Below, piece after piece: positions 1-64,000 of a DNA stretch of 64,000 nucleotides. A model generated the notes under the pieces. The model saw only the letters and a program-made list of their open reading frames with translations, made no database searches and was not told the DNA's origin. The stretch's first letter is position 1. The number at the start of each line of letters is the position of its first letter. A program made the position numbers and the translations under genes. Source of the DNA: Pseudomonas sp. W4I3 (lineage in GTDB: Bacteria > Pseudomonadota > Gammaproteobacteria > Pseudomonadales > Pseudomonadaceae); contig NZ_JAUSXS010000001.1 in assembly GCF_030816195.1 (NCBI RefSeq), positions 2,999,501 to 3,063,500 of the forward strand. The letters are read 5' to 3'.

Positions 1-228
1 GATCTGCGCGCGGTAGCGCTCAATGGCCTCGCGCACCGGCCTTGGGTGCGAGGCCACCAGGAAGTTGGAAAAATGCAGGTAATCCGGGTCCTGGTTGAAC
101 AGCTGTTTCAACCCTGCCCATGGGTCGTTCGGGGTGGCCGCCGACAATTGCGGTATCAGCGCGGCGCCCAGCGGCAGGCTGGCGGCGAAGACCCCGGCCT
201 GCTTGAGGAATGTGCGGCGGTCGCTCAT
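1..228 (-). CDS. pvdN: PvdN, PLP-dependent pyoverdine-tailoring enzyme (5' part only)
   Basis: Only the first 76 codons lie in the window; the gene continues beyond position 1. The N-terminus has a Tat signal (SDRRTFLK at residues 2-9, followed by a hydrophobic Ala/Leu stretch), and the mature part begins like a class V aminotransferase fold. In fluorescent pseudomonads PvdN is a periplasmic PLP enzyme that modifies the glutamate side chain of pyoverdine. The identification rests on the Tat signal and on the adjacent pvdM and pvdP. The ATG (226-228) overlaps the pvdM stop codon in an ATGA arrangement, so the two are probably translationally coupled. Confidence 0.85.
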   Translation of the reverse strand, partial: MSDRRTFLKQAGVFAASLPLGAALIPQLSAATPNDPWAGLKQLFNQDPDYLHFSNFLVASHPRPVREAIERYRAQI

Positions 229-1592
229 GGGTTTACTTCATGGTTGGCCAAGGGTCTGGCGGCTTTCTGCACCTGGTCCCACACCCGCATGAAGTTACCG
301 CCCCACAGCTTGGCGATATCGGCTTCGGAGTAGCCGCGCTGAATCAGTTCGGCGGTGACATTGCGCACCTCGCTGACGTTCTCCCAACCCTGGAGACCGC
401 CGCCGTCATTGAAGTCCGAGGCGATGCCGACGTGGTCGATGCCGATCTTGCGCACGGTGTAGTCGATGGCATCGCCCCAGTCCTTGAGGGTCGCCTTGGG
501 TTCTTCTTCGAGAATCGCGTACAGCTCACTGGCGTACTGGCCGAAGCGTTGTTCGGACCACGCGGCAATGATCGCGTCGCCCGGCATCAAGGCCATCGCC
601 AGGTTCGGCAGTGGCGGCAAGTCGAAGCGCGCGCGCAGGGCGTTGAGCTTGTCCTGGGTCGGCTGGCTCAGCGGGCGCAGGTAGGCAGGGAAGCCCACCA
701 CTTGCACCACGCCGCCACTGCGTTTGATCAGTTGCAGCTCCTTGTCACTGAGGTTGCGCGGGATGTCCACCGACGCCCGTGGTGCCGAGTGGGAGGCCAC
801 CATGGGCGTGCGGCTCAATTGCGCGACCTGTTCCAGCGCCTTGGTCGACATCTGCGACACGTCGATGATCACCCCGAGGTCGTTGAGGCGCGCCACCGCT
901 TGCTGGCCAATGGGCGACAGGCCCTCGAGGGCATCGGTGGTGTCATTGAAGAACGGCAGCGGGCGCGATGAATCCGCCCAGGCGTTGTTGCCGATGTAGC
1001 TGAAGCCGAACATGCGCATGCCGCGTGCCGCCCACAGGTCCAGCTGATTCAGGTCGTCGCCCAGCGGGTAGGCGTTGAGCATGCTGATGAAAATCGCGAA
1101 CTTGCCTTCGCCGTGGAGGCGGCGCATGTCGTCCGGGGTATAGGCGATGCCCACCTGGTTGGGAAAGTCGCGGACCATGCCGGAGATGATTGTGTAGCGC
1201 ACCTCTTGCTCGTGGCGGGCCTCTTCGACGAAACCGTCGGTGGGTTTGTGCGGGGCGTTGGGGCCGTTCCAGATTTCCGGCCAGCCGAAGATAGTCAAGG
1301 CCGCGGCGGACAGGCGGCCACGCGACGCTTTGGCCAGGTCGAACTGGCCGCTGCCATCCTTGTCGGCTTCATTGCCGGCGGTGCCGAAATCCATGGGCAC
1401 GGTGATATGGCTGTCGAACGACAACAGGCGGTCCTGCATGTCATTGGCTTGCTTGATCACCTCCAGCGGGTAGCCGGCGTTACCCTTAAACCAGTGATCC
1501 CAAACCAGAAAACCGGCCCCGGCAGCGACGGCCAGAGCCAGCGGCAGGCCAAGATACAGCGCCTTTTTCGAACGTGGTTTTGTCATTGCCAT
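225..1592 (-). CDS. pvdM: PvdM, membrane-anchored M19-type dipeptidase homologue of pyoverdine maturation
   Basis: 455 residues. An N-terminal hydrophobic segment (about 11-32) after a KPRSKK basic patch predicts a periplasmic anchor. The rest is a peptidase M19 (renal dipeptidase) fold: DSHITVP near the N-terminus stands in for the usual DGHND metal motif, and later MVASHS and GIASDFNDG match the metal- and substrate-site regions. PvdM is known in fluorescent pseudomonads to be needed for periplasmic oxidation of ferribactin, a step carried out by PvdP. The gene is divergent from pvdP and overlaps pvdN by 4 nt. A PvdS-type box lies about 35 bp upstream. The altered first metal motif may mean it is not an ordinary dipeptidase. 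Confidence 0.88.
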   Translation of the reverse strand: MAMTKPRSKKALYLGLPLALAVAAGAGFLVWDHWFKGNAGYPLEVIKQANDMQDRLLSFDSHITVPMDFGTAGNEADKDGSGQFDLAKASRGRLSAAALTIFGWPEIWNGPNAPHKPTDGFVEEARHEQEVRYTIISGMVRDFPNQVGIAYTPDDMRRLHGEGKFAIFISMLNAYPLGDDLNQLDLWAARGMRMFGFSYIGNNAWADSSRPLPFFNDTTDALEGLSPIGQQAVARLNDLGVIIDVSQMSTKALEQVAQLSRTPMVASHSAPRASVDIPRNLSDKELQLIKRSGGVVQVVGFPAYLRPLSQPTQDKLNALRARFDLPPLPNLAMALMPGDAIIAAWSEQRFGQYASELYAILEEEPKATLKDWGDAIDYTVRKIGIDHVGIASDFNDGGGLQGWENVSEVRNVTAELIQRGYSEADIAKLWGGNFMRVWDQVQKAARPLANHEVNP

Positions 1593-1626
1593 CTCAGTCA
1601 GTTGAGGCCCTTGCTATCAGGGAAGA

Positions 1627-1650
1627 ACGAGCGATGGCCGGGGAAATTTA
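1627..1650 (-). promoter_or_regulatory. PvdS iron-starvation box for pvdM-pvdN
   Basis: On the minus strand the sequence reads TAAAT, 16 nt, CGT, which exactly fits the consensus for promoters used by the extracytoplasmic sigma factor PvdS (TAAAT-N16/17-CGT). It ends 35 bp upstream of the pvdM start. Confidence 0.75.
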
Positions 1651-1669
1651 GCGGGCGGTGCAGGGCGGT

Positions 1670-1693
1670 TAAATTTCACCAGGCCGCAAACGT
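1670..1693 (+). promoter_or_regulatory. PvdS iron-starvation box for pvdP
   Basis: TAAAT at 1670-1674, 16 nt, then CGT at 1691-1693, 36 bp before the pvdP start. It mirrors the box for pvdM in the same intergenic gap, so both directions should be induced under iron limitation by PvdS. Confidence 0.78.
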
Positions 1694-1728
1694 TCTAGCT
1701 CTGATTAAGCCGTTTCCTAAGGTAGACA

Positions 1729-3357
1729 ATGACGATCTCTCGACGTGGGTTCATCGCAGGCCTGGCGCTGACCGGCGCGGCGGTGCCTGCGGCCTTTTAT
1801 GCCCATCGCGAGCTGACACGGGAAGAGGAATTCCCGATCACCCCCGGCGAAGCCACGGTCGACCTGGCCGACACCCAGGGCCAGCACCTGGCCAATACCT
1901 TGCGCGGCGTGTGGAGCCTGCGCCTGGAAGGCCGCGATGCCGGCCTCAAGGGCCTGCCGTTGGAAGGTCTTGAGTTGCTGCTGGATATTGCCCCCCGGGG
2001 CCGTGGCCTGCGCGGTTACCTGGACACCGCCGAGAACCTGCGCGCCGACGGCGAGCCGCGCTACCGCGTATTGGGCGACTTGCTGACGGGCGAGGGCGCC
2101 TTGCTTTACTGGCGGCTGATCGACCGCGATTCGGCGGCGGGCATTGCGGCCTATGAATTCAAGATGAGCCTGGATGAAGTCTGGGCCGACTTCGGTAATG
2201 CCGGCAGCGCCACCCTCAGCGGGCAGATCCTCGATCTTGCGCGGCCCTTGGCATTGACCGAGCGCGACAACCGTTTTATCGCGCACAAACAGCTGTTCCC
2301 CGAAGCCCGCCAGCGTATCGGCCTTAACCCGACCCTGCTGGCGTGGCTGATTGCCCCCGAACACCGGCTGTTTCACCAACTGTGGCACGCCACGCGTGAC
2401 CAATGGCACAAACTGTCCGAGGAAAAACGCAAGGCCCTGCGCGGGATTGGCTGGCAACCCGGGCCGCGTGGCCAGGAGCGTGATGCGCGGGGCAAGCGCA
2501 AGGACCGCAACGGCTCAGGCATCGACTTCTTCTTCATGCACCGTCATATGCTTGGCACTGCCCGTTCCCTGCAGGACTTGCCGTCATGGCCGCATTTCCC
2601 CGAGCCGCAACCGGCGCTGGAGCGCGATCGCCTGGGCTTTGTGCGTTACTTCGACAACCACGACGGCTTTGCGCTGCCGCCGTGCTGGTCGGCCCCGGAT
2701 GACGCCGACTACACCCAGTGGGTCAGCGACATCAAGGCCGCCGAGACCTACCACAGCAATTTCCAGGTGTGGGAATCCCAGTACCGCGACCCACGCTACC
2801 TGGCGCGATTGACGCTGGGCCAGTTGGGCTCGGAGATGGAGCTGGGCCTGCACGACTGGCTGCACATGCGCTGGGCCTCTGTGCCGCGCGACCCGTCCAA
2901 CGGCGCACCGGTGCCGTTTGCCCGCGACCCTGCGGATTTTGCGGCGCGCTGGTACGCACCGGAGAACGACTTTCTCGGCGATCCATTTTCATCCCATGTC
3001 AATCCGGTGTTCTGGCACTTTCATGGCTGGATCGATGACCGTATCGAAGACTGGTTTCGCGCCCACGAACGGTTCAATCCCGGCGAGGTGACCCGGCTCG
3101 AGGTCAACGGCGTGCCCTGGTTCGCGCCGGGGCGCTGGGTGGAAATCGGCGATCCCTGGCTGGGCCCGGACACCCACGGCTGCAGCACCACGCCGGGATT
3201 GCAGCAGGGACGCTCGATGGAAATGGACCCGGAAATCATGAAGCTCGCCCTGCGCATCACTTTCAACGACGATGAAGAACGGCTCAAAGGCCTGTTCAAG
3301 CGCGTGCCGCAACGACCCTGGTATGCGCGGCACCTCAAGGTCAACCGCAACGCGTAA
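1729..3357 (+). CDS. pvdP: PvdP, Tat-exported tyrosinase for pyoverdine chromophore maturation
   Basis: 542 residues, starting with a Tat signal (SRRGFIAG at 4-11). The C-terminal half carries tyrosinase-like copper-site histidines: FFMHRHML, the HDWLHMRW helix and HVNPVFWHFHGW. The N-terminal half would be the beta-barrel domain known for PvdP. Tyr532 near the C-terminus (RPWYARHL) corresponds to the placeholder tyrosine described for the P. aeruginosa enzyme. Known role: copper-dependent oxidation of ferribactin to dihydropyoverdine in the periplasm. It is divergent from pvdM and preceded by its own PvdS box. Confidence 0.92.
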   Translation: MTISRRGFIAGLALTGAAVPAAFYAHRELTREEEFPITPGEATVDLADTQGQHLANTLRGVWSLRLEGRDAGLKGLPLEGLELLLDIAPRGRGLRGYLDTAENLRADGEPRYRVLGDLLTGEGALLYWRLIDRDSAAGIAAYEFKMSLDEVWADFGNAGSATLSGQILDLARPLALTERDNRFIAHKQLFPEARQRIGLNPTLLAWLIAPEHRLFHQLWHATRDQWHKLSEEKRKALRGIGWQPGPRGQERDARGKRKDRNGSGIDFFFMHRHMLGTARSLQDLPSWPHFPEPQPALERDRLGFVRYFDNHDGFALPPCWSAPDDADYTQWVSDIKAAETYHSNFQVWESQYRDPRYLARLTLGQLGSEMELGLHDWLHMRWASVPRDPSNGAPVPFARDPADFAARWYAPENDFLGDPFSSHVNPVFWHFHGWIDDRIEDWFRAHERFNPGEVTRLEVNGVPWFAPGRWVEIGDPWLGPDTHGCSTTPGLQQGRSMEMDPEIMKLALRITFNDDEERLKGLFKRVPQRPWYARHLKVNRNA

Positions 3358-3373
3358 GGATCGGCGCATTACC

Positions 3374-3479
3374 TGTGGCGAGGGAGCTTGCTCCCGCGAA
3401 GGCCTCCCAATCGACACAGAAGATGGGGGCAGCTTCAGGACTGCTGCGCAGCCCAGCGGGAGCAAGCTCCCTCGCCACA
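3374..3479. repeat. REP-type inverted repeat (GTGGCGAGGGAG class)
   Basis: Arms TGTGGCGAGGGAGCTTGCTC at 3374 onward and their reverse complement ending at 3479 pair over about 24 bp around a loop of roughly 58 nt. It lies between the convergent ends of pvdP and the thioesterase gene, a typical REP position in Pseudomonas. It could also act as a bidirectional transcript end. Confidence 0.7.
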
Positions 3480-3491
3480 AAGTGAACGCTT

Positions 3492-4034
3492 TCACGCCTG
3501 TTCGTCGTCCCGCAACTGCCCACTCATCGCATCGCAACTGCGCGTCCAGTCGCTCATCCATTGCGGCATCGGTGGCGAAGTCTCATCCAGGCCCAGTGCT
3601 CGTACAAATTCCGCCGGGGGCAGGGTGCCCTTGGCGGAGCGAAACAGCCCGCGTATCACCACCACGCCGATAACCCGGCCATTGCTGACAAACCGGTGCT
3701 CCATCAGGCTCCACTTGTGGTCCCAGCCGAGCATGCGGGTGTGCACTTCGAATACTTCAAATAGCTTCAGTTCGCGGCGAAACTTGCCCCAGGTATCGCC
3801 CACGATCGGCACGGCTTTGTGGCGCAAGGCCACGCGAAACGCGCCCGTGCGCAGGACGAAATCCATGCGGGCCACGTCCGCCAGGGAAAAATACCGGCCA
3901 TTGGTGACATGCCGGTTGAGGTCCAGGTCCAGCGGCCACACGCGCATGCGCACCACCGTGGTGGCCAAGCCATGGGCCGGTGTGCGCCAGGGGCGACGCA
4001 ACAGCATACGTAACAGTCGAAACCATAAATTCAT
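3492..4034 (-). CDS. Thioesterase family protein (4HBT/hot-dog fold)
   Basis: 180 residues. The stretch DLDLNRHVTNGRYFSLADVAR near residues 36-56 is the hot-dog fold active-site region of 4-hydroxybenzoyl-CoA-thioesterase-like proteins, with Asp and Asn followed by His-x-x-Asn-Gly-Arg-Tyr. Length and C-terminus fit single-domain acyl-CoA thioesterases. It probably hydrolyses an acyl thioester; the substrate cannot be read from sequence. It is divergent from a GlxA-type regulator, which could control it. Confidence 0.75.
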   Translation of the reverse strand: MNLWFRLLRMLLRRPWRTPAHGLATTVVRMRVWPLDLDLNRHVTNGRYFSLADVARMDFVLRTGAFRVALRHKAVPIVGDTWGKFRRELKLFEVFEVHTRMLGWDHKWSLMEHRFVSNGRVIGVVVIRGLFRSAKGTLPPAEFVRALGLDETSPPMPQWMSDWTRSCDAMSGQLRDDEQA

Positions 4035-4142
4035 AGGGGTGCCACGCAGTTGATCGATGGCGGCACTGTACGGACGTGGAATCGGCTAAGGTAGGTGCGC
4101 AAATGACTTATTTCATGCGAAAAGCGCAAACAGGTTTCTTCA

Positions 4143-5102
4143 ATGCACATTACCTTGCTTCTGGCTGACCAATGCTCCGCGGCCAACGCCACCCTGGCCA
4201 TGGAAACGCTCAGCGCAGCCAACCTGTTCGCCGACAAGCCGCCTTTCGAAGTGGTGCTGGCTTCCCTGGACGGTCAGGCGGTGACGTCCTGGGGCGGGCA
4301 ACGCCTGCAGGTACAGTGTTCCCTGGCCCAGGTCGTGCGCACCGACCTGGTGCTGATCCCCGGTTTCCTGTTTACCTTGAAACAAGCCCTGCCGACGTTT
4401 GCCGCTTACGGGCCGTGGCTGCGCAAGCAACACGGGCAGGGCGCGGTGCTGGCCTCGATGTGCACGGCGGCCTTCTTGCTGGCCGAGTCGGGTCTGTTGC
4501 ACGGTGCGCGCGCCACCACCCATTGGGCATTTGCCGCGTTGTTCCGACGCCGCTATGCCCAGGTCAGTCTGGATGACGCACAGATTCTCTGCGAAGAAAA
4601 CCGCTTGATCACCTGCGGCGGCGCGACGGCGGCGATGGACCTGATGCTGCACCTGATCCGCCGTTTCGGCTCACCGGAGCTGGCGCATACCTGCAGCAAA
4701 TACTTGCTGATTGATAACGTGCGCACCGAGCAATCGGTGTATGCCCTGTGGTCGCTGCCCAAGAGTCACGGCGACGTCGAAATACTGCGGGTGCAGCATT
4801 GGCTGGAACAGCACTTCGCCCAGCCGCTGTTGATCGATGACGTGGCGCAGCGCTTCGGCTTTGGCGTGCGCAATTTCAAGCGCAGGTTCAAGGAAGCCAC
4901 CGGCTATACGCCCATCGGCTACCTGCAAACCCTGCGCCTGGAGCGGGCCAAGCAGATGCTTGAATCGACCCGCATGACCCTCGACAGCATCACCTACGCC
5001 GTCGGCTATGAAGACAGCAACTCGTTTCGGCGCCTGTTCCAACAACGCGTGGGCATATTGCCCGCGGCGTATCGAAAGCGATTTCTCGGGGCGCAGCCTT
5101 GA
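4143..5102 (+). CDS. GlxA-family AraC transcriptional regulator (DJ-1/PfpI + AraC HTH)
   Basis: 319 residues. Residues 1 to about 170 are a DJ-1/PfpI amidotransferase-like sensor domain with the nucleophile-elbow cysteine at Cys107 (SMCTAAFLL). Residues about 215-315 are an AraC double helix-turn-helix (FGFGVRNFKRRFKEATG, then ITYAVGYEDSNSFRRLF). Such proteins often respond to amino-acid or quaternary-amine metabolites, but the effector is unknown here. It is divergent from the thioesterase gene and convergent with the repeat-protein gene. Confidence 0.85.
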   Translation: MHITLLLADQCSAANATLAMETLSAANLFADKPPFEVVLASLDGQAVTSWGGQRLQVQCSLAQVVRTDLVLIPGFLFTLKQALPTFAAYGPWLRKQHGQGAVLASMCTAAFLLAESGLLHGARATTHWAFAALFRRRYAQVSLDDAQILCEENRLITCGGATAAMDLMLHLIRRFGSPELAHTCSKYLLIDNVRTEQSVYALWSLPKSHGDVEILRVQHWLEQHFAQPLLIDDVAQRFGFGVRNFKRRFKEATGYTPIGYLQTLRLERAKQMLESTRMTLDSITYAVGYEDSNSFRRLFQQRVGILPAAYRKRFLGAQP

Positions 5103-5121
5103 ACGAGGTAAATCGAAGACG

Positions 5122-5149
5122 AAAAAAAACCGGCTGATCAGGCCGGTTT
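5122..5149 (-). terminator. Rho-independent terminator of the repeat-protein gene
   Basis: Read on the minus strand, the stem AACCGGC/GCCGGTT with a short loop is followed directly by a run of eight T, a strong intrinsic terminator 24 bp past the stop of the repeat-protein gene. On the plus strand the T-run is only three bases, so it serves the upstream AraC gene less well. Confidence 0.8.
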
Positions 5150-5173
5150 GGGGTGCCCCTTCAACAGCAGGGG

Positions 5174-5560
5174 TTATACGTGGTTGCTCAGCAGACGATC
5201 CGAACCGCCTTCAGCCAGACCACGTTCCTGCAGGCGATCTGCACCGCCTTCGGCCAGGCCACGTTCCTGCAAGCGATCTGCACCGCCTTCAGCCAGGCCA
5301 CGTTCCTGCAAGCGATCTGCACCGCCTTCAGCCAGGCCACGTTCCTGCAAGCGATCTGCACCGCCTTCAGCCAGGCCACGTTCCTGCAGGCGATCTGCAC
5401 CGCCTTCAGCCAGGCCACGTTCCTGCAGACGGTCCGCACCGCCTTCGGCAATACGGGTTTCAATCAGGCGATCCGCGCCGCCTTCAGCGACTACCGGGTG
5501 AGCGAAAGCGTTTGCAGCAAGTACCGAGAAAGCGAGGCTAAGCAAGAGTTGGCGTTTCAT
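5174..5560 (-). CDS. Small secreted protein of eight 13-residue tandem repeats
   Basis: 128 residues, starting at the ATG that gives a clean signal peptide (MKRQLLLSLAFSVLAANAFA); the longer upstream open frame has no signal peptide. From residue 25 on, the whole mature protein is eight tandem 13-mers. One is AEGGADRLIETRI, six are identical copies of AEGGADRLQERGL, and the last is AEGGSDRLLSNHV. The DNA repeats (39 nt) are nearly identical, so copy number may vary between strains. Similar Pseudomonas proteins are, from memory, sometimes labelled 'phage infection protein', a name I would not rely on. Function unknown; an exported charged repeat protein or a peptide precursor is possible. Confidence 0.75.
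   Translation of the reverse strand: MKRQLLLSLAFSVLAANAFAHPVVAEGGADRLIETRIAEGGADRLQERGLAEGGADRLQERGLAEGGADRLQERGLAEGGADRLQERGLAEGGADRLQERGLAEGGADRLQERGLAEGGSDRLLSNHV
5177..5488 (-). repeat. 39-nt coding tandem repeat array (8 units)
   Basis: Eight in-frame 39-nt units make up the whole mature part of the secreted repeat protein. The central six encode identical peptides and differ by only a few bases. The units are contiguous, without spacers, which excludes a CRISPR array. Confidence 0.9.
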
Positions 5561-5702
5561 GAGAGTGTGCTCCGAGTGTTTTAGTTGGGTGCCGTTTGGC
5601 ATGGGTTTGATGTTACGCGCCGCATTTTTTAAGAGAACTTCATTGCGCTGATGGTGACTATCGATGCCAGCGATGATCCTGTGCGGACCCTCACTGCGAG
5701 CG

Positions 5703-6425
5703 TCATGGCATCTGCGGCAGGTCATTGGGGCGCAGGTCAAATACCAGCACCTCGGCGTCTTCGCCCTGGCTCAGGCGGATCTGGCGCTCGTCCCGCACCC
5801 GCACACCGTCGCCTTCCTGCAAACGCTGGCCATTGAGTTCGACGCTGCCACGCGCCACATGGACGTAGGCGTAGCGATCCGCCGGCAGGTCCAGTTGCGC
5901 GCTTTCGTCGGCGTTGAACAGCCCGGCATACACCCGCGCATCCTGGCGAACATTCAACGAACCGTCGGCACCGTCCGGCGAGATGATCAATTGCAGGCGC
6001 CCGCGTTTTTGCGCCTCGCTGAAGTGCTCCTGCTGATAGCGCGGCTTGGCCCCGGCTTCGTTGGGCACGATCCAGATCTGCAGGAAGTGCACGCCCAGAC
6101 GCTGGCTGTGGTTGAACTCGCTATGGGCCACGCCGCTGCCGGCGCTCATCAGTTGCACATCGCCGGGGCGGATCACCGAGCCGGTGCCCAGGGTGTCCTT
6201 GTGTTCCAGGGCGCCTTCGAGCACATAGGAGAAAATCTCCATGTCGCGGTGCGGGTGCTGGCCGAAGCCTTTGCCGGCGGCGACGCGGTCATCGTTGATC
6301 ACCAGCAGGTCGGAAAAACCCTGCTCCTTGGGGTTCCAGTAGTTGGCGAAGGAGAAGGTGTGGAATGACTTCAACCAACCGTGATTGGCGGCGCCGCGTT
6401 CGGAAGCTTTGCGAAGGGTCAGCAT
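5703..6425 (-). CDS. Pirin family protein (cupin; possible quercetin 2,3-dioxygenase)
   Basis: 240 residues with the N-terminal pirin signature (GQHPHRDMEIFSYVLEG and GSGVAHSEFN). These give the His/His/His/Glu metal site of the first cupin barrel; a second, more degenerate cupin half follows. Bacterial pirins of this length resemble E. coli YhhW, which can oxidise quercetin in vitro. It is divergent from a GlxA-type regulator. Confidence 0.87.
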   Translation of the reverse strand: MLTLRKASERGAANHGWLKSFHTFSFANYWNPKEQGFSDLLVINDDRVAAGKGFGQHPHRDMEIFSYVLEGALEHKDTLGTGSVIRPGDVQLMSAGSGVAHSEFNHSQRLGVHFLQIWIVPNEAGAKPRYQQEHFSEAQKRGRLQLIISPDGADGSLNVRQDARVYAGLFNADESAQLDLPADRYAYVHVARGSVELNGQRLQEGDGVRVRDERQIRLSQGEDAEVLVFDLRPNDLPQMP

Positions 6426-6606
6426 GGTCCAGTCCTCAAGTGAGCGCCGGCTGCGACATGCAGGGCGCTTGCGTTGAGAAGAAGGTTAATGGTTAGCCGT
6501 GAATTCATTAAGAAGATCAAATCTGAATAACTGTCGCCCGTAGGTTGACAGTAAAAGGCATGCCATAATGCCCGACGCATTCCTTCCCGATGGACGTTTC
6601 CCGCCT

Positions 6607-7557
6607 ATGAAAACCGTGGCCATGGCGCTGTTTCCGGACTTCCTGCTGCTCGACATGGCCGGGCCGCTTGAAGTGTTTTCCATTGCCAACCGCTACCTCC
6701 CGGCGGCCGACCACTACCGCATCCTGACCATCGGCACTGAGCCGGGGCCGTTGCGTGCATCCAATGGCGTGATGGTCCAGACCGACCTGCTGCTGGACCA
6801 GGCGCACACGGCCTACGACCTGCTGCTGGTTCCGGGCGGGCCGGGTGCCTATAACGAATGCCATCCCGCGCTGTTGCCGTGGCTCAAGGCGACGGCGCCA
6901 CTGGCCCGGCGTTTCGGTTCGATCTGCACCGGCGCTTTTGTGCTCGGGCATGCCGGTTTGCTGGACGGACATCGCGTGACCACCCATTGGCACTACACCG
7001 AACGTCTGATCAAGGCGTTCCCCAACGCCAGCGTCGAGACCGATCGCATCTACTTGCAGGACCGGCGCCTGATCACCTCGGGTGGCGTCACAGCCGGTAT
7101 CGACCTGGCCCTGTCGGTGGTCGCCCAGGATCATGGCAAGCAAGTGGCGGTGGACGTGGCCAAGGTGCTGCTGGTGGTGATGAAACGTCAGGGTGGCCAG
7201 GCCCAGTTCAGCCCGATGACCGCCGCCGTGGCGCCCCAGGAAACGGCGATCACGCGGGTGCAGCACCAGGTGCTGGCCCATCTGGATCAACCCTTCACCA
7301 TCGAATCCATGGCCGAGTTGGCCGGCATGAGTGCGCGCCACTTTGCGCGACTGTTCGCCAAGGAGGTGCAGATGACGCCGATGGCGTTCCTGCAAGGCGC
7401 GCGCATCGACCGTGCCCGGCAATTGCTGGAAACCACCGACCTGCCGCTCAAGACCGTGGCCTTCCACGCAGGCTTTGGCAGCGTGCGGCATATGCGCTTT
7501 CTGTTCAGTGAAAAACTCGGCCTGAACCCTACCCAATACCGACAACAGTTCAGTTAA
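6607..7557 (+). CDS. GlxA-family AraC transcriptional regulator
   Basis: 316 residues from the ATG at 6607; the frame is open from 6568, but the DJ-1 domain begins at MKTVAMALFPDF. N-terminal DJ-1/PfpI-like domain with Cys107 in SICTGAFVLGHAG; C-terminal AraC HTH (MAELAGMSARHFARLFAKE, then VAFHAGFGSVRHMRFLF). It is divergent from the pirin gene, a common arrangement for regulator and target. Effector unknown. Confidence 0.87.
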   Translation: MKTVAMALFPDFLLLDMAGPLEVFSIANRYLPAADHYRILTIGTEPGPLRASNGVMVQTDLLLDQAHTAYDLLLVPGGPGAYNECHPALLPWLKATAPLARRFGSICTGAFVLGHAGLLDGHRVTTHWHYTERLIKAFPNASVETDRIYLQDRRLITSGGVTAGIDLALSVVAQDHGKQVAVDVAKVLLVVMKRQGGQAQFSPMTAAVAPQETAITRVQHQVLAHLDQPFTIESMAELAGMSARHFARLFAKEVQMTPMAFLQGARIDRARQLLETTDLPLKTVAFHAGFGSVRHMRFLFSEKLGLNPTQYRQQFS

Positions 7558-7705
7558 CGACAGAATGTCCGTCTGAGGCACCCGATTGTCCGTATCGCTC
7601 CCTGTGCCGGTATTGTCCTGTCATTGCGAGCTGGCAAGATAACGTCGAGCCCACGGAAAAGGAGCGCAGGCACTCAAGCACGGGTGTTTCAGCGCGGTTA
7701 CGGAC

Positions 7706-9157
7706 ATGAATGATTCTGCGGCGGTGAGCTTTGGCCCCTACACTTTCCATCGGCACCAGCGCCTGGTCAGCAAATCAGGCTGGCCGGTGCCGCTGGGTGG
7801 GCGCGCGCTGGATATCCTCGCGGTGCTGCTGGAAGCGCCGGGGCAATTCATCAGCAAGTCGACCTTGATCGAGCGGATCTGGCCCAACAGCGTCGTCGAA
7901 GACAATAACCTGCGCGTGCACATTGCCGCGTTGCGGCGCGCCCTGGACGGGCAACGCTTGATCCTCAATCACCCGCAGCGTGGGTACTGCTTCGCCGTGC
8001 CCGAGCAAGGCGCGCTGGCAACGCGGCTGCCCGCGCACAACCTGGCTGCGCGGCTCAGCCCGGTGCTCGGTCGTGAAGAACTGATTGGCATGCTGATGCG
8101 GCGCATGGCTGGGCAACGGCTGCTGACCCTTACCGGCGTGGCCGGCATCGGCAAAAGTACCCTTGCCCTTGCGCTCGCCGAGCGCCTGTTGCCGCGCTAT
8201 CGCGACGGCGTGTGGTGGGTCGACATGACCAGCCTGCGAAGTTTGAGCGACCTGCTCGGTCAGCTGGCCACGCTGTTGCAACTGGACCCCGTCGACAGCC
8301 TCGATGCGCTATGCCGCACGTTGGCCTCGCGCCAGTTGCTGCTGGTACTCGACGGGGCCGATCTGCTGCTCGGCGCCTGTCGCAAACTGCTGCGCGCCCT
8401 GCGTGAACGAGCGCCCGAGATCAGCGTGCTGATCAGCAGTCGCGAAGCCTTGCTGGCCCCTGGCGAATGGCTGGTACGCGTGCCGCGACTGGGGGTGCCG
8501 TCACCGTCGGTGTTGGCCGATGTCGAGCAGGCCATGGCCTGTCCCGCGGTCCAGCTGTTCGTCACACGGGTGCGCGCCAGCCAGCAAGGGTTTGCGTTGC
8601 GGCCCCAGGACCTGACGGCGTTGCGTGAAATCTGTCGGCGCCTGGACGGTATCCCCCTGGCCCTCGAACTGGCCGCCGCCCAGGTCGACGCGCTGGGCAT
8701 CGGCGGCGTGCACCGGCAACTGCGCACCGGCTTGCAAGGGTTGACCCGCGGCCGCCGTACGGCAGTGGAACGCCACCGTTCATTGATCGCCGCTCTGGAT
8801 TGGAGCTACACACGCCTGAGCCTGCCGGAGTGCTGGCTGTTCTTGCAGTTGAGCTTGTTCAAAACGGCGGTGACGATGCCCACCTTGAGCGAAATGGTCG
8901 CCGGTACCGAGCTGGAACACGCCGACCTGTCTTACCTGCTGGCGCGCCTGGTCAACACCTCGCTGCTGGCCGTCGAGCCCGGCCTGGGCCCGGTGCGCTA
9001 CCGCCTGCTCAATTGCGTGCGCAGCTACGCCCTGGCGCAATTGCGCGACCCGCTTCAAGTAGAGCGTCTGCAGCAGGGCTACGAGCATTGCCTGGAGGGA
9101 TTTTCAGGCCGGCCGTTTGTCCTGCAACTCGTCGAGCAGGCGGCGTGCGCGCAATAG
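7706..9157 (+). CDS. Winged-helix/NB-ARC-type ATPase regulator, C-terminally truncated
   Basis: 483 residues. Residues 10-100 form an OmpR/CadC-type winged helix. The P-loop is GVAGIGKST at 144-152, and a Walker B-like LLVLDGADLLL lies near 210, followed by ATPase helical domains. The protein is collinear with the 923-residue paralogue encoded convergently at 9104-11875 up to about residue 465, then stops. Its last 17 codons are the antisense of the paralogue's 3' end, so the usual C-terminal TPR-like half is missing. It may still bind DNA, but family-type ligand sensing by the C-terminal half would be lost. Confidence 0.75.
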   Translation: MNDSAAVSFGPYTFHRHQRLVSKSGWPVPLGGRALDILAVLLEAPGQFISKSTLIERIWPNSVVEDNNLRVHIAALRRALDGQRLILNHPQRGYCFAVPEQGALATRLPAHNLAARLSPVLGREELIGMLMRRMAGQRLLTLTGVAGIGKSTLALALAERLLPRYRDGVWWVDMTSLRSLSDLLGQLATLLQLDPVDSLDALCRTLASRQLLLVLDGADLLLGACRKLLRALRERAPEISVLISSREALLAPGEWLVRVPRLGVPSPSVLADVEQAMACPAVQLFVTRVRASQQGFALRPQDLTALREICRRLDGIPLALELAAAQVDALGIGGVHRQLRTGLQGLTRGRRTAVERHRSLIAALDWSYTRLSLPECWLFLQLSLFKTAVTMPTLSEMVAGTELEHADLSYLLARLVNTSLLAVEPGLGPVRYRLLNCVRSYALAQLRDPLQVERLQQGYEHCLEGFSGRPFVLQLVEQAACAQ

Positions 9158-11875
9158 ATCGTGGGTGGCGAAACCTTCGGTGAACTGACCGTAGACTGTA
9201 TCGAGCAACTCCCTGGCCGCCTGCGGGCGCCCGCGCTGCTGCCATAATTGCGCGAGGTCCACCGCACAGCGCAGCGCCCAGGCCAGCGCACCTTGCTGGT
9301 GCGCCAGGTCCAGGGCTTCGAGCAGCAGCGTTTCGGCAGCGGTTGCATCACCCGAGCGCAGCGCCTGCCCAGCGTACAGCCGCAGTATTTCGGGTGCGCA
9401 CCACCCAGCCGCGCCACTGCGTGCCCGTTCCACACTCGCCTCACCGACCGGGCTCATGCCGAAGGTGAACAACGTATCTTCAATCAGCCCAAGGCCCTGT
9501 AAATCCCCGCTTCCCAGGATCCCGGCGTAATGCCCGGCCCAGGTCTGGAACAGTTGCACCGAATGCTTGTGCGACTGCTCCAGCAGCAGGCATTGCATGG
9601 CCTGTGCGTCGTCTTCGGCGCCGTTGTAGCGGGCGATCACCACACCGGCCAGGGCCAGGGTGTAGCAGATTGAGGTGCCGTGGTTGATCTGCAGCGCCAG
9701 TTCCAGCGCCTGGCTGGCGGTGCGCCAGGCGCGTTCGGCAAAGCCCTGCAACCAGAGGATGCGCGCCAGTACGGTCAGCGAGGCGACGCTCTGGTCGTAT
9801 TGCACGCCGACACCATGGGCGAAGCGGTTGACGTGGCCGCTGTGGCTCATGCGCTGCAGCACCTGCTCGGCCTGCTGTCGGGCCAGCGCCTGATTGCCGG
9901 TGTAATGCTGGGCCAGGGCGCGCAAGCGTTGGGTACTCAGGTCCAGCAATGGCTCGGTGCGCGGGTCGAGGCGATCGAACTGCAGGCTCTGTTCCAGCGC
10001 TTGGCCATAGCGCCCGGCACACAGGTTCACCGCCATATGCCCGGAGATCGCGCGCAACTGGCCGGCCAAGTCCTGGCGCTCTTCGGCCAGGCGGGCGGCA
10101 CCGACAAACGCGGCGATGGTCTGGGGCGCAGGGCCCACGGCGTGGTAGGAGAGGCTGCCCAACGCCAGTTGCAGTTGCAGGGTCAATTGGGTGCATGGCG
10201 CTTCGACCTGATCGATCAGCGCCAACGCCTGGTCCACATAACCGCCGTGCTCGCGCAGCAACGACAGTTCTTGCCACAGTGGCATTGCGCTGACCGTCAA
10301 GCGGATCGCCAGCAAGTGCCCCGCGTCGTCGGCAAAGCCCCAGTCGAGGGCGGCGCGTACATCTTCGCGCAGCGGTGCGTAGCGCTCGATCCAGGGCAGC
10401 GTGGCGATCAGTTCCCAATCGTCCTGGGCCTGTTCCATCAAGGCCAGGCAGCGTGCCGCGTGGCGCTCGCGCGTGGCTTGCAGCTCGCCCGCAAGGCTGA
10501 GCTTTTCCAGGGCATAGGTGCGGGTGATGTCGTGCAGGCGATAGACCATCTCGTCATCGCTGGCGTCCACATTCAGCAGCGACTTGGCCACCAGTTGCGT
10601 GATCGAGCCGAGCACTTCGGCCGGGGCGATGTGCTCACCGGCGATCACCGCCGCCGCGCTGACCAGGCTGAAGCCGCCACGAAACACCGCCAGCCGGCGC
10701 AGGCAGATCTTTTCGCATTCGGTGAGCAGGTCAAAGCTCCAGTCCAGCGTGGCCCGCAGGGTTTGCTGGCGGGGCAGGGCGCTGCGCCGACCGCGGGTCA
10801 GCAGGCGGAAGTTATCTTCCATTTGCACCAGCAGTCCCGGCAGGCCAAAGCGCTCGATCTGCGCGGCCACCAGCTCGATTGCCAGCGGAATGCCGTCCAG
10901 GCGCTGGCAGATGTCGATCGCCAGCGGCAGTTCGGCGTCGCTGAGGGCAAAGCTGTCCTGGTGGGACATGGCCCGCTCGATCAGCAGTTGCATGGCCGGG
11001 TAGCCCAGGGCCTGGGCGCGGTTGCCGGTGGCGGGCGGGCAGGTCAAGGGCTCCAGGCGTTGCACCGACTCACCTTCGGCGCGCAAGGCTTCGCGGCTGG
11101 TGGTGAGGATGTGCAGCTGCGGTGCATGGCGCAGCAGGGTTTCGCTGATCAGGGCGATGTCGTCGAGCAGGTGCTCGCAGTTGTCGATCACCAGCAGCAT
11201 CTGGCGTGCCTGCAGGCTGCGGGCAAAGCTGGCCAGCGGCGCGTTTTCGCCGGGGGTCATGCCAAGCAGGGCGGCGAGGTTGGGCAGGATCATCGAGGCG
11301 GCACTGAGCGGCGCCAGGTCCAGCAGGTGGATACCGTCGCGGTAGTGCCCGATCAGCAACTCCGCCACGCGCAGGGCAACGGTGGTCTTGCCGATGCCAC
11401 CGGCACCGGTCAGGGTGATGAAGCGTTGCTGCGGCAGTTGCTGCACCAGCGCGTCGATCAGCGCCTGGCGACCGATCATTCGCGTGCGCCGCAGTGGCAG
11501 GTTATGGCTCGGCCGTTGTGGAGCGCCGTCGGTGGGTAGCGTCATCGGTTCGATGCTCAGTGGCGCGACAAAACTGTAGCCGCGCTGGGCGACCGTGACG
11601 ATATAGCGCTGCCCGGCCTGGCCGTCGCCCAGGGCCTTGCGCAACGCGGCCATGTGCACCCGCAAGTTGCCGTCTTCCACCACGCTTTTGGGCCACACCC
11701 GCGCGATCAGTTCCTGCTTGCTCACTACGTTGCCGGCGTGCTCGAGCAGGATCAGCAGAATATCCACCGCGCGCCGTCCCAGGCGCAGCGGGCGACCGGC
11801 TTCCAGCACCAGGCGCTCGCGCGGATGGATGCGGTAGGGGCCGAAGTGCACGGCCTGGTCGCTCAAATCATTCAT
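9104..11875 (-). CDS. Winged-helix/NB-ARC ATPase transcriptional regulator (full length)
   Basis: 923 residues: OmpR-type winged helix at about 12-105, P-loop GAGGIGKTT at 157-165, Walker B-like LLVIDNCEHLLDD near 235, and a long helical TPR-like C-terminal half. This is the STAND-like layout of MalT/AfsR-type signal-integrating regulators, with the DNA-binding domain at the N-terminus. No ligand can be inferred. It is convergent with its truncated paralogue and overlaps it by 54 nt. The adjacent small AraC gene is on the same strand upstream. Confidence 0.8.
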   Translation of the reverse strand: MNDLSDQAVHFGPYRIHPRERLVLEAGRPLRLGRRAVDILLILLEHAGNVVSKQELIARVWPKSVVEDGNLRVHMAALRKALGDGQAGQRYIVTVAQRGYSFVAPLSIEPMTLPTDGAPQRPSHNLPLRRTRMIGRQALIDALVQQLPQQRFITLTGAGGIGKTTVALRVAELLIGHYRDGIHLLDLAPLSAASMILPNLAALLGMTPGENAPLASFARSLQARQMLLVIDNCEHLLDDIALISETLLRHAPQLHILTTSREALRAEGESVQRLEPLTCPPATGNRAQALGYPAMQLLIERAMSHQDSFALSDAELPLAIDICQRLDGIPLAIELVAAQIERFGLPGLLVQMEDNFRLLTRGRRSALPRQQTLRATLDWSFDLLTECEKICLRRLAVFRGGFSLVSAAAVIAGEHIAPAEVLGSITQLVAKSLLNVDASDDEMVYRLHDITRTYALEKLSLAGELQATRERHAARCLALMEQAQDDWELIATLPWIERYAPLREDVRAALDWGFADDAGHLLAIRLTVSAMPLWQELSLLREHGGYVDQALALIDQVEAPCTQLTLQLQLALGSLSYHAVGPAPQTIAAFVGAARLAEERQDLAGQLRAISGHMAVNLCAGRYGQALEQSLQFDRLDPRTEPLLDLSTQRLRALAQHYTGNQALARQQAEQVLQRMSHSGHVNRFAHGVGVQYDQSVASLTVLARILWLQGFAERAWRTASQALELALQINHGTSICYTLALAGVVIARYNGAEDDAQAMQCLLLEQSHKHSVQLFQTWAGHYAGILGSGDLQGLGLIEDTLFTFGMSPVGEASVERARSGAAGWCAPEILRLYAGQALRSGDATAAETLLLEALDLAHQQGALAWALRCAVDLAQLWQQRGRPQAARELLDTVYGQFTEGFATHDLLRARRLLDELQDKRPA

Positions 11876-11932
11876 GGCTGCGCAGGTTCAGGAATAAGGG
11901 TGTGCCAGCATATTCCAGGTGCGTCCAGACCA

Positions 11933-12331
11933 CTAGGCTGCGATCACCTCAGGTTTGGCGCGCGAGTGGTGGTTTCGCCAGGTCATCGGGTTCACGCCCT
12001 CGCTGCGGGTAAACATATGGCAGAAGTGCGCCTGGTCGCAAAAGCCGCACTCCAGGCTGATCTGCGTGAGGCTCAGGGACGAGCTGGTGATCAGTTCCTT
12101 GGCGCGCAGGATGCGCTGCTGGCGAATCCATTCCTGAGGCGAAGCTCCGGTGGAACATTTGAACGCCCGGGAAAAATGGCTGCGCGACAGGGCGCAGGCC
12201 TGGGCCAGGTCGGCGATGCTCAGGCTTTCGCCGAGGTTGGCCAGGATCAATTGCTTGGCGATACGCTCGCGCCGAGGGCATAGGCCTCCGGTGGCGGATA
12301 AACGAGGGGCATATTGCGCGAGTCGGGCCAT
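11933..12331 (-). CDS. Short AraC-family regulator (HTH domain only)
   Basis: 132 residues from the ATG at 12329-12331; upstream in-frame codons show no family features. Nearly the whole protein is the AraC double HTH: LSIADLAQACALSRSHFSRA, then ISLECGFCDQAHFCHMF. It has no N-terminal ligand domain, like SoxS/MarA-size members, so it may be controlled by its own abundance. It is divergent from a LysR gene across a gap of about 200 bp. Confidence 0.8.
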   Translation of the reverse strand: MARLAQYAPRLSATGGLCPRRERIAKQLILANLGESLSIADLAQACALSRSHFSRAFKCSTGASPQEWIRQQRILRAKELITSSSLSLTQISLECGFCDQAHFCHMFTRSEGVNPMTWRNHHSRAKPEVIAA

Positions 12332-12535
12332 GACAAATATCCGCAGTCGATGGGAGCGTTCCCGGTGAATGGATGCAGTGTAGACGTCGCTTATCTTGTT
12401 GCCGGACCGTCTGGCTGACGAGTTAATCGTTGTTAATTTCGCCAGGTGCGGGCGCGGAAAAGACAGCACAGGTATGCAATTCCCTGCGTTGCGGGCATGC
12501 TTCCCTGACCCCCTGCATACCGTTTGGATACCGCC

Positions 12536-13441
12536 ATGAACCGCAACGACCTGCGCCGCGTCGACATGAACCTGCTGGTGATTTTCGAAGCCCTGATGTT
12601 CGAGAAAAACCTGACCCGGGTCGCCGAGAAGCTTTTCATGGGCCAGCCGGCGGTGAGTGCGGCACTGGGCCGCCTGCGCGACCTGTTCGACGACCCGTTG
12701 CTGCTGCGCAACGGTCGCGGCATGGAACCCACGCCACGCGCGCTGGCGATACTCAAGGAGCTGCAACCGGCCATGGACACCATTTCAGGCGCCGTCAGCC
12801 GCGCCAAGGATTTCGACCCCTCCACCAGTTGCGCGGTGTTTCGCATCGGCCTGTCCGACGATGCGGAGTTCGGCCTGTTCCCGCCGTTGCTCAGCCGCCT
12901 GCGCGAAGAGGCGCCCGGCATTATCGTGGTGGTGCGCCGGGCCAACTTCCTGTTGATGTCGTCGCTGCTGGCCAGTGGCGAAATCTCGGTGGGGGTGAGT
13001 TACACCACTGAACTGCCGGCCAATGCCAAGCGTAAGAAGCTGCGCGATATTCCGTGCAAGGTACTGCGCGGTGATGATGGCGAGGAGCCACTGACGCTGG
13101 ACGATTATTGCGCCAGGCCCCACGCGATGGTGTCGTTCTCCGGCGACTTGAGCGGCAACATTGACCTGGATCTGGCACGCATCGGCCGCTCGCGGCGGGT
13201 GGTGCTGGCGGTGCCGCAGTTCAGCGGCTTGCGAGCCCTGTTGGCGGGCACGCAGATCATCGCAACCGTGCCCGATTACGCCGCGTGCGCATTGACCGAG
13301 GGCACCCGCCTGCGCGCCGAAGACCCACCGTTTGCGATCGATGCGGCAGAGCTGTCGATGGTGTGGAGCGGGGTGCATGACAACGACCCGGCGGAGCGCT
13401 GGTTGCGGGGGCGGATTGCGGAGCATATGGCGGCGAACTGA
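12536..13441 (+). CDS. LysR-family transcriptional regulator
   Basis: 301 residues from the ATG at 12536 (MNRNDLRRVDMNLLVIFEAL). Residues about 11-70 are the LysR winged HTH (NLTRVAEKLFMGQPAVSAAL), followed by an effector-binding domain of normal length. The DLRRVDMNLL start is typical of the NodD/SyrM-like LysR subgroup. No target can be assigned; it is divergent from the small AraC gene and followed by a REP element. Confidence 0.87.
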   Translation: MNRNDLRRVDMNLLVIFEALMFEKNLTRVAEKLFMGQPAVSAALGRLRDLFDDPLLLRNGRGMEPTPRALAILKELQPAMDTISGAVSRAKDFDPSTSCAVFRIGLSDDAEFGLFPPLLSRLREEAPGIIVVVRRANFLLMSSLLASGEISVGVSYTTELPANAKRKKLRDIPCKVLRGDDGEEPLTLDDYCARPHAMVSFSGDLSGNIDLDLARIGRSRRVVLAVPQFSGLRALLAGTQIIATVPDYAACALTEGTRLRAEDPPFAIDAAELSMVWSGVHDNDPAERWLRGRIAEHMAAN

Positions 13442-13472
13442 CTGCCAGGTCCAAATGGGGGAGGGCGCTTGT

Positions 13473-13572
13473 TGTAGGAGCGAGCTTGCTCGCGAAGAAC
13501 TCAGGGCCCCCCGCGTTTATCCAGAATGAACACGTTGCCTGGGCGTTTTTCGCGAGCAAGCTCGCTCCTACA
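13473..13572. repeat. REP-type inverted repeat (TGTAGGAGCGAG class)
   Basis: TGTAGGAGCGAGCTTGCTCG and its reverse complement close a loop of about 55 nt. The same class recurs at 46508-46606 and, modified, at 58310-58438. Confidence 0.75.
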
Positions 13573-13663
13573 TAAAAGCCAAACAGCACATACATCCAAT
13601 TCGGCCCAGCCCCAACCCGCCAAACTCCTCCTATCGTTCAATGCCCCGGGGGAGACACCCAAC

Positions 13664-14254
13664 ATGGACCCAACAGCCAATACCAGCCCGGACGAAGTCG
13701 TCACCCTGGTCGTCAAACACCGGGTCAAGCCCGGCCATGAAACCGAGTACGAAGCCTGGCTACGGCGCATCGTGCGCATCGCCGGCGAACGCCCCGGCCA
13801 CCTTGGCGTCGACGTGGTGCGCAGCCAGCAGGGCGGCATGGCGCTGTTCACCTGCGTCCTGCGCTACCGCTCCACCGAAGCCCTGGAGTTGTGGCTCGAA
13901 TCGCCGCAACGCCAGGCCTTGATCGACGAAGCCGCGCCGATGCTGGCCGACGGCGACCAGACGGAAATCGGCGCCGCCAATGAATTCTGGTTCGCGCCCC
14001 AGGCCGACGGCGCCGCCAAGCCACCGCGCTGGAAGCAGGCGGTGGTCAGCCTGTTCGTGATCCTGCCGCAAACCTTGCTCCTGCCATTTATCTGGGGGCC
14101 GATCCTGCGGTTGCACCCGTTTCTGTCCAACTACGTGGTCTCCACCTTCCTGGTCACTTTGACCATCGTGCTGCTGGTGGTGTACGTGCTGATGCCGGCC
14201 GCCACCCGCCTGTTCGCTCCCTGGCTTGAAGCCTCTGTAAAGGAAACCCTATGA
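13664..14254 (+). CDS. ABM-domain protein with C-terminal membrane segments
   Basis: 196 residues from the ATG at 13664. Residues about 10-105 look like an antibiotic-biosynthesis-monooxygenase (ABM) ferredoxin-like domain (VKHRVKPGHETEYEAWLRRI). The C-terminal part has two hydrophobic segments (VVSLFVILPQTLLLPFIWG and the stretch after LSNYVV) that should insert in the membrane. First gene of a three-gene operon; its stop overlaps the amidohydrolase start (ATGA). Enzymatic role unproven. Confidence 0.75.
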   Translation: MDPTANTSPDEVVTLVVKHRVKPGHETEYEAWLRRIVRIAGERPGHLGVDVVRSQQGGMALFTCVLRYRSTEALELWLESPQRQALIDEAAPMLADGDQTEIGAANEFWFAPQADGAAKPPRWKQAVVSLFVILPQTLLLPFIWGPILRLHPFLSNYVVSTFLVTLTIVLLVVYVLMPAATRLFAPWLEASVKETL

Positions 14255-16089
14255 ACGCCGACCTGATTTTGTTCAATGGCCAGTTCCACACCGTGGACCG
14301 GGAAAACCCACGCGCCAGCGCCGTTGCCATTCGTGACGGGCGCTTCGTCGCGGTAGGCACTGATGGCGAAGCCATGGCCCTGCGCGGCAGCGGCACCCGG
14401 GTCATCGACCTCAAGGGCCGGACCGTGATCCCCGGCCTCAACGACTCGCACCTGCACCTGATCCGCGGCGGGCTGAACTACAACCTCGAATTGCGCTGGG
14501 AAGGCGTGCCGTCCCTGGCCGATGCCTTGCGCATGCTCAAGGACCAGGCCGACCGCACCCCCACGCCACAATGGGTGCGCGTGGTGGGCGGCTGGAACGA
14601 ATTCCAGTTTGCCGAAAAACGCATGCCGACCCTGGAAGAACTCAACCAGGCCGCCCCTGATACGCCGGTGTTCGTGCTGCACCTGTATGACCGCGCCTTG
14701 CTCAACCGTGCGGCGTTGCGCGTGGCCGGCTACACCAAGGACACGCCCAACCCGCCAGGTGGCGAGATCGTGCGCGACAGCAACGGCAACCCCACCGGCA
14801 TGCTGGTGGCGCGGCCGAACGCGATGATCTTGTATTCGACCCTGGCCAAAGGTCCGAAACTGCCGCTGGAATACCAGGTCAACTCCACCCGCCAGTTCAT
14901 GCGTGAACTCAATCGCCTGGGCCTGACCAGCGCCATCGATGCCGGCGGCGGTTTCCAGAACTATCCCGACGACTACGCGGTGATCGAGCAGTTGGCCAAG
15001 GATGAACAGTTGACGGTGCGCATCGCCTACAACCTGTTCACCCAGAAGCCCAAGGAAGAGCTCAGCGACTTCAAGAACTGGACCGGCAGCGTCACCCTGC
15101 ATCAGGGCGATGACTACCTGCGCCACAACGGCGCCGGCGAGATGCTGGTGTTTTCGGCCGCCGACTTCGAAGACTTCCTCGAGCCGCGTCCCGACCTGCC
15201 GCTGACCATGGAACAGGAGCTGGAGCCGGTGGTACGCCACCTGGTGGAGCAGCGCTGGCCGTTCCGCCTGCACGCCACCTATGACGAGTCGATCTCGCGC
15301 ATGCTGGATGTGTTCGAGAAGGTCAACCGCGACATCCCGTTCAACGGCCTGCCGTGGTTCTTCGACCATGCCGAAACCATCACCCCGAAAAACATCGAAC
15401 GCGTGCGCGCCCTCGGCGGCGGCATTGCGATCCAGGACCGCATGGCGTTCCAGGGCGAATATTTTGTCGAGCGCTATGGTGCCAAGGCCGCTGAAGCCAC
15501 GCCGCCGATCAAGCGCATGCTCGCCGAAGGCGTACCGGTCGGCGCGGGCACCGACGCCACGCGGGTCTCGAGCTACAACCCGTGGACGTCGCTGTACTGG
15601 ATGGTCAGCGGCCGCACCGTGGGTGGCCTGGAACTGCACGCCGAGGGCCTGCCGCGCCTGACTGCGCTGGAACTGTTCACCCATGGCAGCGCCTGGTTCT
15701 CGTCCGAACAGGGCAAGAAGGGCCAGATCAAGGTCGGCCAGTTGGCGGACGTCGCGGCACTCTCGGCGGACTTTTTCAGTGTCGATGAAGAAGCCATCAA
15801 GTGGATCGAGTCGGTGCTCACCGTGGTCGGCGGCAAGGTGGTCTACGGCGCCGGCGATTTCGAAGATTTCGCACCGCCGCGTGTGCCGGTACTGCCGGAC
15901 TGGTCGCCGGTGGTCAAGGTGCCGGGGCACTGGCGTCCGAACTCGCCCCTGCAAGCCCAGGTTCACCAGTGCAGCGGCCCGTGCGGCGTGCACTCCCACA
16001 GCCATGAGAAAGCGCGTCTTTCCAGCGTTCCGGTCAGCGACTTCCAGGGCTTCTGGGGTGCGTTTGGCTGCTCGTGCTTTGCCTTCTGA
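14251..16089 (+). CDS. YtcJ-like metal-dependent amidohydrolase
   Basis: 612 residues. The N-terminal composite beta domain (MNADLILFNGQFHTVDREN) and the NDSHLHLIRGG metal motif near residue 70 place it in the amidohydrolase-3/YtcJ group. Later GTDATRVSSYNPW provides the usual Asp-containing motif. The C-terminus carries an unusual Cys/His-rich extension (HQCSGPCGVHSHSH, then GCSCFAF). Substrate unknown, probably an amide or formamide-like compound. It overlaps the upstream ABM gene by 4 nt and is followed 26 nt later by the isochorismatase-like gene. Confidence 0.82.
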   Translation: MNADLILFNGQFHTVDRENPRASAVAIRDGRFVAVGTDGEAMALRGSGTRVIDLKGRTVIPGLNDSHLHLIRGGLNYNLELRWEGVPSLADALRMLKDQADRTPTPQWVRVVGGWNEFQFAEKRMPTLEELNQAAPDTPVFVLHLYDRALLNRAALRVAGYTKDTPNPPGGEIVRDSNGNPTGMLVARPNAMILYSTLAKGPKLPLEYQVNSTRQFMRELNRLGLTSAIDAGGGFQNYPDDYAVIEQLAKDEQLTVRIAYNLFTQKPKEELSDFKNWTGSVTLHQGDDYLRHNGAGEMLVFSAADFEDFLEPRPDLPLTMEQELEPVVRHLVEQRWPFRLHATYDESISRMLDVFEKVNRDIPFNGLPWFFDHAETITPKNIERVRALGGGIAIQDRMAFQGEYFVERYGAKAAEATPPIKRMLAEGVPVGAGTDATRVSSYNPWTSLYWMVSGRTVGGLELHAEGLPRLTALELFTHGSAWFSSEQGKKGQIKVGQLADVAALSADFFSVDEEAIKWIESVLTVVGGKVVYGAGDFEDFAPPRVPVLPDWSPVVKVPGHWRPNSPLQAQVHQCSGPCGVHSHSHEKARLSSVPVSDFQGFWGAFGCSCFAF

Positions 16090-16115
16090 TTCAACACCCA
16101 CCAAGGAGTTAACCC

Positions 16116-16733
16116 ATGACTTACAAGCGCTTGAACAAAGACGACGCCGTCGTACTGATGGTCGATCACCAGACCGGCCTGATCTCGTTGGTGCAGGATT
16201 TCTCCCCGAACGAATTCAAGAACAACGTGCTGGCCCTGGCCGACGTGGCCAAGTTCTTCAACCTGCCAACCATCCTCACCACCAGTTTTGAGGCCGGCCC
16301 CAACGGCCCGCTGGTTCCGGAACTCAAGGCCCTGTTCCCGGACGCGCCGTACATTGCCCGCCCTGGCCAGATCAACGCCTGGGACAACGAAGACTTCGTC
16401 AAGGCCGTCAAGGCGACCGGTCGCAAGCAGATCATCATTGCCGGTGTGGTGACGGATGTGTGCGTTGCCTTCCCAACCCTGTGCGCCCTGGCCGAAGGCT
16501 TCGAGGTGTTCGTGGTCACCGACGCCTCCGGTACCTTCAACGAAACCGTACAGCAAGCCGCGTGGGCGCGTATGACCGCCGCGGGCGCGCAACTGGTGAA
16601 CTGGTTCTCGGTGGCCTGCGAGCTGCAGGTGGACTGGCGCAACGACATGGAAGGCCTGGCCAACCTGTTGTCGCCGCGCATCCCCAACTACCGCAACCTG
16701 ATGAACAGCTACTCGGCGTTCACCGCCAAGTAA
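16116..16733 (+). CDS. Isochorismatase-like (YcaC family) cysteine hydrolase
   Basis: 205 residues. The catalytic triad positions of the cysteine-hydrolase family are visible: Asp in VLMVDHQTGL (about residue 16), a Lys near KATGRKQIIIAG, and the cysteine in VVTDVCVAFPT (about 118). Family members hydrolyse amide or ester bonds; YcaC itself has no settled substrate. Third gene of the ABM-amidohydrolase operon, suggesting sequential hydrolysis of a nitrogen compound. Confidence 0.83.
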   Translation: MTYKRLNKDDAVVLMVDHQTGLISLVQDFSPNEFKNNVLALADVAKFFNLPTILTTSFEAGPNGPLVPELKALFPDAPYIARPGQINAWDNEDFVKAVKATGRKQIIIAGVVTDVCVAFPTLCALAEGFEVFVVTDASGTFNETVQQAAWARMTAAGAQLVNWFSVACELQVDWRNDMEGLANLLSPRIPNYRNLMNSYSAFTAK

Positions 16734-16760
16734 CTCGTCTTCAAACCTGTCGGTAATTCC

Positions 16761-16849
16761 TGTGGGAGGGGGCTTGCCCCCGATAGCGGTGTATCAGTCA
16801 GCTTATTCAGAACTGACCCACCGCTATCGGGAGCAAGCCCCCTCCCACA
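16761..16849. repeat. REP inverted repeat (TGTGGGAGGGGGC class)
   Basis: TGTGGGAGGGGGCTTGCCCC at the left and its near-perfect complement at the right, with inner GATAGCGGTG/CACCGCTATC pairing. This is the commonest REP class in the window. Confidence 0.85.
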
Positions 16850-16928
16850 TTTGCCTGTGTTCACATTGGGTTTGTGGTGTTGCGACTATCCAGTTATAAA
16901 ACAACCTAATGTCCACCGAGAAGCGACA

Positions 16929-17810
16929 ATGAACCCCTTCGAAGACATGCGCCTGTTCTGCCAGGTCATGGAATCCGGCAGTTTCACCGCCGCCGCCGAG
17001 CAACTGGGCCTGTCCAAGCAGTTCGTCAGCCGCCGCCTGATCCAGCTGGAAGAGCGCCTCGGCGTGCGCCTGCTCAACCGCTCCACGCGGCGCCTGGATG
17101 TCACGCCGCTGGGCCAGAGCTACTACGAATCGGCCTTGCGCCTGCTCGGTGATGTCGAGCAAGTGGAGCAGGGCATCGCCGGGCAGAACAGCGAACCACG
17201 CGGCACCATTCGCCTCAGCGCGCCGTTGTCGTTTGCCATGGCGCATCTGGGCTGCCTGTTGCCGCTGTTCCTGCAGCGCTACCCCGAGGTGGCGGTGGAA
17301 GTCGACCTCAGCGACCGTCCGGTGGACCTGATCGGCGAAGGCTATGACCTGGTGCTGCGGATCGGCACCCTGGAAGATTCCACCCTGATCGCACGGCGCA
17401 TCGCCAGCATCCCAAGGGTGTACTGCGCCAGCCCCGACTACCTGGCGCTGCGCGGCACCCCGCAAAAACCCGACGACCTCGCCGAGCACGATTGCCTGCC
17501 CTACGGCCATGGCCGTCACGTGCAATGGCGCTTCAAAGGCAAGCTGCAAGCGCTGAACGTGAGCGGGCGCATGCGCGTCAATAACGGCGACCTGCTGCGT
17601 GACACCGCGATTGCCGGCCTGGGCGTGACCTACTTGCCGACTTTTATCGTCGGCGACGCCTTGAAGGACGGCCGCCTAGTCAGCGTACTCGACGAATTCG
17701 CCCCCGAAGCCCTGACGCTCTCGGCGGTGTACCCCCAACACCGGCAGAGTTCGCGTCCGGTGCAGGCGCTGGTCGAGTTCCTGCGCGAACGCCTCGCTAG
17801 CGGCTGCTGA
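16929..17810 (+). CDS. LysR-family transcriptional regulator
   Basis: 293 residues from the ATG at 16929, where MNPFEDMRLFCQVMESGSF begins the canonical LysR HTH. The effector domain follows (about 90-290). It belongs by pattern to the AaeR/DmlR-like group. The 3' end overlaps the convergent AraC gene by 14 nt. No operon partner. Confidence 0.88.
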   Translation: MNPFEDMRLFCQVMESGSFTAAAEQLGLSKQFVSRRLIQLEERLGVRLLNRSTRRLDVTPLGQSYYESALRLLGDVEQVEQGIAGQNSEPRGTIRLSAPLSFAMAHLGCLLPLFLQRYPEVAVEVDLSDRPVDLIGEGYDLVLRIGTLEDSTLIARRIASIPRVYCASPDYLALRGTPQKPDDLAEHDCLPYGHGRHVQWRFKGKLQALNVSGRMRVNNGDLLRDTAIAGLGVTYLPTFIVGDALKDGRLVSVLDEFAPEALTLSAVYPQHRQSSRPVQALVEFLRERLASGC

Positions 17811-18834
17811 ACAACTGCCGGATCAGGCTGGGCGTGCTGCCGGTCCAACGCTTGAACGCGCGCCGAAAGTTCGCGGCGTCGTTGAAGTTCAGGTAAGCGG
17901 CCACTTCGTCGTTACTGAACCCCTTGACCTGGTACAGGTGCAGCGCCATGTGCTTGCGCACCCGGTCCACCTGTTGCTGAAAACCGGTGTCATGCTTGTG
18001 CAGCTTGCGCTTGAGGGTCGCCGGGCTCATGGCGAAGGCCTGCGCGGCCTGTTCCAGGCTCGGTGGCTGGCGTACGTGTTCGCGCAGGTAGTCGTAGAGA
18101 CCGTCGAGAAAGCTGGCGGCGAAGCCCAACTGGTCGATCTGTTCCCGGGCTTGCTGGCGTGCCACTTGCCCTGCCGTGGCCGAGGCGCCAGGCCAGGCGC
18201 GGGTGAGGTACTCACGGGGGAGGCACATCATGTCCAGCGGGCGTTCGAAGCGTGTTTGCTCGCCCAGGTGCACCCAGTACTGCTCGACATAACGCGGCTC
18301 GGCATGACTGAAACTGCACGCCCAGGGCAGGCGCTCGCCGCTGAGCCATTGGCTCATGGCAACCAGCGAGGTCATGCTCGCTTCCAGTAGAAAGCGCCAA
18401 TGCTCGCCGGCACCGCAACTGTCGCGCCAGTACAGGTAGGCGTGATGTTCATCCAACTCCAGGTGCAGCGTAACCAGCGGGCTGAGCAGTACTTGTTGCT
18501 GGATAAGGACCTCCAGCGCCTGATGCAGATTCTGCGCATGCCCCAGGGCATGGCTGGCCGCGCCGTAGTAGCCGGGCAGCAGGCGTTGACCAAACAGGAA
18601 GCTGCTGTCGTCGGCGTCCAGCAGCTTGCGGCTGTTGCCGATCAAACCGAGGAACTGCTGCGGGCTCAAGCGTGCGTTGCCGGCCAGGATGTCTTCGTGA
18701 AACAGCCCGGTGCCGCGCAGCAGGCGATGGCTGTCGATGTCCCGGGACAAGGCCAGGTCGATCAGCGTGGCGGGTTGGTAATGGCCAGGAATGAAGCGGC
18801 TGTCGTTTTCATACCCGTTGGCTTTCACGGCCAT
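17797..18834 (-). CDS. AraC-family regulator with arabinose-binding-like (OruR-type) N-terminal domain
   Basis: 345 residues from the ATG at 18832-18834; a TTG 16 nt upstream also opens the frame but falls inside the GGDEF gene. The N-terminal domain (about 20-210) is of the OruR/ArgR-like AraC type, and the C-terminal HTH (LEQAAQAFAMSPATLKRKL, then VAAYLNFNDAANFRRAF) is canonical. The start is one base after the stop of the upstream GGDEF gene, so the two are co-transcribed. Confidence 0.85.
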   Translation of the reverse strand: MAVKANGYENDSRFIPGHYQPATLIDLALSRDIDSHRLLRGTGLFHEDILAGNARLSPQQFLGLIGNSRKLLDADDSSFLFGQRLLPGYYGAASHALGHAQNLHQALEVLIQQQVLLSPLVTLHLELDEHHAYLYWRDSCGAGEHWRFLLEASMTSLVAMSQWLSGERLPWACSFSHAEPRYVEQYWVHLGEQTRFERPLDMMCLPREYLTRAWPGASATAGQVARQQAREQIDQLGFAASFLDGLYDYLREHVRQPPSLEQAAQAFAMSPATLKRKLHKHDTGFQQQVDRVRKHMALHLYQVKGFSNDEVAAYLNFNDAANFRRAFKRWTGSTPSLIRQLFSSR

Positions 18835-18835
18835 C

Positions 18836-19750
18836 TCAGGCGCTTTTCGCAAGGGGTTGCTTGGCCCGCGCCAGCGCCAGGTTCAGGCGCTTGAGCAGGT
18901 CCTGAGGCGCCTCGTCCAGGGCCATTACCACCGCCGTAGTTGCCGCCAGTTGCAGGCGCTCGCCCTGCAGCCGGGTTTTGTGCGCCAGGCTCTGCACCGC
19001 CTGCTGCAACTCCAGCGCCAGCCCTTGAGCCTGGCGTTCGCCCGTGGTGGGCAGCAGCACCACAAAACGGTCACCGGCCAGGCGGCACAACAGGTCCTGG
19101 CGGCGCAGGTTGAGCAACAGCACATGGCTGACCGCCTGCAGCACCGCATCGCCCTCGGCATGCCCGTAGGCCTGGTTGATGGCGGCGAAGTTGTCCAGGT
19201 CCAGGGCCAGCAGTGACAGCGGTTGTTGCTGATCGCGGCTGTCGCAAAGGCTGTCGGCCAGTTGGCGTTTGAGGTAGTCGGCACCGGCCAGGGGCGTGAG
19301 TTTGTCGAACAGCCGATGCTCGCGGAACAGGCGCTCGCGCTTTTCCATCTGCGCGCTGATCGCCAGTTGCTCGCGGTGCCAGTGGTAGATGCCGATCGTC
19401 AGCAGGATCATGCCCACCGGCATCGGCCCCGACTCCAGCCAGTGGTCCCAGGTGATGCTGTCGGGCAGGCGGATGAACTCGTCGAGGCTGTCGATCCACC
19501 AGGAAAAGAAAATGCACGACAGGCCCAGTGCCAGGTAATGGGTGACCCGCCCGGCGGGTCGACTTTTCAGCACCAGGCCCAGCCAGATCAACGCAAGCAG
19601 CGCCGATCCGCCTTCGCCAACGATGTCCAGCCACTCCCACTCACTGACGCTTTTGAGCTCACCGCAGGCCAGGTGCAGGATCAGCCCGAGGTTGGCGGCG
19701 ACCAGCAGCACGGCCAGTTTCCAGCGATGGGGTTTGAGCACGGAAAACAT
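18836..19750 (-). CDS. Membrane GGDEF-domain protein with degenerate active site
   Basis: 304 residues. About five hydrophobic segments occupy residues 10-150 (for example AVLLVAANLGLILHLACG). A GGDEF fold follows, with the metal Asp in ALDLDNFAAINQAYGH but AGDRF in place of GG(D/E)EF, so the second acidic residue is Arg. The inhibitory-site motif RxxD (RRQD) sits five residues before it. Catalysis is therefore doubtful, and c-di-GMP binding at the I-site is a possible remaining role (inference). It is the first gene of a two-gene unit with the AraC regulator. Confidence 0.8.
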   Translation of the reverse strand: MFSVLKPHRWKLAVLLVAANLGLILHLACGELKSVSEWEWLDIVGEGGSALLALIWLGLVLKSRPAGRVTHYLALGLSCIFFSWWIDSLDEFIRLPDSITWDHWLESGPMPVGMILLTIGIYHWHREQLAISAQMEKRERLFREHRLFDKLTPLAGADYLKRQLADSLCDSRDQQQPLSLLALDLDNFAAINQAYGHAEGDAVLQAVSHVLLLNLRRQDLLCRLAGDRFVVLLPTTGERQAQGLALELQQAVQSLAHKTRLQGERLQLAATTAVVMALDEAPQDLLKRLNLALARAKQPLAKSA

Positions 19751-19867
19751 GGCTGCGCGTCCTTGGATGATTCAATCGTGGGCGCCAGCACAGCAGATGA
19801 ATATGACGGCTGCGTGACAGCGGGAGAGGGTCGGATCAGCTCATGGCTGCGGGCGATAAATATCAAA

Positions 19868-19957
19868 ATGTGGAGGGGGCCAGCCCCCGATAGCGGTCTA
19901 TCAGTCAGCTTATTTGTAGCTGACCCACCGCTATCGGGAGCGAGCCCCCTCCCACAT
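19868..19957. repeat. REP inverted repeat (TGTGGGAGGGGGC class)
   Basis: Arms start ATGTGGAGGGGGC and end CCCCCTCCCACAT; inner TAGCGG/CCGCTA pairing is kept. The left arm has one G fewer than other copies. Confidence 0.8.
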
Positions 19958-20038
19958 GAGACCTGCTGAGGTCATATCAGCTCATTCCACGCCCAGAAGT
20001 CTGCGAAAAGCCCAGGTTATGGGCTTCTCGACTCAACC

Positions 20039-20056
20039 CTGTCACAGAACCGTCAT
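20039..20056 (+). promoter_or_regulatory. PhoB box upstream of the TonB-dependent receptor
   Basis: CTGTCAC-AGAA-CCGTCAT matches the 7-4-7 Pho-box consensus (CTGTCAT-N4-CTGTCAT) with two changes. A possible -10 (TAGCTT) begins 11 bp downstream, the spacing of PhoB-activated promoters, and the start codon is 72 bp downstream. Confidence 0.65.
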
Positions 20057-20127
20057 CCCCCATCCCTAGCTTGCCCTCCCAGTTGCCGGGCCTCTTGCCT
20101 GGCGCCAACGGATTTGGGGAGGGTTTC

Positions 20128-22641
20128 ATGTACAAGCGCACCGGGCTCGTCAGCTTCACGCTTAGCGCCTTGGCCCTGGCGGTCGTCTGCGAACGGCTCA
20201 ACGCCGCCGAAGCGGCGACCACCGAGCATGTCGAAGTGGTCGGGCAGGCCGCCGCCATCGGCAGCGCCCTCAAGGAGCAGCGCAGCTCCGACAGCATCAA
20301 GAGCGTGGTGCATGCCGACGGCGTGGCGCAGTTGCCCGATGAAAACGTCGCCGAGGCGGTGCAGCGCCTGCCGGGGATCAGCGTCGAGCGTGACCAGGGC
20401 GAAGGCCGCTTTGTCAGCGTGCGCGGCCTGGGCCCGGACCTCAACAGCGTGACCATCAACGGCACCCTGGTGCCCTCGCCCGAGAGCGAACGCCGCGCCG
20501 TGGCCCTCGACGTACTGCCTTCGGAACTGGTGCAGTCGTTGTCGGTGATCAAGACGCTCACCCCGGACATGGACGCCAACTCCCTCGGCGGCACCGTCGA
20601 CGTTAAAAGCCTGTCGGCGTTCGACCACAAGGGCCTGTTCTATACCGGCAGCACCGAGGCCAGCTACGACAAAAACACCCGCCAGACCAGCCCGAAATTT
20701 TCCGGCGCCGCCAGCAACCGTTTCAGCCTGGGCGACGGTATCGACAACTTCGGCGTGGCCGCGGCCCTCAGTTGGCAGAAGCGTGATTTTGGCTCGGACA
20801 ACGTCGAAACCGGCGGCGCCTGGGATTTCAACAACGGCGCCCGGCTCAACGAGTTCGAACAGCGCGACTACGACATCAGCCGCGAACGCGCCGGTGGCGG
20901 CCTGAACTTCGACTACAAGCCCGATGACCTCAGCAGCTACTACCTGCGCACCCTCTACAGCCGTTACAAGGACACCGAAACCCGCAACGCCGCCAGCCTT
21001 GAATTCGCCGACCCCCAGGCACCCGGCGAGTTAGGCGAGGCCGAGGGTAAGCGCAAGCTCAAGAACCGCGAGGAAACCCAGCAAATCCAGTCCTACGTAT
21101 TCGGCGGCGAACGCATGCTTGGCCTCTGGACCTTGAGCGGCCAGGCCGGCTACAGCCGCTCCAGCGAAGACAGCCCGGCGCATATCGCCGGCGCCACCTT
21201 CGACGGCGGGGATTTCGCCGACAGCGGCTTCTACGACACGGCCAAGCCACGCCCGATCATCGGCAACGGTTTCTACGACGCCAGCAACTTCACCCTCGAC
21301 AAAGTCGACTGGGAGAAACAGCACACCCAGGACACCGAGAAAAACCTGCGCCTGGACCTGGCCCGCGACTACGACCTGGGTGGCTACGCGTCCCAGTTCA
21401 AGTTCGGCGGCAAGGTCAGCCGACGCCACAAGGACAACGACCTGGAAGCCTGGGCCTACAAGGACCTGGATGAGCAGGGCTTCACTGACGAACAGCTCAA
21501 CCTCACCCAGTTTCAGAAAGGCAACCTCGACTACCGCCTTGGCCGCTTCGGGCCGGGCATCAGCGCGGGCAATATTCGCCAACTGATCGGTGGCCTCAAC
21601 CGCGACAACTTCTATGACCCGACCGAATCCCGGGTCAACGACTTCACCATTCGCGAAGACATCAACGCCGGCTACCTGATGAACACCGTCGATATCGACG
21701 ACTGGCGCTTCATCGCCGGGATGCGCTACGAAGGCACCGAGTTCGAAGCCAAGGGCACCGGCGCCACGGACGGCCAGTTCAGCGCCACCGAGACCAAGCG
21801 TCGTTATCACCACTGGCTGCCGGGCGTGCATGCGCGTTACCAGATCGACAAGAACACCCAGGTGCGCGCCGCCTGGACCAAATCCGTGGTGCGTCCGACC
21901 TTCGGCCAATTGGCCCCCGGTTTTGTGATCGACGACGACGAAGCCACCTTCGGCAACCCGGACCTCAAGCCCCTGGAGTCGAGCAACCTGGACCTGGGCA
22001 TCGAACACTTCATGGGCCGTGCCGGCACCGTGTCGGCGTTCGTGTTCTACAAGGACATCCAGAACTTCGTCTACAGCACCGACGTCGCCGGCACCGGCGC
22101 GTGGGCCAACTTCGCCGAGGCGCACACCTTCGCCAACGGCGACAGCGCCAAGCTGTATGGCCTGGAACTGGCCTATTCGCAAAAGTTCGACTGGCTGCCT
22201 GCGCCGTGGAACGGCCTGCTGATCGGCGCCAACAGCACCTTCAGCCGCTCAAGCGCGGATATCGAGGGCTTTGACGGCGCCAGCGGTCGTAACCGCAAGC
22301 GCAACATCAGCCTGCCCAACCAGTCGGACACCGTCGGCAACCTGATGCTGGGCTGGGAAGACGACAAGCTGAGCCTGCGCCTTTCGGCCAACTACAAGTC
22401 GGCCTACCTGTACGAGCTGGCCTCGATCAACGACAAGGCCCATGACCTGCACGTGGATGCCCAGACCTTCGTCGATTTCAGTGCGCGCTATTCGCTGACA
22501 AAGAACCTGCAAGTCAGTTTCGAGGCGCAGAACCTGACTGACGAGTCGTACTTCGTCTACACCGGCCACCGCAGCTACAACGGCCAGTACGAAGAGTACG
22601 GGCCCACCTACAAGCTGGGCCTGACCTTTACCCATTTTTGA
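20128..22641 (+). CDS. TonB-dependent outer-membrane receptor, probably phytate/phosphate-linked
   Basis: 837 residues from the ATG at 20128, which gives a signal peptide of about 28 residues. A TonB-box-like TEHVEVVG follows directly, then a plug domain (QLPDENVAEAVQRLPGISVE; VSVRGLGPDLNSVTINGT) and a 22-strand-type barrel ending in aromatic-rich TYKLGLTFTHF. Substrate is inferred from context: a phytase gene follows, then ExbB-ExbD-TonB, and a Pho box precedes it. An oligosaccharide or siderophore role cannot be excluded from sequence alone. Confidence 0.85.
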   Translation: MYKRTGLVSFTLSALALAVVCERLNAAEAATTEHVEVVGQAAAIGSALKEQRSSDSIKSVVHADGVAQLPDENVAEAVQRLPGISVERDQGEGRFVSVRGLGPDLNSVTINGTLVPSPESERRAVALDVLPSELVQSLSVIKTLTPDMDANSLGGTVDVKSLSAFDHKGLFYTGSTEASYDKNTRQTSPKFSGAASNRFSLGDGIDNFGVAAALSWQKRDFGSDNVETGGAWDFNNGARLNEFEQRDYDISRERAGGGLNFDYKPDDLSSYYLRTLYSRYKDTETRNAASLEFADPQAPGELGEAEGKRKLKNREETQQIQSYVFGGERMLGLWTLSGQAGYSRSSEDSPAHIAGATFDGGDFADSGFYDTAKPRPIIGNGFYDASNFTLDKVDWEKQHTQDTEKNLRLDLARDYDLGGYASQFKFGGKVSRRHKDNDLEAWAYKDLDEQGFTDEQLNLTQFQKGNLDYRLGRFGPGISAGNIRQLIGGLNRDNFYDPTESRVNDFTIREDINAGYLMNTVDIDDWRFIAGMRYEGTEFEAKGTGATDGQFSATETKRRYHHWLPGVHARYQIDKNTQVRAAWTKSVVRPTFGQLAPGFVIDDDEATFGNPDLKPLESSNLDLGIEHFMGRAGTVSAFVFYKDIQNFVYSTDVAGTGAWANFAEAHTFANGDSAKLYGLELAYSQKFDWLPAPWNGLLIGANSTFSRSSADIEGFDGASGRNRKRNISLPNQSDTVGNLMLGWEDDKLSLRLSANYKSAYLYELASINDKAHDLHVDAQTFVDFSARYSLTKNLQVSFEAQNLTDESYFVYTGHRSYNGQYEEYGPTYKLGLTFTHF

Positions 22642-22657
22642 ATTCAACCCATTCCCA

Positions 22658-22748
22658 ATGTGGGAGGGGGCTTGCCCCCGATAGCAGCGGGTCAGGCAAA
22701 GCTGCATCAACTGACACACCGTCATCGGGGGCGAGCCCCCTCCCACAT
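22658..22748. repeat. REP inverted repeat between receptor and phytase
   Basis: ATGTGGGAGGGGGCTTGCCC and its complement ending CCTCCCACAT. It lies inside what looks like one transcription unit and may separate the expression of receptor and phytase. Confidence 0.85.
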
Positions 22749-22783
22749 TGGATCTTCACCGTATTCGAAGGATTTGCTTGTTC

Positions 22784-24649
22784 ATGAGAATTTCCAGGCT
22801 GTACCTGCTGATCGCGCTGGTCACCAGCGCTAATGTGTTCGCCATTGACCTGCCGCTGACCCCTTGGGCGCCGGGCCTGAAAGCCGAAACCGTGGTCTTC
22901 CTGCCCAACGCCACTGAACGCCTCGCCGCGAGCACCCGCGATGGTCTGTTACTGCTTGACGAACACGGCGTCGAACTGGCCCGATTCAAGGGTGATTTCA
23001 GCAGCCTCGACACCCGCACCGTTGGCACTCAAACGCTGGTCGCCAGCCTCGACAACGACCGCCAGCAGGTGGCGCTGATCAACCTCGATGTCGCCCGCAA
23101 GACCTGGGGCACGTCGCTGTACTTGCCTGCCCGCGATTACCCGGTAAACGGTGTGTGCCTGTACCGCGATTCGGCGGCCAACCTGTTTGTGTTCTTGGTG
23201 GGCGAGGAGGGCAAGGGCGAGCAGTGGCTGGTGGGCAACGGCGCAACGCTGTTGGCCCAGGCGCAGCGGGTACGCGGCCTGCCGCTGCCGCCTTCGGCGC
23301 AGTTCTGCCAGGTGGACGATGCGGCCGAGCGCCTGGTGGTCAACGAAGAGAACGTTGGTTGGTGGGCCTACCCGGCGCACCCGGAAGCCGAGGTGAAACG
23401 CACACCCGTGGCGCTGTTCGACAGCCCCAAGCGCGAAGCCGGCGCCATGGCGCTGGTGCCGGGCGGGATGCTGGCGCTGGACCCGAAAACCGCAAAGGTG
23501 CATGTGTTCCAGCAAACCGGCGAGCGCTGGGCCGAGCAATCGAGCCTGACCTTGCCGGGTCTCAAGGAACCGGAGCAACTGTCGATCAATGGGCGGCAGC
23601 TGTTGGTACGCGATGACGACAGCGGCCAGCTCTATCAGGGCCAACTCGACTGGCAGGCCACGCCGGTGCCAACGGCCCCGGTGCTGCCCCAGGTCGCCGC
23701 GCTGCGCCAGACCGACCCGGTAAGCCGCCAGGGCGATGCGGCGGATGACCCCGCGATCTGGATTCATCCGCACACCCCGGCGAAAAGCCGGGTGCTGGGC
23801 ACCAACAAGAAACAGGGCCTGCTGGCCTACGACCTCGACGGCAAGCTGCTGCAGGAGCTGGCCGTAGGGCGCCTGAACAACGTCGACATACGCCCCAACT
23901 TCAGGCTAGGAACGCAGACCGTCGACCTCGCCGTCGCCAGCAATCGCGATCGCAACAGCCTGAGCCTGTTCAGCATCGACCGCCAGAGCGGCGAGCTGCA
24001 GGAAGCCGGAGAAGTGCCGACGCCGCTCAAGGAAATCTACGGTATCTGCCTGTTCCAGCCCGCCAGCGGCGAAATCTATGCAATCGCCAATGGCAAGGAC
24101 GGCACCTTCCTGCAATACCGCTTGAGTGCGCCAGATGGGCGTGTGCAGGGCGAGTTGGTGCGCCAGTTCAAGGTCGACAGCCAGCCGGAAGGCTGCGTGG
24201 CCGACGACCAACGCCAGCGCCTGTTTCTGGGAGAGGAAGACGTCGGCGTGTGGGCGGTGGATGCCCGCGCCGACCAACCGGCCACGCTGACCAGCGTGAT
24301 CAAGGTGGGTGCCCAGTTGCATGCCGACGTTGAGGGCCTGGCGCTGTACCAGAGTCCGGCGCGGGATTACCTGGTGGTCTCAAGCCAGGGCAATGACAGC
24401 TACCTGGTGCTGGACGCCGAACCGCCGTTCGCCATGCGCGGCGCGTTTCGCGTCGGCTTGAACGCCGCTGCCGGCATCGATGGCGCCTCGGAAACCGATG
24501 GCCTCGAAGTCACCGCCATCAACCTCGGAGGGCCGTGGAGCCAGGGCATGCTGGTGGTGCAGGACGGGCGCAAGCGCATGCCCGAGCAAACCCAGAACTT
24601 CAAGTTCGTGCCCTGGGCCGAGGTGACCCGCGCCTTGGAATTGCCCTGA
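22784..24649 (+). CDS. Secreted dual-domain beta-propeller phytase
   Basis: 621 residues from the ATG at 22784, with a signal peptide (MRISRLYLLIALVTSANVFA). The C-terminal part (about 305-621) is a complete beta-propeller phytase: GDAADDPAIWIHP calcium/phosphate motif, LAVASNRDRNSL, YGICLFQP, PEGCVADD, LGEEDVGVW and DVEGLALY. Residues 24-300 look like an incomplete second propeller, as in dual-domain phytases. Known activity: calcium-dependent release of phosphate from phytate. It follows the TonB-dependent receptor, consistent with scavenging of inositol phosphates. Confidence 0.88.
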   Translation: MRISRLYLLIALVTSANVFAIDLPLTPWAPGLKAETVVFLPNATERLAASTRDGLLLLDEHGVELARFKGDFSSLDTRTVGTQTLVASLDNDRQQVALINLDVARKTWGTSLYLPARDYPVNGVCLYRDSAANLFVFLVGEEGKGEQWLVGNGATLLAQAQRVRGLPLPPSAQFCQVDDAAERLVVNEENVGWWAYPAHPEAEVKRTPVALFDSPKREAGAMALVPGGMLALDPKTAKVHVFQQTGERWAEQSSLTLPGLKEPEQLSINGRQLLVRDDDSGQLYQGQLDWQATPVPTAPVLPQVAALRQTDPVSRQGDAADDPAIWIHPHTPAKSRVLGTNKKQGLLAYDLDGKLLQELAVGRLNNVDIRPNFRLGTQTVDLAVASNRDRNSLSLFSIDRQSGELQEAGEVPTPLKEIYGICLFQPASGEIYAIANGKDGTFLQYRLSAPDGRVQGELVRQFKVDSQPEGCVADDQRQRLFLGEEDVGVWAVDARADQPATLTSVIKVGAQLHADVEGLALYQSPARDYLVVSSQGNDSYLVLDAEPPFAMRGAFRVGLNAAAGIDGASETDGLEVTAINLGGPWSQGMLVVQDGRKRMPEQTQNFKFVPWAEVTRALELP

Positions 24650-24650
24650 A

Positions 24651-24668
24651 CGGTCATCACCCGGTCAT
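24651..24668 (+). promoter_or_regulatory. Possible second Pho box before exbB
   Basis: CGGTCAT-CACC-CGGTCAT is a perfect 7-4-7 direct repeat resembling the Pho-box consensus (one change per half). It starts just after the phytase stop codon and ends 28 bp before the exbB ATG, which leaves little room for a normal -10 and ribosome-binding site. Functional status is uncertain. Confidence 0.4.
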
Positions 24669-24696
24669 CCGTTTTTAATCGAATAGGAGCTTCACC

Positions 24697-25389
24697 ATGC
24701 ACGCGACGATGGAACATATGACGATCTGGAGTTTGATCAGCGACGCCAGCCTGTTGGTCAAGGCGGTGATGGTCACGTTGTTGCTGGCCTCGTTGACCAG
24801 TTGGTACCTGATCATCCGGCGCGGCAGCGTGCTGCGGCGCCTGGAGCGACAGCTGCACGACTTCCTGGCGCGCTTTCGCGTTGCCACGGATTTGCAACCC
24901 TTGTACCGCCAGGCCGTGCAGGCGGGCGAGGGCGGTGTGGCGCCGATCTTTATTGCCGGCCTGCAGGAATACCAGCACCTGCACAACCATGACCCCGCCG
25001 TGCTCGAAGGCGTGGAGCGCGCCTTGCAGGTGGCGATCACCGAGCAGGAAATGGAGCTGGAAAAGGGCCTGCAATTTCTCGCGACGGTGGGCTCGGTCAG
25101 CCCCTATATCGGTCTGTTCGGCACGGTGTGGGGCATCATGAATTCCTTCCTCGGCTTGTCCCAGGTGCAGCAGGCCACGCTGTCGACGGTCGCGCCGGGC
25201 ATCGCCGAAGCCTTGATTGCCACGGCCATCGGCCTGTTTGCGGCGATCCCGGCGGTGATTGCCTACAACCGCTTCGCCGTGCGCAGCCAGACCCTGCTCA
25301 CCCGCTACTACGCCTTCGGCAACGAATTGCAAGTGCGCCTGCACCGCGCCCTGCGGGGTACCCCGATCAACCTGGCCGTGGCCGCCTGA
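24697..25389 (+). CDS. exbB: ExbB/TolQ/MotA proton-channel family protein
   Basis: 230 residues. Three membrane segments: LVKAVMVTLLLASLTSWYLI near the N-terminus, then two after GTVWGIMNSFLGLS and in ALIATAIGLFAAIPAVIAY, the conserved ExbB/TolQ pore region. AGGAG lies 7 nt before the ATG. With the next two genes it forms a dedicated energising complex for the upstream receptor. Confidence 0.9.
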   Translation: MHATMEHMTIWSLISDASLLVKAVMVTLLLASLTSWYLIIRRGSVLRRLERQLHDFLARFRVATDLQPLYRQAVQAGEGGVAPIFIAGLQEYQHLHNHDPAVLEGVERALQVAITEQEMELEKGLQFLATVGSVSPYIGLFGTVWGIMNSFLGLSQVQQATLSTVAPGIAEALIATAIGLFAAIPAVIAYNRFAVRSQTLLTRYYAFGNELQVRLHRALRGTPINLAVAA

Positions 25390-25402
25390 AAGGAGCAAAC
25401 CC

Positions 25403-25849
25403 ATGCTGATCAGGCCGCAACGCAAGCACGGGCCCAAGGCCGAAATGAACGTGGTGCCTTACATCGACGTGATGCTGGTGCTGTTGGTGATCTTCATGGT
25501 CACCGCACCCATGCTCACCCAGGGCGTGAAGATCGAACTGCCCAAAGTCGCCGCCGAGGCGTTGGCTAGTGACACCCGCCAGCAGATCCTCACCTTGTCG
25601 GTGAAGGCGGACGGCGGCTACTACTGGAACCTGGGCGGCGAACTCGACACCCGCAACCAGACCGACAGCGCGGTGAGCCTGGAGGAAATGGGCGCCAAGG
25701 TCACGCAAGTGGTGGCGGCGCGCAGCGACACCCAGGTGTATATCCGCGCTGACGACAACGCCGGGTACGGCCGCGTAGTAGCGGCCATGGCGGTGCTGCA
25801 AAAGGGCGGGGTCAGCAACCTGGGGCTGGTGACCGAGGCCCCGCAATGA
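25403..25849 (+). CDS. exbD: ExbD/TolR family protein
   Basis: 148 residues from the ATG at 25403 (AGGAG just upstream). The motif MNVVPYIDVMLVLLVIFMV contains the conserved channel aspartate in the single membrane segment; the rest is a periplasmic domain. It overlaps tonB by 4 nt (ATGA). Confidence 0.92.
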   Translation: MLIRPQRKHGPKAEMNVVPYIDVMLVLLVIFMVTAPMLTQGVKIELPKVAAEALASDTRQQILTLSVKADGGYYWNLGGELDTRNQTDSAVSLEEMGAKVTQVVAARSDTQVYIRADDNAGYGRVVAAMAVLQKGGVSNLGLVTEAPQ

Positions 25850-26601
25850 CCGCGATGATCATGCACGGCCCGGCACGGGCACCAGACAGCGACGCGATGT
25901 GGCGCAACGGCCTGGCCGCCAGCCTGGCCGTGGCGCTGCATGTGGCGGTGGTGGCGGCCTTGATGCTGGGCTGGTCCACCGAAAAACCGCAGGTGGACGC
26001 GCCACGTGTGATGCACACGCAACTGGTGGTGATGCCCGCGCCGACGCCTGCGCCCGAGCCTGTAGCGCCCGTATTGCCTGAGCCTGTTGCGACGCCGGTG
26101 CCAGTACCGGTACCGGCCAAACCGACGGTCGACCCACAGGTCCAGGCACACAAACTGGAGAAAGCCGCCCTGGCGCGCAAACGGGTCGAAGAGAAAAAAG
26201 CCGAGCAGCAACAGCAACGCCTGGCCACCGAGCAGCGCAATCGAGAGCTGGAGCAGCAACGCCTGAACCAGCAGCGTGTGGCTTCCGAGAAAGCCCAGGC
26301 CGCCGTACCGGCAGCCACTCCGGCGTTCGACAGCCGTCAATACCAGCCGTTGAGCAAGGAAGCACCGGACTACCCGGAACGTGCGCTGGACAAGAACATC
26401 GAAGGCGACTGCTCGGTGGAGTACACCGTCAATACCCAGGGCCGCGTGGAAAATCCCAAGGTGCTGGACGGCTGCCACCCGTTGTTCATTCGGCCTTCAT
26501 TGGCGGCGGCGAATACCTTTCGCTATCAACCCAGGATGGTCGACGGCCAGGCCGTGGCGGTACCGGCGGTGCGCAACACTTTCCACTACCGCATCAAATA
26601 A
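25846..26601 (+). CDS. tonB: TonB-family energy transducer
   Basis: 251 residues. N-terminal membrane anchor (LAASLAVALHVAVVAALML, about 28-46), a Pro-rich spacer (PAPTPAPEPVAPVLPEP), a Lys/Gln-rich charged coil, and a C-terminal TonB domain (KEAPDYPERALDKNIEG, ending TFHYRIK). Two cysteines in that domain (GDCSVEY and DGCHP) could form a disulfide. Its position after exbB-exbD and a phytase/receptor pair suggests a substrate-specific TonB rather than the housekeeping copy. Confidence 0.88.
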   Translation: MTAMIMHGPARAPDSDAMWRNGLAASLAVALHVAVVAALMLGWSTEKPQVDAPRVMHTQLVVMPAPTPAPEPVAPVLPEPVATPVPVPVPAKPTVDPQVQAHKLEKAALARKRVEEKKAEQQQQRLATEQRNRELEQQRLNQQRVASEKAQAAVPAATPAFDSRQYQPLSKEAPDYPERALDKNIEGDCSVEYTVNTQGRVENPKVLDGCHPLFIRPSLAAANTFRYQPRMVDGQAVAVPAVRNTFHYRIK

Positions 26602-26618
26602 TGGTTAACACCGAACCC

Positions 26619-26709
26619 ATGTGGGAGGGGGCTTGCTCCCGATAGCTGTGTGTCAACCACTGCATCTTTGCCTGACCCACCGCTATCGGGAGCAAGCCCC
26701 CTCCCACAT
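26619..26709. repeat. REP inverted repeat (TGTGGGAGGGGGC class)
   Basis: ATGTGGGAGGGGGCTTGCTC with a matching right arm ending CCCCTCCCACAT. It lies between the convergent tonB and hydroxyacid dehydrogenase genes. Confidence 0.85.
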
Positions 26710-26719
26710 TTGAACCGCA

Positions 26720-27664
26720 TCAGGCGTTAGCGGGATTCGCCAGTTCGATACCCGAAACATAGCGCTCCAGATTGGCCAGGAACGTATCGGCAATCTCCTC
26801 CTTGCTGTTGGTCGAAATCGCCGAGGTATGCGGCGACAACCGCACCCGCGGATGGCTGTACAGCGGATGCCCATCCGGCAACGGCTCCGGCTCGGTCACG
26901 TCCAGTGACGCCAGGCCGATCTGGCCGTTATCCAGTGCTTCCAACAATGCTTGCTGATCCAGCAACCCACCGCGCGCGATGTTGATCAGGTGCAGCCCCG
27001 GCTTGGCGCTGCCCAGCACGTCACGGTTGATGATGTGCCGCGTGGCTTCGGTCAGCGGTGCCGCCACCACCAGGTGGTCGGCACGGGCGAACAGGTCGTG
27101 GATGTCCTTGGCGGCGTCTACACCCACGCCAAACGGTGCCTGGCTCTGACGCAGTGCGACGACATGGATGCCCAGGGCCAGGGCTTTTTGCGCCAGGCTT
27201 TGACCAATCGCACCAAAACCCAGAATGCCCAGGGTGGTGCCCTTGAGCGGGCGCAACGCGGTGAACTGCCACTGCGAATCCTGCACCCAGATGTCCGGCA
27301 AATGCTTGGCCGCAGCAAAGATGGCCGCCAGGGCGAACTCGGCGAGGTTGTCGGCCGCGCTGCCCCGTGACGTGGTGACGGGCGGGCCGTTGAACAGCCA
27401 GCGCGGGTAAAAGTCGACGCCCGACGACACCAAGTGCACCCATTGCGCACCGTACGGCCAGCCGGGTGGCGGCGTGTTCGGTGCGGTGTAGCCACGCACG
27501 TTGATCGGGCGCAGCAGCAGGATGTTCGCCTGGGGCGGCAGGTCGCTCGGTACACCGGCCGGAACCCCGATCACCTGGGCGTGAGGGTGCCGCGTGGCGA
27601 GGCGTGCGCGGATCACGTCGTTGTAGTCTTCGTCCAACTGGCTGGCAATGATCAGCTGACTCAT
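26720..27664 (-). CDS. D-isomer-specific 2-hydroxyacid dehydrogenase
   Basis: 314 residues. The nucleotide-binding motif GILGFGAIGQSLA is near residue 148, with the catalytic Arg in NIARGG, Glu in VTEPEPLP and His in SPHTSA. It reduces a 2-oxo acid or oxidises a D-2-hydroxy acid with NAD(P). The start overlaps the stop of the upstream acyl-CoA-dehydrogenase-like gene (ATGA), making it the last gene of the organosulfur operon. Confidence 0.86.
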   Translation of the reverse strand: MSQLIIASQLDEDYNDVIRARLATRHPHAQVIGVPAGVPSDLPPQANILLLRPINVRGYTAPNTPPPGWPYGAQWVHLVSSGVDFYPRWLFNGPPVTTSRGSAADNLAEFALAAIFAAAKHLPDIWVQDSQWQFTALRPLKGTTLGILGFGAIGQSLAQKALALGIHVVALRQSQAPFGVGVDAAKDIHDLFARADHLVVAAPLTEATRHIINRDVLGSAKPGLHLINIARGGLLDQQALLEALDNGQIGLASLDVTEPEPLPDGHPLYSHPRVRLSPHTSAISTNSKEEIADTFLANLERYVSGIELANPANA

Positions 27665-28830
27665 GTGCGTTCCTTCTGGCGTTGGGCGAACACTGCTTTA
27701 CCGACGCCCTGCAGCACGGCGTCATTCTGTGGCGTGTGCACGCGACTGCACAGCACATCGCGGTAGTGCCGTTGCAGTGGGCTATGCCGTGACAGGCCAG
27801 GGTTGCCCGAGGCTTCGATGGCCAGCTCCACCGCACGGATGGCGTTGCCGGTCACCAGGTACTTCAACTGCGCCGCGTTGGCCGCCGGCGTGTGGCCTGC
27901 GGCGGCGGCATCGAGCAGGCTGCGGTTGGCAAACAACAGGGTGTCGATATGGCCGACGGTCTCTTGAAAACGCGGCAAGGTCGACAGCGCCGCGCCGAGA
28001 TTCGATGGCTGGCGTTCCTCGAGCCAGTTCACCAGCCAGTCCCGCGCAGCCTGGGCCACCGCGTCGTACACCGAGGACAGCAGCACTGACATCCACAAAA
28101 AGCCCTCGCCATCCAACTCCGGCTGCGGCGTGCTCCAGGGGCTGACGCTGACGGCGTGGTCCAGCGGCACCAGCACGTTGTCGAGCACCACTTCATGGCT
28201 GCAGGTGGCGCGCATGCCCAGGTGATCCCAGGTGTCGATGATGCTCACGCCGGGGCTGTGCCTGGGCACCAGCCAGGCGCCCACCAGCGGGTCGGCGTCG
28301 TCACTGCGCGCCCATACGCTGAACCAGCTCAGGCCGTGGCTGCCGGTGGAGTAGATCTTGCGCCCGCTGATGCGCCAGCCTTCGGCAGTGCGTACGGCGG
28401 TTGTCGTCGGCAAGCCACCACGGGCCGGGGTGCCCAGGTCCGGCTCGACGCGCAGGGCATTGATCAGCGCGCCCTGGCGCACCGCGTCCTCGGCCACTTG
28501 CACGCGCAGGTGCTGGGGCCAGGTTTTGCTGTCTTGCAGACGGGTGTGTTGCAGGTACTGCATCACCAGGATCAGCGCGGTGGACGGCTCGCCCTTGGCA
28601 ATTGCGCTGATGGCTTTGCGCGCCTGGGCCAGGCTGGCACCGCCGCCGCCAAGGGCCCTTGGCACGGTGAGGGCGATCAGACCGTGGGCTTGCAACCGCT
28701 TGAAATTATCGTGGGGAAAGACGCCGCTTTCATCGTACAGGTGAGCGGTACTGGCCAGCTCGGCGCTGAGGCGTTCGAGCGTCGTGTCGAAATCGACCGC
28801 GTCCACAGCACGTAAGGACAATTGAGTCAT
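27661..28830 (-). CDS. Acyl-CoA dehydrogenase family monooxygenase-like protein (SfnB/DszC type)
   Basis: 389 residues from the ATG at 28828-28830 (MTQLSLRAVDAVDFD); the longer frame starts inside a REP hairpin. The N-terminal helical domain, middle beta domain (GWRISGRKIYSTGSHG) and C-terminal four-helix domain follow the acyl-CoA dehydrogenase fold. Context beside a flavin monooxygenase and sulfur genes suggests the SfnB/DszC-like branch that oxygenates organosulfur compounds with FMNH2. Substrate unknown. Confidence 0.78.
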   Translation of the reverse strand: MTQLSLRAVDAVDFDTTLERLSAELASTAHLYDESGVFPHDNFKRLQAHGLIALTVPRALGGGGASLAQARKAISAIAKGEPSTALILVMQYLQHTRLQDSKTWPQHLRVQVAEDAVRQGALINALRVEPDLGTPARGGLPTTTAVRTAEGWRISGRKIYSTGSHGLSWFSVWARSDDADPLVGAWLVPRHSPGVSIIDTWDHLGMRATCSHEVVLDNVLVPLDHAVSVSPWSTPQPELDGEGFLWMSVLLSSVYDAVAQAARDWLVNWLEERQPSNLGAALSTLPRFQETVGHIDTLLFANRSLLDAAAAGHTPAANAAQLKYLVTGNAIRAVELAIEASGNPGLSRHSPLQRHYRDVLCSRVHTPQNDAVLQGVGKAVFAQRQKERT

Positions 28831-28850
28831 GAGGATGTACTCGGTCAAAA

Positions 28851-28879
28851 ATGTGGGAGGGGGCAAGCCCCCTCCCACA
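28851..28879. repeat. Single REP hairpin
   Basis: ATGTGGGAGGGGGC and its complement form one compact hairpin of 29 nt between two genes of the same operon. Confidence 0.8.
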
Positions 28880-28890
28880 GGGGATGGTGA

Positions 28891-30231
28891 TCAGGCCAGG
28901 GCTTTCTCGGGGACTTCAGCCACGCTGTAGCGGTTGGCCGGCACCTCCAGTCCGAGGTTGTCGCGCAACGTCTGGCCGCTGTACTCGGTACGGAACAACC
29001 CGCGCTGCTGCAGCACCGGCACCACCAGCTCGGTGAAGTACTGCAAGCCATCGGGCAGCACCGAGTTGATGATGAAACCATCGCTGGCGCCTGCTTCGAA
29101 CCAGCGCTGGATCGCATCGGCGACCTGCTCCGGCGTGCCGACGAAGTCGCGCTTGGGCCGCGAGAACCGCAGCGCCACTTCGCGCAGGGTCAGGCCTTCG
29201 TCCCGGGCCAATTGCTTGATGCGCTCGGAGCCGCCTTTCTGGCTGTTGGCGCCCAGGTCGCCCAGTTCGGGGAAGGGCGCGTCGAGGGGGTACTGGCTGA
29301 AATCATGGTCATTGAACGGACGGCCGAGGGCGACAATCGCATCTTCCACGGTGACCAGCTCCACCGCCTGCTGGTAACGGCTTTCCACCTCGGCGGCGTC
29401 GCGCCCGACAATCGGGCGGATACCCGGCAGGATCGACAGGTTGCCGGGGTCACGCCCAAAGCCCTTGGCACGGCGTTTCAAGTCGGCCGTATAGGCTATG
29501 CCTTCCTCGATTGTTTCCACGTGCACAAAGATGGCGTCGGCATGTTGCGCGGCAAAGTTGCGCCCGTCTTCCGAGGTGCCGGCCTGGAAGATCACCGGCT
29601 GGCCCTGGCGCGAACGCGCGATATTCAGCGGGCCCTTGACCGAGAAGAACTCGCCCTTGTGGTTGAGCGCATGCAGCTTGTGCGGGGTGAAGAACTCGCC
29701 GCTGTGCTTGTCATAGGCGAAGGCGTCGTCTTCCCAGGAGTCCCACAGGCCCTTGACCACATTCAGGTGTTCCTTGGCGATGCGGTAGCGCACGGCGTGA
29801 GGCGGGTGTTCGGCTTTGCCGAAATTATCGGCGGTGCCGCTCAGCCACGAGGTGACCACGTTCCAGCCGGCGCGACCACCGCTGATATGGTCCAGCGAGG
29901 CGAACTGGCGCGCCACCTGGTAAGGCTCGGTGTAGCTGACGGTCACCGTGGCGACCAGGCCGATGTGCGTGGTCAGCGCGGCCAGCGCCGAAAGGATCGT
30001 CAGCGGTTCGAAACGGTTGAGGTAATGCGGGCTGGACTTGGCGTGGATATGCAGGCTGTCGGCAATGAACACGAAGTCGAACCGCGCGGCTTCGGCCAGT
30101 TCGGTCTGCTGCTTGTAGAAGCTGAAGTTGGTGCTGGCGTTGGGCTGCGCCTGCGGGTGGCGCCATTCGCCCCAGCCGTGGCCGACACCGTGAACCATGG
30201 CACCGAGTTTCAATTGACGTGGCTTGCTCAT
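28891..30231 (-). CDS. FMN-dependent (LLM class) monooxygenase, NtaA/SnaA/DszA family
   Basis: 446 residues from the ATG at 30229-30231, which has AAGGAG just upstream. [20 protein letters not shown] begins the NtaA/SnaA/DszA-type bacterial-luciferase fold, and later [11 protein letters not shown] and [14 protein letters not shown] are family motifs. Such enzymes need reduced FMN from a partner reductase, which is not in this cluster. Related genes sit beside 3-mercaptopropionate dioxygenase in P. aeruginosa. Probable role: oxygenation of an organosulfur compound. Confidence 0.84.
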
Positions 30232-30241
30232 GTTCTGCTCC

Positions 30242-31216
30242 TTAGCGCGATGCTTGGGAATTGGGGGCACGCTGGGCGTTGAAGCGCGCGTCGAAGCCTT
30301 GCGACACGTCGATGTGTCGGCTCAACAGGCCTTCCTTTTGGTAAGTGTCGGCGGTGGCCTGCAGGCCGCTGATCACCGTGTCGTCAATCAGCACCGGGGA
30401 CAGGCGAGTGTCCTTGGCCACTTCGATGTGCACGGCCAACGGCAGGCCGGTGATTTTGGCCTGGGCGGCGGCGTATTCCTCGGGATGCGCGTTGGCCCAG
30501 GCGTAGGCGCGGTCCACGCGGGCGACAAAGTCGTCCAGTTGCACACGCTTGTCGGCGATGGCCTGGCTGGTGGCGGCGAAGTACAGGTGATTGCTCAGCA
30601 GGTTTTTGCCGCTGACCAGCACACGGGCGTTGCTTTGGGAGGTGACCACGGTGGTGTACGGGTCCCAGGTCGCCCAGGCATCGGCGGTGCCATTGTCCAG
30701 TACCAGTCGGGATTCGGCGGGCAGCAGGAAGATGAACTGCACGTCCTGCGAGGTCAGGCCTGCGCTGGCCAGGGCTTTGATCGCCAGGTAATGCCCGATG
30801 GAGCCGCGCCCGGTGACGATTTTCTTGCCCTTGAGGTCGGCTGCGGTCTTGATCGGCGAATCCTGGGGCACCAGCAGCGCGGTGGTGTTGCGCCCTTCGG
30901 CGTGGATGATGCTGATCACTTTGAGCGACGCACCGGCGCCGAGCGCAAACACATACGGCGCATCGCCCAGCGCGCCGACATCCACCGCGCCGGCATTCAG
31001 CGCTTCGCCCAGCGGCGAGGCCGAGGGGAATTCCGACCACTTGATTTCGTACGGCACGTTTTGGGTTTCGCCAGAGGCTTCCAGCAGCGCTTTGATTGTC
31101 GACTTCTGGTTGGCCACGCGCAGGGGTTGCAGGTCGGCGGCGTGGGCGTTGCCGAGCAGGCCGAGGGCGAGGGCACCGCCCAGCAAAAGGCGCTTGAATG
31201 GGATAGTAAACAGCAT
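30242..31216 (-). CDS. Sulfonate/taurine-type ABC transporter substrate-binding protein
   Basis: 324 residues with a signal peptide ([26 protein letters not shown], cleavage near AHA). The fold is SsuA/TauA-like: [17 protein letters not shown] and [21 protein letters not shown] are typical. No permease or ATPase gene lies in the cluster, so it must share one encoded elsewhere or have a different role. It sits between the rhodanese and flavin monooxygenase genes on the same strand. Confidence 0.86.
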
Positions 31217-31299
31217 GGGACAGACTCCAGGCGTTGGATAAAGGAAGGTACCTCCGCCTGGAGAAGGGGTCGGATTTCCGGGAACGGTGCAGCGGTGGA

Positions 31300-32883
31300 T
31301 CAGATCACGTAGAAACCGTGGGTGGCGTCGCGCGCCAGTTGTTCGACCAGGCCGTATTCCCAGTCCAGGTAGGCCTGCATGGCTTCCCGTGGGTTATCGG
31401 TGCCTTCATAGGGGCGGCGGTAGCGGTCGATGCGCGGTGAGGCCAGGTGCGTTTCGCCTTCTTCCAGCGGCAGTTGCGCGGCGATCCAAGCGGCGGTGCC
31501 ACCTTGCAGCAGGAACACTTGGCTACCGGTCAGGGCTTCGACTTCGGCCACCGCCAGGCGCGCCAGTTGGCTGCTGCCGCAGGTCAATACGTAGCGCTGT
31601 GCGCGGGGCACCTTGGCCAGCGCCTCGGGCAGTTGCGCGCGCAACACCCACCAGGCACCGGGGATATGGCGTTTCACGTAATTGGCGCTGGCGGTGAAGT
31701 CCAGCACCACCGTGTCGCCATGCTCGAGCCAGTCGGCGAGGGTGTGCGGGCTGATCAGTTCGGCCTGGGGCGGCGGGGGCACCGGCGCGACCCAGGCACC
31801 CTGTTCACTGAAGTGCGCGGGTTGCAACTCGTCGAGCACATAGACGTCCCAACCCAGCTGGGCAAGCCAGGACGCCGACATGTTCGCGCGCACGCCGTCA
31901 TCGTCCAGCAGTACCAGACGTGCACCGCGCACGCTGGCGACGTGGTCGGTTTCCTGCACCAGCTGCCCGCCCGGTGTGGAGCGGGCGCCGGGCAGATGGC
32001 CGGCCTCGAATTCTTCCGGGGTGCGCACGTCGAACAGGTATGTGGTGCGGGCCGCGTCCTGCTGCCAGCGTTGCAGATCGGCCAGGCTGGCACGGCCGAC
32101 GCGGGCCTTGTCGGCCACGCCGCGTGCGGCCTGGGCGGCGGTTAGGCGATGTTCCTCGCTGGTCGGCGCAAAACGGCGCGCCTGACCATGGGCGAGTGTT
32201 TGCCCGGCCAGGGTCCAGCCGATGGTGCCGTTGCGCAGTGCCGACACCGGGTTGGCCACGCCAGCGTTGATCAGCGACTGGGTGCCGATAATGCTGCGGG
32301 TGCGCCCGGCGCAGTTGACGATAATGCGCGTGGCCGGGTCCGGGGCCAGTTCACGGGCGCGCAGCACCAGTTCGGCGCCTGGCACGCTGATGCCGGTGGG
32401 GATGCTCATGGTCTGGTATTCATCGAAGCGCCGGGCGTCGAGCACCACCACATCGGCCTGGTTGTCGAGCAGCGCCTGGACCTCTTCGGCGGCCAGGGAC
32501 GGCGTGTGGCGCTGGCTTTCCACCAGTTCGCCGAAGGCCTTGCTCGGCACGTTGACGTCGATAAACAGCTCGCCACCGGCCTGGCGCCAGCCCTCAAGCC
32601 CGCCTTCCAGCAGGCTGACTTGGGTGTAGCCCAGCGCAACCAGGCGCTCGGCGGCGCGCTCGGCCAGCCCTTCACCGTTGTCGTACAGCGTGACCTGGGT
32701 GTCCCGGCGTGGGATGCGCGAATACACCTCCAGTTCCAGCTTGGACAGGGCAATGTTCGCGGCAAACAGCGGGTGGGCTTCGGCAAACGGCGCTTCCTCG
32801 CGCACGTCTACCAGGGCGACCTCCTCACGGTCCAACAGGGCCTGGCGAATCTGGGCGAAGCTGCGGGTCGATACGGTGCTCAT
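31300..32883 (-). CDS. Four-domain rhodanese-related sulfurtransferase
   Basis: 527 residues forming four rhodanese modules of about 125-130 residues. Domains 2 and 4 keep the active-site cysteine loop (IIVNCAGRTRS and YVLTCGSSQLA). Domains 1 and 3 have Asp at this place (VTLYDNGEGLA and LVLLDDDGVRA) and should be inactive. Role: transfer of sulfane sulfur, probably handling products of the organosulfur pathway. It overlaps the dioxygenase gene by 4 nt. The adjacent rhodanese/3-mercaptopropionate dioxygenase pair is also found in P. aeruginosa. Confidence 0.87.
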   Translation of the reverse strand: MSTVSTRSFAQIRQALLDREEVALVDVREEAPFAEAHPLFAANIALSKLELEVYSRIPRRDTQVTLYDNGEGLAERAAERLVALGYTQVSLLEGGLEGWRQAGGELFIDVNVPSKAFGELVESQRHTPSLAAEEVQALLDNQADVVVLDARRFDEYQTMSIPTGISVPGAELVLRARELAPDPATRIIVNCAGRTRSIIGTQSLINAGVANPVSALRNGTIGWTLAGQTLAHGQARRFAPTSEEHRLTAAQAARGVADKARVGRASLADLQRWQQDAARTTYLFDVRTPEEFEAGHLPGARSTPGGQLVQETDHVASVRGARLVLLDDDGVRANMSASWLAQLGWDVYVLDELQPAHFSEQGAWVAPVPPPPQAELISPHTLADWLEHGDTVVLDFTASANYVKRHIPGAWWVLRAQLPEALAKVPRAQRYVLTCGSSQLARLAVAEVEALTGSQVFLLQGGTAAWIAAQLPLEEGETHLASPRIDRYRRPYEGTDNPREAMQAYLDWEYGLVEQLARDATHGFYVI

Positions 32884-33491
32884 AGGGCAGGGCTCTTTTC
32901 TTTGGACAGGTCCCAGATATTGGGGAGGTAGGCGTTGGAATAACCGGAGATAAACAGTTTCTCGCTGCCGTCGGGCTGATACACCGCTCGGCGCACCGCG
33001 CCAATGTTGGCGCCGTACACATGAATGCTGATGGACACCTGGTCGGCGTGGGCATTGCTCACCTGATGGATATCACCGATCTTCGGCGACACTGCTTCGA
33101 CCTGGCCCGGCAGCAATTGCACCGGCTTGCCCTCGGCAATCAGCGCGCCATCGGGCGCCCGGGCAAACCCCTGGGAAAATTCTGCACCGCGCAACATGCC
33201 GATCAGGCCCCACACGCGGTGGTCATGAATCGGCGTGCGTTGCCCCGGCCCCCACACAAAGCTGACGATGCTGAAGCGCTGGCGCGAATCGGCATGCAGC
33301 AGAAATTGCTGGTAACGCTCGGGGTCAGGTTGAGCGAAGTCGTCGGGAAGCCAGTCATCGTGGCTGACCAGTTGCGCCAGCAGCTTGCCGCCACGGTGCA
33401 GCAGGTCGCCCTCGCGCGGGTTGCCGTCGATCAGCTCAGCCAAGGCGCCGATGAAGGCGCGCAGTCTCTCGGGGTGTGGAACCTGGCTCAT
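32880..33491 (-). CDS. 3-mercaptopropionate dioxygenase (cysteine dioxygenase family)
   Basis: 203 residues from the second ATG (33489-33491). With this start the active-site residues fall at the same numbers as in the P. aeruginosa enzyme PA2602: Fe ligands His89, His91 (PIHDHRVWG) and His142 (GDIHQVSN), and the outer-sphere triad Ser155-His157-Tyr159 (SISIHVYG). It oxidises thiol acids such as 3-mercaptopropionate, and cysteine more slowly, to sulfinates with non-haem iron. Promoter-proximal gene of the organosulfur operon; divergent LysR gene upstream. Confidence 0.9.
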   Translation of the reverse strand: MSQVPHPERLRAFIGALAELIDGNPREGDLLHRGGKLLAQLVSHDDWLPDDFAQPDPERYQQFLLHADSRQRFSIVSFVWGPGQRTPIHDHRVWGLIGMLRGAEFSQGFARAPDGALIAEGKPVQLLPGQVEAVSPKIGDIHQVSNAHADQVSISIHVYGANIGAVRRAVYQPDGSEKLFISGYSNAYLPNIWDLSKEKSPAL

Positions 33492-33527
33492 GAACATTCC
33501 ATTGGCGGTTTTGATGGCCTTATAAAA

Positions 33528-33574
33528 GCATAATGTTCATGGTTAATATGCTATTTTTTAATGATTAGCTTATA
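33528..33574. promoter_or_regulatory. Candidate LysR operator region between the dioxygenase and its regulator
   Basis: A dyad GCATAAT (33528-33534) and TTAATATGC (ending 33551) with 5-bp perfect outer arms GCATA/TATGC spans 24 bp. It is followed by TAATGATTAGCTTATA (33559-33574). The latter recurs with 14 of 16 identical bases before the aldolase-family gene. These are AT-rich islands in otherwise GC-rich DNA. Confidence 0.45.
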
Positions 33575-33703
33575 GCTCAAGGTAATTTAGAACCGCCTTG
33601 TATAGCGTTAGACGTTATCGATCACAGCGCGGGCTATCCAGACCGGATTGCGCGAACTATGCTTCGCGCACATCTTAATGACTGATCTCTATGTGCGGCC
33701 CAA

Positions 33704-34609
33704 ATGAAAATTGACGATATCGATGCCTTTGTCGAAGTGATTCGTTGCCAGTCCATCAGCCATGCCGCCGAGTCGTTGCAACTGACCCAGCCGGCCATCA
33801 CCCGCCGCGTGCAGAACTTCGAGCAGGCACTGGGGGTGGAGCTGTTCGACCGCAACACCAAACCCCTCAAGCCAACCCTGATCGGCACCCGTGTGTATGA
33901 GCAATGCCGGCTGATCCTGCGCGAGATGGACGCGCTGCGCGAATTGGTCGCCACCGATGCACCGCCCACGGGCGTGCTGCGCCTGGGCGTGCCGCAGACC
34001 ATCGGCGATGTGGTGCTGCTGGATGCGCTCAAGCAGCTGCGCACCGACTACGCCGACCTGCGCGCCCAAGTGGCCACCGGTTGGGGCAGCCAGCTGGTGG
34101 GCAAGATCGAGCGCGGCGAGCTGGATGCGGCGGTGGCGTTGTTCCCGGCGGGCAAGATTTTTCCGGACAACATCGTCGGTGAGTCCATCGGCAAGATGGA
34201 GCTGGTGGTGGTGTGCGCCAAGGCGCAACTGCCGAAAAAGCCGTGCAAGCTGGCCGACGTGTACCAGGGTGGCTGGATCCTCAACCCGGACGGGTGTGGC
34301 TTTCGGGCTGGTTTGCAGCGCACCTTGTCCGACCAGGGCCTGGCCTTGCGGGTCAACCTGGAAACCTTCGGCACCGAGTTGCAATTGGGGTTGGTGGCCG
34401 ATGGGCTGGGCCTTGGCCTGGTGCCGCGCCCGCTGCTCGAGCGCAGTGCCCATCGAGAGCAACTGGCGGTGGTGCCGCTGAAGGACTTCAAGCCGGTGAT
34501 GGATCTGTGGCTGATCTATCCGCATTTCCTTGGCAACCTGCAAGGGCCGGTGGATGCGTTTGGCCGATGGGTGGCGAATTCCCTGCACAAGATCCGCAAC
34601 GCTGCCTGA
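33704..34609 (+). CDS. LysR-family regulator of the organosulfur cluster
   Basis: 301 residues. N-terminal HTH (KIDDIDAFVEVIRCQSISHA; ITRRVQNFEQALGVELFDR) and a LysR effector domain. It is divergent from the dioxygenase-rhodanese operon, the same position as its P. aeruginosa counterpart, so it most likely controls that operon. The effector is unknown. Confidence 0.87.
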   Translation: MKIDDIDAFVEVIRCQSISHAAESLQLTQPAITRRVQNFEQALGVELFDRNTKPLKPTLIGTRVYEQCRLILREMDALRELVATDAPPTGVLRLGVPQTIGDVVLLDALKQLRTDYADLRAQVATGWGSQLVGKIERGELDAAVALFPAGKIFPDNIVGESIGKMELVVVCAKAQLPKKPCKLADVYQGGWILNPDGCGFRAGLQRTLSDQGLALRVNLETFGTELQLGLVADGLGLGLVPRPLLERSAHREQLAVVPLKDFKPVMDLWLIYPHFLGNLQGPVDAFGRWVANSLHKIRNAA

Positions 34610-34614
34610 ATCCT

Positions 34615-34703
34615 TGTGGGAGGGGGCTTGCTCCCGATAGCGCAATTTCAGTCAAAGCTGATTTGACTGATCTACCGCTATCGGGAGCAAGCCCCCTCCC
34701 ACA
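34615..34703. repeat. REP inverted repeat (TGTGGGAGGGGGC class)
   Basis: TGTGGGAGGGGGCTTGCTCC with the complementary arm ending at 34703; inner GATAGC/GCTATC also pairs. Confidence 0.85.
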
Positions 34704-34741
34704 TTTGTAATGTGTTGTTATCAGGGATTTATAAAAATTAA

Positions 34742-34757
34742 TAATAATTAGCTTAGA
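34742..34757 (+). promoter_or_regulatory. AT-rich motif shared with the organosulfur promoter
   Basis: TAATAATTAGCTTAGA differs from the motif at 33559-33574 at two of 16 positions and lies 80 bp before the aldolase-family start. A common regulator is suggested but not shown. Confidence 0.4.
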
Positions 34758-34836
34758 TTAAAATGTGATTTTTATTATTTCTGAGCATCCCCTAGGCTGG
34801 CCTGCAAGTCCTTAAGGCCATCCAGGAAGTTTTGCC

Positions 34837-35631
34837 ATGAGCAGCGTCACCTCGCTACCGAGCGTTTCCAGTACCGTCCGCCAACGCGTCACGCCAGAGG
34901 AGTGGGAGGTGCGCGTCAAACTGGCCGCCGCCTATCGGCTGGCGGCCTTGTACAAGTGGACCGACCATATCTATACGCACTTCTCCGCCCGTGTACCGGG
35001 CCCGGAGGAACACTTCCTGATCAACGCGTTCGGCCTGTTGTTCGATGAAATCAGTGCGTCCAACCTGGTCAAGGTCGACCTCGACGGCACCCTGGTCGAC
35101 GACCCCACTGGCCTGGGCATCAACTACGCCGGCTACGTGATCCACAGCGCCATCCACGGCGCGCGCCACGACCTGCAAGCGGTGCTGCACACCCATACCC
35201 GCGACGGTATTGCGGTCTCCGCGCAAAAGGACGGGTTACTGCCCATTTCCCAACACTCCATCGCGTTCTCCGGTCGCGTGGCGTATCACGGCTACGAAGG
35301 CGTGGCTCTGGACCTGGACGAACGCGAACGGCTGGTGGCGGACCTGGGCGACAAGAGCGTGATGATCTTGCGCAACCACGGGCTGCTGACCGCAGGCATC
35401 AGCGTGGAGCACGCATTCCAGCAGCTGCAGGGTTTGGAGCGGGCGTGCAATATCCAGATTGCGGCGCAGGCGGCGGGGAATGCGGAGCTGGTGTTTCCAC
35501 CGGCTGAAGTGGTGGCCAGGGTTGAGGAGCAGGCCAAGGTATTCAGCAGCGGCGACGGGCCTGGGGTGGCGCGGCATTGGAATGCGTTGATTCGGCAGCT
35601 GGAGCGTACCGATACCGACTACAAGAACTGA
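34837..35631 (+). CDS. Class II aldolase/adducin family protein
   Basis: 264 residues. The zinc site of the family is visible: HSAIHGARHDLQAVLHTHTRDG (His-x-His) in the middle and a third His in ILRNHGLLTAG. YKWTDHIYTHFSARVPG near residue 47 is the usual N-terminal motif. Family enzymes cleave or epimerise sugar phosphates, but many members have unknown substrates. It is monocistronic, preceded by AT-rich DNA containing a motif shared with the organosulfur promoter, so it may belong to the same regulon. Confidence 0.82.
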   Translation: MSSVTSLPSVSSTVRQRVTPEEWEVRVKLAAAYRLAALYKWTDHIYTHFSARVPGPEEHFLINAFGLLFDEISASNLVKVDLDGTLVDDPTGLGINYAGYVIHSAIHGARHDLQAVLHTHTRDGIAVSAQKDGLLPISQHSIAFSGRVAYHGYEGVALDLDERERLVADLGDKSVMILRNHGLLTAGISVEHAFQQLQGLERACNIQIAAQAAGNAELVFPPAEVVARVEEQAKVFSSGDGPGVARHWNALIRQLERTDTDYKN

Positions 35632-35685
35632 GTCATTGCAGGTTCAGATGCAGCAGGGAGCAAGCCCCCTGCGCATCGAAGCCGG

Positions 35686-37743
35686 TTATTGGGCCAGGTT
35701 GTGCTGGATTTGCTGCTTGGCCAAGGTCACCACGTTGTCCACGGTGAACCCGAACTTTTCCTGCAACTTCGCCAGCGGCGCCGAGGCGCCAAAGCTGTTC
35801 ATCACCACTTTGGCGCCGCTCTGCCCGACGTAGCGGTCCCAGCCCAGTGGGCCAGCCTGTTCCACCACCACCCGTGCTTTCACCGCTGGCGGCAACACGC
35901 TGTCGCGGTAGGCCTGGTCCTGGTCTTCAAACAATTCCCAGCTGGGCATCGACACCACGTGCGCGGCAACCCCTTCGCTGGTGAGTTGTTCATAGGCCTC
36001 GACCGCCAGGCTGACTTCGCTGCCCGTGGCGATCAGGATGACCTCAGGTTTATCCGCGCCGGCCAGCACGTACGCGCCTTTGGCCGCACCGGAGGCGGGC
36101 GCATACCGGTTACGGTCCAGCGTCGGCAGCGGCTGGCGCGACAGCACCACACAGCTTGGCCGATGGGTTTGCGCCAGCGCCACCTTCCACAACTGCGCCG
36201 TTTCATTCGCGTCGCCTGGGCGCAGCGTCAACACGCCTGGGGTGGCGCGCAGTTGGGTCAGGTGCTCGATGGGTTGATGCGTGGGGCCGTCTTCGCCCAC
36301 ACCGATGGAGTCGTGGGTGAACACGAAGATCACCGGCAACTCCATGATCGCCGCCAGACGAATCGGCGGTTTCATGTAATCGCTGAACACCAGGAACGTC
36401 GAGGTGTACGGCCGCAGGTAGGACAGCGCCATGCCGTTGGCAATCGCGCCCATGGCGTGCTCGCGGATGCCGAAGTGCAGGTTGCGCCCGCTGTAGTCGT
36501 CGGCACTGAAACGGCCGGCGCCGTCGAAGGTGAGGTTGGTCTTGGTCGAGGGCGACAAATCCGCCGAGCCGCCCAGCAACCAGGGGATCTGCTGGGCGAA
36601 GGCATTCAGCACCTGGCCGCCTGATGCGCGGCTGGCGACACCCTTGGCATCGGCCGCAAAATCGGGCAGGTCAGCCTGCCAGTGTTCGGGCATTTCGCCG
36701 GCGCGCATGCGTTGCAGTTCATCGGCGCGTTGCGGGTCCAGAGACGACAAGGTCTGGTTCCACTGCGCGAACAGCGGCTCGGCACGCTCGTGCAGGGCGT
36801 CGCGCAATGCCGTGCGCGCCTCGTCGGGCACCAAGAAGCTTGAGTCCTGCGGCCAGCCATATGCGGCTTTGGTCAGGCGGATTTCCTCGTCGCCCAACGG
36901 CTCGCCATGGGCGGCGGCGGTGTTGTGTTTGTGCGGCGAGCCGTAGCCGATCACGCTGTCGACCACAATCAGGGTGGGTGCGCCGGTATTGGCCTTGAAC
37001 GTTTCAAACGCCACGCACAGTGCCTGCAGGTCATTGGCATCGGTGACGTGCACGGTGTGCCAGCCGTAGGCCTGGAAGCGCTTGATCACATCTTCACTGA
37101 AGGCCAGCTCGGTGTGGCCCTCGATGCTGATGGTATTGTTGTCGTAGATCCAGCACAGGTTATCCAGGCGCAAATGCCCGGCCATCGACGCCGCTTCACC
37201 GCTGATGCCTTCCATCATGTCGCCATCACCGCACAGGGTGTAGACGTCGTAGTCGAACAGCACCTGGCCGTCACGATTGAAACGCTCGCCCAGCCACCGG
37301 CTGGCCATGGCCATGCCCACGCTGTTGGCGCAGCCCTGGCCCAAAGGACCGGTGGTGGTTTCCACGCCGGTGGTCATGCGGTACTCGGGGTGCCCCGGGG
37401 TTTTGGAACTCATCTGGCGGAACTGCTTGATGTCGTCCAGGCTGACCGCCGGCTGCCCGGAACGCTTGCCGTGGGCGTCGATCTCCACCACACCGGCCAG
37501 GTGCAACAGCGAATACAGCAGCATCGACGCATGCCCCACCGACAACACAAAGCGGTCGCGGTTGGGCCAATCGGGGTGCTCCGGGTGGTAGCGCAGAAAG
37601 CGACTCCACAGCGTATAGCCCACCGGCGCCAGGCCCATGGGCGTGCCGGGGTGGCCCGAATTGGCCTTCTGCACGGCATCCATGGCCAGCGTGCGGATTG
37701 TGTTGATGCATTGGGTGTCGGCGGCTGTGGCGGTGTGATTCAT
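35686..37743 (-). CDS. tkt: Transketolase
   Basis: 685 residues from the ATG at 37741-37743 (MNHTATAADTQCINTIRTLA); the frame is open further upstream without homology. Thiamine-diphosphate signatures: KANSGHPGTPMGLAPVGY near residue 25, the GDGDMMEGIS motif, and the transketolase loop YLRPYTSTFLVFSDYMKPP. Thiamine- and Mg-dependent two-carbon transfer in the pentose phosphate pathway. It is monocistronic and not beside the usual epd/pgk genes, so it may be a second copy. Confidence 0.93.
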   Translation of the reverse strand: MNHTATAADTQCINTIRTLAMDAVQKANSGHPGTPMGLAPVGYTLWSRFLRYHPEHPDWPNRDRFVLSVGHASMLLYSLLHLAGVVEIDAHGKRSGQPAVSLDDIKQFRQMSSKTPGHPEYRMTTGVETTTGPLGQGCANSVGMAMASRWLGERFNRDGQVLFDYDVYTLCGDGDMMEGISGEAASMAGHLRLDNLCWIYDNNTISIEGHTELAFSEDVIKRFQAYGWHTVHVTDANDLQALCVAFETFKANTGAPTLIVVDSVIGYGSPHKHNTAAAHGEPLGDEEIRLTKAAYGWPQDSSFLVPDEARTALRDALHERAEPLFAQWNQTLSSLDPQRADELQRMRAGEMPEHWQADLPDFAADAKGVASRASGGQVLNAFAQQIPWLLGGSADLSPSTKTNLTFDGAGRFSADDYSGRNLHFGIREHAMGAIANGMALSYLRPYTSTFLVFSDYMKPPIRLAAIMELPVIFVFTHDSIGVGEDGPTHQPIEHLTQLRATPGVLTLRPGDANETAQLWKVALAQTHRPSCVVLSRQPLPTLDRNRYAPASGAAKGAYVLAGADKPEVILIATGSEVSLAVEAYEQLTSEGVAAHVVSMPSWELFEDQDQAYRDSVLPPAVKARVVVEQAGPLGWDRYVGQSGAKVVMNSFGASAPLAKLQEKFGFTVDNVVTLAKQQIQHNLAQ

Positions 37744-37917
37744 GAAACCGGTCTCCCTCGAGTGGCGATCTACAGTGGAGGGCAGGGGGCCGCAAAGGTT
37801 TGATCCTATCGCCGGGGTTGCGACGAACGGGGCGTATTGACCTCGGACATGACAAGACCCTTGGGAATGGGCTAGTTTCAAGGGGTAGGCCCATTGATCA
37901 ACTAGTGGAGGTACGCC

Positions 37918-38142
37918 ATGCCAGTGAAACACGACCTGTATCAGGACTTGGGGATGAGCAAGGAAGTTGTTCACGAACGCAGGGCGAGTGACAAGCGTCT
38001 GCACTCGCTGCTCACTCAATACGACGCCGCCGATGGCGAGGTGCTGAAGGCGGAGTCGGCCAGTGCCAGCGATGACGAAGTGGAAAAGCTGAAGAAGAAA
38101 CGGCTGTTGATCAAAGACGAGATTGTCGCGAAGTTGACTTAA
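37918..38142 (+). CDS. YdcH family (DUF465) small protein
   Basis: 74 residues, strongly charged and helical. It has the DUF465 pattern of an N-terminal HDLYQDL, then a central coil and a KLKKKRLLIKDEI tail. GGAGG lies 6-10 nt before the ATG. Function of the family is not established. Confidence 0.8.
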   Translation: MPVKHDLYQDLGMSKEVVHERRASDKRLHSLLTQYDAADGEVLKAESASASDDEVEKLKKKRLLIKDEIVAKLT

Positions 38143-38157
38143 GCGAAATTCCAACCC

Positions 38158-38185
38158 GTGGCGAGGGAGCAAGCTTCCTCGCCAC
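38158..38185. repeat. Short REP-like hairpin
   Basis: GTGGCGAGGGA and TTCCTCGCCAC pair around a short loop just after the YdcH-like gene. Same class as 3374-3479 but only one hairpin. Confidence 0.6.
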
Positions 38186-38336
38186 ACTCCGTTTGTTTCA
38201 GTCGAATGTGCACATTTGTTCAGAATTGTTTGAGGGACAAGCTCAAGCTCACTCCTTATGATGCGCCCCGTCCACCCGGCTCTGGGGCTTTTTGCGGCGC
38301 AAGGATTGCGTTGTTGAGCCGGGCGGACATCCGTTT

Positions 38337-39713
38337 TTATACCAGCAGCGTCCTCATGCACTCATCCATCGAACGCTGCTGCGTCTCGCCATACAGCTGC
38401 AACTCATCGATTGTCTCGCGGCCCAGCGCCTGCTCGAATTCGGCACGGTTCGAATTGGCCGCGTAGTGACTCTGCGCGGCATCCCCCAGGTTCGACTGAA
38501 AGATTCCCGCCGCGCTCACCGGCAGGAAGTCCTCGTACACCAGCGGTTCTACTTGCACGTGCCCCGCGCTGATCAGTTCCTCCAATGTGCGCGGTTGGTC
38601 GGCCTTGCCGCGGGCCGCCAGGCCTATCTCGCTGGGGAAGTAGCGGAAGTACGCCAAGCTTTGCTCGCGCATTTGCGCGTGGTCGTCCGGGAATGCCTGG
38701 AAGTGTTGCGCCATCAATTGCTCATAACGCGCGGCGTTGGATTCGTTGGGGAAGGCGCCGAGTTCATCGCGGGCGGTATTCAGCAATTGGTCGTACAGGG
38801 CGCGTCCCTTGGGCGTGAGCGCGACGCCGCGCTGTTCGATTTCGCCGAAGCGTGCGCTGTGGCTGCCCTGGGCATCGGTAAACGCAATGGGTTCGTCAAG
38901 GGCCTTGAAGCTGGTCTGGCGCAGCAGGATCGGGCAGTTACGCCGAGGTGGGCCTTCGATCACGGCCTTGGGGGTGATGCCGTTGTCGGGCATCGCGGCC
39001 TGCACCCGGTCGATGTCCAGGGTGCGCGGGGTGAGGTGGTTGATGTGCGGGCCCTTGAAGGCCACCACGTCGGCGATCAGGCGATGTTGGTCGCTGAGTT
39101 GCCGATACTGCGCAGCCGTGACGGTGGCGGTGTGGTGCCAGCGAAAGGTCTCCAGCGCCTGTCGGATAAATGCCTCGGCGTCGTCGGCATCAAGGCCGCC
39201 GTCTCGTTCGGCCTGTTCGATCAGCGCCAGGGCGCCGGGGGTGAAGATCGAGCGCTTGGCCAGGGCGGTTTCGGCGAAGCTGCGCAGCGCGGGGCTTTCG
39301 ATCAGTTCCAGGCGCAGCAGCGAGGTGAACACGCGAAACGGGCTGGTTTGCAGCGACTGTTCGTGGACGGCGCGAAAGGCGGTGGAGTGCACCGGCACGC
39401 CGGCCGGTGTCAGGTCGTAATAGCCCACCGGTTGCATGCCCATCACCGCGAACAGGCGGCAGATGGTCGCCAGCTCCGCGGCGCTGCCCAGGCGGATCGC
39501 ACCGTGACGCTCCATGTCCAGGCGCTGGATTTCGCCGGTACGGTGCAGGTGCTCGGCCAGGCCTTGGTTGCTCTCCAGCACCCGTGCGTTGGTTTGGGCC
39601 ACCAGCGCCATCAGCGCGCCGTACAACGGCACTTCATCCCTGTACATATCGGACATCGCCCGGGAAAAGCCCTTACGGATCTCGTCGGGGCTGACATGTG
39701 CGGTACCTGGCAT
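38337..39713 (-). CDS. hglS: 2-oxoadipate dioxygenase/decarboxylase (HglS, YdcJ/DUF1338 family)
   Basis: 458 residues from the ATG at 39711-39713 (MPGTAHVSPDEIRKGFSRAM). The protein has the VOC-like fold of DUF1338 proteins, with candidate metal residues in FRWHHTATVT and INHLTPRTLDID. In P. putida HglS is an Fe(II) enzyme converting 2-oxoadipate to D-2-hydroxyglutarate in D-lysine catabolism. Other lysine-pathway genes are not in this window. It is divergent from an OprD porin gene. Confidence 0.83.
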   Translation of the reverse strand: MPGTAHVSPDEIRKGFSRAMSDMYRDEVPLYGALMALVAQTNARVLESNQGLAEHLHRTGEIQRLDMERHGAIRLGSAAELATICRLFAVMGMQPVGYYDLTPAGVPVHSTAFRAVHEQSLQTSPFRVFTSLLRLELIESPALRSFAETALAKRSIFTPGALALIEQAERDGGLDADDAEAFIRQALETFRWHHTATVTAAQYRQLSDQHRLIADVVAFKGPHINHLTPRTLDIDRVQAAMPDNGITPKAVIEGPPRRNCPILLRQTSFKALDEPIAFTDAQGSHSARFGEIEQRGVALTPKGRALYDQLLNTARDELGAFPNESNAARYEQLMAQHFQAFPDDHAQMREQSLAYFRYFPSEIGLAARGKADQPRTLEELISAGHVQVEPLVYEDFLPVSAAGIFQSNLGDAAQSHYAANSNRAEFEQALGRETIDELQLYGETQQRSMDECMRTLLV

Positions 39714-40001
39714 AGAAAAATTCCTGAAGGCTAAGGCGAGGGGCTTGGCTTTCTGCGGATTCTGTTGGGGCACAACGGTGCGTGCAAACGAAGTTTCCTC
39801 TGGACTTCATTCTGCAAACGAATGAGGTGACAAAAATATGACAACGCTCAGCCTCGGCGAAATTTCATTTTTCAGCGGTTTTCCTAACTAATTCTTCACG
39901 GAGTTCGCCGGGGGCGGCATGAAACAATCGTCACGTTTGTAGGGATGAAAACGCCGTTTTGCACACAACACTCATAAAAAAATGTTCAGGGGCCGTCGTT
40001 A

Positions 40002-41411
40002 ATGAAAATTTCTACACTGGCGTTATCCATCACCGCCGCCGTGCTTGCACAGCAGGCGTGCGCTGATGACTTCGGGCTCGGCGCCTTGGGCACGGGCAAC
40101 GGTCACAGCGGCTTTGTCGAAGACAGCCATGCGTCCGTCAGCTCGCGCAGCATGTATTACAGCGCAGACAACCGTTCGGGCAGCAATAACGATCTGCGCG
40201 AAGCCGCGACAGCGCTGCGCCTGGATTACAAATCCGGTTATACCCAGGGCACCCTTGGCGTCGGGTTTGACGTGATGGCCTTCGGAGCCCTGCGCCTGGA
40301 TGGCGGCGACGGTCACACCGCGGGCCCCGGCTTGTCCGGCAATGGCAACAGCTTCTTCCCGACCAAAAACAACGGCACCGAGCCCGCCGATTCCTTCGGC
40401 CGCGCCGCGGGCAATGTTAAATTCCGTATTTCCCAGACCGAGTTGCACGTTGGCGGCGGCCTGGCTCCGGTCCTGCCGATCCTGGTCTCGAACGACAGCC
40501 GCGTGGCGCCGCAGACCTTCGATGGCGGCATCCTCACGTCCAGCGACATTCCCAACGTTACCTTCACGGGCGGTGAACTGAACCGCGCCGAAGGCCGCGC
40601 CTCCAGCAACTCGACAGGCTTGAGCGTGGCCGGCGGCACGCGTGACAGCGACAGCTTCAAGTTCGGCGGGGTGGATTACAAACCCTTCGGCTCTTCCGAC
40701 AACGCCGTCGCGAAAAACCTGACATTGCAGTACTACTACGCGCAATTGCAGGACTTCTACAAACAGAACTACTTCGGCCTTGTGCATGTGCTGCCACTGG
40801 GCAACGATCAGTCGTTCAAGACCGACCTGCGCTATTTCGACAGCAGCAGCGATGGCAAGAATGGTGAGAGCGGTTACCAGTTCAATAACAATGGTGGCTA
40901 CGCCAGGCACGCCAATGAAGTGGACAACAAAACCTACAGTGCCGCCTTCACCTACCAATTGGGCGGCAGCAGCTTGATGCTCGGCCATATCGGCGTGGGT
41001 GACGACGGCGGCTTTGTGTGGGTCAACCAGGGCAGCCTGGCCGACCCCCACGCCCAGGGCGCTGGTGGCAGCGACTTCTACCTGTTTACCGATGCGGTGG
41101 TGGGCCAGTTTTCCCGCGCGGGCGAGCAGGTCAACTTCGGCCAGTATGCGTATGATTTCAAGGCTTACGTGCCGGGCCTGAAAGCCTCTGTTGCCTACTT
41201 GAACGGCAGCGATATCAAGGCCAAGGTGGCCGGTGGCCCTGACCAGAAAGAAAACGAAACCGATTTTCGCCTGGATTACGTCGTGCAAGCCGGCCCTCTG
41301 AAAGGCTTCGGTACCACCTTTCGCACCGGCACCTACCACGGTAAAAACACCGGCACCGCCGACCAGGACCAAACCCGCCTGATCTTCAACTACACCTACG
41401 CGCTGTTCTAA
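40002..41411 (+). CDS. OprD-family outer-membrane porin
   Basis: 469 residues, signal peptide ending ...QQACA (about 21). The mature part starts with the OprD pattern (GFVEDSHASVSSRSMYYSAD) and ends in a terminal aromatic beta strand (TRLIFNYTYALF). It forms a substrate-specific channel for amino acids or carboxylates. The divergent hglS gene hints at, but does not prove, a lysine-pathway substrate. Confidence 0.88.
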   Translation: MKISTLALSITAAVLAQQACADDFGLGALGTGNGHSGFVEDSHASVSSRSMYYSADNRSGSNNDLREAATALRLDYKSGYTQGTLGVGFDVMAFGALRLDGGDGHTAGPGLSGNGNSFFPTKNNGTEPADSFGRAAGNVKFRISQTELHVGGGLAPVLPILVSNDSRVAPQTFDGGILTSSDIPNVTFTGGELNRAEGRASSNSTGLSVAGGTRDSDSFKFGGVDYKPFGSSDNAVAKNLTLQYYYAQLQDFYKQNYFGLVHVLPLGNDQSFKTDLRYFDSSSDGKNGESGYQFNNNGGYARHANEVDNKTYSAAFTYQLGGSSLMLGHIGVGDDGGFVWVNQGSLADPHAQGAGGSDFYLFTDAVVGQFSRAGEQVNFGQYAYDFKAYVPGLKASVAYLNGSDIKAKVAGGPDQKENETDFRLDYVVQAGPLKGFGTTFRTGTYHGKNTGTADQDQTRLIFNYTYALF

Positions 41412-41480
41412 GTCTTCATGTGCACCCGGGCGTCATTGGGCTCTACACTGCTGCTCACTCGGCAGGCGATGGAGGACTCA

Positions 41481-44118
41481 ATGACGGCCACACCCATACA
41501 CCCAATGCTCGACACCCTCGAAGGCCAGCGCCTGACGGCGCAGGATGCAGAGTGCTGGCGCGAGTGGGGGCCCTACCTGAGTGAACGCCAATGGGGCACC
41601 GTGCGCGAGGACTACAGCGCCGACGGCGATGCCTGGGCCTATTTCCCACATGAACATGCACGCAGCCGCGCCTACCGTTGGGGCGAGGATGGCCTGGCCG
41701 GTTTCAGCGACAAGGCGCAACGCTGGTGCCTGGGCCTGGCGCTGTGGAACGAGCGCGATGCGATCCTCAAGGAACGTCTTTTCGGCCTCGACAACGCCGA
41801 GGGCAACCATGGCGAGGACGTCAAGGAACTGTACTTTTTCGTCGATGGCGTGCCGAGCCATGCCTACATGCGCATGCTCTACAAATATCCCCATGCAGCG
41901 TTTCCCTACGCCGACCTGATCGCCGAAAACGCCCGTCGCGGGCTGGCTGATACCGAATATGAAATCCTCGATACCGGTGTGTTCGACGACAACCGCTACT
42001 GCGACGTCAGCGTCGAGTACGCCAAGCACCAACCCGACGATATCTTCATGCGCATCACCGTGCACAACCGCTCGGAGCAACCCACGCGCCTGCAGGTGTT
42101 GCCCCAGCTGTGGGCACGCAATGACTGGAGCTGGACGTTCGACGCACCCAAGCCTGATTTGACCCTGGACGGTGACCGCGTGCGCGCCCGTCATCATGAG
42201 TTGGGCGATCGCCACCTCAGCGCCTGGGGCCAGGACGGCGTGGAATGGTTGTTTTGTGAAAACCAGACCAACTTTCCCCGGCTGGGTGGGCCATCGGCGC
42301 CGGGGCCGTTCAAGGACGGTATCAACGATTATGTGGTGAACGGCATTCAAGGCGCTGTTCGCCGGGACGCGGGAACCAAGGTCGCAGCGCGGTTCTGCCT
42401 GGAGCTGGCGGGTGATGAGCGCAAAATCCTGTACCTGCGTTTCGCCCCCGTGGACGCGCCCGAGGTCAACGCGCGCAAGCTGTTTGAGCAGCGCCGCCAG
42501 GAGACCGACGAGTTCTATGCGGCCTTGCAGGAGGGGATCGCCGACGCCGATGCCCGCAACGTACAACGCCAGGCCCTGGCCGGGTTGTTGTGGTCCAAGC
42601 AGTTGTATTATTTCGATGTCAACCAGTGGCTGGACGGCGACCCGGCCCAGCCCGCGCCGCCGCCCGAGCGCCTGCATCTGCGCAATAGCCATTGGCGGCA
42701 CCTGTCCAATTTCGACATCCTGTCCATGCCCGACACATGGGAGTATCCCTGGTACGCCTCGTGGGACCAGGGCTTTCAAGCGGTGGCCCTGGCGCTGATC
42801 GATCCGGGCTACGCCAAGCAACAGCTGTTGTTGCTGGTGAAGGACCGTTTCATGCACCCCAACGGCCAATTGCCGGCCTATGAGTGGCGCTTCGACGATG
42901 CCAACCCGCCCGTTCACGCCTGGGCCAGCTGGCGCGTCTACCAGCAGGACAAGGCGTTGACGGGGGGTGGGTGACATGGACTTTCTGGAGCGGATTTTCC
43001 ACAAACTGCTGCTGAATTTTTCCTGGTGGGTCAACCGTAAGGATGCCGAGGGCCGCAACCTGTTTCAGGGCGGTTTTCTGGGGCTGGACAATATCGCTCT
43101 GTTCGACCGCTCGGCGCCGCTGCCGCCGGGTTATCAACTGGACCAGGCCGACGGTACGGCGTGGGTGGCCGCCTATGCACTGGACCTGATGCGCATCGCC
43201 CTGGAGCTGGCCAAGCGCAATGGTGTGTACGTGGATATCGCGGTGAAGTTTTTCGAGCACTTCCTGTACATCGCCGGCGCCATCAACCGCGTCGACGACA
43301 GCGCCGAAGGGCTGTGGGATGAGCAGGATCTGTTCTTCTACGACGTGCTGCATCGCCCCGATGGCGAGAGCGAGCCGGTGCGCCTGCGTTCCATCGTCGG
43401 GCTGATGCCGCTGTTTGCGGTGCTGGTGCTGGAGCAGCGTGAGCATGAAGGCCTGGAAGGCTTGCGCGAGCGACTGTTGGGCTTCATGCATCATCGGCCG
43501 GACCTGGCCAGGCTGGTATCGCGCTGGAACGAACCGGGGCAGGGCAATCGACTGTTGCTGGCGTTGCTGCGCGGCGAGCGCACCAAGGACTTGCTGCGGC
43601 GCATGCTCGACGAGGATGAGTTTCTGTCGGCGTTTGGCGTGCGCTCCTTGTCCAAGGCCTTCGCCGAGCAGCCCCTGGCACTGAAGATGAATGGCAACAC
43701 CCTGTGCGCCAGTTACCAGCCCGGCGAATCCGATTCGCGCCTGTACGGCGGCAACTCCAACTGGCGCGGGCCGTTGTGGATGCCGGTCAACTACATGCTG
43801 ATCGAGTCGCTGCGCGAATTTCATCGCTATTACGCGGATAACTTTTCAGTGGAGTACCCCAAGGGCAGTGGTTACCTGTCCTCCCTGGAGGAAGTGGCCG
43901 ACAGCCTCAGCGAGCGTCTGACCGGGTTGTTTCTGAGGGACGAGAACGGCCTGCGCCCGTCAATGGCGGGGTATGCGCAGCTGGAAGCGGACCCGCTCAG
44001 CCGTGACCTGGTGTTGTTCCATGAGTATTTCCATGGAGAAACCGGGAGGGGGTTGGGGGCATCGCACCAGACGGGGTGGAGTGCGTTGGTGGCGTTGTTG
44101 CTGCAACCTAAAAACTAA
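41481..44118 (+). pseudogene. MGH1/GH63-like glucosidase, split by a one-base frameshift
   Basis: Two frames together make one protein of about 880 residues. Frame 1 runs from the ATG at 41481 (GGAGG at 41471-41475) to a TGA at 42972-42974. Frame 2 continues from about 42967 to 44118. The break lies in a run of six G (42962-42967); with five G the reading continues as LTGVGDMDFLERIFHKLLLNF. The N-terminal part has YFVHEHARSR-like glycosidase-family sequence (YFPHEHARSRAYRWGEDG), and the C-terminal part has LYGGNSNWRGPLWMPVNY, typical of (alpha/alpha)6 glucosidases. It may be a true mutation, phase variation or a sequencing error. Confidence 0.8.
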
Positions 44119-44119
44119 A

Positions 44120-44147
44120 TGTGGGAGGGGGCAAGCCCCCTCCCACA
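44120..44147. repeat. Single REP hairpin
   Basis: TGTGGGAGGGGGC/GCCCCCTCCCACA compact hairpin directly after the glucosidase stop codon, between convergent genes. Confidence 0.8.
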
Positions 44148-44181
44148 CTGGATCTTTATCTGACTCAGGATTGCCCTTGAA

Positions 44182-44496
44182 TCAGGAAGGAAACAGCTCG
44201 CTCAGCTTCATCGCCAGCATCATGTCGCCTTCGGTGCGCAGTTTGCCGCCCATGAACGCCTGCATGCCGTCGGTGGAACCGTCGACGATGCCTTCCAGGG
44301 TTTCGCTGTCCATGACCAGGGTCACTTGGGCGTCCGGGTTTTCGCCTTCCTGCAGTTCGCAGGTCTTGTCTTTGACCACCAGCGAAAAGTTCTTGGTGTC
44401 GTCGATACGGAAACCGAATACCAGGTCCAGGCCTTCAGCGGCGCTTGGGTTGAATTTGGCTTTCATTGCTTCTACGGCTTTAGCTACGTCAGTCAT
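44182..44496 (-). CDS. SCP2 sterol-carrier domain protein
   Basis: 104 residues, a single SCP2 domain (VVKDKTCELQEGENPDAQVTL; then GIVDGSTDGMQAFMGGKLRT). Such small proteins bind lipids or acyl chains in the cytoplasm. It lies downstream of and on the same strand as the histidine phosphatase gene, with a 56-bp gap. Confidence 0.85.
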   Translation of the reverse strand: MTDVAKAVEAMKAKFNPSAAEGLDLVFGFRIDDTKNFSLVVKDKTCELQEGENPDAQVTLVMDSETLEGIVDGSTDGMQAFMGGKLRTEGDMMLAMKLSELFPS

Positions 44497-44552
44497 GGTT
44501 TCGATCCTTTAGGGTAGAGTCCAGTGACCTTGGGGTCACGGTTGGCCGCAGT

Positions 44553-45263
44553 TCATCGGAAGGTGATGAACTGCGGCGCCTTCAACAGCTGCAAGTGGGT
44601 ATGAGTGTTGAAGGAAGCCAGCGCCACCTCGCGACCACGGAATTTCAGCTGGTTGAGCGAGGTGTTAACAATTTGCCAGTTCAGTTCGAACGCCTGGGCC
44701 ACCGGCATTCGGGTAATCAGGTGGAGCAGGGCGGTGATGGTGCCGCCGGAGGTAAATACCGCGATCTTGTGCCCGTTGTCGGCTGCCTCGAGGATGCGCT
44801 GCAAGCCGCCGTTGACGCGCTCGACAAACCCCTGCCAGCTTTCCAGCCCCGGAGGGTCGTAGCTGCCGGCCAGCCAGCGCTCGATGATCAGGGCGAAGAT
44901 TCGCTGGAATTCGCTGCGGTTCTGCGCGCCATTGCGCAGGATGTGTACGGCGTCGGGTTCAGCGCCGAGCAGATCGGGGAGCAGGCCGCGAATGATTGCC
45001 TCGCCGTCGAATTCGTTGAATGCGCTGTCGATTTCCAGGGGCGGAACCGGCAGGCCGAGGGTGCGGTATTGATCGAACGCGGCGGTGGCGGTGTGCTGCT
45101 GGCGGCGTAGATCACCCGACAGGCAACGATCGAACTTAAGCCCCAGGTCTGCCAAGTGGCGACCGAGTACCCGGGCTTGTTCCACACCGACGGGCGACAG
45201 GACGTCATAGTCGTCTGCACCGAAGGAGGCCTGGCCATGTCGAATCAGATAGATGCTGCCCAC
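44553..45263 (-). CDS. Histidine phosphatase family protein
   Basis: 236 residues starting MGSIYLIRHGQASFG; RHG is the phosphohistidine motif of the phosphoglycerate-mutase superfamily. A second catalytic His would be in the AVFTSGGTITALLH region, where the usual 'SHG' is replaced by 'TSGG'. This may alter catalysis. Substrate unknown. Confidence 0.84.
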   Translation of the reverse strand: MGSIYLIRHGQASFGADDYDVLSPVGVEQARVLGRHLADLGLKFDRCLSGDLRRQQHTATAAFDQYRTLGLPVPPLEIDSAFNEFDGEAIIRGLLPDLLGAEPDAVHILRNGAQNRSEFQRIFALIIERWLAGSYDPPGLESWQGFVERVNGGLQRILEAADNGHKIAVFTSGGTITALLHLITRMPVAQAFELNWQIVNTSLNQLKFRGREVALASFNTHTHLQLLKAPQFITFR

Positions 45264-45455
45264 GTCCGTTTTCCCGGTACGTTGAAAGTCTGGCGAGGTT
45301 ATGAGGATGCCTGCGAGCTGTCAATGAAAAAACATACGCTTGTTTTAAAAGCCCGTTAGAGGTGCGCTGCTGGCGGTTTGGGCACTGGTCCACAGGCAGT
45401 AGCGCCGGTATGCTGGGCCATCCGCGCCTGGCGCAGTGCATTCTTAAGGAGACAT

Positions 45456-46481
45456 ATGGATTTTTTGGCCGAATATGCGAGCTTTCTGGCGAAGACCGTC
45501 ACCCTGGTGGTCGCTATTCTGGTGGTGCTGATCAGCTTCGCGGCCCTGCGCAGCAAAGGGCGTCGCAAATCCGCCGGCCAGTTGCAGGTCAGCAAGCTGA
45601 ACGACTTCTACAAGGGCTTGCGCGAGCGCCTGGAGTCGAGCCTGCTCGACAAGGACCAGCTCAAGGCCCTGCGCAAATCCGAAGGCAAGGCTGAAAAGAA
45701 GCAGGGCAAGAAGAAGCCCGAGGCCAAGCCACGGGTGTTCGTGCTGGATTTCGACGGTGACATCAAGGCCTCGGCCACTGAAAGCCTGCGCCATGAAATC
45801 ACCGCACTGCTGAGCCTGGCCACGCCCAAGGACGAAGTGGTACTGCGCCTCGAAAGCGGCGGCGGCATGGTGCATAGCTACGGCCTGGCTTCATCGCAGC
45901 TGGCGCGTATCCGCCAGGCGGGCGTGCCGTTGACCGTGTGCATCGACAAGGTTGCCGCCAGCGGCGGCTACATGATGGCGTGCATCGGCGAGAAGATCAT
46001 CAGCGCCCCGTTCGCTATCCTCGGTTCCATCGGCGTGGTTGCGCAGCTGCCTAACGTCAACCGTCTGTTGAAAAAGCACGATATCGACTTCGAAGTGCTG
46101 ACCGCCGGCGAGTACAAACGCACGCTGACGGTGTTTGGCGAAAACACCGAGAAGGGTCGCGAGAAGTTTCAGGAAGACCTGGACATCACTCACCAGCTGT
46201 TCAAGAACTTCGTCTCGCGTTATCGCCCGCAGCTGGCGATCGACGAGGTCGCGACCGGAGAAGTGTGGCTGGGTGTTGCCGCCCTCGACAAGCAATTGGT
46301 CGACGAGCTGCAGACCAGCGATGAATACCTGGCCACCAAAGCCAAGACCGCCGAGGTGTTCCACCTGCACTATGTCGAGCGTAAGAGCCTGCAGGAACGC
46401 GTAGGGCTGGCGGCCAGTGGTTCGGTGGATCGGGTGTTGCTGACTTGGTGGAGTCGTTTGACCCAACAACGCTTCTGGTAA
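45456..46481 (+). CDS. sohB: SohB, inner-membrane serine protease of the S49 family
   Basis: 341 residues from the ATG at 45456 (TAAGGAGA upstream). N-terminal membrane segment (LVVAILVVLISFAAL), a charged linker, and an S49 protease domain with the catalytic serine in DKVAASGGYMMACIG and the Lys in TAGEYKRTLTVFG. The length matches E. coli SohB. The active site should face the periplasm. Confidence 0.92.
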   Translation: MDFLAEYASFLAKTVTLVVAILVVLISFAALRSKGRRKSAGQLQVSKLNDFYKGLRERLESSLLDKDQLKALRKSEGKAEKKQGKKKPEAKPRVFVLDFDGDIKASATESLRHEITALLSLATPKDEVVLRLESGGGMVHSYGLASSQLARIRQAGVPLTVCIDKVAASGGYMMACIGEKIISAPFAILGSIGVVAQLPNVNRLLKKHDIDFEVLTAGEYKRTLTVFGENTEKGREKFQEDLDITHQLFKNFVSRYRPQLAIDEVATGEVWLGVAALDKQLVDELQTSDEYLATKAKTAEVFHLHYVERKSLQERVGLAASGSVDRVLLTWWSRLTQQRFW

Positions 46482-46507
46482 CCCATGTGGGAGGGGGCAT
46501 GCCCGAA

Positions 46508-46606
46508 TGTAGGAGCGAGCTTGCTCGCGAAAAACGTCCAGGCAACGCGTTCATTCTGGATAAACGCGGAGGCCCTGAGTTCTTCGCGAGCAAGCTCGCT
46601 CCTACA
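46508..46606. repeat. REP-type inverted repeat (TGTAGGAGCGAG class)
   Basis: TGTAGGAGCGAGCTTGCTCG with its complement ending CTCGCTCCTACA. A fragment of the other REP class (GTGGGAGGGGGC) lies just before it at about 46486. Confidence 0.8.
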
Positions 46607-46634
46607 AAAAGCCCTCTCCTAAAGTTGAAGCCGG

Positions 46635-47279
46635 TCAGGTCAAGCGTGGCTGAACGGAATCTGCCAGCCGTGTGAGGATCAGGCAGCACGACACCGCTCC
46701 CGCATCCAGCACCCCGAGCGAGCGCTCACCCAAACGGCTGGCCCTGCCGATCTTGGCCACCAGGTCTTTGGTCGAATCTCGGCCTTGGGAAGCAGCGCTT
46801 TTCATTGCCTGCAGCGCATCGTTGAACGAAGCCCCGTCGGCATGCGCCCGCTCAAAGGCTTCCACTGCCGGAATGAGGGTGTCCATCAGACACTTGTCGC
46901 CCACACCCGCTTCGGTAATGTCCTGCAACGAGGTCAGGCCGCCGCGCAGCAAGCGCGCGAAGGTGGCGGCGTCGATGGCTTCGCTGCCGCGCACTTCATC
47001 GGCCATGCCGATAAACAGGCTGCCATACAACGGGCCCATCGAGCCGCCTATCCCTTCCATCAGGCTCAGGGTCAGTTCATCCAGGGCTTGTGCCAGGCTC
47101 AGTTGGCGGCCTTCGAGCGCGCGCCCGCAATGGGCGAAGCCCTTGGCCATGTTGATGCCGTGGTCCCCGTCGCCAATTGCGCCGTCGATTTCGCTGAGGT
47201 ATTCACGGTTGGCCACGATTACGCTGACCAGGTCGGCGACGATGGCGCTGCCGTCGTGGGTAGAAAAATGCTCACTCAT
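46635..47279 (-). CDS. dhaL: DhaL-type kinase subunit (nucleotide-binding)
   Basis: 214 residues. The Mg/nucleotide aspartates are present (IDGAIGDGDHG: Asp32, Asp37, Asp39), followed by GGSMGPLYGSLF and DASxxF-type helices. It pairs with the DhaK-type subunit encoded 3 nt upstream. In this sugar-alcohol context the pair probably phosphorylates erythrulose rather than dihydroxyacetone (inference). No DhaM phosphotransfer partner is present in the window. Confidence 0.88.
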   Translation of the reverse strand: MSEHFSTHDGSAIVADLVSVIVANREYLSEIDGAIGDGDHGINMAKGFAHCGRALEGRQLSLAQALDELTLSLMEGIGGSMGPLYGSLFIGMADEVRGSEAIDAATFARLLRGGLTSLQDITEAGVGDKCLMDTLIPAVEAFERAHADGASFNDALQAMKSAASQGRDSTKDLVAKIGRASRLGERSLGVLDAGAVSCCLILTRLADSVQPRLT

Positions 47280-47282
47280 GGT

Positions 47283-48284
47283 TCACTCCGCCTGGGTCAT
47301 GCCGATGGAACGGCAGGGTTGGTCGATCAGTGTTTTCAATTCCGCGTCCAGGCCAAGCAGGGTCAGGGTCACCCCCATCATTTCCAGGGAGGTGAAGTAG
47401 TTGCCGACGTAGCAACGGTGAATGTTCAAACCCTTGGCCTTGAGCTGGCTTTCCACCTCGGCGTAGAACACGTACAGCTCCATCACCGGTGTGGCGCCGA
47501 GGCCGGAGACCAGCACTACCACGCTGTCATCCTGGCTGAAATCGCGGTCTGCAAGGATAGGCGAGAGCATGCGCTCGGCCATCGCCGCAGCGGACTCGAT
47601 AGGGACCACTTCGATGCCCGGTTCGCCATGGTGGCCGATACCCAGTTCCATCTGGCCGTCGGGGATCTGGAAGTTTGGCTTGCCCACGGCGGCGATGGTG
47701 CAAGGCGTGAGACCGATGCCAATCGAGCGACAGTTATCGACGGCTTTTTGCGCGACGCGAATCACCCCGTCCAGGTCGTAATGCTGGGCAGCGGCGGCGC
47801 CGCCGATCTTCCACATGAAGATTTCCCCGGCCACCCCGCGACGCTTGGCGATCTCCGCCCTGGGGGCGGAGGCGACGTCATCATTGGCGACCACGGTGCG
47901 GATACGCATGTCTTTGCTGGCGGCCATTTTCATCGCCAGCTTCACATTCATGTTGTCACCGGCGTAGTTGCCGTACAGGCAGGCCACGCCCGCGCCCTGG
48001 TCGGCGGCGCGGAAGGCATCGAAAAAGCTTTTGGCGGTGGGCGAGGAGAAAATCTCGCCGACCGCCACCGCGTCCACCAGGCCCGGGCCAACGTAACCAA
48101 GAAACGCTGGCTCGTGCCCGGAACCACCGCCGGTGACGATGCCCACACGACCCTTGGCCGAAGGTTTAGCCTTGACGATAACCCGAGGGTTGGTTTCGTA
48201 CTGGCGCAGTTCGGGGTGCGCGACGAGGATGCCGCGCAGCATGTCTTCGACCACTTGGTCCGGATCGTTGATGACTCGATTCAT
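47283..48284 (-). CDS. dhaK: DhaK-type kinase subunit (substrate-binding)
   Basis: 333 residues. GGGSGHEPAFLGYVG near residue 52 and the active-site histidine in GIGHHGEPGIEV (His219) that binds keto-sugars covalently are present. Natural substrates in the family include dihydroxyacetone and L- or D-erythrulose. Surrounding tetritol dehydrogenase-like and RpiB-like genes favour erythrulose (inference). Confidence 0.88.
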   Translation of the reverse strand: MNRVINDPDQVVEDMLRGILVAHPELRQYETNPRVIVKAKPSAKGRVGIVTGGGSGHEPAFLGYVGPGLVDAVAVGEIFSSPTAKSFFDAFRAADQGAGVACLYGNYAGDNMNVKLAMKMAASKDMRIRTVVANDDVASAPRAEIAKRRGVAGEIFMWKIGGAAAAQHYDLDGVIRVAQKAVDNCRSIGIGLTPCTIAAVGKPNFQIPDGQMELGIGHHGEPGIEVVPIESAAAMAERMLSPILADRDFSQDDSVVVLVSGLGATPVMELYVFYAEVESQLKAKGLNIHRCYVGNYFTSLEMMGVTLTLLGLDAELKTLIDQPCRSIGMTQAE

Positions 48285-48323
48285 AACGCGGGTTCCTGTT
48301 TTTATGGGTTCACCACTATCCAG

Positions 48324-48427
48324 TGTGGGAGGGGCGGTGCGACGATTCGACTTGCTCCCGATAGTGGTGTGTCAGCTAGCTGATTCAGCACTGGCGCAGC
48401 GCCATCGGGGGCAAGCCCCCTCCCACA
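48324..48427. repeat. REP inverted repeat, imperfect
   Basis: The left arm is partly degenerate (GTGTGGGAGGGGCGGTG); the right arm ATCGGGGGCAAGCCCCCTCC is canonical. It lies within the tetritol operon between dhaK and the alcohol dehydrogenase gene. Confidence 0.75.
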
Positions 48428-48446
48428 TTGGGAAGCTGTGGTGTGC

Positions 48447-49562
48447 TTATGGCTTGAGTACAACCTTCAGCGATTTTTCGCCACGCTCCATCACCGCAAA
48501 CGCCTCCTTGAAATCCGCCAGGGCAAAGGTGTGGGTCACCACATCGCGCATATCGATCTTGCGGTTGCCGATAAAATCGATGGCGCGCGGGTACATGTAT
48601 GGCCCCAGGTGCGAGCCGAGGATGTCGAGTTCCTTGCGGTCGCCGATGATCGACCAATCCACCGTGGCCTCATCATTGAACACGCTGAATTCAACGAAAC
48701 GCCCCAGCTTGCGCAGCATCGCCAGGCCCTGGTTCACCGCCTTGTGGTGCCCGGTGGCTTCGATATAGATGTCGCAGCCGTAGCCGTCGGTGATCTCGCG
48801 GATTTTCGCCAGCACGTCGACCTCCGCCGGGTTCCATACTTCGTCGGCGCCCATGCGCAGGGCCAGGGCGGCGCGCTCTGGCTTCATGTCCAGCACGATG
48901 AGCCTTTTCGGGTTGCGCAACCGCACCGCGCCGATGATGCCCAGGCCCAGGGTGCCGGCGCCGGCGACCACCACAATGTCGTCGTGGTCGACGTTGGCGC
49001 GTTCTGCCGCGTGCAGCGAGCAGGCCAGGGGTTCGATCAGGATCGCTTCATCCGGGGCGATGGATTCCGGCACTTTATGGACGATGCCTTCTTTGGTGAA
49101 GATCATGTACTGGGCCATGGCGCCTTGCACATTGTTTTGGAAGCCATACAGGTCGTGCTTCTGGCACATCCAGTATTGGCCGTGGTTGCAGAACCGGCAG
49201 CCCCAGCACGGCACGATCTGCTCGGAAATCACCCGGTCACCCACCGCCACGCCGCGTTTTTCCGCGCCAGGGCCAAGGGCAACCACGCGGCACACGAACT
49301 CATGGCCCGGAATCATCGGCGGCTTTACGTAGCGCGGTTGTTCGGCATCGCCCCAGAATGACGGCGCACCGCGATAGGTCTTGATGTCACCCATGCAGAT
49401 GCCGCACAGCTCGACCTTGGTGAGGATCTCATCCGGCCCCGGTGTGGGAACGTCTACGGTTTCCAGGCGATAGTCTTCCGGGCCATGGCACACCACGGCC
49501 TGCATGGTTTTCGGAATGACTGGCGCCAGCTGTTCAGCGCTGCGTTCGGTAACGGTGGACAT
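48447..49562 (-). CDS. Zinc alcohol dehydrogenase, probable erythritol/L-threitol dehydrogenase
   Basis: 371 residues. Catalytic zinc residues in ELCGICMGD and the GHE motif (IPGHEFVC); structural zinc cysteines in PCWGCRFCNHGQYWMC; Rossmann motif AGAGTLGLG. The sequence resembles what is annotated as erythritol/L-threitol dehydrogenase in tetritol clusters, giving L-erythrulose with NAD. That assignment is from memory of the family plus context. It is in one unit with the SDR, DhaK/DhaL and ABC genes. Confidence 0.78.
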   Translation of the reverse strand: MSTVTERSAEQLAPVIPKTMQAVVCHGPEDYRLETVDVPTPGPDEILTKVELCGICMGDIKTYRGAPSFWGDAEQPRYVKPPMIPGHEFVCRVVALGPGAEKRGVAVGDRVISEQIVPCWGCRFCNHGQYWMCQKHDLYGFQNNVQGAMAQYMIFTKEGIVHKVPESIAPDEAILIEPLACSLHAAERANVDHDDIVVVAGAGTLGLGIIGAVRLRNPKRLIVLDMKPERAALALRMGADEVWNPAEVDVLAKIREITDGYGCDIYIEATGHHKAVNQGLAMLRKLGRFVEFSVFNDEATVDWSIIGDRKELDILGSHLGPYMYPRAIDFIGNRKIDMRDVVTHTFALADFKEAFAVMERGEKSLKVVLKP

Positions 49563-49589
49563 GACAAAACCTCACGACATAAAGATGGA

Positions 49590-50345
49590 TTACTGAATGC
49601 TGTAGCCGCCGTCGATCACCATGTTCGCGCCGGTGATCATTTGTGCGGCATCGCTGAGCAGGTACAACGCCAGCCCGGCGATCTCCTCGGGCTGGGCAAA
49701 GCGCCCCGCCGGAATCTGCAACTTGGCCCGCTCGCCCACGTCTCCAGCCCAGGCTTTCTTGCCCAGGGCGGTCTCGACGATGGTCGGGGAGATGGCGTTG
49801 ACGTTGATCTGCGGCGCCCATTCCATGGCCAGTACCTTGGTCATGCCGACGATGGCGGCCTTGCTTGCGCAGTAGGCGACGTGGCGGTCCAGGCCGATTA
49901 CCGCGGCCTGGGAGGCGAGGTTGACGATGCGCCCGCTGCCCTGGGTCAACATGTGTCGGGCGCAGGCCTGAGCCACGAAAAAGCTGGCCTTGAGGTTGAT
50001 ATCCAGCGTGGTGTCCCAGGCGCTTTCGCTGACCTCGACGGCCTTGTCCAGCAACACCACGCCGGCGCTGTTGACCAGGTAATCCAGGCGCTGGAACTGC
50101 TCGAATACCTGATCGATGGTGGTGTGTATCTGGCCGATCTGGCCGAGGTCGACAGCAATGCCCAGGTGCCCGTCGCCCAGGCCGGCGGCTATTTCAACCA
50201 CTGCCGGGTCGCGGTCGAGTAACGCCACGCGCGCGCCGCGCTCCACCAGCAAGGTGGCGCAGGCCAGGCCGATGCCGGCGGCGCCACCGGTGATCACGGC
50301 GCAGCGGCCGCTCAGGTCGAAGGCTTGGTTCCAGAAACCAGACAT
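49590..50345 (-). CDS. Short-chain dehydrogenase, probable D-threitol dehydrogenase
   Basis: 251 residues from the ATG at 50343-50345 (a GAGGAG run upstream). SDR motifs: TGGAAGIG (cofactor), NSAGV, catalytic Ser in NLASQAAV and YCASK; the C-terminus INVNAISPTIVETAL and MVIDGGYSIQ is typical. Context with DhaK/DhaL and RpiB suggests oxidation of D-threitol to D-erythrulose. Another polyol is possible. Confidence 0.78.
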   Translation of the reverse strand: MSGFWNQAFDLSGRCAVITGGAAGIGLACATLLVERGARVALLDRDPAVVEIAAGLGDGHLGIAVDLGQIGQIHTTIDQVFEQFQRLDYLVNSAGVVLLDKAVEVSESAWDTTLDINLKASFFVAQACARHMLTQGSGRIVNLASQAAVIGLDRHVAYCASKAAIVGMTKVLAMEWAPQINVNAISPTIVETALGKKAWAGDVGERAKLQIPAGRFAQPEEIAGLALYLLSDAAQMITGANMVIDGGYSIQ

Positions 50346-50381
50346 GTATGACTCCTCTTTCAATCACAATGGAGATCCCAA

Positions 50382-50409
50382 TGTGGGAGGGGGCAAGCCG
50401 CCTCCCACA
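50382..50409. repeat. Single REP hairpin
   Basis: TGTGGGAGGGGGC/GCCGCCTCCCACA hairpin between the substrate-binding-protein and SDR genes; one mismatch in the stem. Confidence 0.75.
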
Positions 50410-50433
50410 CTTGACTGCATTTGAAGTCAATAA

Positions 50434-51441
50434 CTACTTGCCGCCGCTGACCTGCTTGTACAGCGCATCGGCATTCGCATTGGTCACCGGAACCCAGGGC
50501 AGGATGTAGTTCTTGGCGGTGCCATCACCCCATTTCACGTCCTTGCCATAACGCTCCCAGATCACTGATTGCGGCGTGTAGTCCTTGCCCGCCAAAGCGC
50601 GCAACGCCACGTCCAGCGCGCCCTGGGACTGCGCCTGGGCGTCCTGGAGGAACGTGGTGACTTCATCTTTTTTCGCCGCCTGAATCGCGTCCGGCATGCC
50701 GTCGATGGAGGTGACCGGGACGTCCTTGGACGTCAGTCCATGGGACTTCAACGCCTGCACCGCACCGAGGGCCATGTCGTCGTTCTGGGCGATCACGCCA
50801 TTGATGCCTTTGGGATGGGCGTTCAGCCAGTCTTCGGTGAGGGTCAGCGCCTGGGCGCGGTCCCAGTTGGCGGTTTTCTTCTCGATGATTTTGATGTCCG
50901 GGTGCTTGCCCAGCACCTCCAGCTCGCCTTTTTCCCGGTCGATCTGCGCCGACTGGCCAATCGGGCCCTGGATGATCACCACGTTGCCCTTGCCGTTGAG
51001 CTTGTCGACCATGGCCTGGGCCTGCAGGCGGCCGCCCTCCACATCATCGTTACCCACATACGGCACATTGGCATCGGCTACTTTCGTATTGGAGGCGATG
51101 ACCACCACGTCGTTGCTCATGGCGGCTTTCACCGTGCCGACGCCGGCCTTGGTATCGATGGGCACGAACAGAATGGCGTCGTAGCGCTGGGTCACCATGT
51201 TTTCGATCTGGTTGTTCTGCGTCAGCGCGTCGTAGTTGCCGTCGAACACGGTCAATTGCACGGTGCCGTCCTTGACCGCAGGGTGCTCCTTGAGCTCGCG
51301 GACCCAGTTCTGCATGAACTGGCCCTTGAGGCCGTAGACGGCAGCGCCGATCTTGTAGGTCTTGCCATCGGCGGCCAGGGCGATACTGCTGGCCAGCAGG
51401 GTAAAGGTCGCCGCGGCGGCCAAGGTGGTACCCAGTTTCAT
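50434..51441 (-). CDS. Ribose-type sugar ABC transporter substrate-binding protein
   Basis: 335 residues from the ATG at 51439-51441, with a signal peptide ending IALA. Periplasmic-binding-protein-4 (RbsB-like) motifs: FDGNYDALTQNNQIENMVTQ, VPIDTKAGVG, VVIIQGPIGQSAQIDREKG and NDDMALGAVQAL. It delivers the polyol to the permease encoded next. Expression relative to the operon may be tuned by the REP hairpin downstream. Confidence 0.88.
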   Translation of the reverse strand: MKLGTTLAAAATFTLLASSIALAADGKTYKIGAAVYGLKGQFMQNWVRELKEHPAVKDGTVQLTVFDGNYDALTQNNQIENMVTQRYDAILFVPIDTKAGVGTVKAAMSNDVVVIASNTKVADANVPYVGNDDVEGGRLQAQAMVDKLNGKGNVVIIQGPIGQSAQIDREKGELEVLGKHPDIKIIEKKTANWDRAQALTLTEDWLNAHPKGINGVIAQNDDMALGAVQALKSHGLTSKDVPVTSIDGMPDAIQAAKKDEVTTFLQDAQAQSQGALDVALRALAGKDYTPQSVIWERYGKDVKWGDGTAKNYILPWVPVTNANADALYKQVSGGK

Positions 51442-51475
51442 AAGTAGAACTCCGGTTATTGTTGTGGGTCGTTCT

Positions 51476-52453
51476 CTAGCGTTTTTTCTTGCGCCACACA
51501 TCGATCAGTACTGCGAACACGATGATCAGGCCCTTGGCGACCTGCTGGTAATAGGAAGAAACACCAAGCAGGTTCAGCCCGTTGTTGATCACGCCAATCA
51601 ACAGCGCGCCAAACAGGGTGCCGACGATGCTGCCGGTGCCGCCGGACAAACTGGTGCCGCCGATCACCACCGCGGCAATCGCATCGAGCTCATAGGAAAC
51701 CCCGGCCTGGGGCAGGGCGGAGGTGGTGCGCGCTGACAGCACCACGCCGGCCAGTCCGGCCAGCAGGCCCGACACCACATACACCGAGAACATCACCTTG
51801 CGCACGCCTATCCCTGAGGTGCGCGCGCTCTTTTCATTGCCGCCCACCGCGTACACATAGCGCCCATAGGTGGTGTAGCGCAGCACCATCCAGAAGATCA
51901 GCGCGACGACGGCGAAGATAATGATCGGCACGCCAATCGGGCCGATCTTGCCGATGCCCAGCGCCAGGTAGGCGTCGGGCAGGTCGGTGATCGGGCTGCC
52001 GTCGTTGAGGATGAAGGTCATGCCGCGCGCAATGCTGAGCATGCCGAGGGTCGCCACGAACGGCGGGATCGACAGGTTGGCCACCATGAAACCGTTGACC
52101 ACGCCGAGCATCGCCCCGGCGAACATCCCCGCGCTGACCGCCGCCAGCAAGCCGTAGCCCTGGGTCGCGACCATGGCGCTGCACAGTCCGGCAAACGCCA
52201 GGATCGAGCCTACCGAGAGGTCGATGCCCTTGGTCAGGATTACGTAGGTCATGCCCACGGCAAGAATGCCGTTGATGGAGGTCTGGCGCAGGATGTCCAT
52301 CCAGTTGCGCCAGGTCATGAAGTATTCGCTGGAAAACGCCATCACCACGCACAGCAGGATAAACACCAGTGCCAGGCCGAAGCGGTCGAGGGACAGGCGC
52401 AAGGTGTTGCGCGGTGCGGCGGAAACGGGCGCAACGTCAGTTTTGGCATTCAT
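51476..52453 (-). CDS. Ribose-type ABC transporter permease
   Basis: 325 residues with about eight to ten membrane segments. RbsC/AraH family motifs: [19 protein letters not shown] and [19 protein letters not shown] (EAA-like loop). It overlaps the ATPase gene by 4 nt (ATGA). Confidence 0.9.
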
Positions 52454-53937
52454 GAGGCAAGACTCAACAAGGCTTCCTGGGAAAGGGCGGTGTCGCTGCT
52501 GATGGTCACCAGGCGACCGCCCTTGAATACGGCGATGCGATCGCTCAAATGCAGCAGTTCCGGGGCTTCCGACGACACCACGATGGCGGCGCCACCGGCG
52601 CGCACGAACTGGTCGAGCAGGTGGTAGATCTCTTGCTTGGCGCCTTCGTCGATGCCTCGGGTCGGTTCATCGCAGAGCAGGCACACCGGCTCGGTGGACA
52701 GGCATTTGGCGAGCACCACTTTTTGCTGATTGCCGCCGCTCATGGAGGCCACCGGCAAGTCCAGCGAGCTGGTCTTGATCTGCAGGCGCTTGACCATGTC
52801 TTCGGCCAGTTGGGCTTCCTTGCGTGCGTTGATCAGCGACCAGCTCGACAAGCGTTTGTAGGCCGACAGCGCGATGTTGGACACAATGCTGCCGGTGAGC
52901 ACCAGGCCACTGTCCTTGCGGTCTTCGGTGACCAGCGACATGCCGGCATTGATGGTCGCCTTGGGCAGCCCGATGGGCATGGGCTTGCCTTGCAGCGTGA
53001 CGCTGCCGGAGTCGGGCTCGGTCAGGCCATAGATGCAGTTGAGAAATTCGCTGCGCCCCGAGCCCATCAGGCCATAGATGCCCAGGATTTCGCCCTGGCG
53101 CAGTTGCAGGCTGATGTCGTGAAACTCGCCGTGGCGGCTGAGGTTGTCGACTTGCAGGCAGGTGGTGGCGGCGCATTCGCGGCCGACCTTGTGGTCGATG
53201 CGCGTCAGCTCCTGGCCGACGATGCCGCGCACCAGGTGGTTGCGGTCGATATCGGCCATGCGCCCACTTTCGACAAAGGCGCCGTCGCGAAAGATGCTGT
53301 AGTCGTCGGCAATCTGCGCCAGTTCGCTCAAACGGTGGGACACATACACGATGCCGGCGCCGCGTGCGGTGAGGCGGCGAATGGCTTTGAACAGGGTCTG
53401 TGCCTCGTGCTCGCCGATGGCCGAGGTCGGTTCGTCCATGATCATCACCTGGCAGTCATGGCTGAACGCCTTGGCGATTTCCACCAGTTGGATCTGCGCC
53501 ACGCTCAAGCGGTGCATGGGGCGGGTGGGGTCGACGTCGAACTCCAGGCCTTCGAGCAGCTCGCGGGTGCGGCGGTTGAGGGCTTTGCTGTCGACAATAC
53601 AACCGGCGCGGCGCGGTTCGCGGCCCAGCCAGATGTTCTCGGCGACGGTCATGTAGGGAATCGGTTCGAGCTCCTGGGTGATCATCGCGATCCCCGCCGC
53701 CAAGGCTTCGCTCGGGCGGTTGAACTGCACGGGGGCACCGTTGAGCAGAATGCTGCCGGCATCGCGCGGGGTAATGCCCATCAGGATGCTCAGGAAGGTC
53801 GACTTGCCTGCGCCATTGCCGCCGCACAGGGCGTGTACGCTGCCGGCCCGCAAGCAAAGGCGTCCGTCACGCAGGGCAGGTACCCCGGCGTAAGCCTTGG
53901 CGACATGTTCAGCCTGGAGCAGTAATGGCGTAGCCAT
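52450..53937 (-). CDS. Ribose-type ABC transporter ATPase (double NBD)
   Basis: 495 residues from the ATG at 53935-53937. First NBD: Walker A GGNGAGKST, signature LSVAQIQLVEIAKA, Walker B VMIMDEPTSAI. Second NBD: degenerate P-loop LMGSGRSE, signature MSGGNQQKVVLAKCL, Walker B LLCDEPTRGID. One active and one degenerate Walker A is normal for RbsA/MglA-type proteins. First gene of the minus-strand tetritol unit. Confidence 0.92.
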   Translation of the reverse strand: MATPLLLQAEHVAKAYAGVPALRDGRLCLRAGSVHALCGGNGAGKSTFLSILMGITPRDAGSILLNGAPVQFNRPSEALAAGIAMITQELEPIPYMTVAENIWLGREPRRAGCIVDSKALNRRTRELLEGLEFDVDPTRPMHRLSVAQIQLVEIAKAFSHDCQVMIMDEPTSAIGEHEAQTLFKAIRRLTARGAGIVYVSHRLSELAQIADDYSIFRDGAFVESGRMADIDRNHLVRGIVGQELTRIDHKVGRECAATTCLQVDNLSRHGEFHDISLQLRQGEILGIYGLMGSGRSEFLNCIYGLTEPDSGSVTLQGKPMPIGLPKATINAGMSLVTEDRKDSGLVLTGSIVSNIALSAYKRLSSWSLINARKEAQLAEDMVKRLQIKTSSLDLPVASMSGGNQQKVVLAKCLSTEPVCLLCDEPTRGIDEGAKQEIYHLLDQFVRAGGAAIVVSSEAPELLHLSDRIAVFKGGRLVTISSDTALSQEALLSLAS

Positions 53938-54010
53938 CGGCGTGTCCTCGTGCTGTGAATTCTTATTAGGTCGCACAGTCATGTTTTGCTGTGAACATAT
54001 GTGTATCAAA

Positions 54011-54183
54011 TGAAATTCTGATCAGTCAATGCCTTTCACTTAAAAGTGCAGATTCTCATGTTTTTCACTCCATTCAGCTTTTAAAGCGCTATTGACTGCA
54101 AGGTCAGCAAAAACAAGCTTGACAGAATGGGCTGTCTGCCCGCGAAATGCCTGATAGAAATTTCACTGGCTGATCATATGATC
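54011..54183. promoter_or_regulatory. Divergent control region with candidate SorC operators
   Basis: In the 283-bp gap between the ABC and rpiB units there is TGAAATTCTGATCA at 54011-54024. An inverted near-copy lies at 54152-54165 (TGATAGAAATTTCA; 11 of 14 match). A perfect 12-bp palindrome GATCATATGATC occupies 54172-54183, 38 bp before rpiB. The region is AT-rich compared with its surroundings. These are candidate binding sites for the SorC regulator encoded two genes away. Confidence 0.45.
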
Positions 54184-54220
54184 GGTCAAATGCTTATTCA
54201 CGGCAGCGGAGCCAGACGCC

Positions 54221-54682
54221 ATGAACACACCTTTCCCGGTGGCTATCGGATGCGACGAAGCGGGTTTTGAGCTCAAGGAGCTGTTGAAACGGCATATCGA
54301 GGCGCTGGGTTACCCGGTGACCGACTTCGGTACGCATTCCACCGCACCGGTGCTTTACCCGGACATTGCCCTGGCCGTGGCCAATGCCATCAGCGCCGGG
54401 CAGCAGCGCCTCGGCGTGCTGGTGTGCGGCACCGGGATCGGCATGGCGATTTCGGCGAATAAAGTGCTGGGTATTCGTGCCGCCCAGGCCCATGACACCT
54501 ACTCGGCGGAGCGCGCGCGCAAAAGCAACGATGCGCAGATTTTGTCCATCGGTGCGCGCGTCATTGGCGCTGAACTGGCCAAGAGCATCGTCACCGCGTT
54601 CCTGGCGTCTGAGTTCGAGGTTGCGCGTTCGGGGGCCAAGGTCGAGCGCATCAATGCGATCGAGCGTGATGGGCATCAGTAG
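54221..54682 (+). CDS. RpiB/LacAB-family isomerase, probable D-erythrulose-4-phosphate isomerase
   Basis: 153 residues. RpiB fold motifs: AIGCDEAGFELKE at the N-terminus, LGVLVCGTGIGMAISANK with the catalytic cysteine, and SIGARVIGAELA. Family enzymes isomerise ribose-5-phosphate or, in tetritol clusters, D-erythrulose-4-phosphate to D-erythrose-4-phosphate. Its place beside the SorC regulator and opposite the tetritol operon supports the latter. Confidence 0.82.
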   Translation: MNTPFPVAIGCDEAGFELKELLKRHIEALGYPVTDFGTHSTAPVLYPDIALAVANAISAGQQRLGVLVCGTGIGMAISANKVLGIRAAQAHDTYSAERARKSNDAQILSIGARVIGAELAKSIVTAFLASEFEVARSGAKVERINAIERDGHQ

Positions 54683-54745
54683 TGGACGGCACGGGGCAAG
54701 AGTCGGGAGAATGCGCCTTTGACGCCGAAACGGAAGCCCGTCCCC

Positions 54746-55726
54746 ATGAGTGACAGTACCCAGCGCATGGCCAGCGATATCGATCAGATGACCGAAGTGG
54801 CGATGCTCTATTACCTTGAGAACGTCACTCAGGAGGCCATCGCCAAGCGCTTCGACCTGTCGCGGGCCAAGGTCAGCCGTTTGCTCAAGCGTGCGCGCGA
54901 TGAAGGCATTGTCGAGGTGCGCGTGTTGCAGCACCCGGCGATGAACAACGAGCTGGAGCGGGCGCTGGTCGAGCGCTTCAAGCTTGATCGCGCCCTGATT
55001 GCGGTTGACCACAGCGACCCGGACACCCAGCGCTCGGCTGTCGCCAGCCTGGTGGCCAACTACCTGAATAAAACCCTGGGTGACGGCATGATCGTCGCGG
55101 TGGGCATGGGCCGTAACGTCGGCGCCGTGGCCGATAATGTATTTCTGCCGGTGACGCGCAACTGCACATTTGTCTGCGCCATCGGCGGTTCGCTCAAGGC
55201 GGGCGAGTACATGAACCCCGACCATATCTGCCGGCGCCTGGCCCTGCGCTTTGGTGGCGAAAGCGAAAGCCTGTACGCCCCGGCACTGGTAGCCAACCCC
55301 GAATTGCGCGGCGTGCTGATCAATAACGACACGGTCCGCTCCACCCTGGACCGTGCGCGCCGCGCCGATATTGCGCTGATCGGCATCGGCGACATGAGCG
55401 AAAACAGCAACATGGTGCGCATGGGCTGGTTCTCGCCGCAGGAAATCGCCCAGGCACGCTTGTCCGGCACGGTGGGCGACATGATGGGCTATGACTTTAT
55501 CGACATTCACGGCCAGCCGGCGGTCAACGCCATTCAAGGGCGGGTCATCGGGCTGACGGTGCAGGAGCTGTTTCGCATCCCGGACGTGGTGGCGATTGCC
55601 AGTGAGAACACCAAGGCGGCGGCGACCCTGGGCGCGTTGCGCTCCGGGGTGATCAATACCCTGGCAACGACCGTGACCAACGCCCACACTATCCTCGCGC
55701 TGGACGATGCCACCCGAAAACCCTGA
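54746..55726 (+). CDS. SorC-family sugar-binding transcriptional regulator
   Basis: 326 residues from the ATG at 54746. N-terminal HTH (TQEAIAKRFDLSRAKVSRLL) and a C-terminal phosphosugar-binding domain (GDGMIVAVGMGRNVGAVA; IALIGIGDM). The family includes EryD, the erythritol repressor. Likely controls both divergent units in response to a tetrose or tetrulose phosphate (inference). Confidence 0.85.
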   Translation: MSDSTQRMASDIDQMTEVAMLYYLENVTQEAIAKRFDLSRAKVSRLLKRARDEGIVEVRVLQHPAMNNELERALVERFKLDRALIAVDHSDPDTQRSAVASLVANYLNKTLGDGMIVAVGMGRNVGAVADNVFLPVTRNCTFVCAIGGSLKAGEYMNPDHICRRLALRFGGESESLYAPALVANPELRGVLINNDTVRSTLDRARRADIALIGIGDMSENSNMVRMGWFSPQEIAQARLSGTVGDMMGYDFIDIHGQPAVNAIQGRVIGLTVQELFRIPDVVAIASENTKAAATLGALRSGVINTLATTVTNAHTILALDDATRKP

Positions 55727-56094
55727 CACGCCAGCGGTCAAAATGTGGGAGGGGGCTTGCCCCCGATAGCGGTGTATCAACTTGCATGTTTATAGCTGGA
55801 AGACCGCCATCGGGGGCAAGCTCCCTCCCACATGGGGTTGGTGTAGGTTCTGAGGACAGGTTTTGTAATAGTTTTGCATTGTAGGAAATTCGTATTCTCG
55901 CTGTAGGATTCAAGTCCTTTTGTTACCTCAGGACTTGCATGAACACCCTCTCGGAGCCTCCCGGTCGTCTTTCCCCAAGACACCCGCTGTCACTGTCTTC
56001 GCCCAACCCCTCCCTGTTGCATCGACTAACCTTGTCCCGGTCCAATGACCGCGCTTCGTCGTGCCCGGCATTCTTGAACACAGAGACTCTATAA
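55727..56094. other. Intergenic region with REP element and possible 51-codon ORF
   Basis: This 368-bp gap contains the REP hairpin at 55743-55833 and, at 55939-56094, an open frame of 51 codons preceded by AGGA that ends directly before the terC start. The predicted peptide is Ser/Pro-rich and matches nothing I recognise; I leave it as a possibility only. No manganese (yybP-ykoY) riboswitch pattern was evident. Confidence 0.4.
55743..55833. repeat. REP inverted repeat (TGTGGGAGGGGGC class)
   Basis: ATGTGGGAGGGGGCTTGCCC and its near-complement ending GAGGGAGCT.../CTCCCTCCCACAT; inner GATAGCGGTG/CGCCATC is imperfect. Confidence 0.8.
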
Positions 56095-57663
56095 ATGGAA
56101 TGGTTAGCGGATCCAACGGCCTGGCTCGGCCTTGCGACCTTGATTGTGCTGGAACTGGTACTGGGTATCGACAACCTGGTGTTTATCGCGATCCTGGCGG
56201 ACAAGTTGCCGCCGGAGCAGCGCGACCGTGCGCGGTTGATCGGTTTGTCCCTGGCCTTGCTGATGCGCCTGGGCCTGCTGGCGAGTATTTCGTGGTTGGT
56301 GACACTGACTCAGCCGTTATTCGAGGTGTTGGACAAGAGCTTCTCCGGCCGAGACCTGATCATGCTGTTCGGTGGTGTGTTCCTGTTGTTCAAGGCCACC
56401 ATGGAATTGCACGAGCGCCTTGAGGGTCATGTCGCTCAGCACAAGGGCAGCGTGACGTATGCGATGTTCTGGCCGATCGTGGCGCAGATCGTGGTGCTCG
56501 ATGCGGTGTTCTCCCTCGATGCGGTGATTACCGCCGTGGGCATGGTCGATGAGCTGGCGGTGATGATGATCGCGGTGATCGTGTCCATCGGCCTGATGAT
56601 CGTGGCGAGCAAGCCGTTGACCCGTTTCGTCAACGCGCACCCGACGGTGATCATGCTGTGCCTGGGCTTTTTGATGATGATCGGCTTCGCGCTGACGGCC
56701 GAGGGCCTGGGCTTTCATATTCCCAAAGGCTACCTGTACGCAGCGATCGGCTTCTCGATTCTGATCGAAGTGTTCAACCAGATTGCCCGCTCGCGGCGCA
56801 AGAAGTCGGCGCAAGGCGTATTGCCGGTACGTGAGCGTACGGCCCACGCGGTGATGCGTCTGCTCGGCGGTCGCAGCCTGGCGGTGGAGGAGGTGGGTGA
56901 AGAAGTGGCTGATCTGCTGGGTGAATCGGACGCTGCGCAGGGTCCGCTGTTCGACCGGCGCGAGCGCGTGATGATCAGTGGTGTGCTGCAGTTGGCTGAA
57001 CGACCGATTCGCACCTTGATGACGCCACGGGCCAAGGTCGACTGCATTGACCTGGCGGACGGCGCCGAGAGTATCCGCCTGAAGTTGATGCATTCGTCTT
57101 ACTCGCGGCTGCCGTTGATCCGCAATGGCGCAGTCGATGAGCCCCTGGGCTTTGTGCACAAAAAGGAATTGCTCAAGGAATACCTGGCCGGCAACGAGCC
57201 GAACCTGGAACACCTGGCGCGCCGCGCCATCAACCTGCTGGAGAGCTTTTCGATCCTCAACGCTTTGGAGCAGATGCGCCAGGAGTCCACGCACATTGCG
57301 TTCGTGATCAACGAATTCGGCGACTTCATGGGGGTGCTGAGCATGACCGACATCCTGGAATCCATTGCCGGTGAATTGCCGGACGCCAGCGAAATCGAGG
57401 GGCCGGATATCGTCGAGGAGGCGGACGGCTTTCGCGCCAGTGGCGCCTTGAACCTGAGCCAGGTCGGCCAGCGCACCGGCTTCAAGGTGGCCGCTACCGA
57501 GGACTATCAAACGCTGGCTGGCCTGCTGATGAGCCTGCTCGATCGTTTGCCTGTGGTGGGCGATAGCCTGGAACATGAGGGCTGGCAACTAACGGTGGCG
57601 GCGGTTGAAGAACGACGGGTGACGCAGGTGCTGTTGCGGCCTTGCTCCGGTCATAAAGGCTGA
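56095..57663 (+). CDS. TerC-CBS-CorC membrane protein (YoaE-like)
   Basis: 522 residues. An N-terminal TerC domain of about seven membrane segments carries [17 protein letters not shown] and [14 protein letters not shown], the two acidic motifs of the family. CBS domains ([40 protein letters not shown]) and a CorC/HlyC transporter-associated domain follow. Length matches E. coli YoaE. Proposed roles are metal-ion export or membrane-protein metalation; not decided here. Its 3' end overlaps a convergent thioredoxin-like gene by 170 nt. Confidence 0.88.
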
Positions 57664-57973
57664 ACAGTGCTTCGACAAACGCCTGCTGTTGCTCCACTGC
57701 GCCGAACCCTTTGTGCAGTTCGACCTGGTTGCCGCGCTCGTAGACCAGCAGCGTTGGGGTGCCCGTTACGTCAGGGTGCCTCGGGGTGTGCGCGCAATCG
57801 AGCACCATGCTCACGATCCATGGATGTTGCCAGGCAACCTTTTCGAATAAGGGCACTGCGCTGGCGCAGGCGGGGCAGTGCTCTGAAACGAACAGCATGA
57901 AGACGGGGCGCGGTGTGTTCAGCACGCGCTGGAAGTCCTTGGCGCTGGAAATTGTTCGCGTGGCTGCGCCCAT
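57494..57973 (-). CDS. Thioredoxin-like protein with antisense-derived C-terminal tail
   Basis: 159 residues from the ATG at 57971-57973 (GGAGATC upstream). Residues 1 to about 108 are a thioredoxin fold with the CPAC active site at Cys33-Cys36 (SEHCPACAS) and the cis-proline in TGTPTLLVY. From about residue 104 the frame runs antisense into the terC-like gene, and the tail is Pro/Ala-rich low-complexity sequence. The original stop may have been lost by a small indel, or the tail may be real. Cytoplasmic, no signal peptide. Confidence 0.65.
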
Positions 57974-58046
57974 GGTGATCTCCTGCCGGTAGCGTGGGTG
58001 TGTGCCAACGCTAAGCCGGTGCATCACCCGCGTCTACTGTCAACTC

Positions 58047-58295
58047 TCACAGGTCCGGCTGCTGCTCCAGCCGTTCCCTAGCCTTGCGCGCCTGGCCTGC
58101 GCATTTTCGGTATTCCTCATTGTCACGCGACGCTTTGGCTTCCCGATAGTCATGGTGATTCTGGCTGGTGTAGTTGGTGTCGAAGGCTTCCTTGAGTTTC
58201 TGCAGTTCGTCCTTGCAGTCGCGGCGGTCGTTGCTGGCGAAGGCATTACCGGCAATCAGCGTGCCGATGATCAACAGGCTAAGGCTGAGTTTCAT
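58047..58295 (-). CDS. Small secreted charged protein
   Basis: 82 residues with a signal peptide (MKLSLSLLIIGTLIAGNAFA). The mature part is a charged helical stretch with two cysteines (RRDCKDEL and YRKCAGQA), which could form a disulfide. I do not recognise a family. Upstream lies a long REP inverted repeat. Confidence 0.65.
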   Translation of the reverse strand: MKLSLSLLIIGTLIAGNAFASNDRRDCKDELQKLKEAFDTNYTSQNHHDYREAKASRDNEEYRKCAGQARKARERLEQQPDL

Positions 58296-58309
58296 CAGGG
58301 CAGGGTCCT

Positions 58310-58438
58310 TGTAGGAGCGAGGCGGGCGGCTAGCCCTTGCTCGCGAAAAACGTCAACGATAACGCGGGCAGCCTGTGCTTCAACCGGTGGCTGGGCGTTC
58401 TACGCGAGCAAGGGCTAGCCGCCCGCCTCGCTCCTACA
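58310..58438. repeat. Long perfect inverted repeat, 36-bp arms
   Basis: The arms at 58310-58345 and 58403-58438 are exact reverse complements over 36 bp, with a 57-nt loop. The outer part is the TGTAGGAGCGAG REP class, and GGCGGGCGGCTAGCCC is inserted in the stem compared with 13473 and 46508. Confidence 0.85.
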
Positions 58439-58655
58439 GGCTAGCCCATCGCGTTGAATCTGCCATCTGCCCGGTGTTGGTGCGCAGTAACACCGTTTGA
58501 GGCCTAGCGTAGCAGTCTGCCTATCGGTGATGGCGCAGCGCCTTGACCGTGTTGATGACTATCTCCCTGATACCCAAAGCATTTTCCTACAGCATATTTT
58601 TCTGCCGGCACCTATGGCACACTTTCTGCTGTCTATTCCGTTGTTACATACTAAG

Positions 58656-58671
58656 TTCCGGTATAGCGGAA
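58656..58671. promoter_or_regulatory. Candidate IclR operator before the amino-acid ABC operon
   Basis: TTCCG-N6-CGGAA, a perfect 5-bp inverted repeat, lies 25-40 bp before the binding-protein start, where a repressor or activator would overlap the promoter. The IclR gene of the same operon is the obvious candidate. No second copy found. Confidence 0.4.
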
Positions 58672-58695
58672 TACACAACCCCTGGAGTGCTTGTC

Positions 58696-59544
58696 ATGCA
58701 TCACCGACCTTCCGTGTTCAAAGCGTGTGTTTTTCTCTTCGCCGCATCGGCTACCGTCGCCAGCCTCGCGCAGGCGGCGGACAGCAAACTCGATGATGTG
58801 CTCAAGCGTGGGCACCTCATCGTGGGTACAGGCAGTACCAATGCGCCGTGGCACTTCCAGGGAGCGGATGGCAAGTTGCAGGGGTTTGATATCGACATCG
58901 GCCGCATCGTGGCCAAGGGTTTGTTCAACGACCCGAGCAAGGTCGAGTTCGTGGTGCAGTCTTCCGACGCGCGTATTCCCAACCTGCTGACCGACAAGGT
59001 CGACATGAGTTGTCAGTTCATCACCGTCACCGCCAGCCGTGCGCAGCAAGTGGCCTTCACCTTGCCGTATTACCGCGAAGGCGTGGGTCTGTTGCTGCCG
59101 AACACCAGCAAGTACAAGGAAATCGAAGACCTGCAGGCGGCCGGTGATGGCGTTACCGTCGCGGTGCTGCAGAACGTGTATGCCGAAGAACTGGTGCACC
59201 AGGCGCTGCCCAAGGCCAAGGTCGACCAGTACGACAGCGTCGACCTGATGTACCAGGCCGTGAACTCCGGTCGCGCCGATGCCGCCGCCACCGATCAGTC
59301 TTCGGTCAAATACCTGATGGTGCAGAACCCCGGCCGCTACCGCAGCCCGACCTACGCCTGGAGCCCGCAAACCTACGCGTGCGCGGTCAAGCGCGGCGAC
59401 CAGGACTGGCTGAACTTCGTCAATACCGCCCTGCATGAAGCCATGACCGGCGTCGAATTCCCCACCTACAAGGCGTCGTTCAAGCAATGGTTCGGCGTTG
59501 ACCTGCCAGAACCGGCGATTGGTTTTCCTGTGGAATTCAAGTGA
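58696..59544 (+). CDS. Polar amino-acid ABC transporter substrate-binding protein
   Basis: 282 residues from the ATG at 58696, which gives a signal peptide ending SLAQA. Family-3 binding-protein motifs: LIVGTGSTNAPWHFQG, GKLQGFDIDIGRIVAKGLF and FVVQSSDARIPNLLTDKVDM. First gene of an operon with two permeases, an ATPase and RidA. The ligand is probably the amino acid handled by the downstream deaminase. Confidence 0.88.
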   Translation: MHHRPSVFKACVFLFAASATVASLAQAADSKLDDVLKRGHLIVGTGSTNAPWHFQGADGKLQGFDIDIGRIVAKGLFNDPSKVEFVVQSSDARIPNLLTDKVDMSCQFITVTASRAQQVAFTLPYYREGVGLLLPNTSKYKEIEDLQAAGDGVTVAVLQNVYAEELVHQALPKAKVDQYDSVDLMYQAVNSGRADAAATDQSSVKYLMVQNPGRYRSPTYAWSPQTYACAVKRGDQDWLNFVNTALHEAMTGVEFPTYKASFKQWFGVDLPEPAIGFPVEFK

Positions 59545-59556
59545 CCCGCACCAATC

Positions 59557-59578
59557 GGGGCGCGCTTGACGGCGCCCC
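59557..59578 (+). other. Intercistronic stem-loop after the binding-protein gene
   Basis: GGGGCGC and GCGCCCC pair perfectly over 7 bp around an 8-nt loop, with no T-run. Such loops after binding-protein genes commonly raise their mRNA level relative to the membrane components. It is a feature of the RNA rather than a full terminator. Confidence 0.5.
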
Positions 59579-59596
59579 ATTCAGGTACTGCCGACC

Positions 59597-60259
59597 ATGA
59601 ACTATCAGTTGAACTTTGCCGCCGTGTGGCGTGATTTCGACACCTTGCTCGCCGGGCTCGGCCTGGGCCTGCAGTTGGCCTTGCTGTCGATCGCCATCGG
59701 CTGCGTGATCGGCCTGCTGATGGCGTTTGCCATGCTGTCCAGGCACCGCGCGTTGCGGGTGCTCGCTTCGGTGTATGTGACGGTGATCCGCAATACGCCG
59801 ATCCTGGTGCTGATCCTGTTGATCTACTTTGCCTTGCCGTCACTGGGCATCCGCCTGGATAAAATCCCCTCGTTCATCATCACCTTGTCGCTGTACGCCG
59901 GGGCCTATCTGACCGAAGTGTTCCGTGCCGGGCTGTTGAATATTCCCAAGGGCTTGCGCGAAGCCGGGTTGGCGATTGGCCTGGGCGAGTGGCGCATCCG
60001 CGCTTACATCACGGTGCCGGTTATGCTGCGCAACGTGTTGCCAGCGCTGTCGAACAACTTTATCTCGCTGTTCAAGGACACCTCCCTGGCCGCTGCGATT
60101 GCGGTACCGGAGCTGACCTACTACGCCCGCAAGATCAACGTCGAAAGCTACCGGGTGATTGAAACCTGGCTGGTGACGACCGCGCTCTACGTGGCCGCCT
60201 GTTACCTCATTGCCATGCTGCTCCGTTACCTGGAACAGCGTCTGGCGATCCGTCGTTAA
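59597..60259 (+). CDS. Amino-acid ABC transporter permease (HisM/GlnP family)
   Basis: 220 residues with about five membrane segments; the EAA loop is visible in GLREAGLAIGLGEWRIRAYITVP. It pairs with the next permease to form the translocation pore. Confidence 0.9.
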   Translation: MNYQLNFAAVWRDFDTLLAGLGLGLQLALLSIAIGCVIGLLMAFAMLSRHRALRVLASVYVTVIRNTPILVLILLIYFALPSLGIRLDKIPSFIITLSLYAGAYLTEVFRAGLLNIPKGLREAGLAIGLGEWRIRAYITVPVMLRNVLPALSNNFISLFKDTSLAAAIAVPELTYYARKINVESYRVIETWLVTTALYVAACYLIAMLLRYLEQRLAIRR

Positions 60260-60271
60260 GGAGGGTTCCCC

Positions 60272-60934
60272 ATGTACGAATCGCCTAGCTGGCTGCATGA
60301 ATTGTGGGTCGCCCGGGAGACGCTGTGGGCGGGGTTTCAGACCAGTATCTATTGCTCGGCGCTGGCCATTATCTTCGGCACCCTGATCGGTATCTTCGCC
60401 GGGTTGGTGCTGACGTACGGCAAGTTCTGGATGCGTGCGCCGTTTCGTCTGTATGTCGACCTGATTCGTGGCACCCCGGTATTTGTGCTGGTGTTGGCCT
60501 GTTTCTACATGCTGCCGGCGCTCGGTTGGCAGATCAGCGCGTTCCAGGCCGGCGCGGTCGGGCTCACGCTGTTCTGTGGCTCCCACGTCGCGGAAATCGT
60601 GCGCGGTGCGCTGCAGGCCATCCCTCGTGGACAACTGGAAGCGGGCAAGGCGATTGGCCTGACGTTCTACCAGTCCCTGGGCTACGTGCTGTTGCCTCAG
60701 GCGCTGCGGCAGATCCTGCCGACCTGGGTCAATTCCTCCACGGAAATCGTCAAAGCCTCGACCTTGCTCTCGGTGATCGGCGTGGCCGAGTTGCTGCTGA
60801 GCACCCAGCAGGTCATTGCACGCACCTTCATGACCCTGGAGTTCTACCTGTTCGCAGGCTTTATGTTCTTTGTCATCAACTACGCCATCGAATTGTTCGG
60901 GCGCTACATTGAAAAGCGGGTGGCCTTGCCATGA
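60272..60934 (+). CDS. Amino-acid ABC transporter permease
   Basis: 220 residues with about five membrane segments. The EAA loop is [20 protein letters not shown], preceded by [17 protein letters not shown]. It overlaps the ATPase gene by 4 nt (ATGA) and follows the other permease by 12 nt with GGAGG upstream. Confidence 0.9.
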
Positions 60935-61713
60935 ACCAACCTCAAACACTCCAACCGCTGCTGAACATTCGCGGCCTGCGCAAGCAATACGGGGACGTGG
61001 AAGTGCTCAAGGGTGTCGACTTGAGCATGCAACGCGGCAACGTGGTGACCTTGATCGGCTCCAGCGGCTCGGGTAAGACCACGCTGTTGCGTTGCGTCAA
61101 CCTGCTGGAAGAATTCCAGGGCGGGCAGATCACCCTCGATGGCGAGTCCATCGGCTACAGCGACGTGTCCGGCAAGCGCGTGCGTCACCCCGAGCGGGTG
61201 ATCGCCCAGCACCGCGCCATGACCGGCATGGCGTTCCAGCAGTTCAACCTGTTCCCGCATTTGACGGCCCTGCAGAACGTCACCCTGGGCTTGTTGAAAG
61301 TTAAGAAAATGCCTAAGGACGAGGCCGTGTCGCTCGCGGAAAAATGGCTCGACCGTGTGGGACTTCTGGAACGTCGCAATCATTTTCCCGGTCAGCTATC
61401 CGGCGGCCAGCAACAGCGCGTGGCGATTGCGCGGGCGATTGCGATGAATCCCAGCCTGATGCTCTTCGACGAAGTCACCTCGGCCCTCGACCCCGAGTTG
61501 GTGGGTGAAGTGCTCAGCGTGATCAAGGGGCTGGCGGAGGAGGGCATGACCATGTTGCTGGTCACTCACGAAATGCGCTTTGCCTATGAAGTCTCGGACC
61601 AGATCGTGTTCATGAACCAGGGCCGCATCGAAGAGCAGGGTTCGGCTAAAGACATTTTCGAGCGGCCGCAATCGCCGCGTCTGGCGGAATTTCTCAAGAA
61701 CATTCGTTTTTAA
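60931..61713 (+). CDS. Amino-acid ABC transporter ATPase (GlnQ/HisP family)
   Basis: 260 residues. Walker [11 protein letters not shown]-loop [11 protein letters not shown], signature [15 protein letters not shown], Walker [15 protein letters not shown] and H-loop VTHEM are all intact. Confidence 0.94.
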
Positions 61714-61728
61714 TCAGGAGCTATTTTT

Positions 61729-62118
61729 ATGAGCATTACTCGTTACGGTACCGGCAGCACCGCCGGCGGCGGCCAACCACGGCCTTTCGCGCGCGCCGTA
61801 GAGGCCGATGGCTGGCTGTATGTGTCGGGCCAGGTGCCGGCGGTGGACGGTGAGATCATCAACGGCGGCATCATCGAGCAAACCCGCCAGACCCTGCGTA
61901 ACGTGGTGGCGATTCTCGAAGAGGCCGGCTACGAATTGAAAGACGTGGTGCGCGTCGGCGTGTGGCTGGAAGATCCACGGGATTTCTGGAGTTTCAACAA
62001 AGTGTTTGGCGAATACTTCACCCCGGAACACGCCCCGGCGCGTGCGTGCGTGCAGGCCAACATGATGGTCGATTGCAAGGTTGAGATCGATTGCGTGGCT
62101 TACAAGAAAAAGGGCTAA
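61729..62118 (+). CDS. RidA/YjgF-family imine deaminase
   Basis: 129 residues. YVSGQVPAVDGEI and the C-terminal RNVVAILEEAGYELKDVVRV and PARACVQA (conserved Arg) are RidA motifs. It hydrolyses reactive enamine or imine intermediates released by PLP-dependent dehydratases. Its position in one cluster with a PLP-dependent deaminase fits that role. Confidence 0.9.
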   Translation: MSITRYGTGSTAGGGQPRPFARAVEADGWLYVSGQVPAVDGEIINGGIIEQTRQTLRNVVAILEEAGYELKDVVRVGVWLEDPRDFWSFNKVFGEYFTPEHAPARACVQANMMVDCKVEIDCVAYKKKG

Positions 62119-62150
62119 ATTGCCCGGATCTTGAGCACGCTGTAGATCAA

Positions 62151-62239
62151 TGTGGGAGGGGGCTTGCCCCCGATAGCGGTGTATAAGTAACAGATGTGTC
62201 CACTGGCACACCGCCATCGGGAGCAAGCCCCCTCCCACA
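62151..62239. repeat. REP inverted repeat (TGTGGGAGGGGGC class)
   Basis: TGTGGGAGGGGGCTTGCCCC with the complementary arm ending at 62239; inner GATAGCGGTG/CACCGCCATC has one mismatch. It separates the RidA and IclR genes. Confidence 0.85.
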
Positions 62240-62286
62240 AGTGATCTCTGCCACACCCTAGCACTTTGACGGGACTTGACACTGCC

Positions 62287-63051
62287 ATGACCGAAGACAC
62301 CATCAAACGCCGCGCCAAAGGCCTGGACCGTGCGTTCGATATCCTCGATTTTCTCAAGGAAATCGGCCAGCCGCTGCGCCCGAATGATATCGCCAGTGGC
62401 ATCGGCAGCCCCAAGTCCACGGTCTACGAACTGGTCGCCTCGCTGCTCGAGCGCCGTATCCTGGAAACCGTGGGCAAGGACGGCCACGTCTACCTCGGAC
62501 GCCAGCTGTATTTCCTCGGCCAGGCGCACCTGCGTCACTTCGACCTGACCCGCGAGGCCGACCACGCCTTGCAGGAAATCGTCAGCCAGACCCACGAAAC
62601 CGCGCAGATGTGCCTGCTCAACGGGCGCAAATACACGGTGGCGCTGATGCGCGAAGGCGAGCGGCATTTCCGCATTTCCTCGGACATCGGCGAAAACGCG
62701 CCAATCCCCTGGACCGCCTCCGGGCGCCTGTTGCTCGGGCATTTGAGCGACCGGCAAATCACCGACCTGATCGACCCCGACGATTTCATCCTGCCCGATG
62801 GCCAGCGCCTGCCGCTGGAAACCTTTCTGGCACAGATCCGCCAGGCCACCCTCGACGGGTTCTTTTCCTTCGACAGCGTGGCCGACACCTTCACCCATTG
62901 CTTTGCTGCCCCGGTGCGCGACGCGCAGGGCGTCAGCATTGCGACGCTGTGCATCGTTGCCCCGCGGGCCGATGCGAGCAAAAACTATAACGACTATCGC
63001 CGGGTGCTGATCGACAGCGCCAACAACCTGGCCCGGCGTATCAACGAATAG
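62287..63051 (+). CDS. IclR-family transcriptional regulator
   Basis: 254 residues from the ATG at 62287. N-terminal winged HTH (QPLRPNDIASGIGSPKSTVY) and a C-terminal effector domain (IPWTASGRLLLGHLSD; APVRDAQGVSIATLCIVAP). It probably controls the transporter and deaminase genes; the effector would be an amino or keto acid. Confidence 0.9.
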   Translation: MTEDTIKRRAKGLDRAFDILDFLKEIGQPLRPNDIASGIGSPKSTVYELVASLLERRILETVGKDGHVYLGRQLYFLGQAHLRHFDLTREADHALQEIVSQTHETAQMCLLNGRKYTVALMREGERHFRISSDIGENAPIPWTASGRLLLGHLSDRQITDLIDPDDFILPDGQRLPLETFLAQIRQATLDGFFSFDSVADTFTHCFAAPVRDAQGVSIATLCIVAPRADASKNYNDYRRVLIDSANNLARRINE

Positions 63052-63060
63052 GAATTTTCC

Positions 63061-64000
63061 ATGTCTGCCTTCAATGCCGTTGAAAAAGGCGCCGCTGCGG
63101 TTGGCGCTCATCTGGTCCGCGACGTCAGCCTGCCGGCCCTGGTGCTGCACCGCGAAGCCCTGGAACACAACATCCGCTGGATGCAGGCGTTCGTCAGCGA
63201 CAGCGGCGCGCAGTTGGCGCCCCACGGCAAGACCAGCATGATGCCGGCGTTGTTCCAGCGTCAGCTCACCCAGGGCGCCTGGGGCATCACCCTGGCCACC
63301 GCGGTGCAGACCCGCGCCGCCTACGCCGGTGGGGTGCGCCGTGTGCTGATGGCCAACCAACTGGTGGGCGCGCCGAACATGGCGCTGATCGCCGACCTGC
63401 TGGTCGACCCGGATTTCGATTTTCACTGCATGGTCGACCACCCGGACAACGTCGCCGACCTGGCGCCTGTTCTTCGCTGCCCGTGGCCTGCGTCTGAACG
63501 TGATGATCGAGTACGGCGTGGTCGGCGGTCGTTGTGGCTGTCGCAGTGAGCAAGAGGTACGCGAGCTGGCAGAAGCGATCAAGGCCCAGCCGGCCCTGGC
63601 CCTTACCGGTATCGAAGGCTACGAAGGCGTGATCCACGGCGATCAGGCGATCAGCGGCATTCGTGCGTTCGCGGCCAGCCTGGTGCGCCTGGCGGTGGAC
63701 CTGCAAGACCAGGCTTATTTCGACCTGCCCAAGCCGATCGTGACCGCCTCCGGTTCGGCCTGGTATGACCTGATCGCCGAGTCGTTCGAGGCGCAGAATG
63801 CCGCCGGTCGCTTCCTCAGCGTGTTGCGCCCCGGCAGCTACGTGGCCCACGACCATGGCATCTATAAAGAGGCGCAATGTTGCGTGCTCGACCGTCGCAG
63901 CGACCTCCAAGAAGGCTTGCGCCCGGCCCTGGAAGTCTGGGCCCATGTGCAATCGATGCCTGAACCGGGCTTTGCGGTGATCGCCCTGGGCAAGCGCGAC
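63061..64000 (+). pseudogene. PLP-dependent amino-acid deaminase (DSD1/alanine-racemase-N fold), frameshifted and cut by the window end
   Basis: The first frame reads from the ATG at 63061 with the PLP lysine in LAPHGKTSMMP (Lys57) and fits the D-threonine aldolase/D-serine dehydratase-like fold up to about NVADL. It then shifts and stops at 63547-63549. The family sequence resumes in the next frame at about 63470 (FFAARGLRLNVMIEYGVVGG) and stays open to the window end. Removing one base near 63468 restores one frame. It may be a real mutation or a sequence error. Context with RidA supports dehydratase/deaminase chemistry. Confidence 0.78.

Follow-up and report, generated by a model that had tools for sequence, protein, structure and literature searches.

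A Pseudomonas family of predicted exported tandem-repeat proteins and the conserved element upstream of most of its genes

A predicted exported protein built of tandem repeats

What might a small protein do that, behind a signal peptide, consists almost wholly of copies of one short unit? Such a gene lies on the minus strand of the 64-kb stretch of Pseudomonas DNA analyzed here (the window; Table 1). An earlier sequence-only reading had placed it at the correct coordinates but had left out its strand, and had described a secreted protein made entirely of eight 13-residue repeats, nearly identical in their DNA. The eight units are borne out, with the first and last off consensus: the mature chain comprises HPVV, AEGGADRLIETRI, six exact copies of AEGGADRLQERGL, and AEGGSDRLLSNHV. 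Export is predicted from the N-terminus, which by eye resembles a Sec/SPase I signal peptide, with AFA preceding the cut. TRF reports the array with a period of 39 bp, 6.6 copies, a match of 94% and a score of 435, its two rows describing one and the same array, and finds no second tandem array in the window at a score of at least 50. The near-identity of the repeats at the DNA level holds, with units 2–7 varying at silent sites alone (pS 0.231, pN 0.000, 15 pairs).

Table 1. Features of the repeat locus, in window positions
Feature	Position	Strand	Basis or detail
Terminator-like hairpin with T tail, 8 pairs	5127–5149	minus	scan
ORF of the 128-aa repeat protein	5174–5560	minus	ATG at 5560, stop at 5176–5174
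Eight 39-bp / 13-aa units	5177–5488	minus	TRF and translation
Signal peptide MKRQLLLSLAFSVLAANAFA	5501–5560	minus	from sequence; kept in orthologs
Upstream element GTYGATNNTYACCAT(7)ATGAANTTYT(17)GTANCAT	5610–5665	minus	conservation; probable promoter / activator site
Pirin/quercetinase-like gene, upstream of the repeat gene	5703–6425	minus	Pfam PF02678, 118 bits

The mature chain contains two His residues and lacks Cys, Met, Phe, Tyr, and Trp. From the single sequence, AlphaFold2 produced a long helix with a mean pLDDT of 68.8, a pTM of 0.26, and a pLDDT above 80 in its middle; with 26 alignment rows, the pLDDT was 48.2 and the pTM 0.17, and neither model contained a strand. This lack of a confident fold, together with a charge–hydropathy plot that places the mature chain on the disordered side, favors a disordered chain. 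Because the single-sequence helix is predicted with a pLDDT above 80 mid-chain, the protein may also adopt a partner-bound, oligomeric or folded state. Hydrophilins are defined by more than 6% glycine and a mean hydrophilicity above 1; the repeat protein has 20.4% glycine, above the first threshold, and a GRAVY of -0.80, which falls short of the second. Like hydrophilins and LEA-type repeat protectants, the protein consists of glycine-rich, charged tandem repeats predicted to be disordered; unlike them, it has an exported form, a GRAVY that falls outside the hydrophilin range, and no Pfam match.

The "strong terminator" of the sequence-only reading is retained as a hairpin with a T tail, but its strength is not established because the scan expects 0.7 such sites by chance. 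The pirin-like gene is a neighbor in most close relatives, although one close relative of the repeat protein (L064) has no pirin in the DNA examined; we regard it as a syntenic neighbor, not necessarily a functional partner. The pair is flanked by two DJ-1/AraC (GlxA-type) regulators. Six family loci read by eye differ overall in gene content and share no partner gene that recurs across family types, so the repeat gene probably acts from its own promoter. Individual settings do recur by eye: family genes of two types (L083, L094) have a neighbor that encodes a CxxCH-containing c-type cytochrome, a MocR-type regulator is common to L083 and L108, and in two species (L105, L118) family genes lie between AsmA-like and TetR-type genes, a setting that suggests an ancestral family locus.

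Spread of the family and evolution of its units

We delimited the family by a signal peptide followed by tandem units built around G[SA][DE]R, a description that the window protein fits. Protein matches were found in 190 of 199 Pseudomonas genomes, with up to 20 match rows per genome, where one gene can give several rows. An order-wide sample gave matches in 9 of 194 genomes: four belong to the same genus, the window's own among them, three carry repeat proteins in another genus of the same family, and in the remaining two no such protein was recognized (no unit in L044, an unrelated-looking ORF in L048). The window's own genome has one paralog at E<=0.001 (G000:C1:1310589-1310954). Neither Pfam families nor PDB sequences matched at E<=1, and the single match among plasmid records was to a Pseudomonas plasmid. 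Literature searches with unit-core strings, the PtrA N-terminal domain, and repeat or disorder terms returned nothing relevant, and we make no claim that the family is unpublished.

Unit length and type vary among relatives. In the other genus, one locus (L046:1462-2997, genome G319) holds two adjoining exported repeat genes with units of 18 residues (54 bp) and 22 residues (66 bp), of the AENGSSQTVDRLHKQLG and ADNGSERTIDRLHKQMG types, which have like ends; the first gene type is also found in L045 and L047. The P. aeruginosa VNTR ms172, which may or may not be this gene, likewise has a 54-bp unit. Its PAO1 allele is given as 12 repeats in PMC11506784. Within Pseudomonas, some MKRQ paralogs (L216, L217, L218, L222, L223, and L229, from G389-G391) mix two unit kinds, with a few AEGGSDRL-type units beside AADGSDRL[QK]GN[TE]V arrays.

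Selection on the unit is seen in the pirin-linked orthologs, of which there are 61 including the window's. Nine are the same sequence in two collections, leaving 52 distinct coding sequences; L096, cut at a contig end, was left out. E2, G4, and R7 occur in every one of the 306 inner units and L8 in 305 of them, while positions 9–13 are variable; in comparisons of orthologs, the core has a pN/pS of 0.064 and the tail one of 0.384. Because E2, G4, and R7 never vary, the sequences indicate that the core E..G..[DE]RL is under purifying selection at the protein level. The same conclusion can be drawn for a 24-unit relative in G156 that has another signal peptide and N-terminus and another C-terminus, and that has the 13-mer AEGGSDRLIERRV in common with its MKRQ paralogs. 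Silent sites in the units compared between them are close to saturation (pS 0.60, pN 0.003, 396 unit pairs), which points to protein-level selection on the common 13-mer and not to recent duplication. Units in G159 behave alike (pS 0.61, pN 0.000), and those in G084 show a pS of 0.61 and a pN of 0.040.

Two further readings were set aside. The G156 and G159 genes had hinted at a species-specific peptide "type", with tails matched between paralogs. We compared tails in eight genomes with MNTP- or MFNF-type genes, using 30 fetched loci and eight original ones rather than every match. Tails of different backbones disagree in five genomes (G389, G390, G391, G394, and G396), and three genomes (G392, G393, and G395) have close or shared tails, so matched tails are not the rule and the idea was dropped. 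Inter-locus gene conversion was rejected as the main cause of similar units, as only 8 of 46 arrays have their nearest counterpart in the same genome. Unit DNA identity is 0.868 within a genome vs 0.827 between genomes, and none of 2000 label shuffles reached this, although the shuffling ignores relatedness.

Repeat number was taken from length in the distinct sequences, with one genome per species. The lengths of all 52 orthologs follow 24+13n, where n ranges between 3 and 11 and is most often 8 (20 orthologs). The n=3 ortholog (L099) is close to the end of a contig and may reflect assembly collapse. In Pseudomonas haemolytica (L087), codon 2 of the ortholog, which spans about 3990-4260, is a stop, and the rest of the frame, with five units, is open; its count was taken from the repeats. 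Because of this stop, the gene is perhaps dispensable there. With pirin DNA identity as a clock (51 of the 52 genes; L021 has too little pirin), copy number is unequal in 2 of 6 pairs that are at least 97% identical, in 10 of 12 pairs at 95–97%, and in 41 of 57 pairs at 92–95%. These pair comparisons indicate that copy number shifts on the scale of species. The copy-number change proposed in the sequence-only reading is thus supported between species, where repeat number is not constant.

A conserved element upstream of family genes

Different family groups have in common an upstream block of about 68 nt that can be aligned gap-free. Compared between the window gene and five further members of the family, this block is 49–81% identical vs 23–37% further upstream; the group consensus of the block leaves out 42 upstream sequences, that of the window gene included. 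A 56-nt pattern drawn from family promoters, GTYGATNNTYACCATN7ATGAANTTYTN17GTANCAT, was searched with at most 3 mismatches. The window copy has 1 mismatch and lies 49 nt from the start codon. The own genome contains exactly two sites, before the window gene and before its paralog; a shorter pattern gave one extra site, with 3 mismatches, that is absent with the full pattern.

Eight multi-copy genomes hold 35 sites. Of 30 that were fetched, 29 precede a family ORF by 39–45 nt from the ATG and one runs off its contig, and four of the five unfetched sites lie 40–42 nt before family matches. The fifth belongs to a gene with an MKRQ signal (L160, G156:C3:394900-396000) encoding a TETDKLFSDAVAA-type 13-mer and ending in AEGGSDRLIERRVA. 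In this gene, nearly all units have switched to the TETDKLFSDAVAA type, with element, signal peptide, and 13-residue register kept.

Genus-wide, the element occurs in 167 of 199 genomes and the reversed-pattern control in 0 of 199. Of the nine genomes that lack a protein match, six contain it; of the 190 that have one, 29 do not. Given the origin of the pattern, matches at family promoters are partly circular; the independent part of the evidence is the reversed-pattern control together with 20 further sites, hand-picked and non-random, chosen so as to include weak matches and three of these six genomes. At 18 of these 20 sites, the element precedes a signal-peptide ORF with at least two family-type units, e.g. 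AQDGAERQLNTV or GDGFERTGG; one of the others (L249) precedes a 58-aa ORF holding no more than one degenerate unit, and the last (L260) a broken remnant. The element thereby located family-type genes that the protein search had missed in three genomes. Relatives of the MFNF, MNTP, and MKTQ types do not carry it. An ungapped upstream element of about 56 nt that, judged from genomic sequence, marks family genes is what is new here.

Its position and conservation underlie our reading of the element as a promoter. A scan upstream of the window gene found no sigma-70 hexamer pair, and RNAalifold found 0 pairs in the upstream block on 9 sequences, of which 7 count (L042 and L043 were on the wrong strand). 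GTANCAT could be a -10 region and the remainder an activator site.

Possible functions and their meaning

Given these features, we propose as most likely that the repeat protein is a regulated, exported, disordered, and multivalent binder or protectant of the envelope, with its own promoter element; we assign this reading a probability of roughly 40%. The protein would be made on demand from its dedicated, conserved promoter element and exported by Sec, and the mature chain would then remain periplasmic or surface-located. Each unit, with its acidic E/D residues, glycine-rich turn, and invariant Arg, would offer a weak binding site for envelope components or unfolded proteins. Action would be by valence and, because each unit would be one weak site, repeat number would tune its strength. 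The nearest functional analogy may be an inducible disordered chaperone or protectant of the envelope such as E. coli Asr. This protein is described in PMC10746267 as an exported, disordered periplasmic chaperone induced by stress, namely acid shock. The repeat protein and Asr have a signal peptide form and predicted disorder in common; Asr is acid-induced, and the two are likened by description, not by sequence.

Several other functions would also suit parts of this anatomy. The exported chain could be a precursor that is cut once per unit into 13-mer or shorter signal or effector peptides, as its head-to-tail copies behind a signal peptide, its constant register (24+13n in 52 of 52 orthologs), its conserved core with a variable tail, and a possible cleavage site by eye, [R/G]-[V/L] before most AEGG, would allow. 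We consider this unlikely: by eye, no protease, exporter, or receptor genes were recognized in six loci, tails disagree between backbones in five of the eight genomes compared, with like or similar tails in the other three, and some relatives have units of 14, 18, or 22 residues. A role on the surface or in the matrix, also as a functional amyloid or as a subunit of fibers, is improbable as well. Secreted low-complexity tandem repeats of variable copy number are typical of surface proteins, and the family fits that general picture; however, no anchor, sorting, or fiber-assembly genes were recognized by eye in the six loci or by Pfam among the three window neighbors scanned, and the chain has no predicted strand and lacks Phe, Tyr, Trp, and Cys. 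The sequence-only reading had also named a phage-interaction factor, a role, like that of a defense protein, to which we give next to no weight. Its sole support is the automatic product name "phage infection protein" used in P. fluorescens In5 and 2P24, a name that may denote this repeat family. Lactococcal Pip, also a "phage infection protein", is a large membrane protein, and the likeness is at most one of automatic product name: the repeat protein is small, of exported form, and, with 0 Pfam families at E<=1, without a Pip/YhgE domain. None of 50,697 phage records matched, PADLOC gave 0 families for the window protein at E<=1 (E 0.057 for the relative P0002), and the best PHROGs hit had an E of 0.12. 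Published expression lists contain proteins of this name: one from P. fluorescens is listed as 32.4-fold up with Rhizoctonia solani, in a list that also holds pirin, azoreductase, and glutathionyl-hydroquinone reductase genes (PMC5557065), and the one from 2P24 is given as one of 14 InvF-activated genes, with a Sec/SPI signal (PMC8490769).

A database match raises a further possibility, PtrA-like metal tolerance, in which the acidic units would serve as periplasmic ligands for copper or another cation. A role in copper tolerance and copper induction via CopRS characterize PtrA. According to PMC8872213, it is induced by copper and stores this metal in the periplasm. The P. aeruginosa protein (PA2808; NCBIfam NF041599) and the repeat protein are both small and exported, the NF041599 model and the repeat unit have an AEGG[SA][DE]R-type stretch in common, E2 and D/E6 occur in nearly every unit, and the whole protein scores 48.1 bits against a cut-off of 31. 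However, the model matches about 12 residues per repeat, its best stretch spanning positions 20-31 of 46 and so falling short of a single N-terminal domain; an N-terminal piece comprising the signal peptide, unit 1, and seven unit-2 residues scores 15 bits vs 31; and an NF041599 search of the genome omits the repeat gene at E<=0.1. Because of this 15-bit piece and the absence from the genome search, the score is best read as a sum of sub-threshold repeat matches. The mature chain, moreover, has no Cys or Met and two His, and its invariant R7 is not a usual metal ligand, so that we hold this function to be doubtful. The own genome separately encodes a 70-aa PtrA-like small exported protein (L040:1501-1713) with EGGSER right after its signal peptide; it has one motif and a non-repeat tail, and scores 21.5 bits, below the cut-off.

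The family as a whole could be viewed, tentatively and at somewhat worse than even odds, as a dedicated Pseudomonas regulon, possibly with its own transcription factor. Its recognizable targets would be disordered repeat proteins that are exported and mostly consist of 13-residue units, and its element would be more conserved than the protein: a tunable multivalent system of envelope protection. In this view, signal peptide, register, and promoter are retained as the repeats change in number and even in sequence. What appeared as an odd single ORF belongs to a near-universal, often multi-copy Pseudomonas family, for which a database match is partly misleading; its form is modest and its scale striking, and most of its members have a common control element. 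Through the conserved element, the family offers a direct route to its regulator and inducing signal, and because near-identical units occur naturally in numbers from 3 to 24, it also offers a test of how the activity of a disordered exported protein depends on repeat number.
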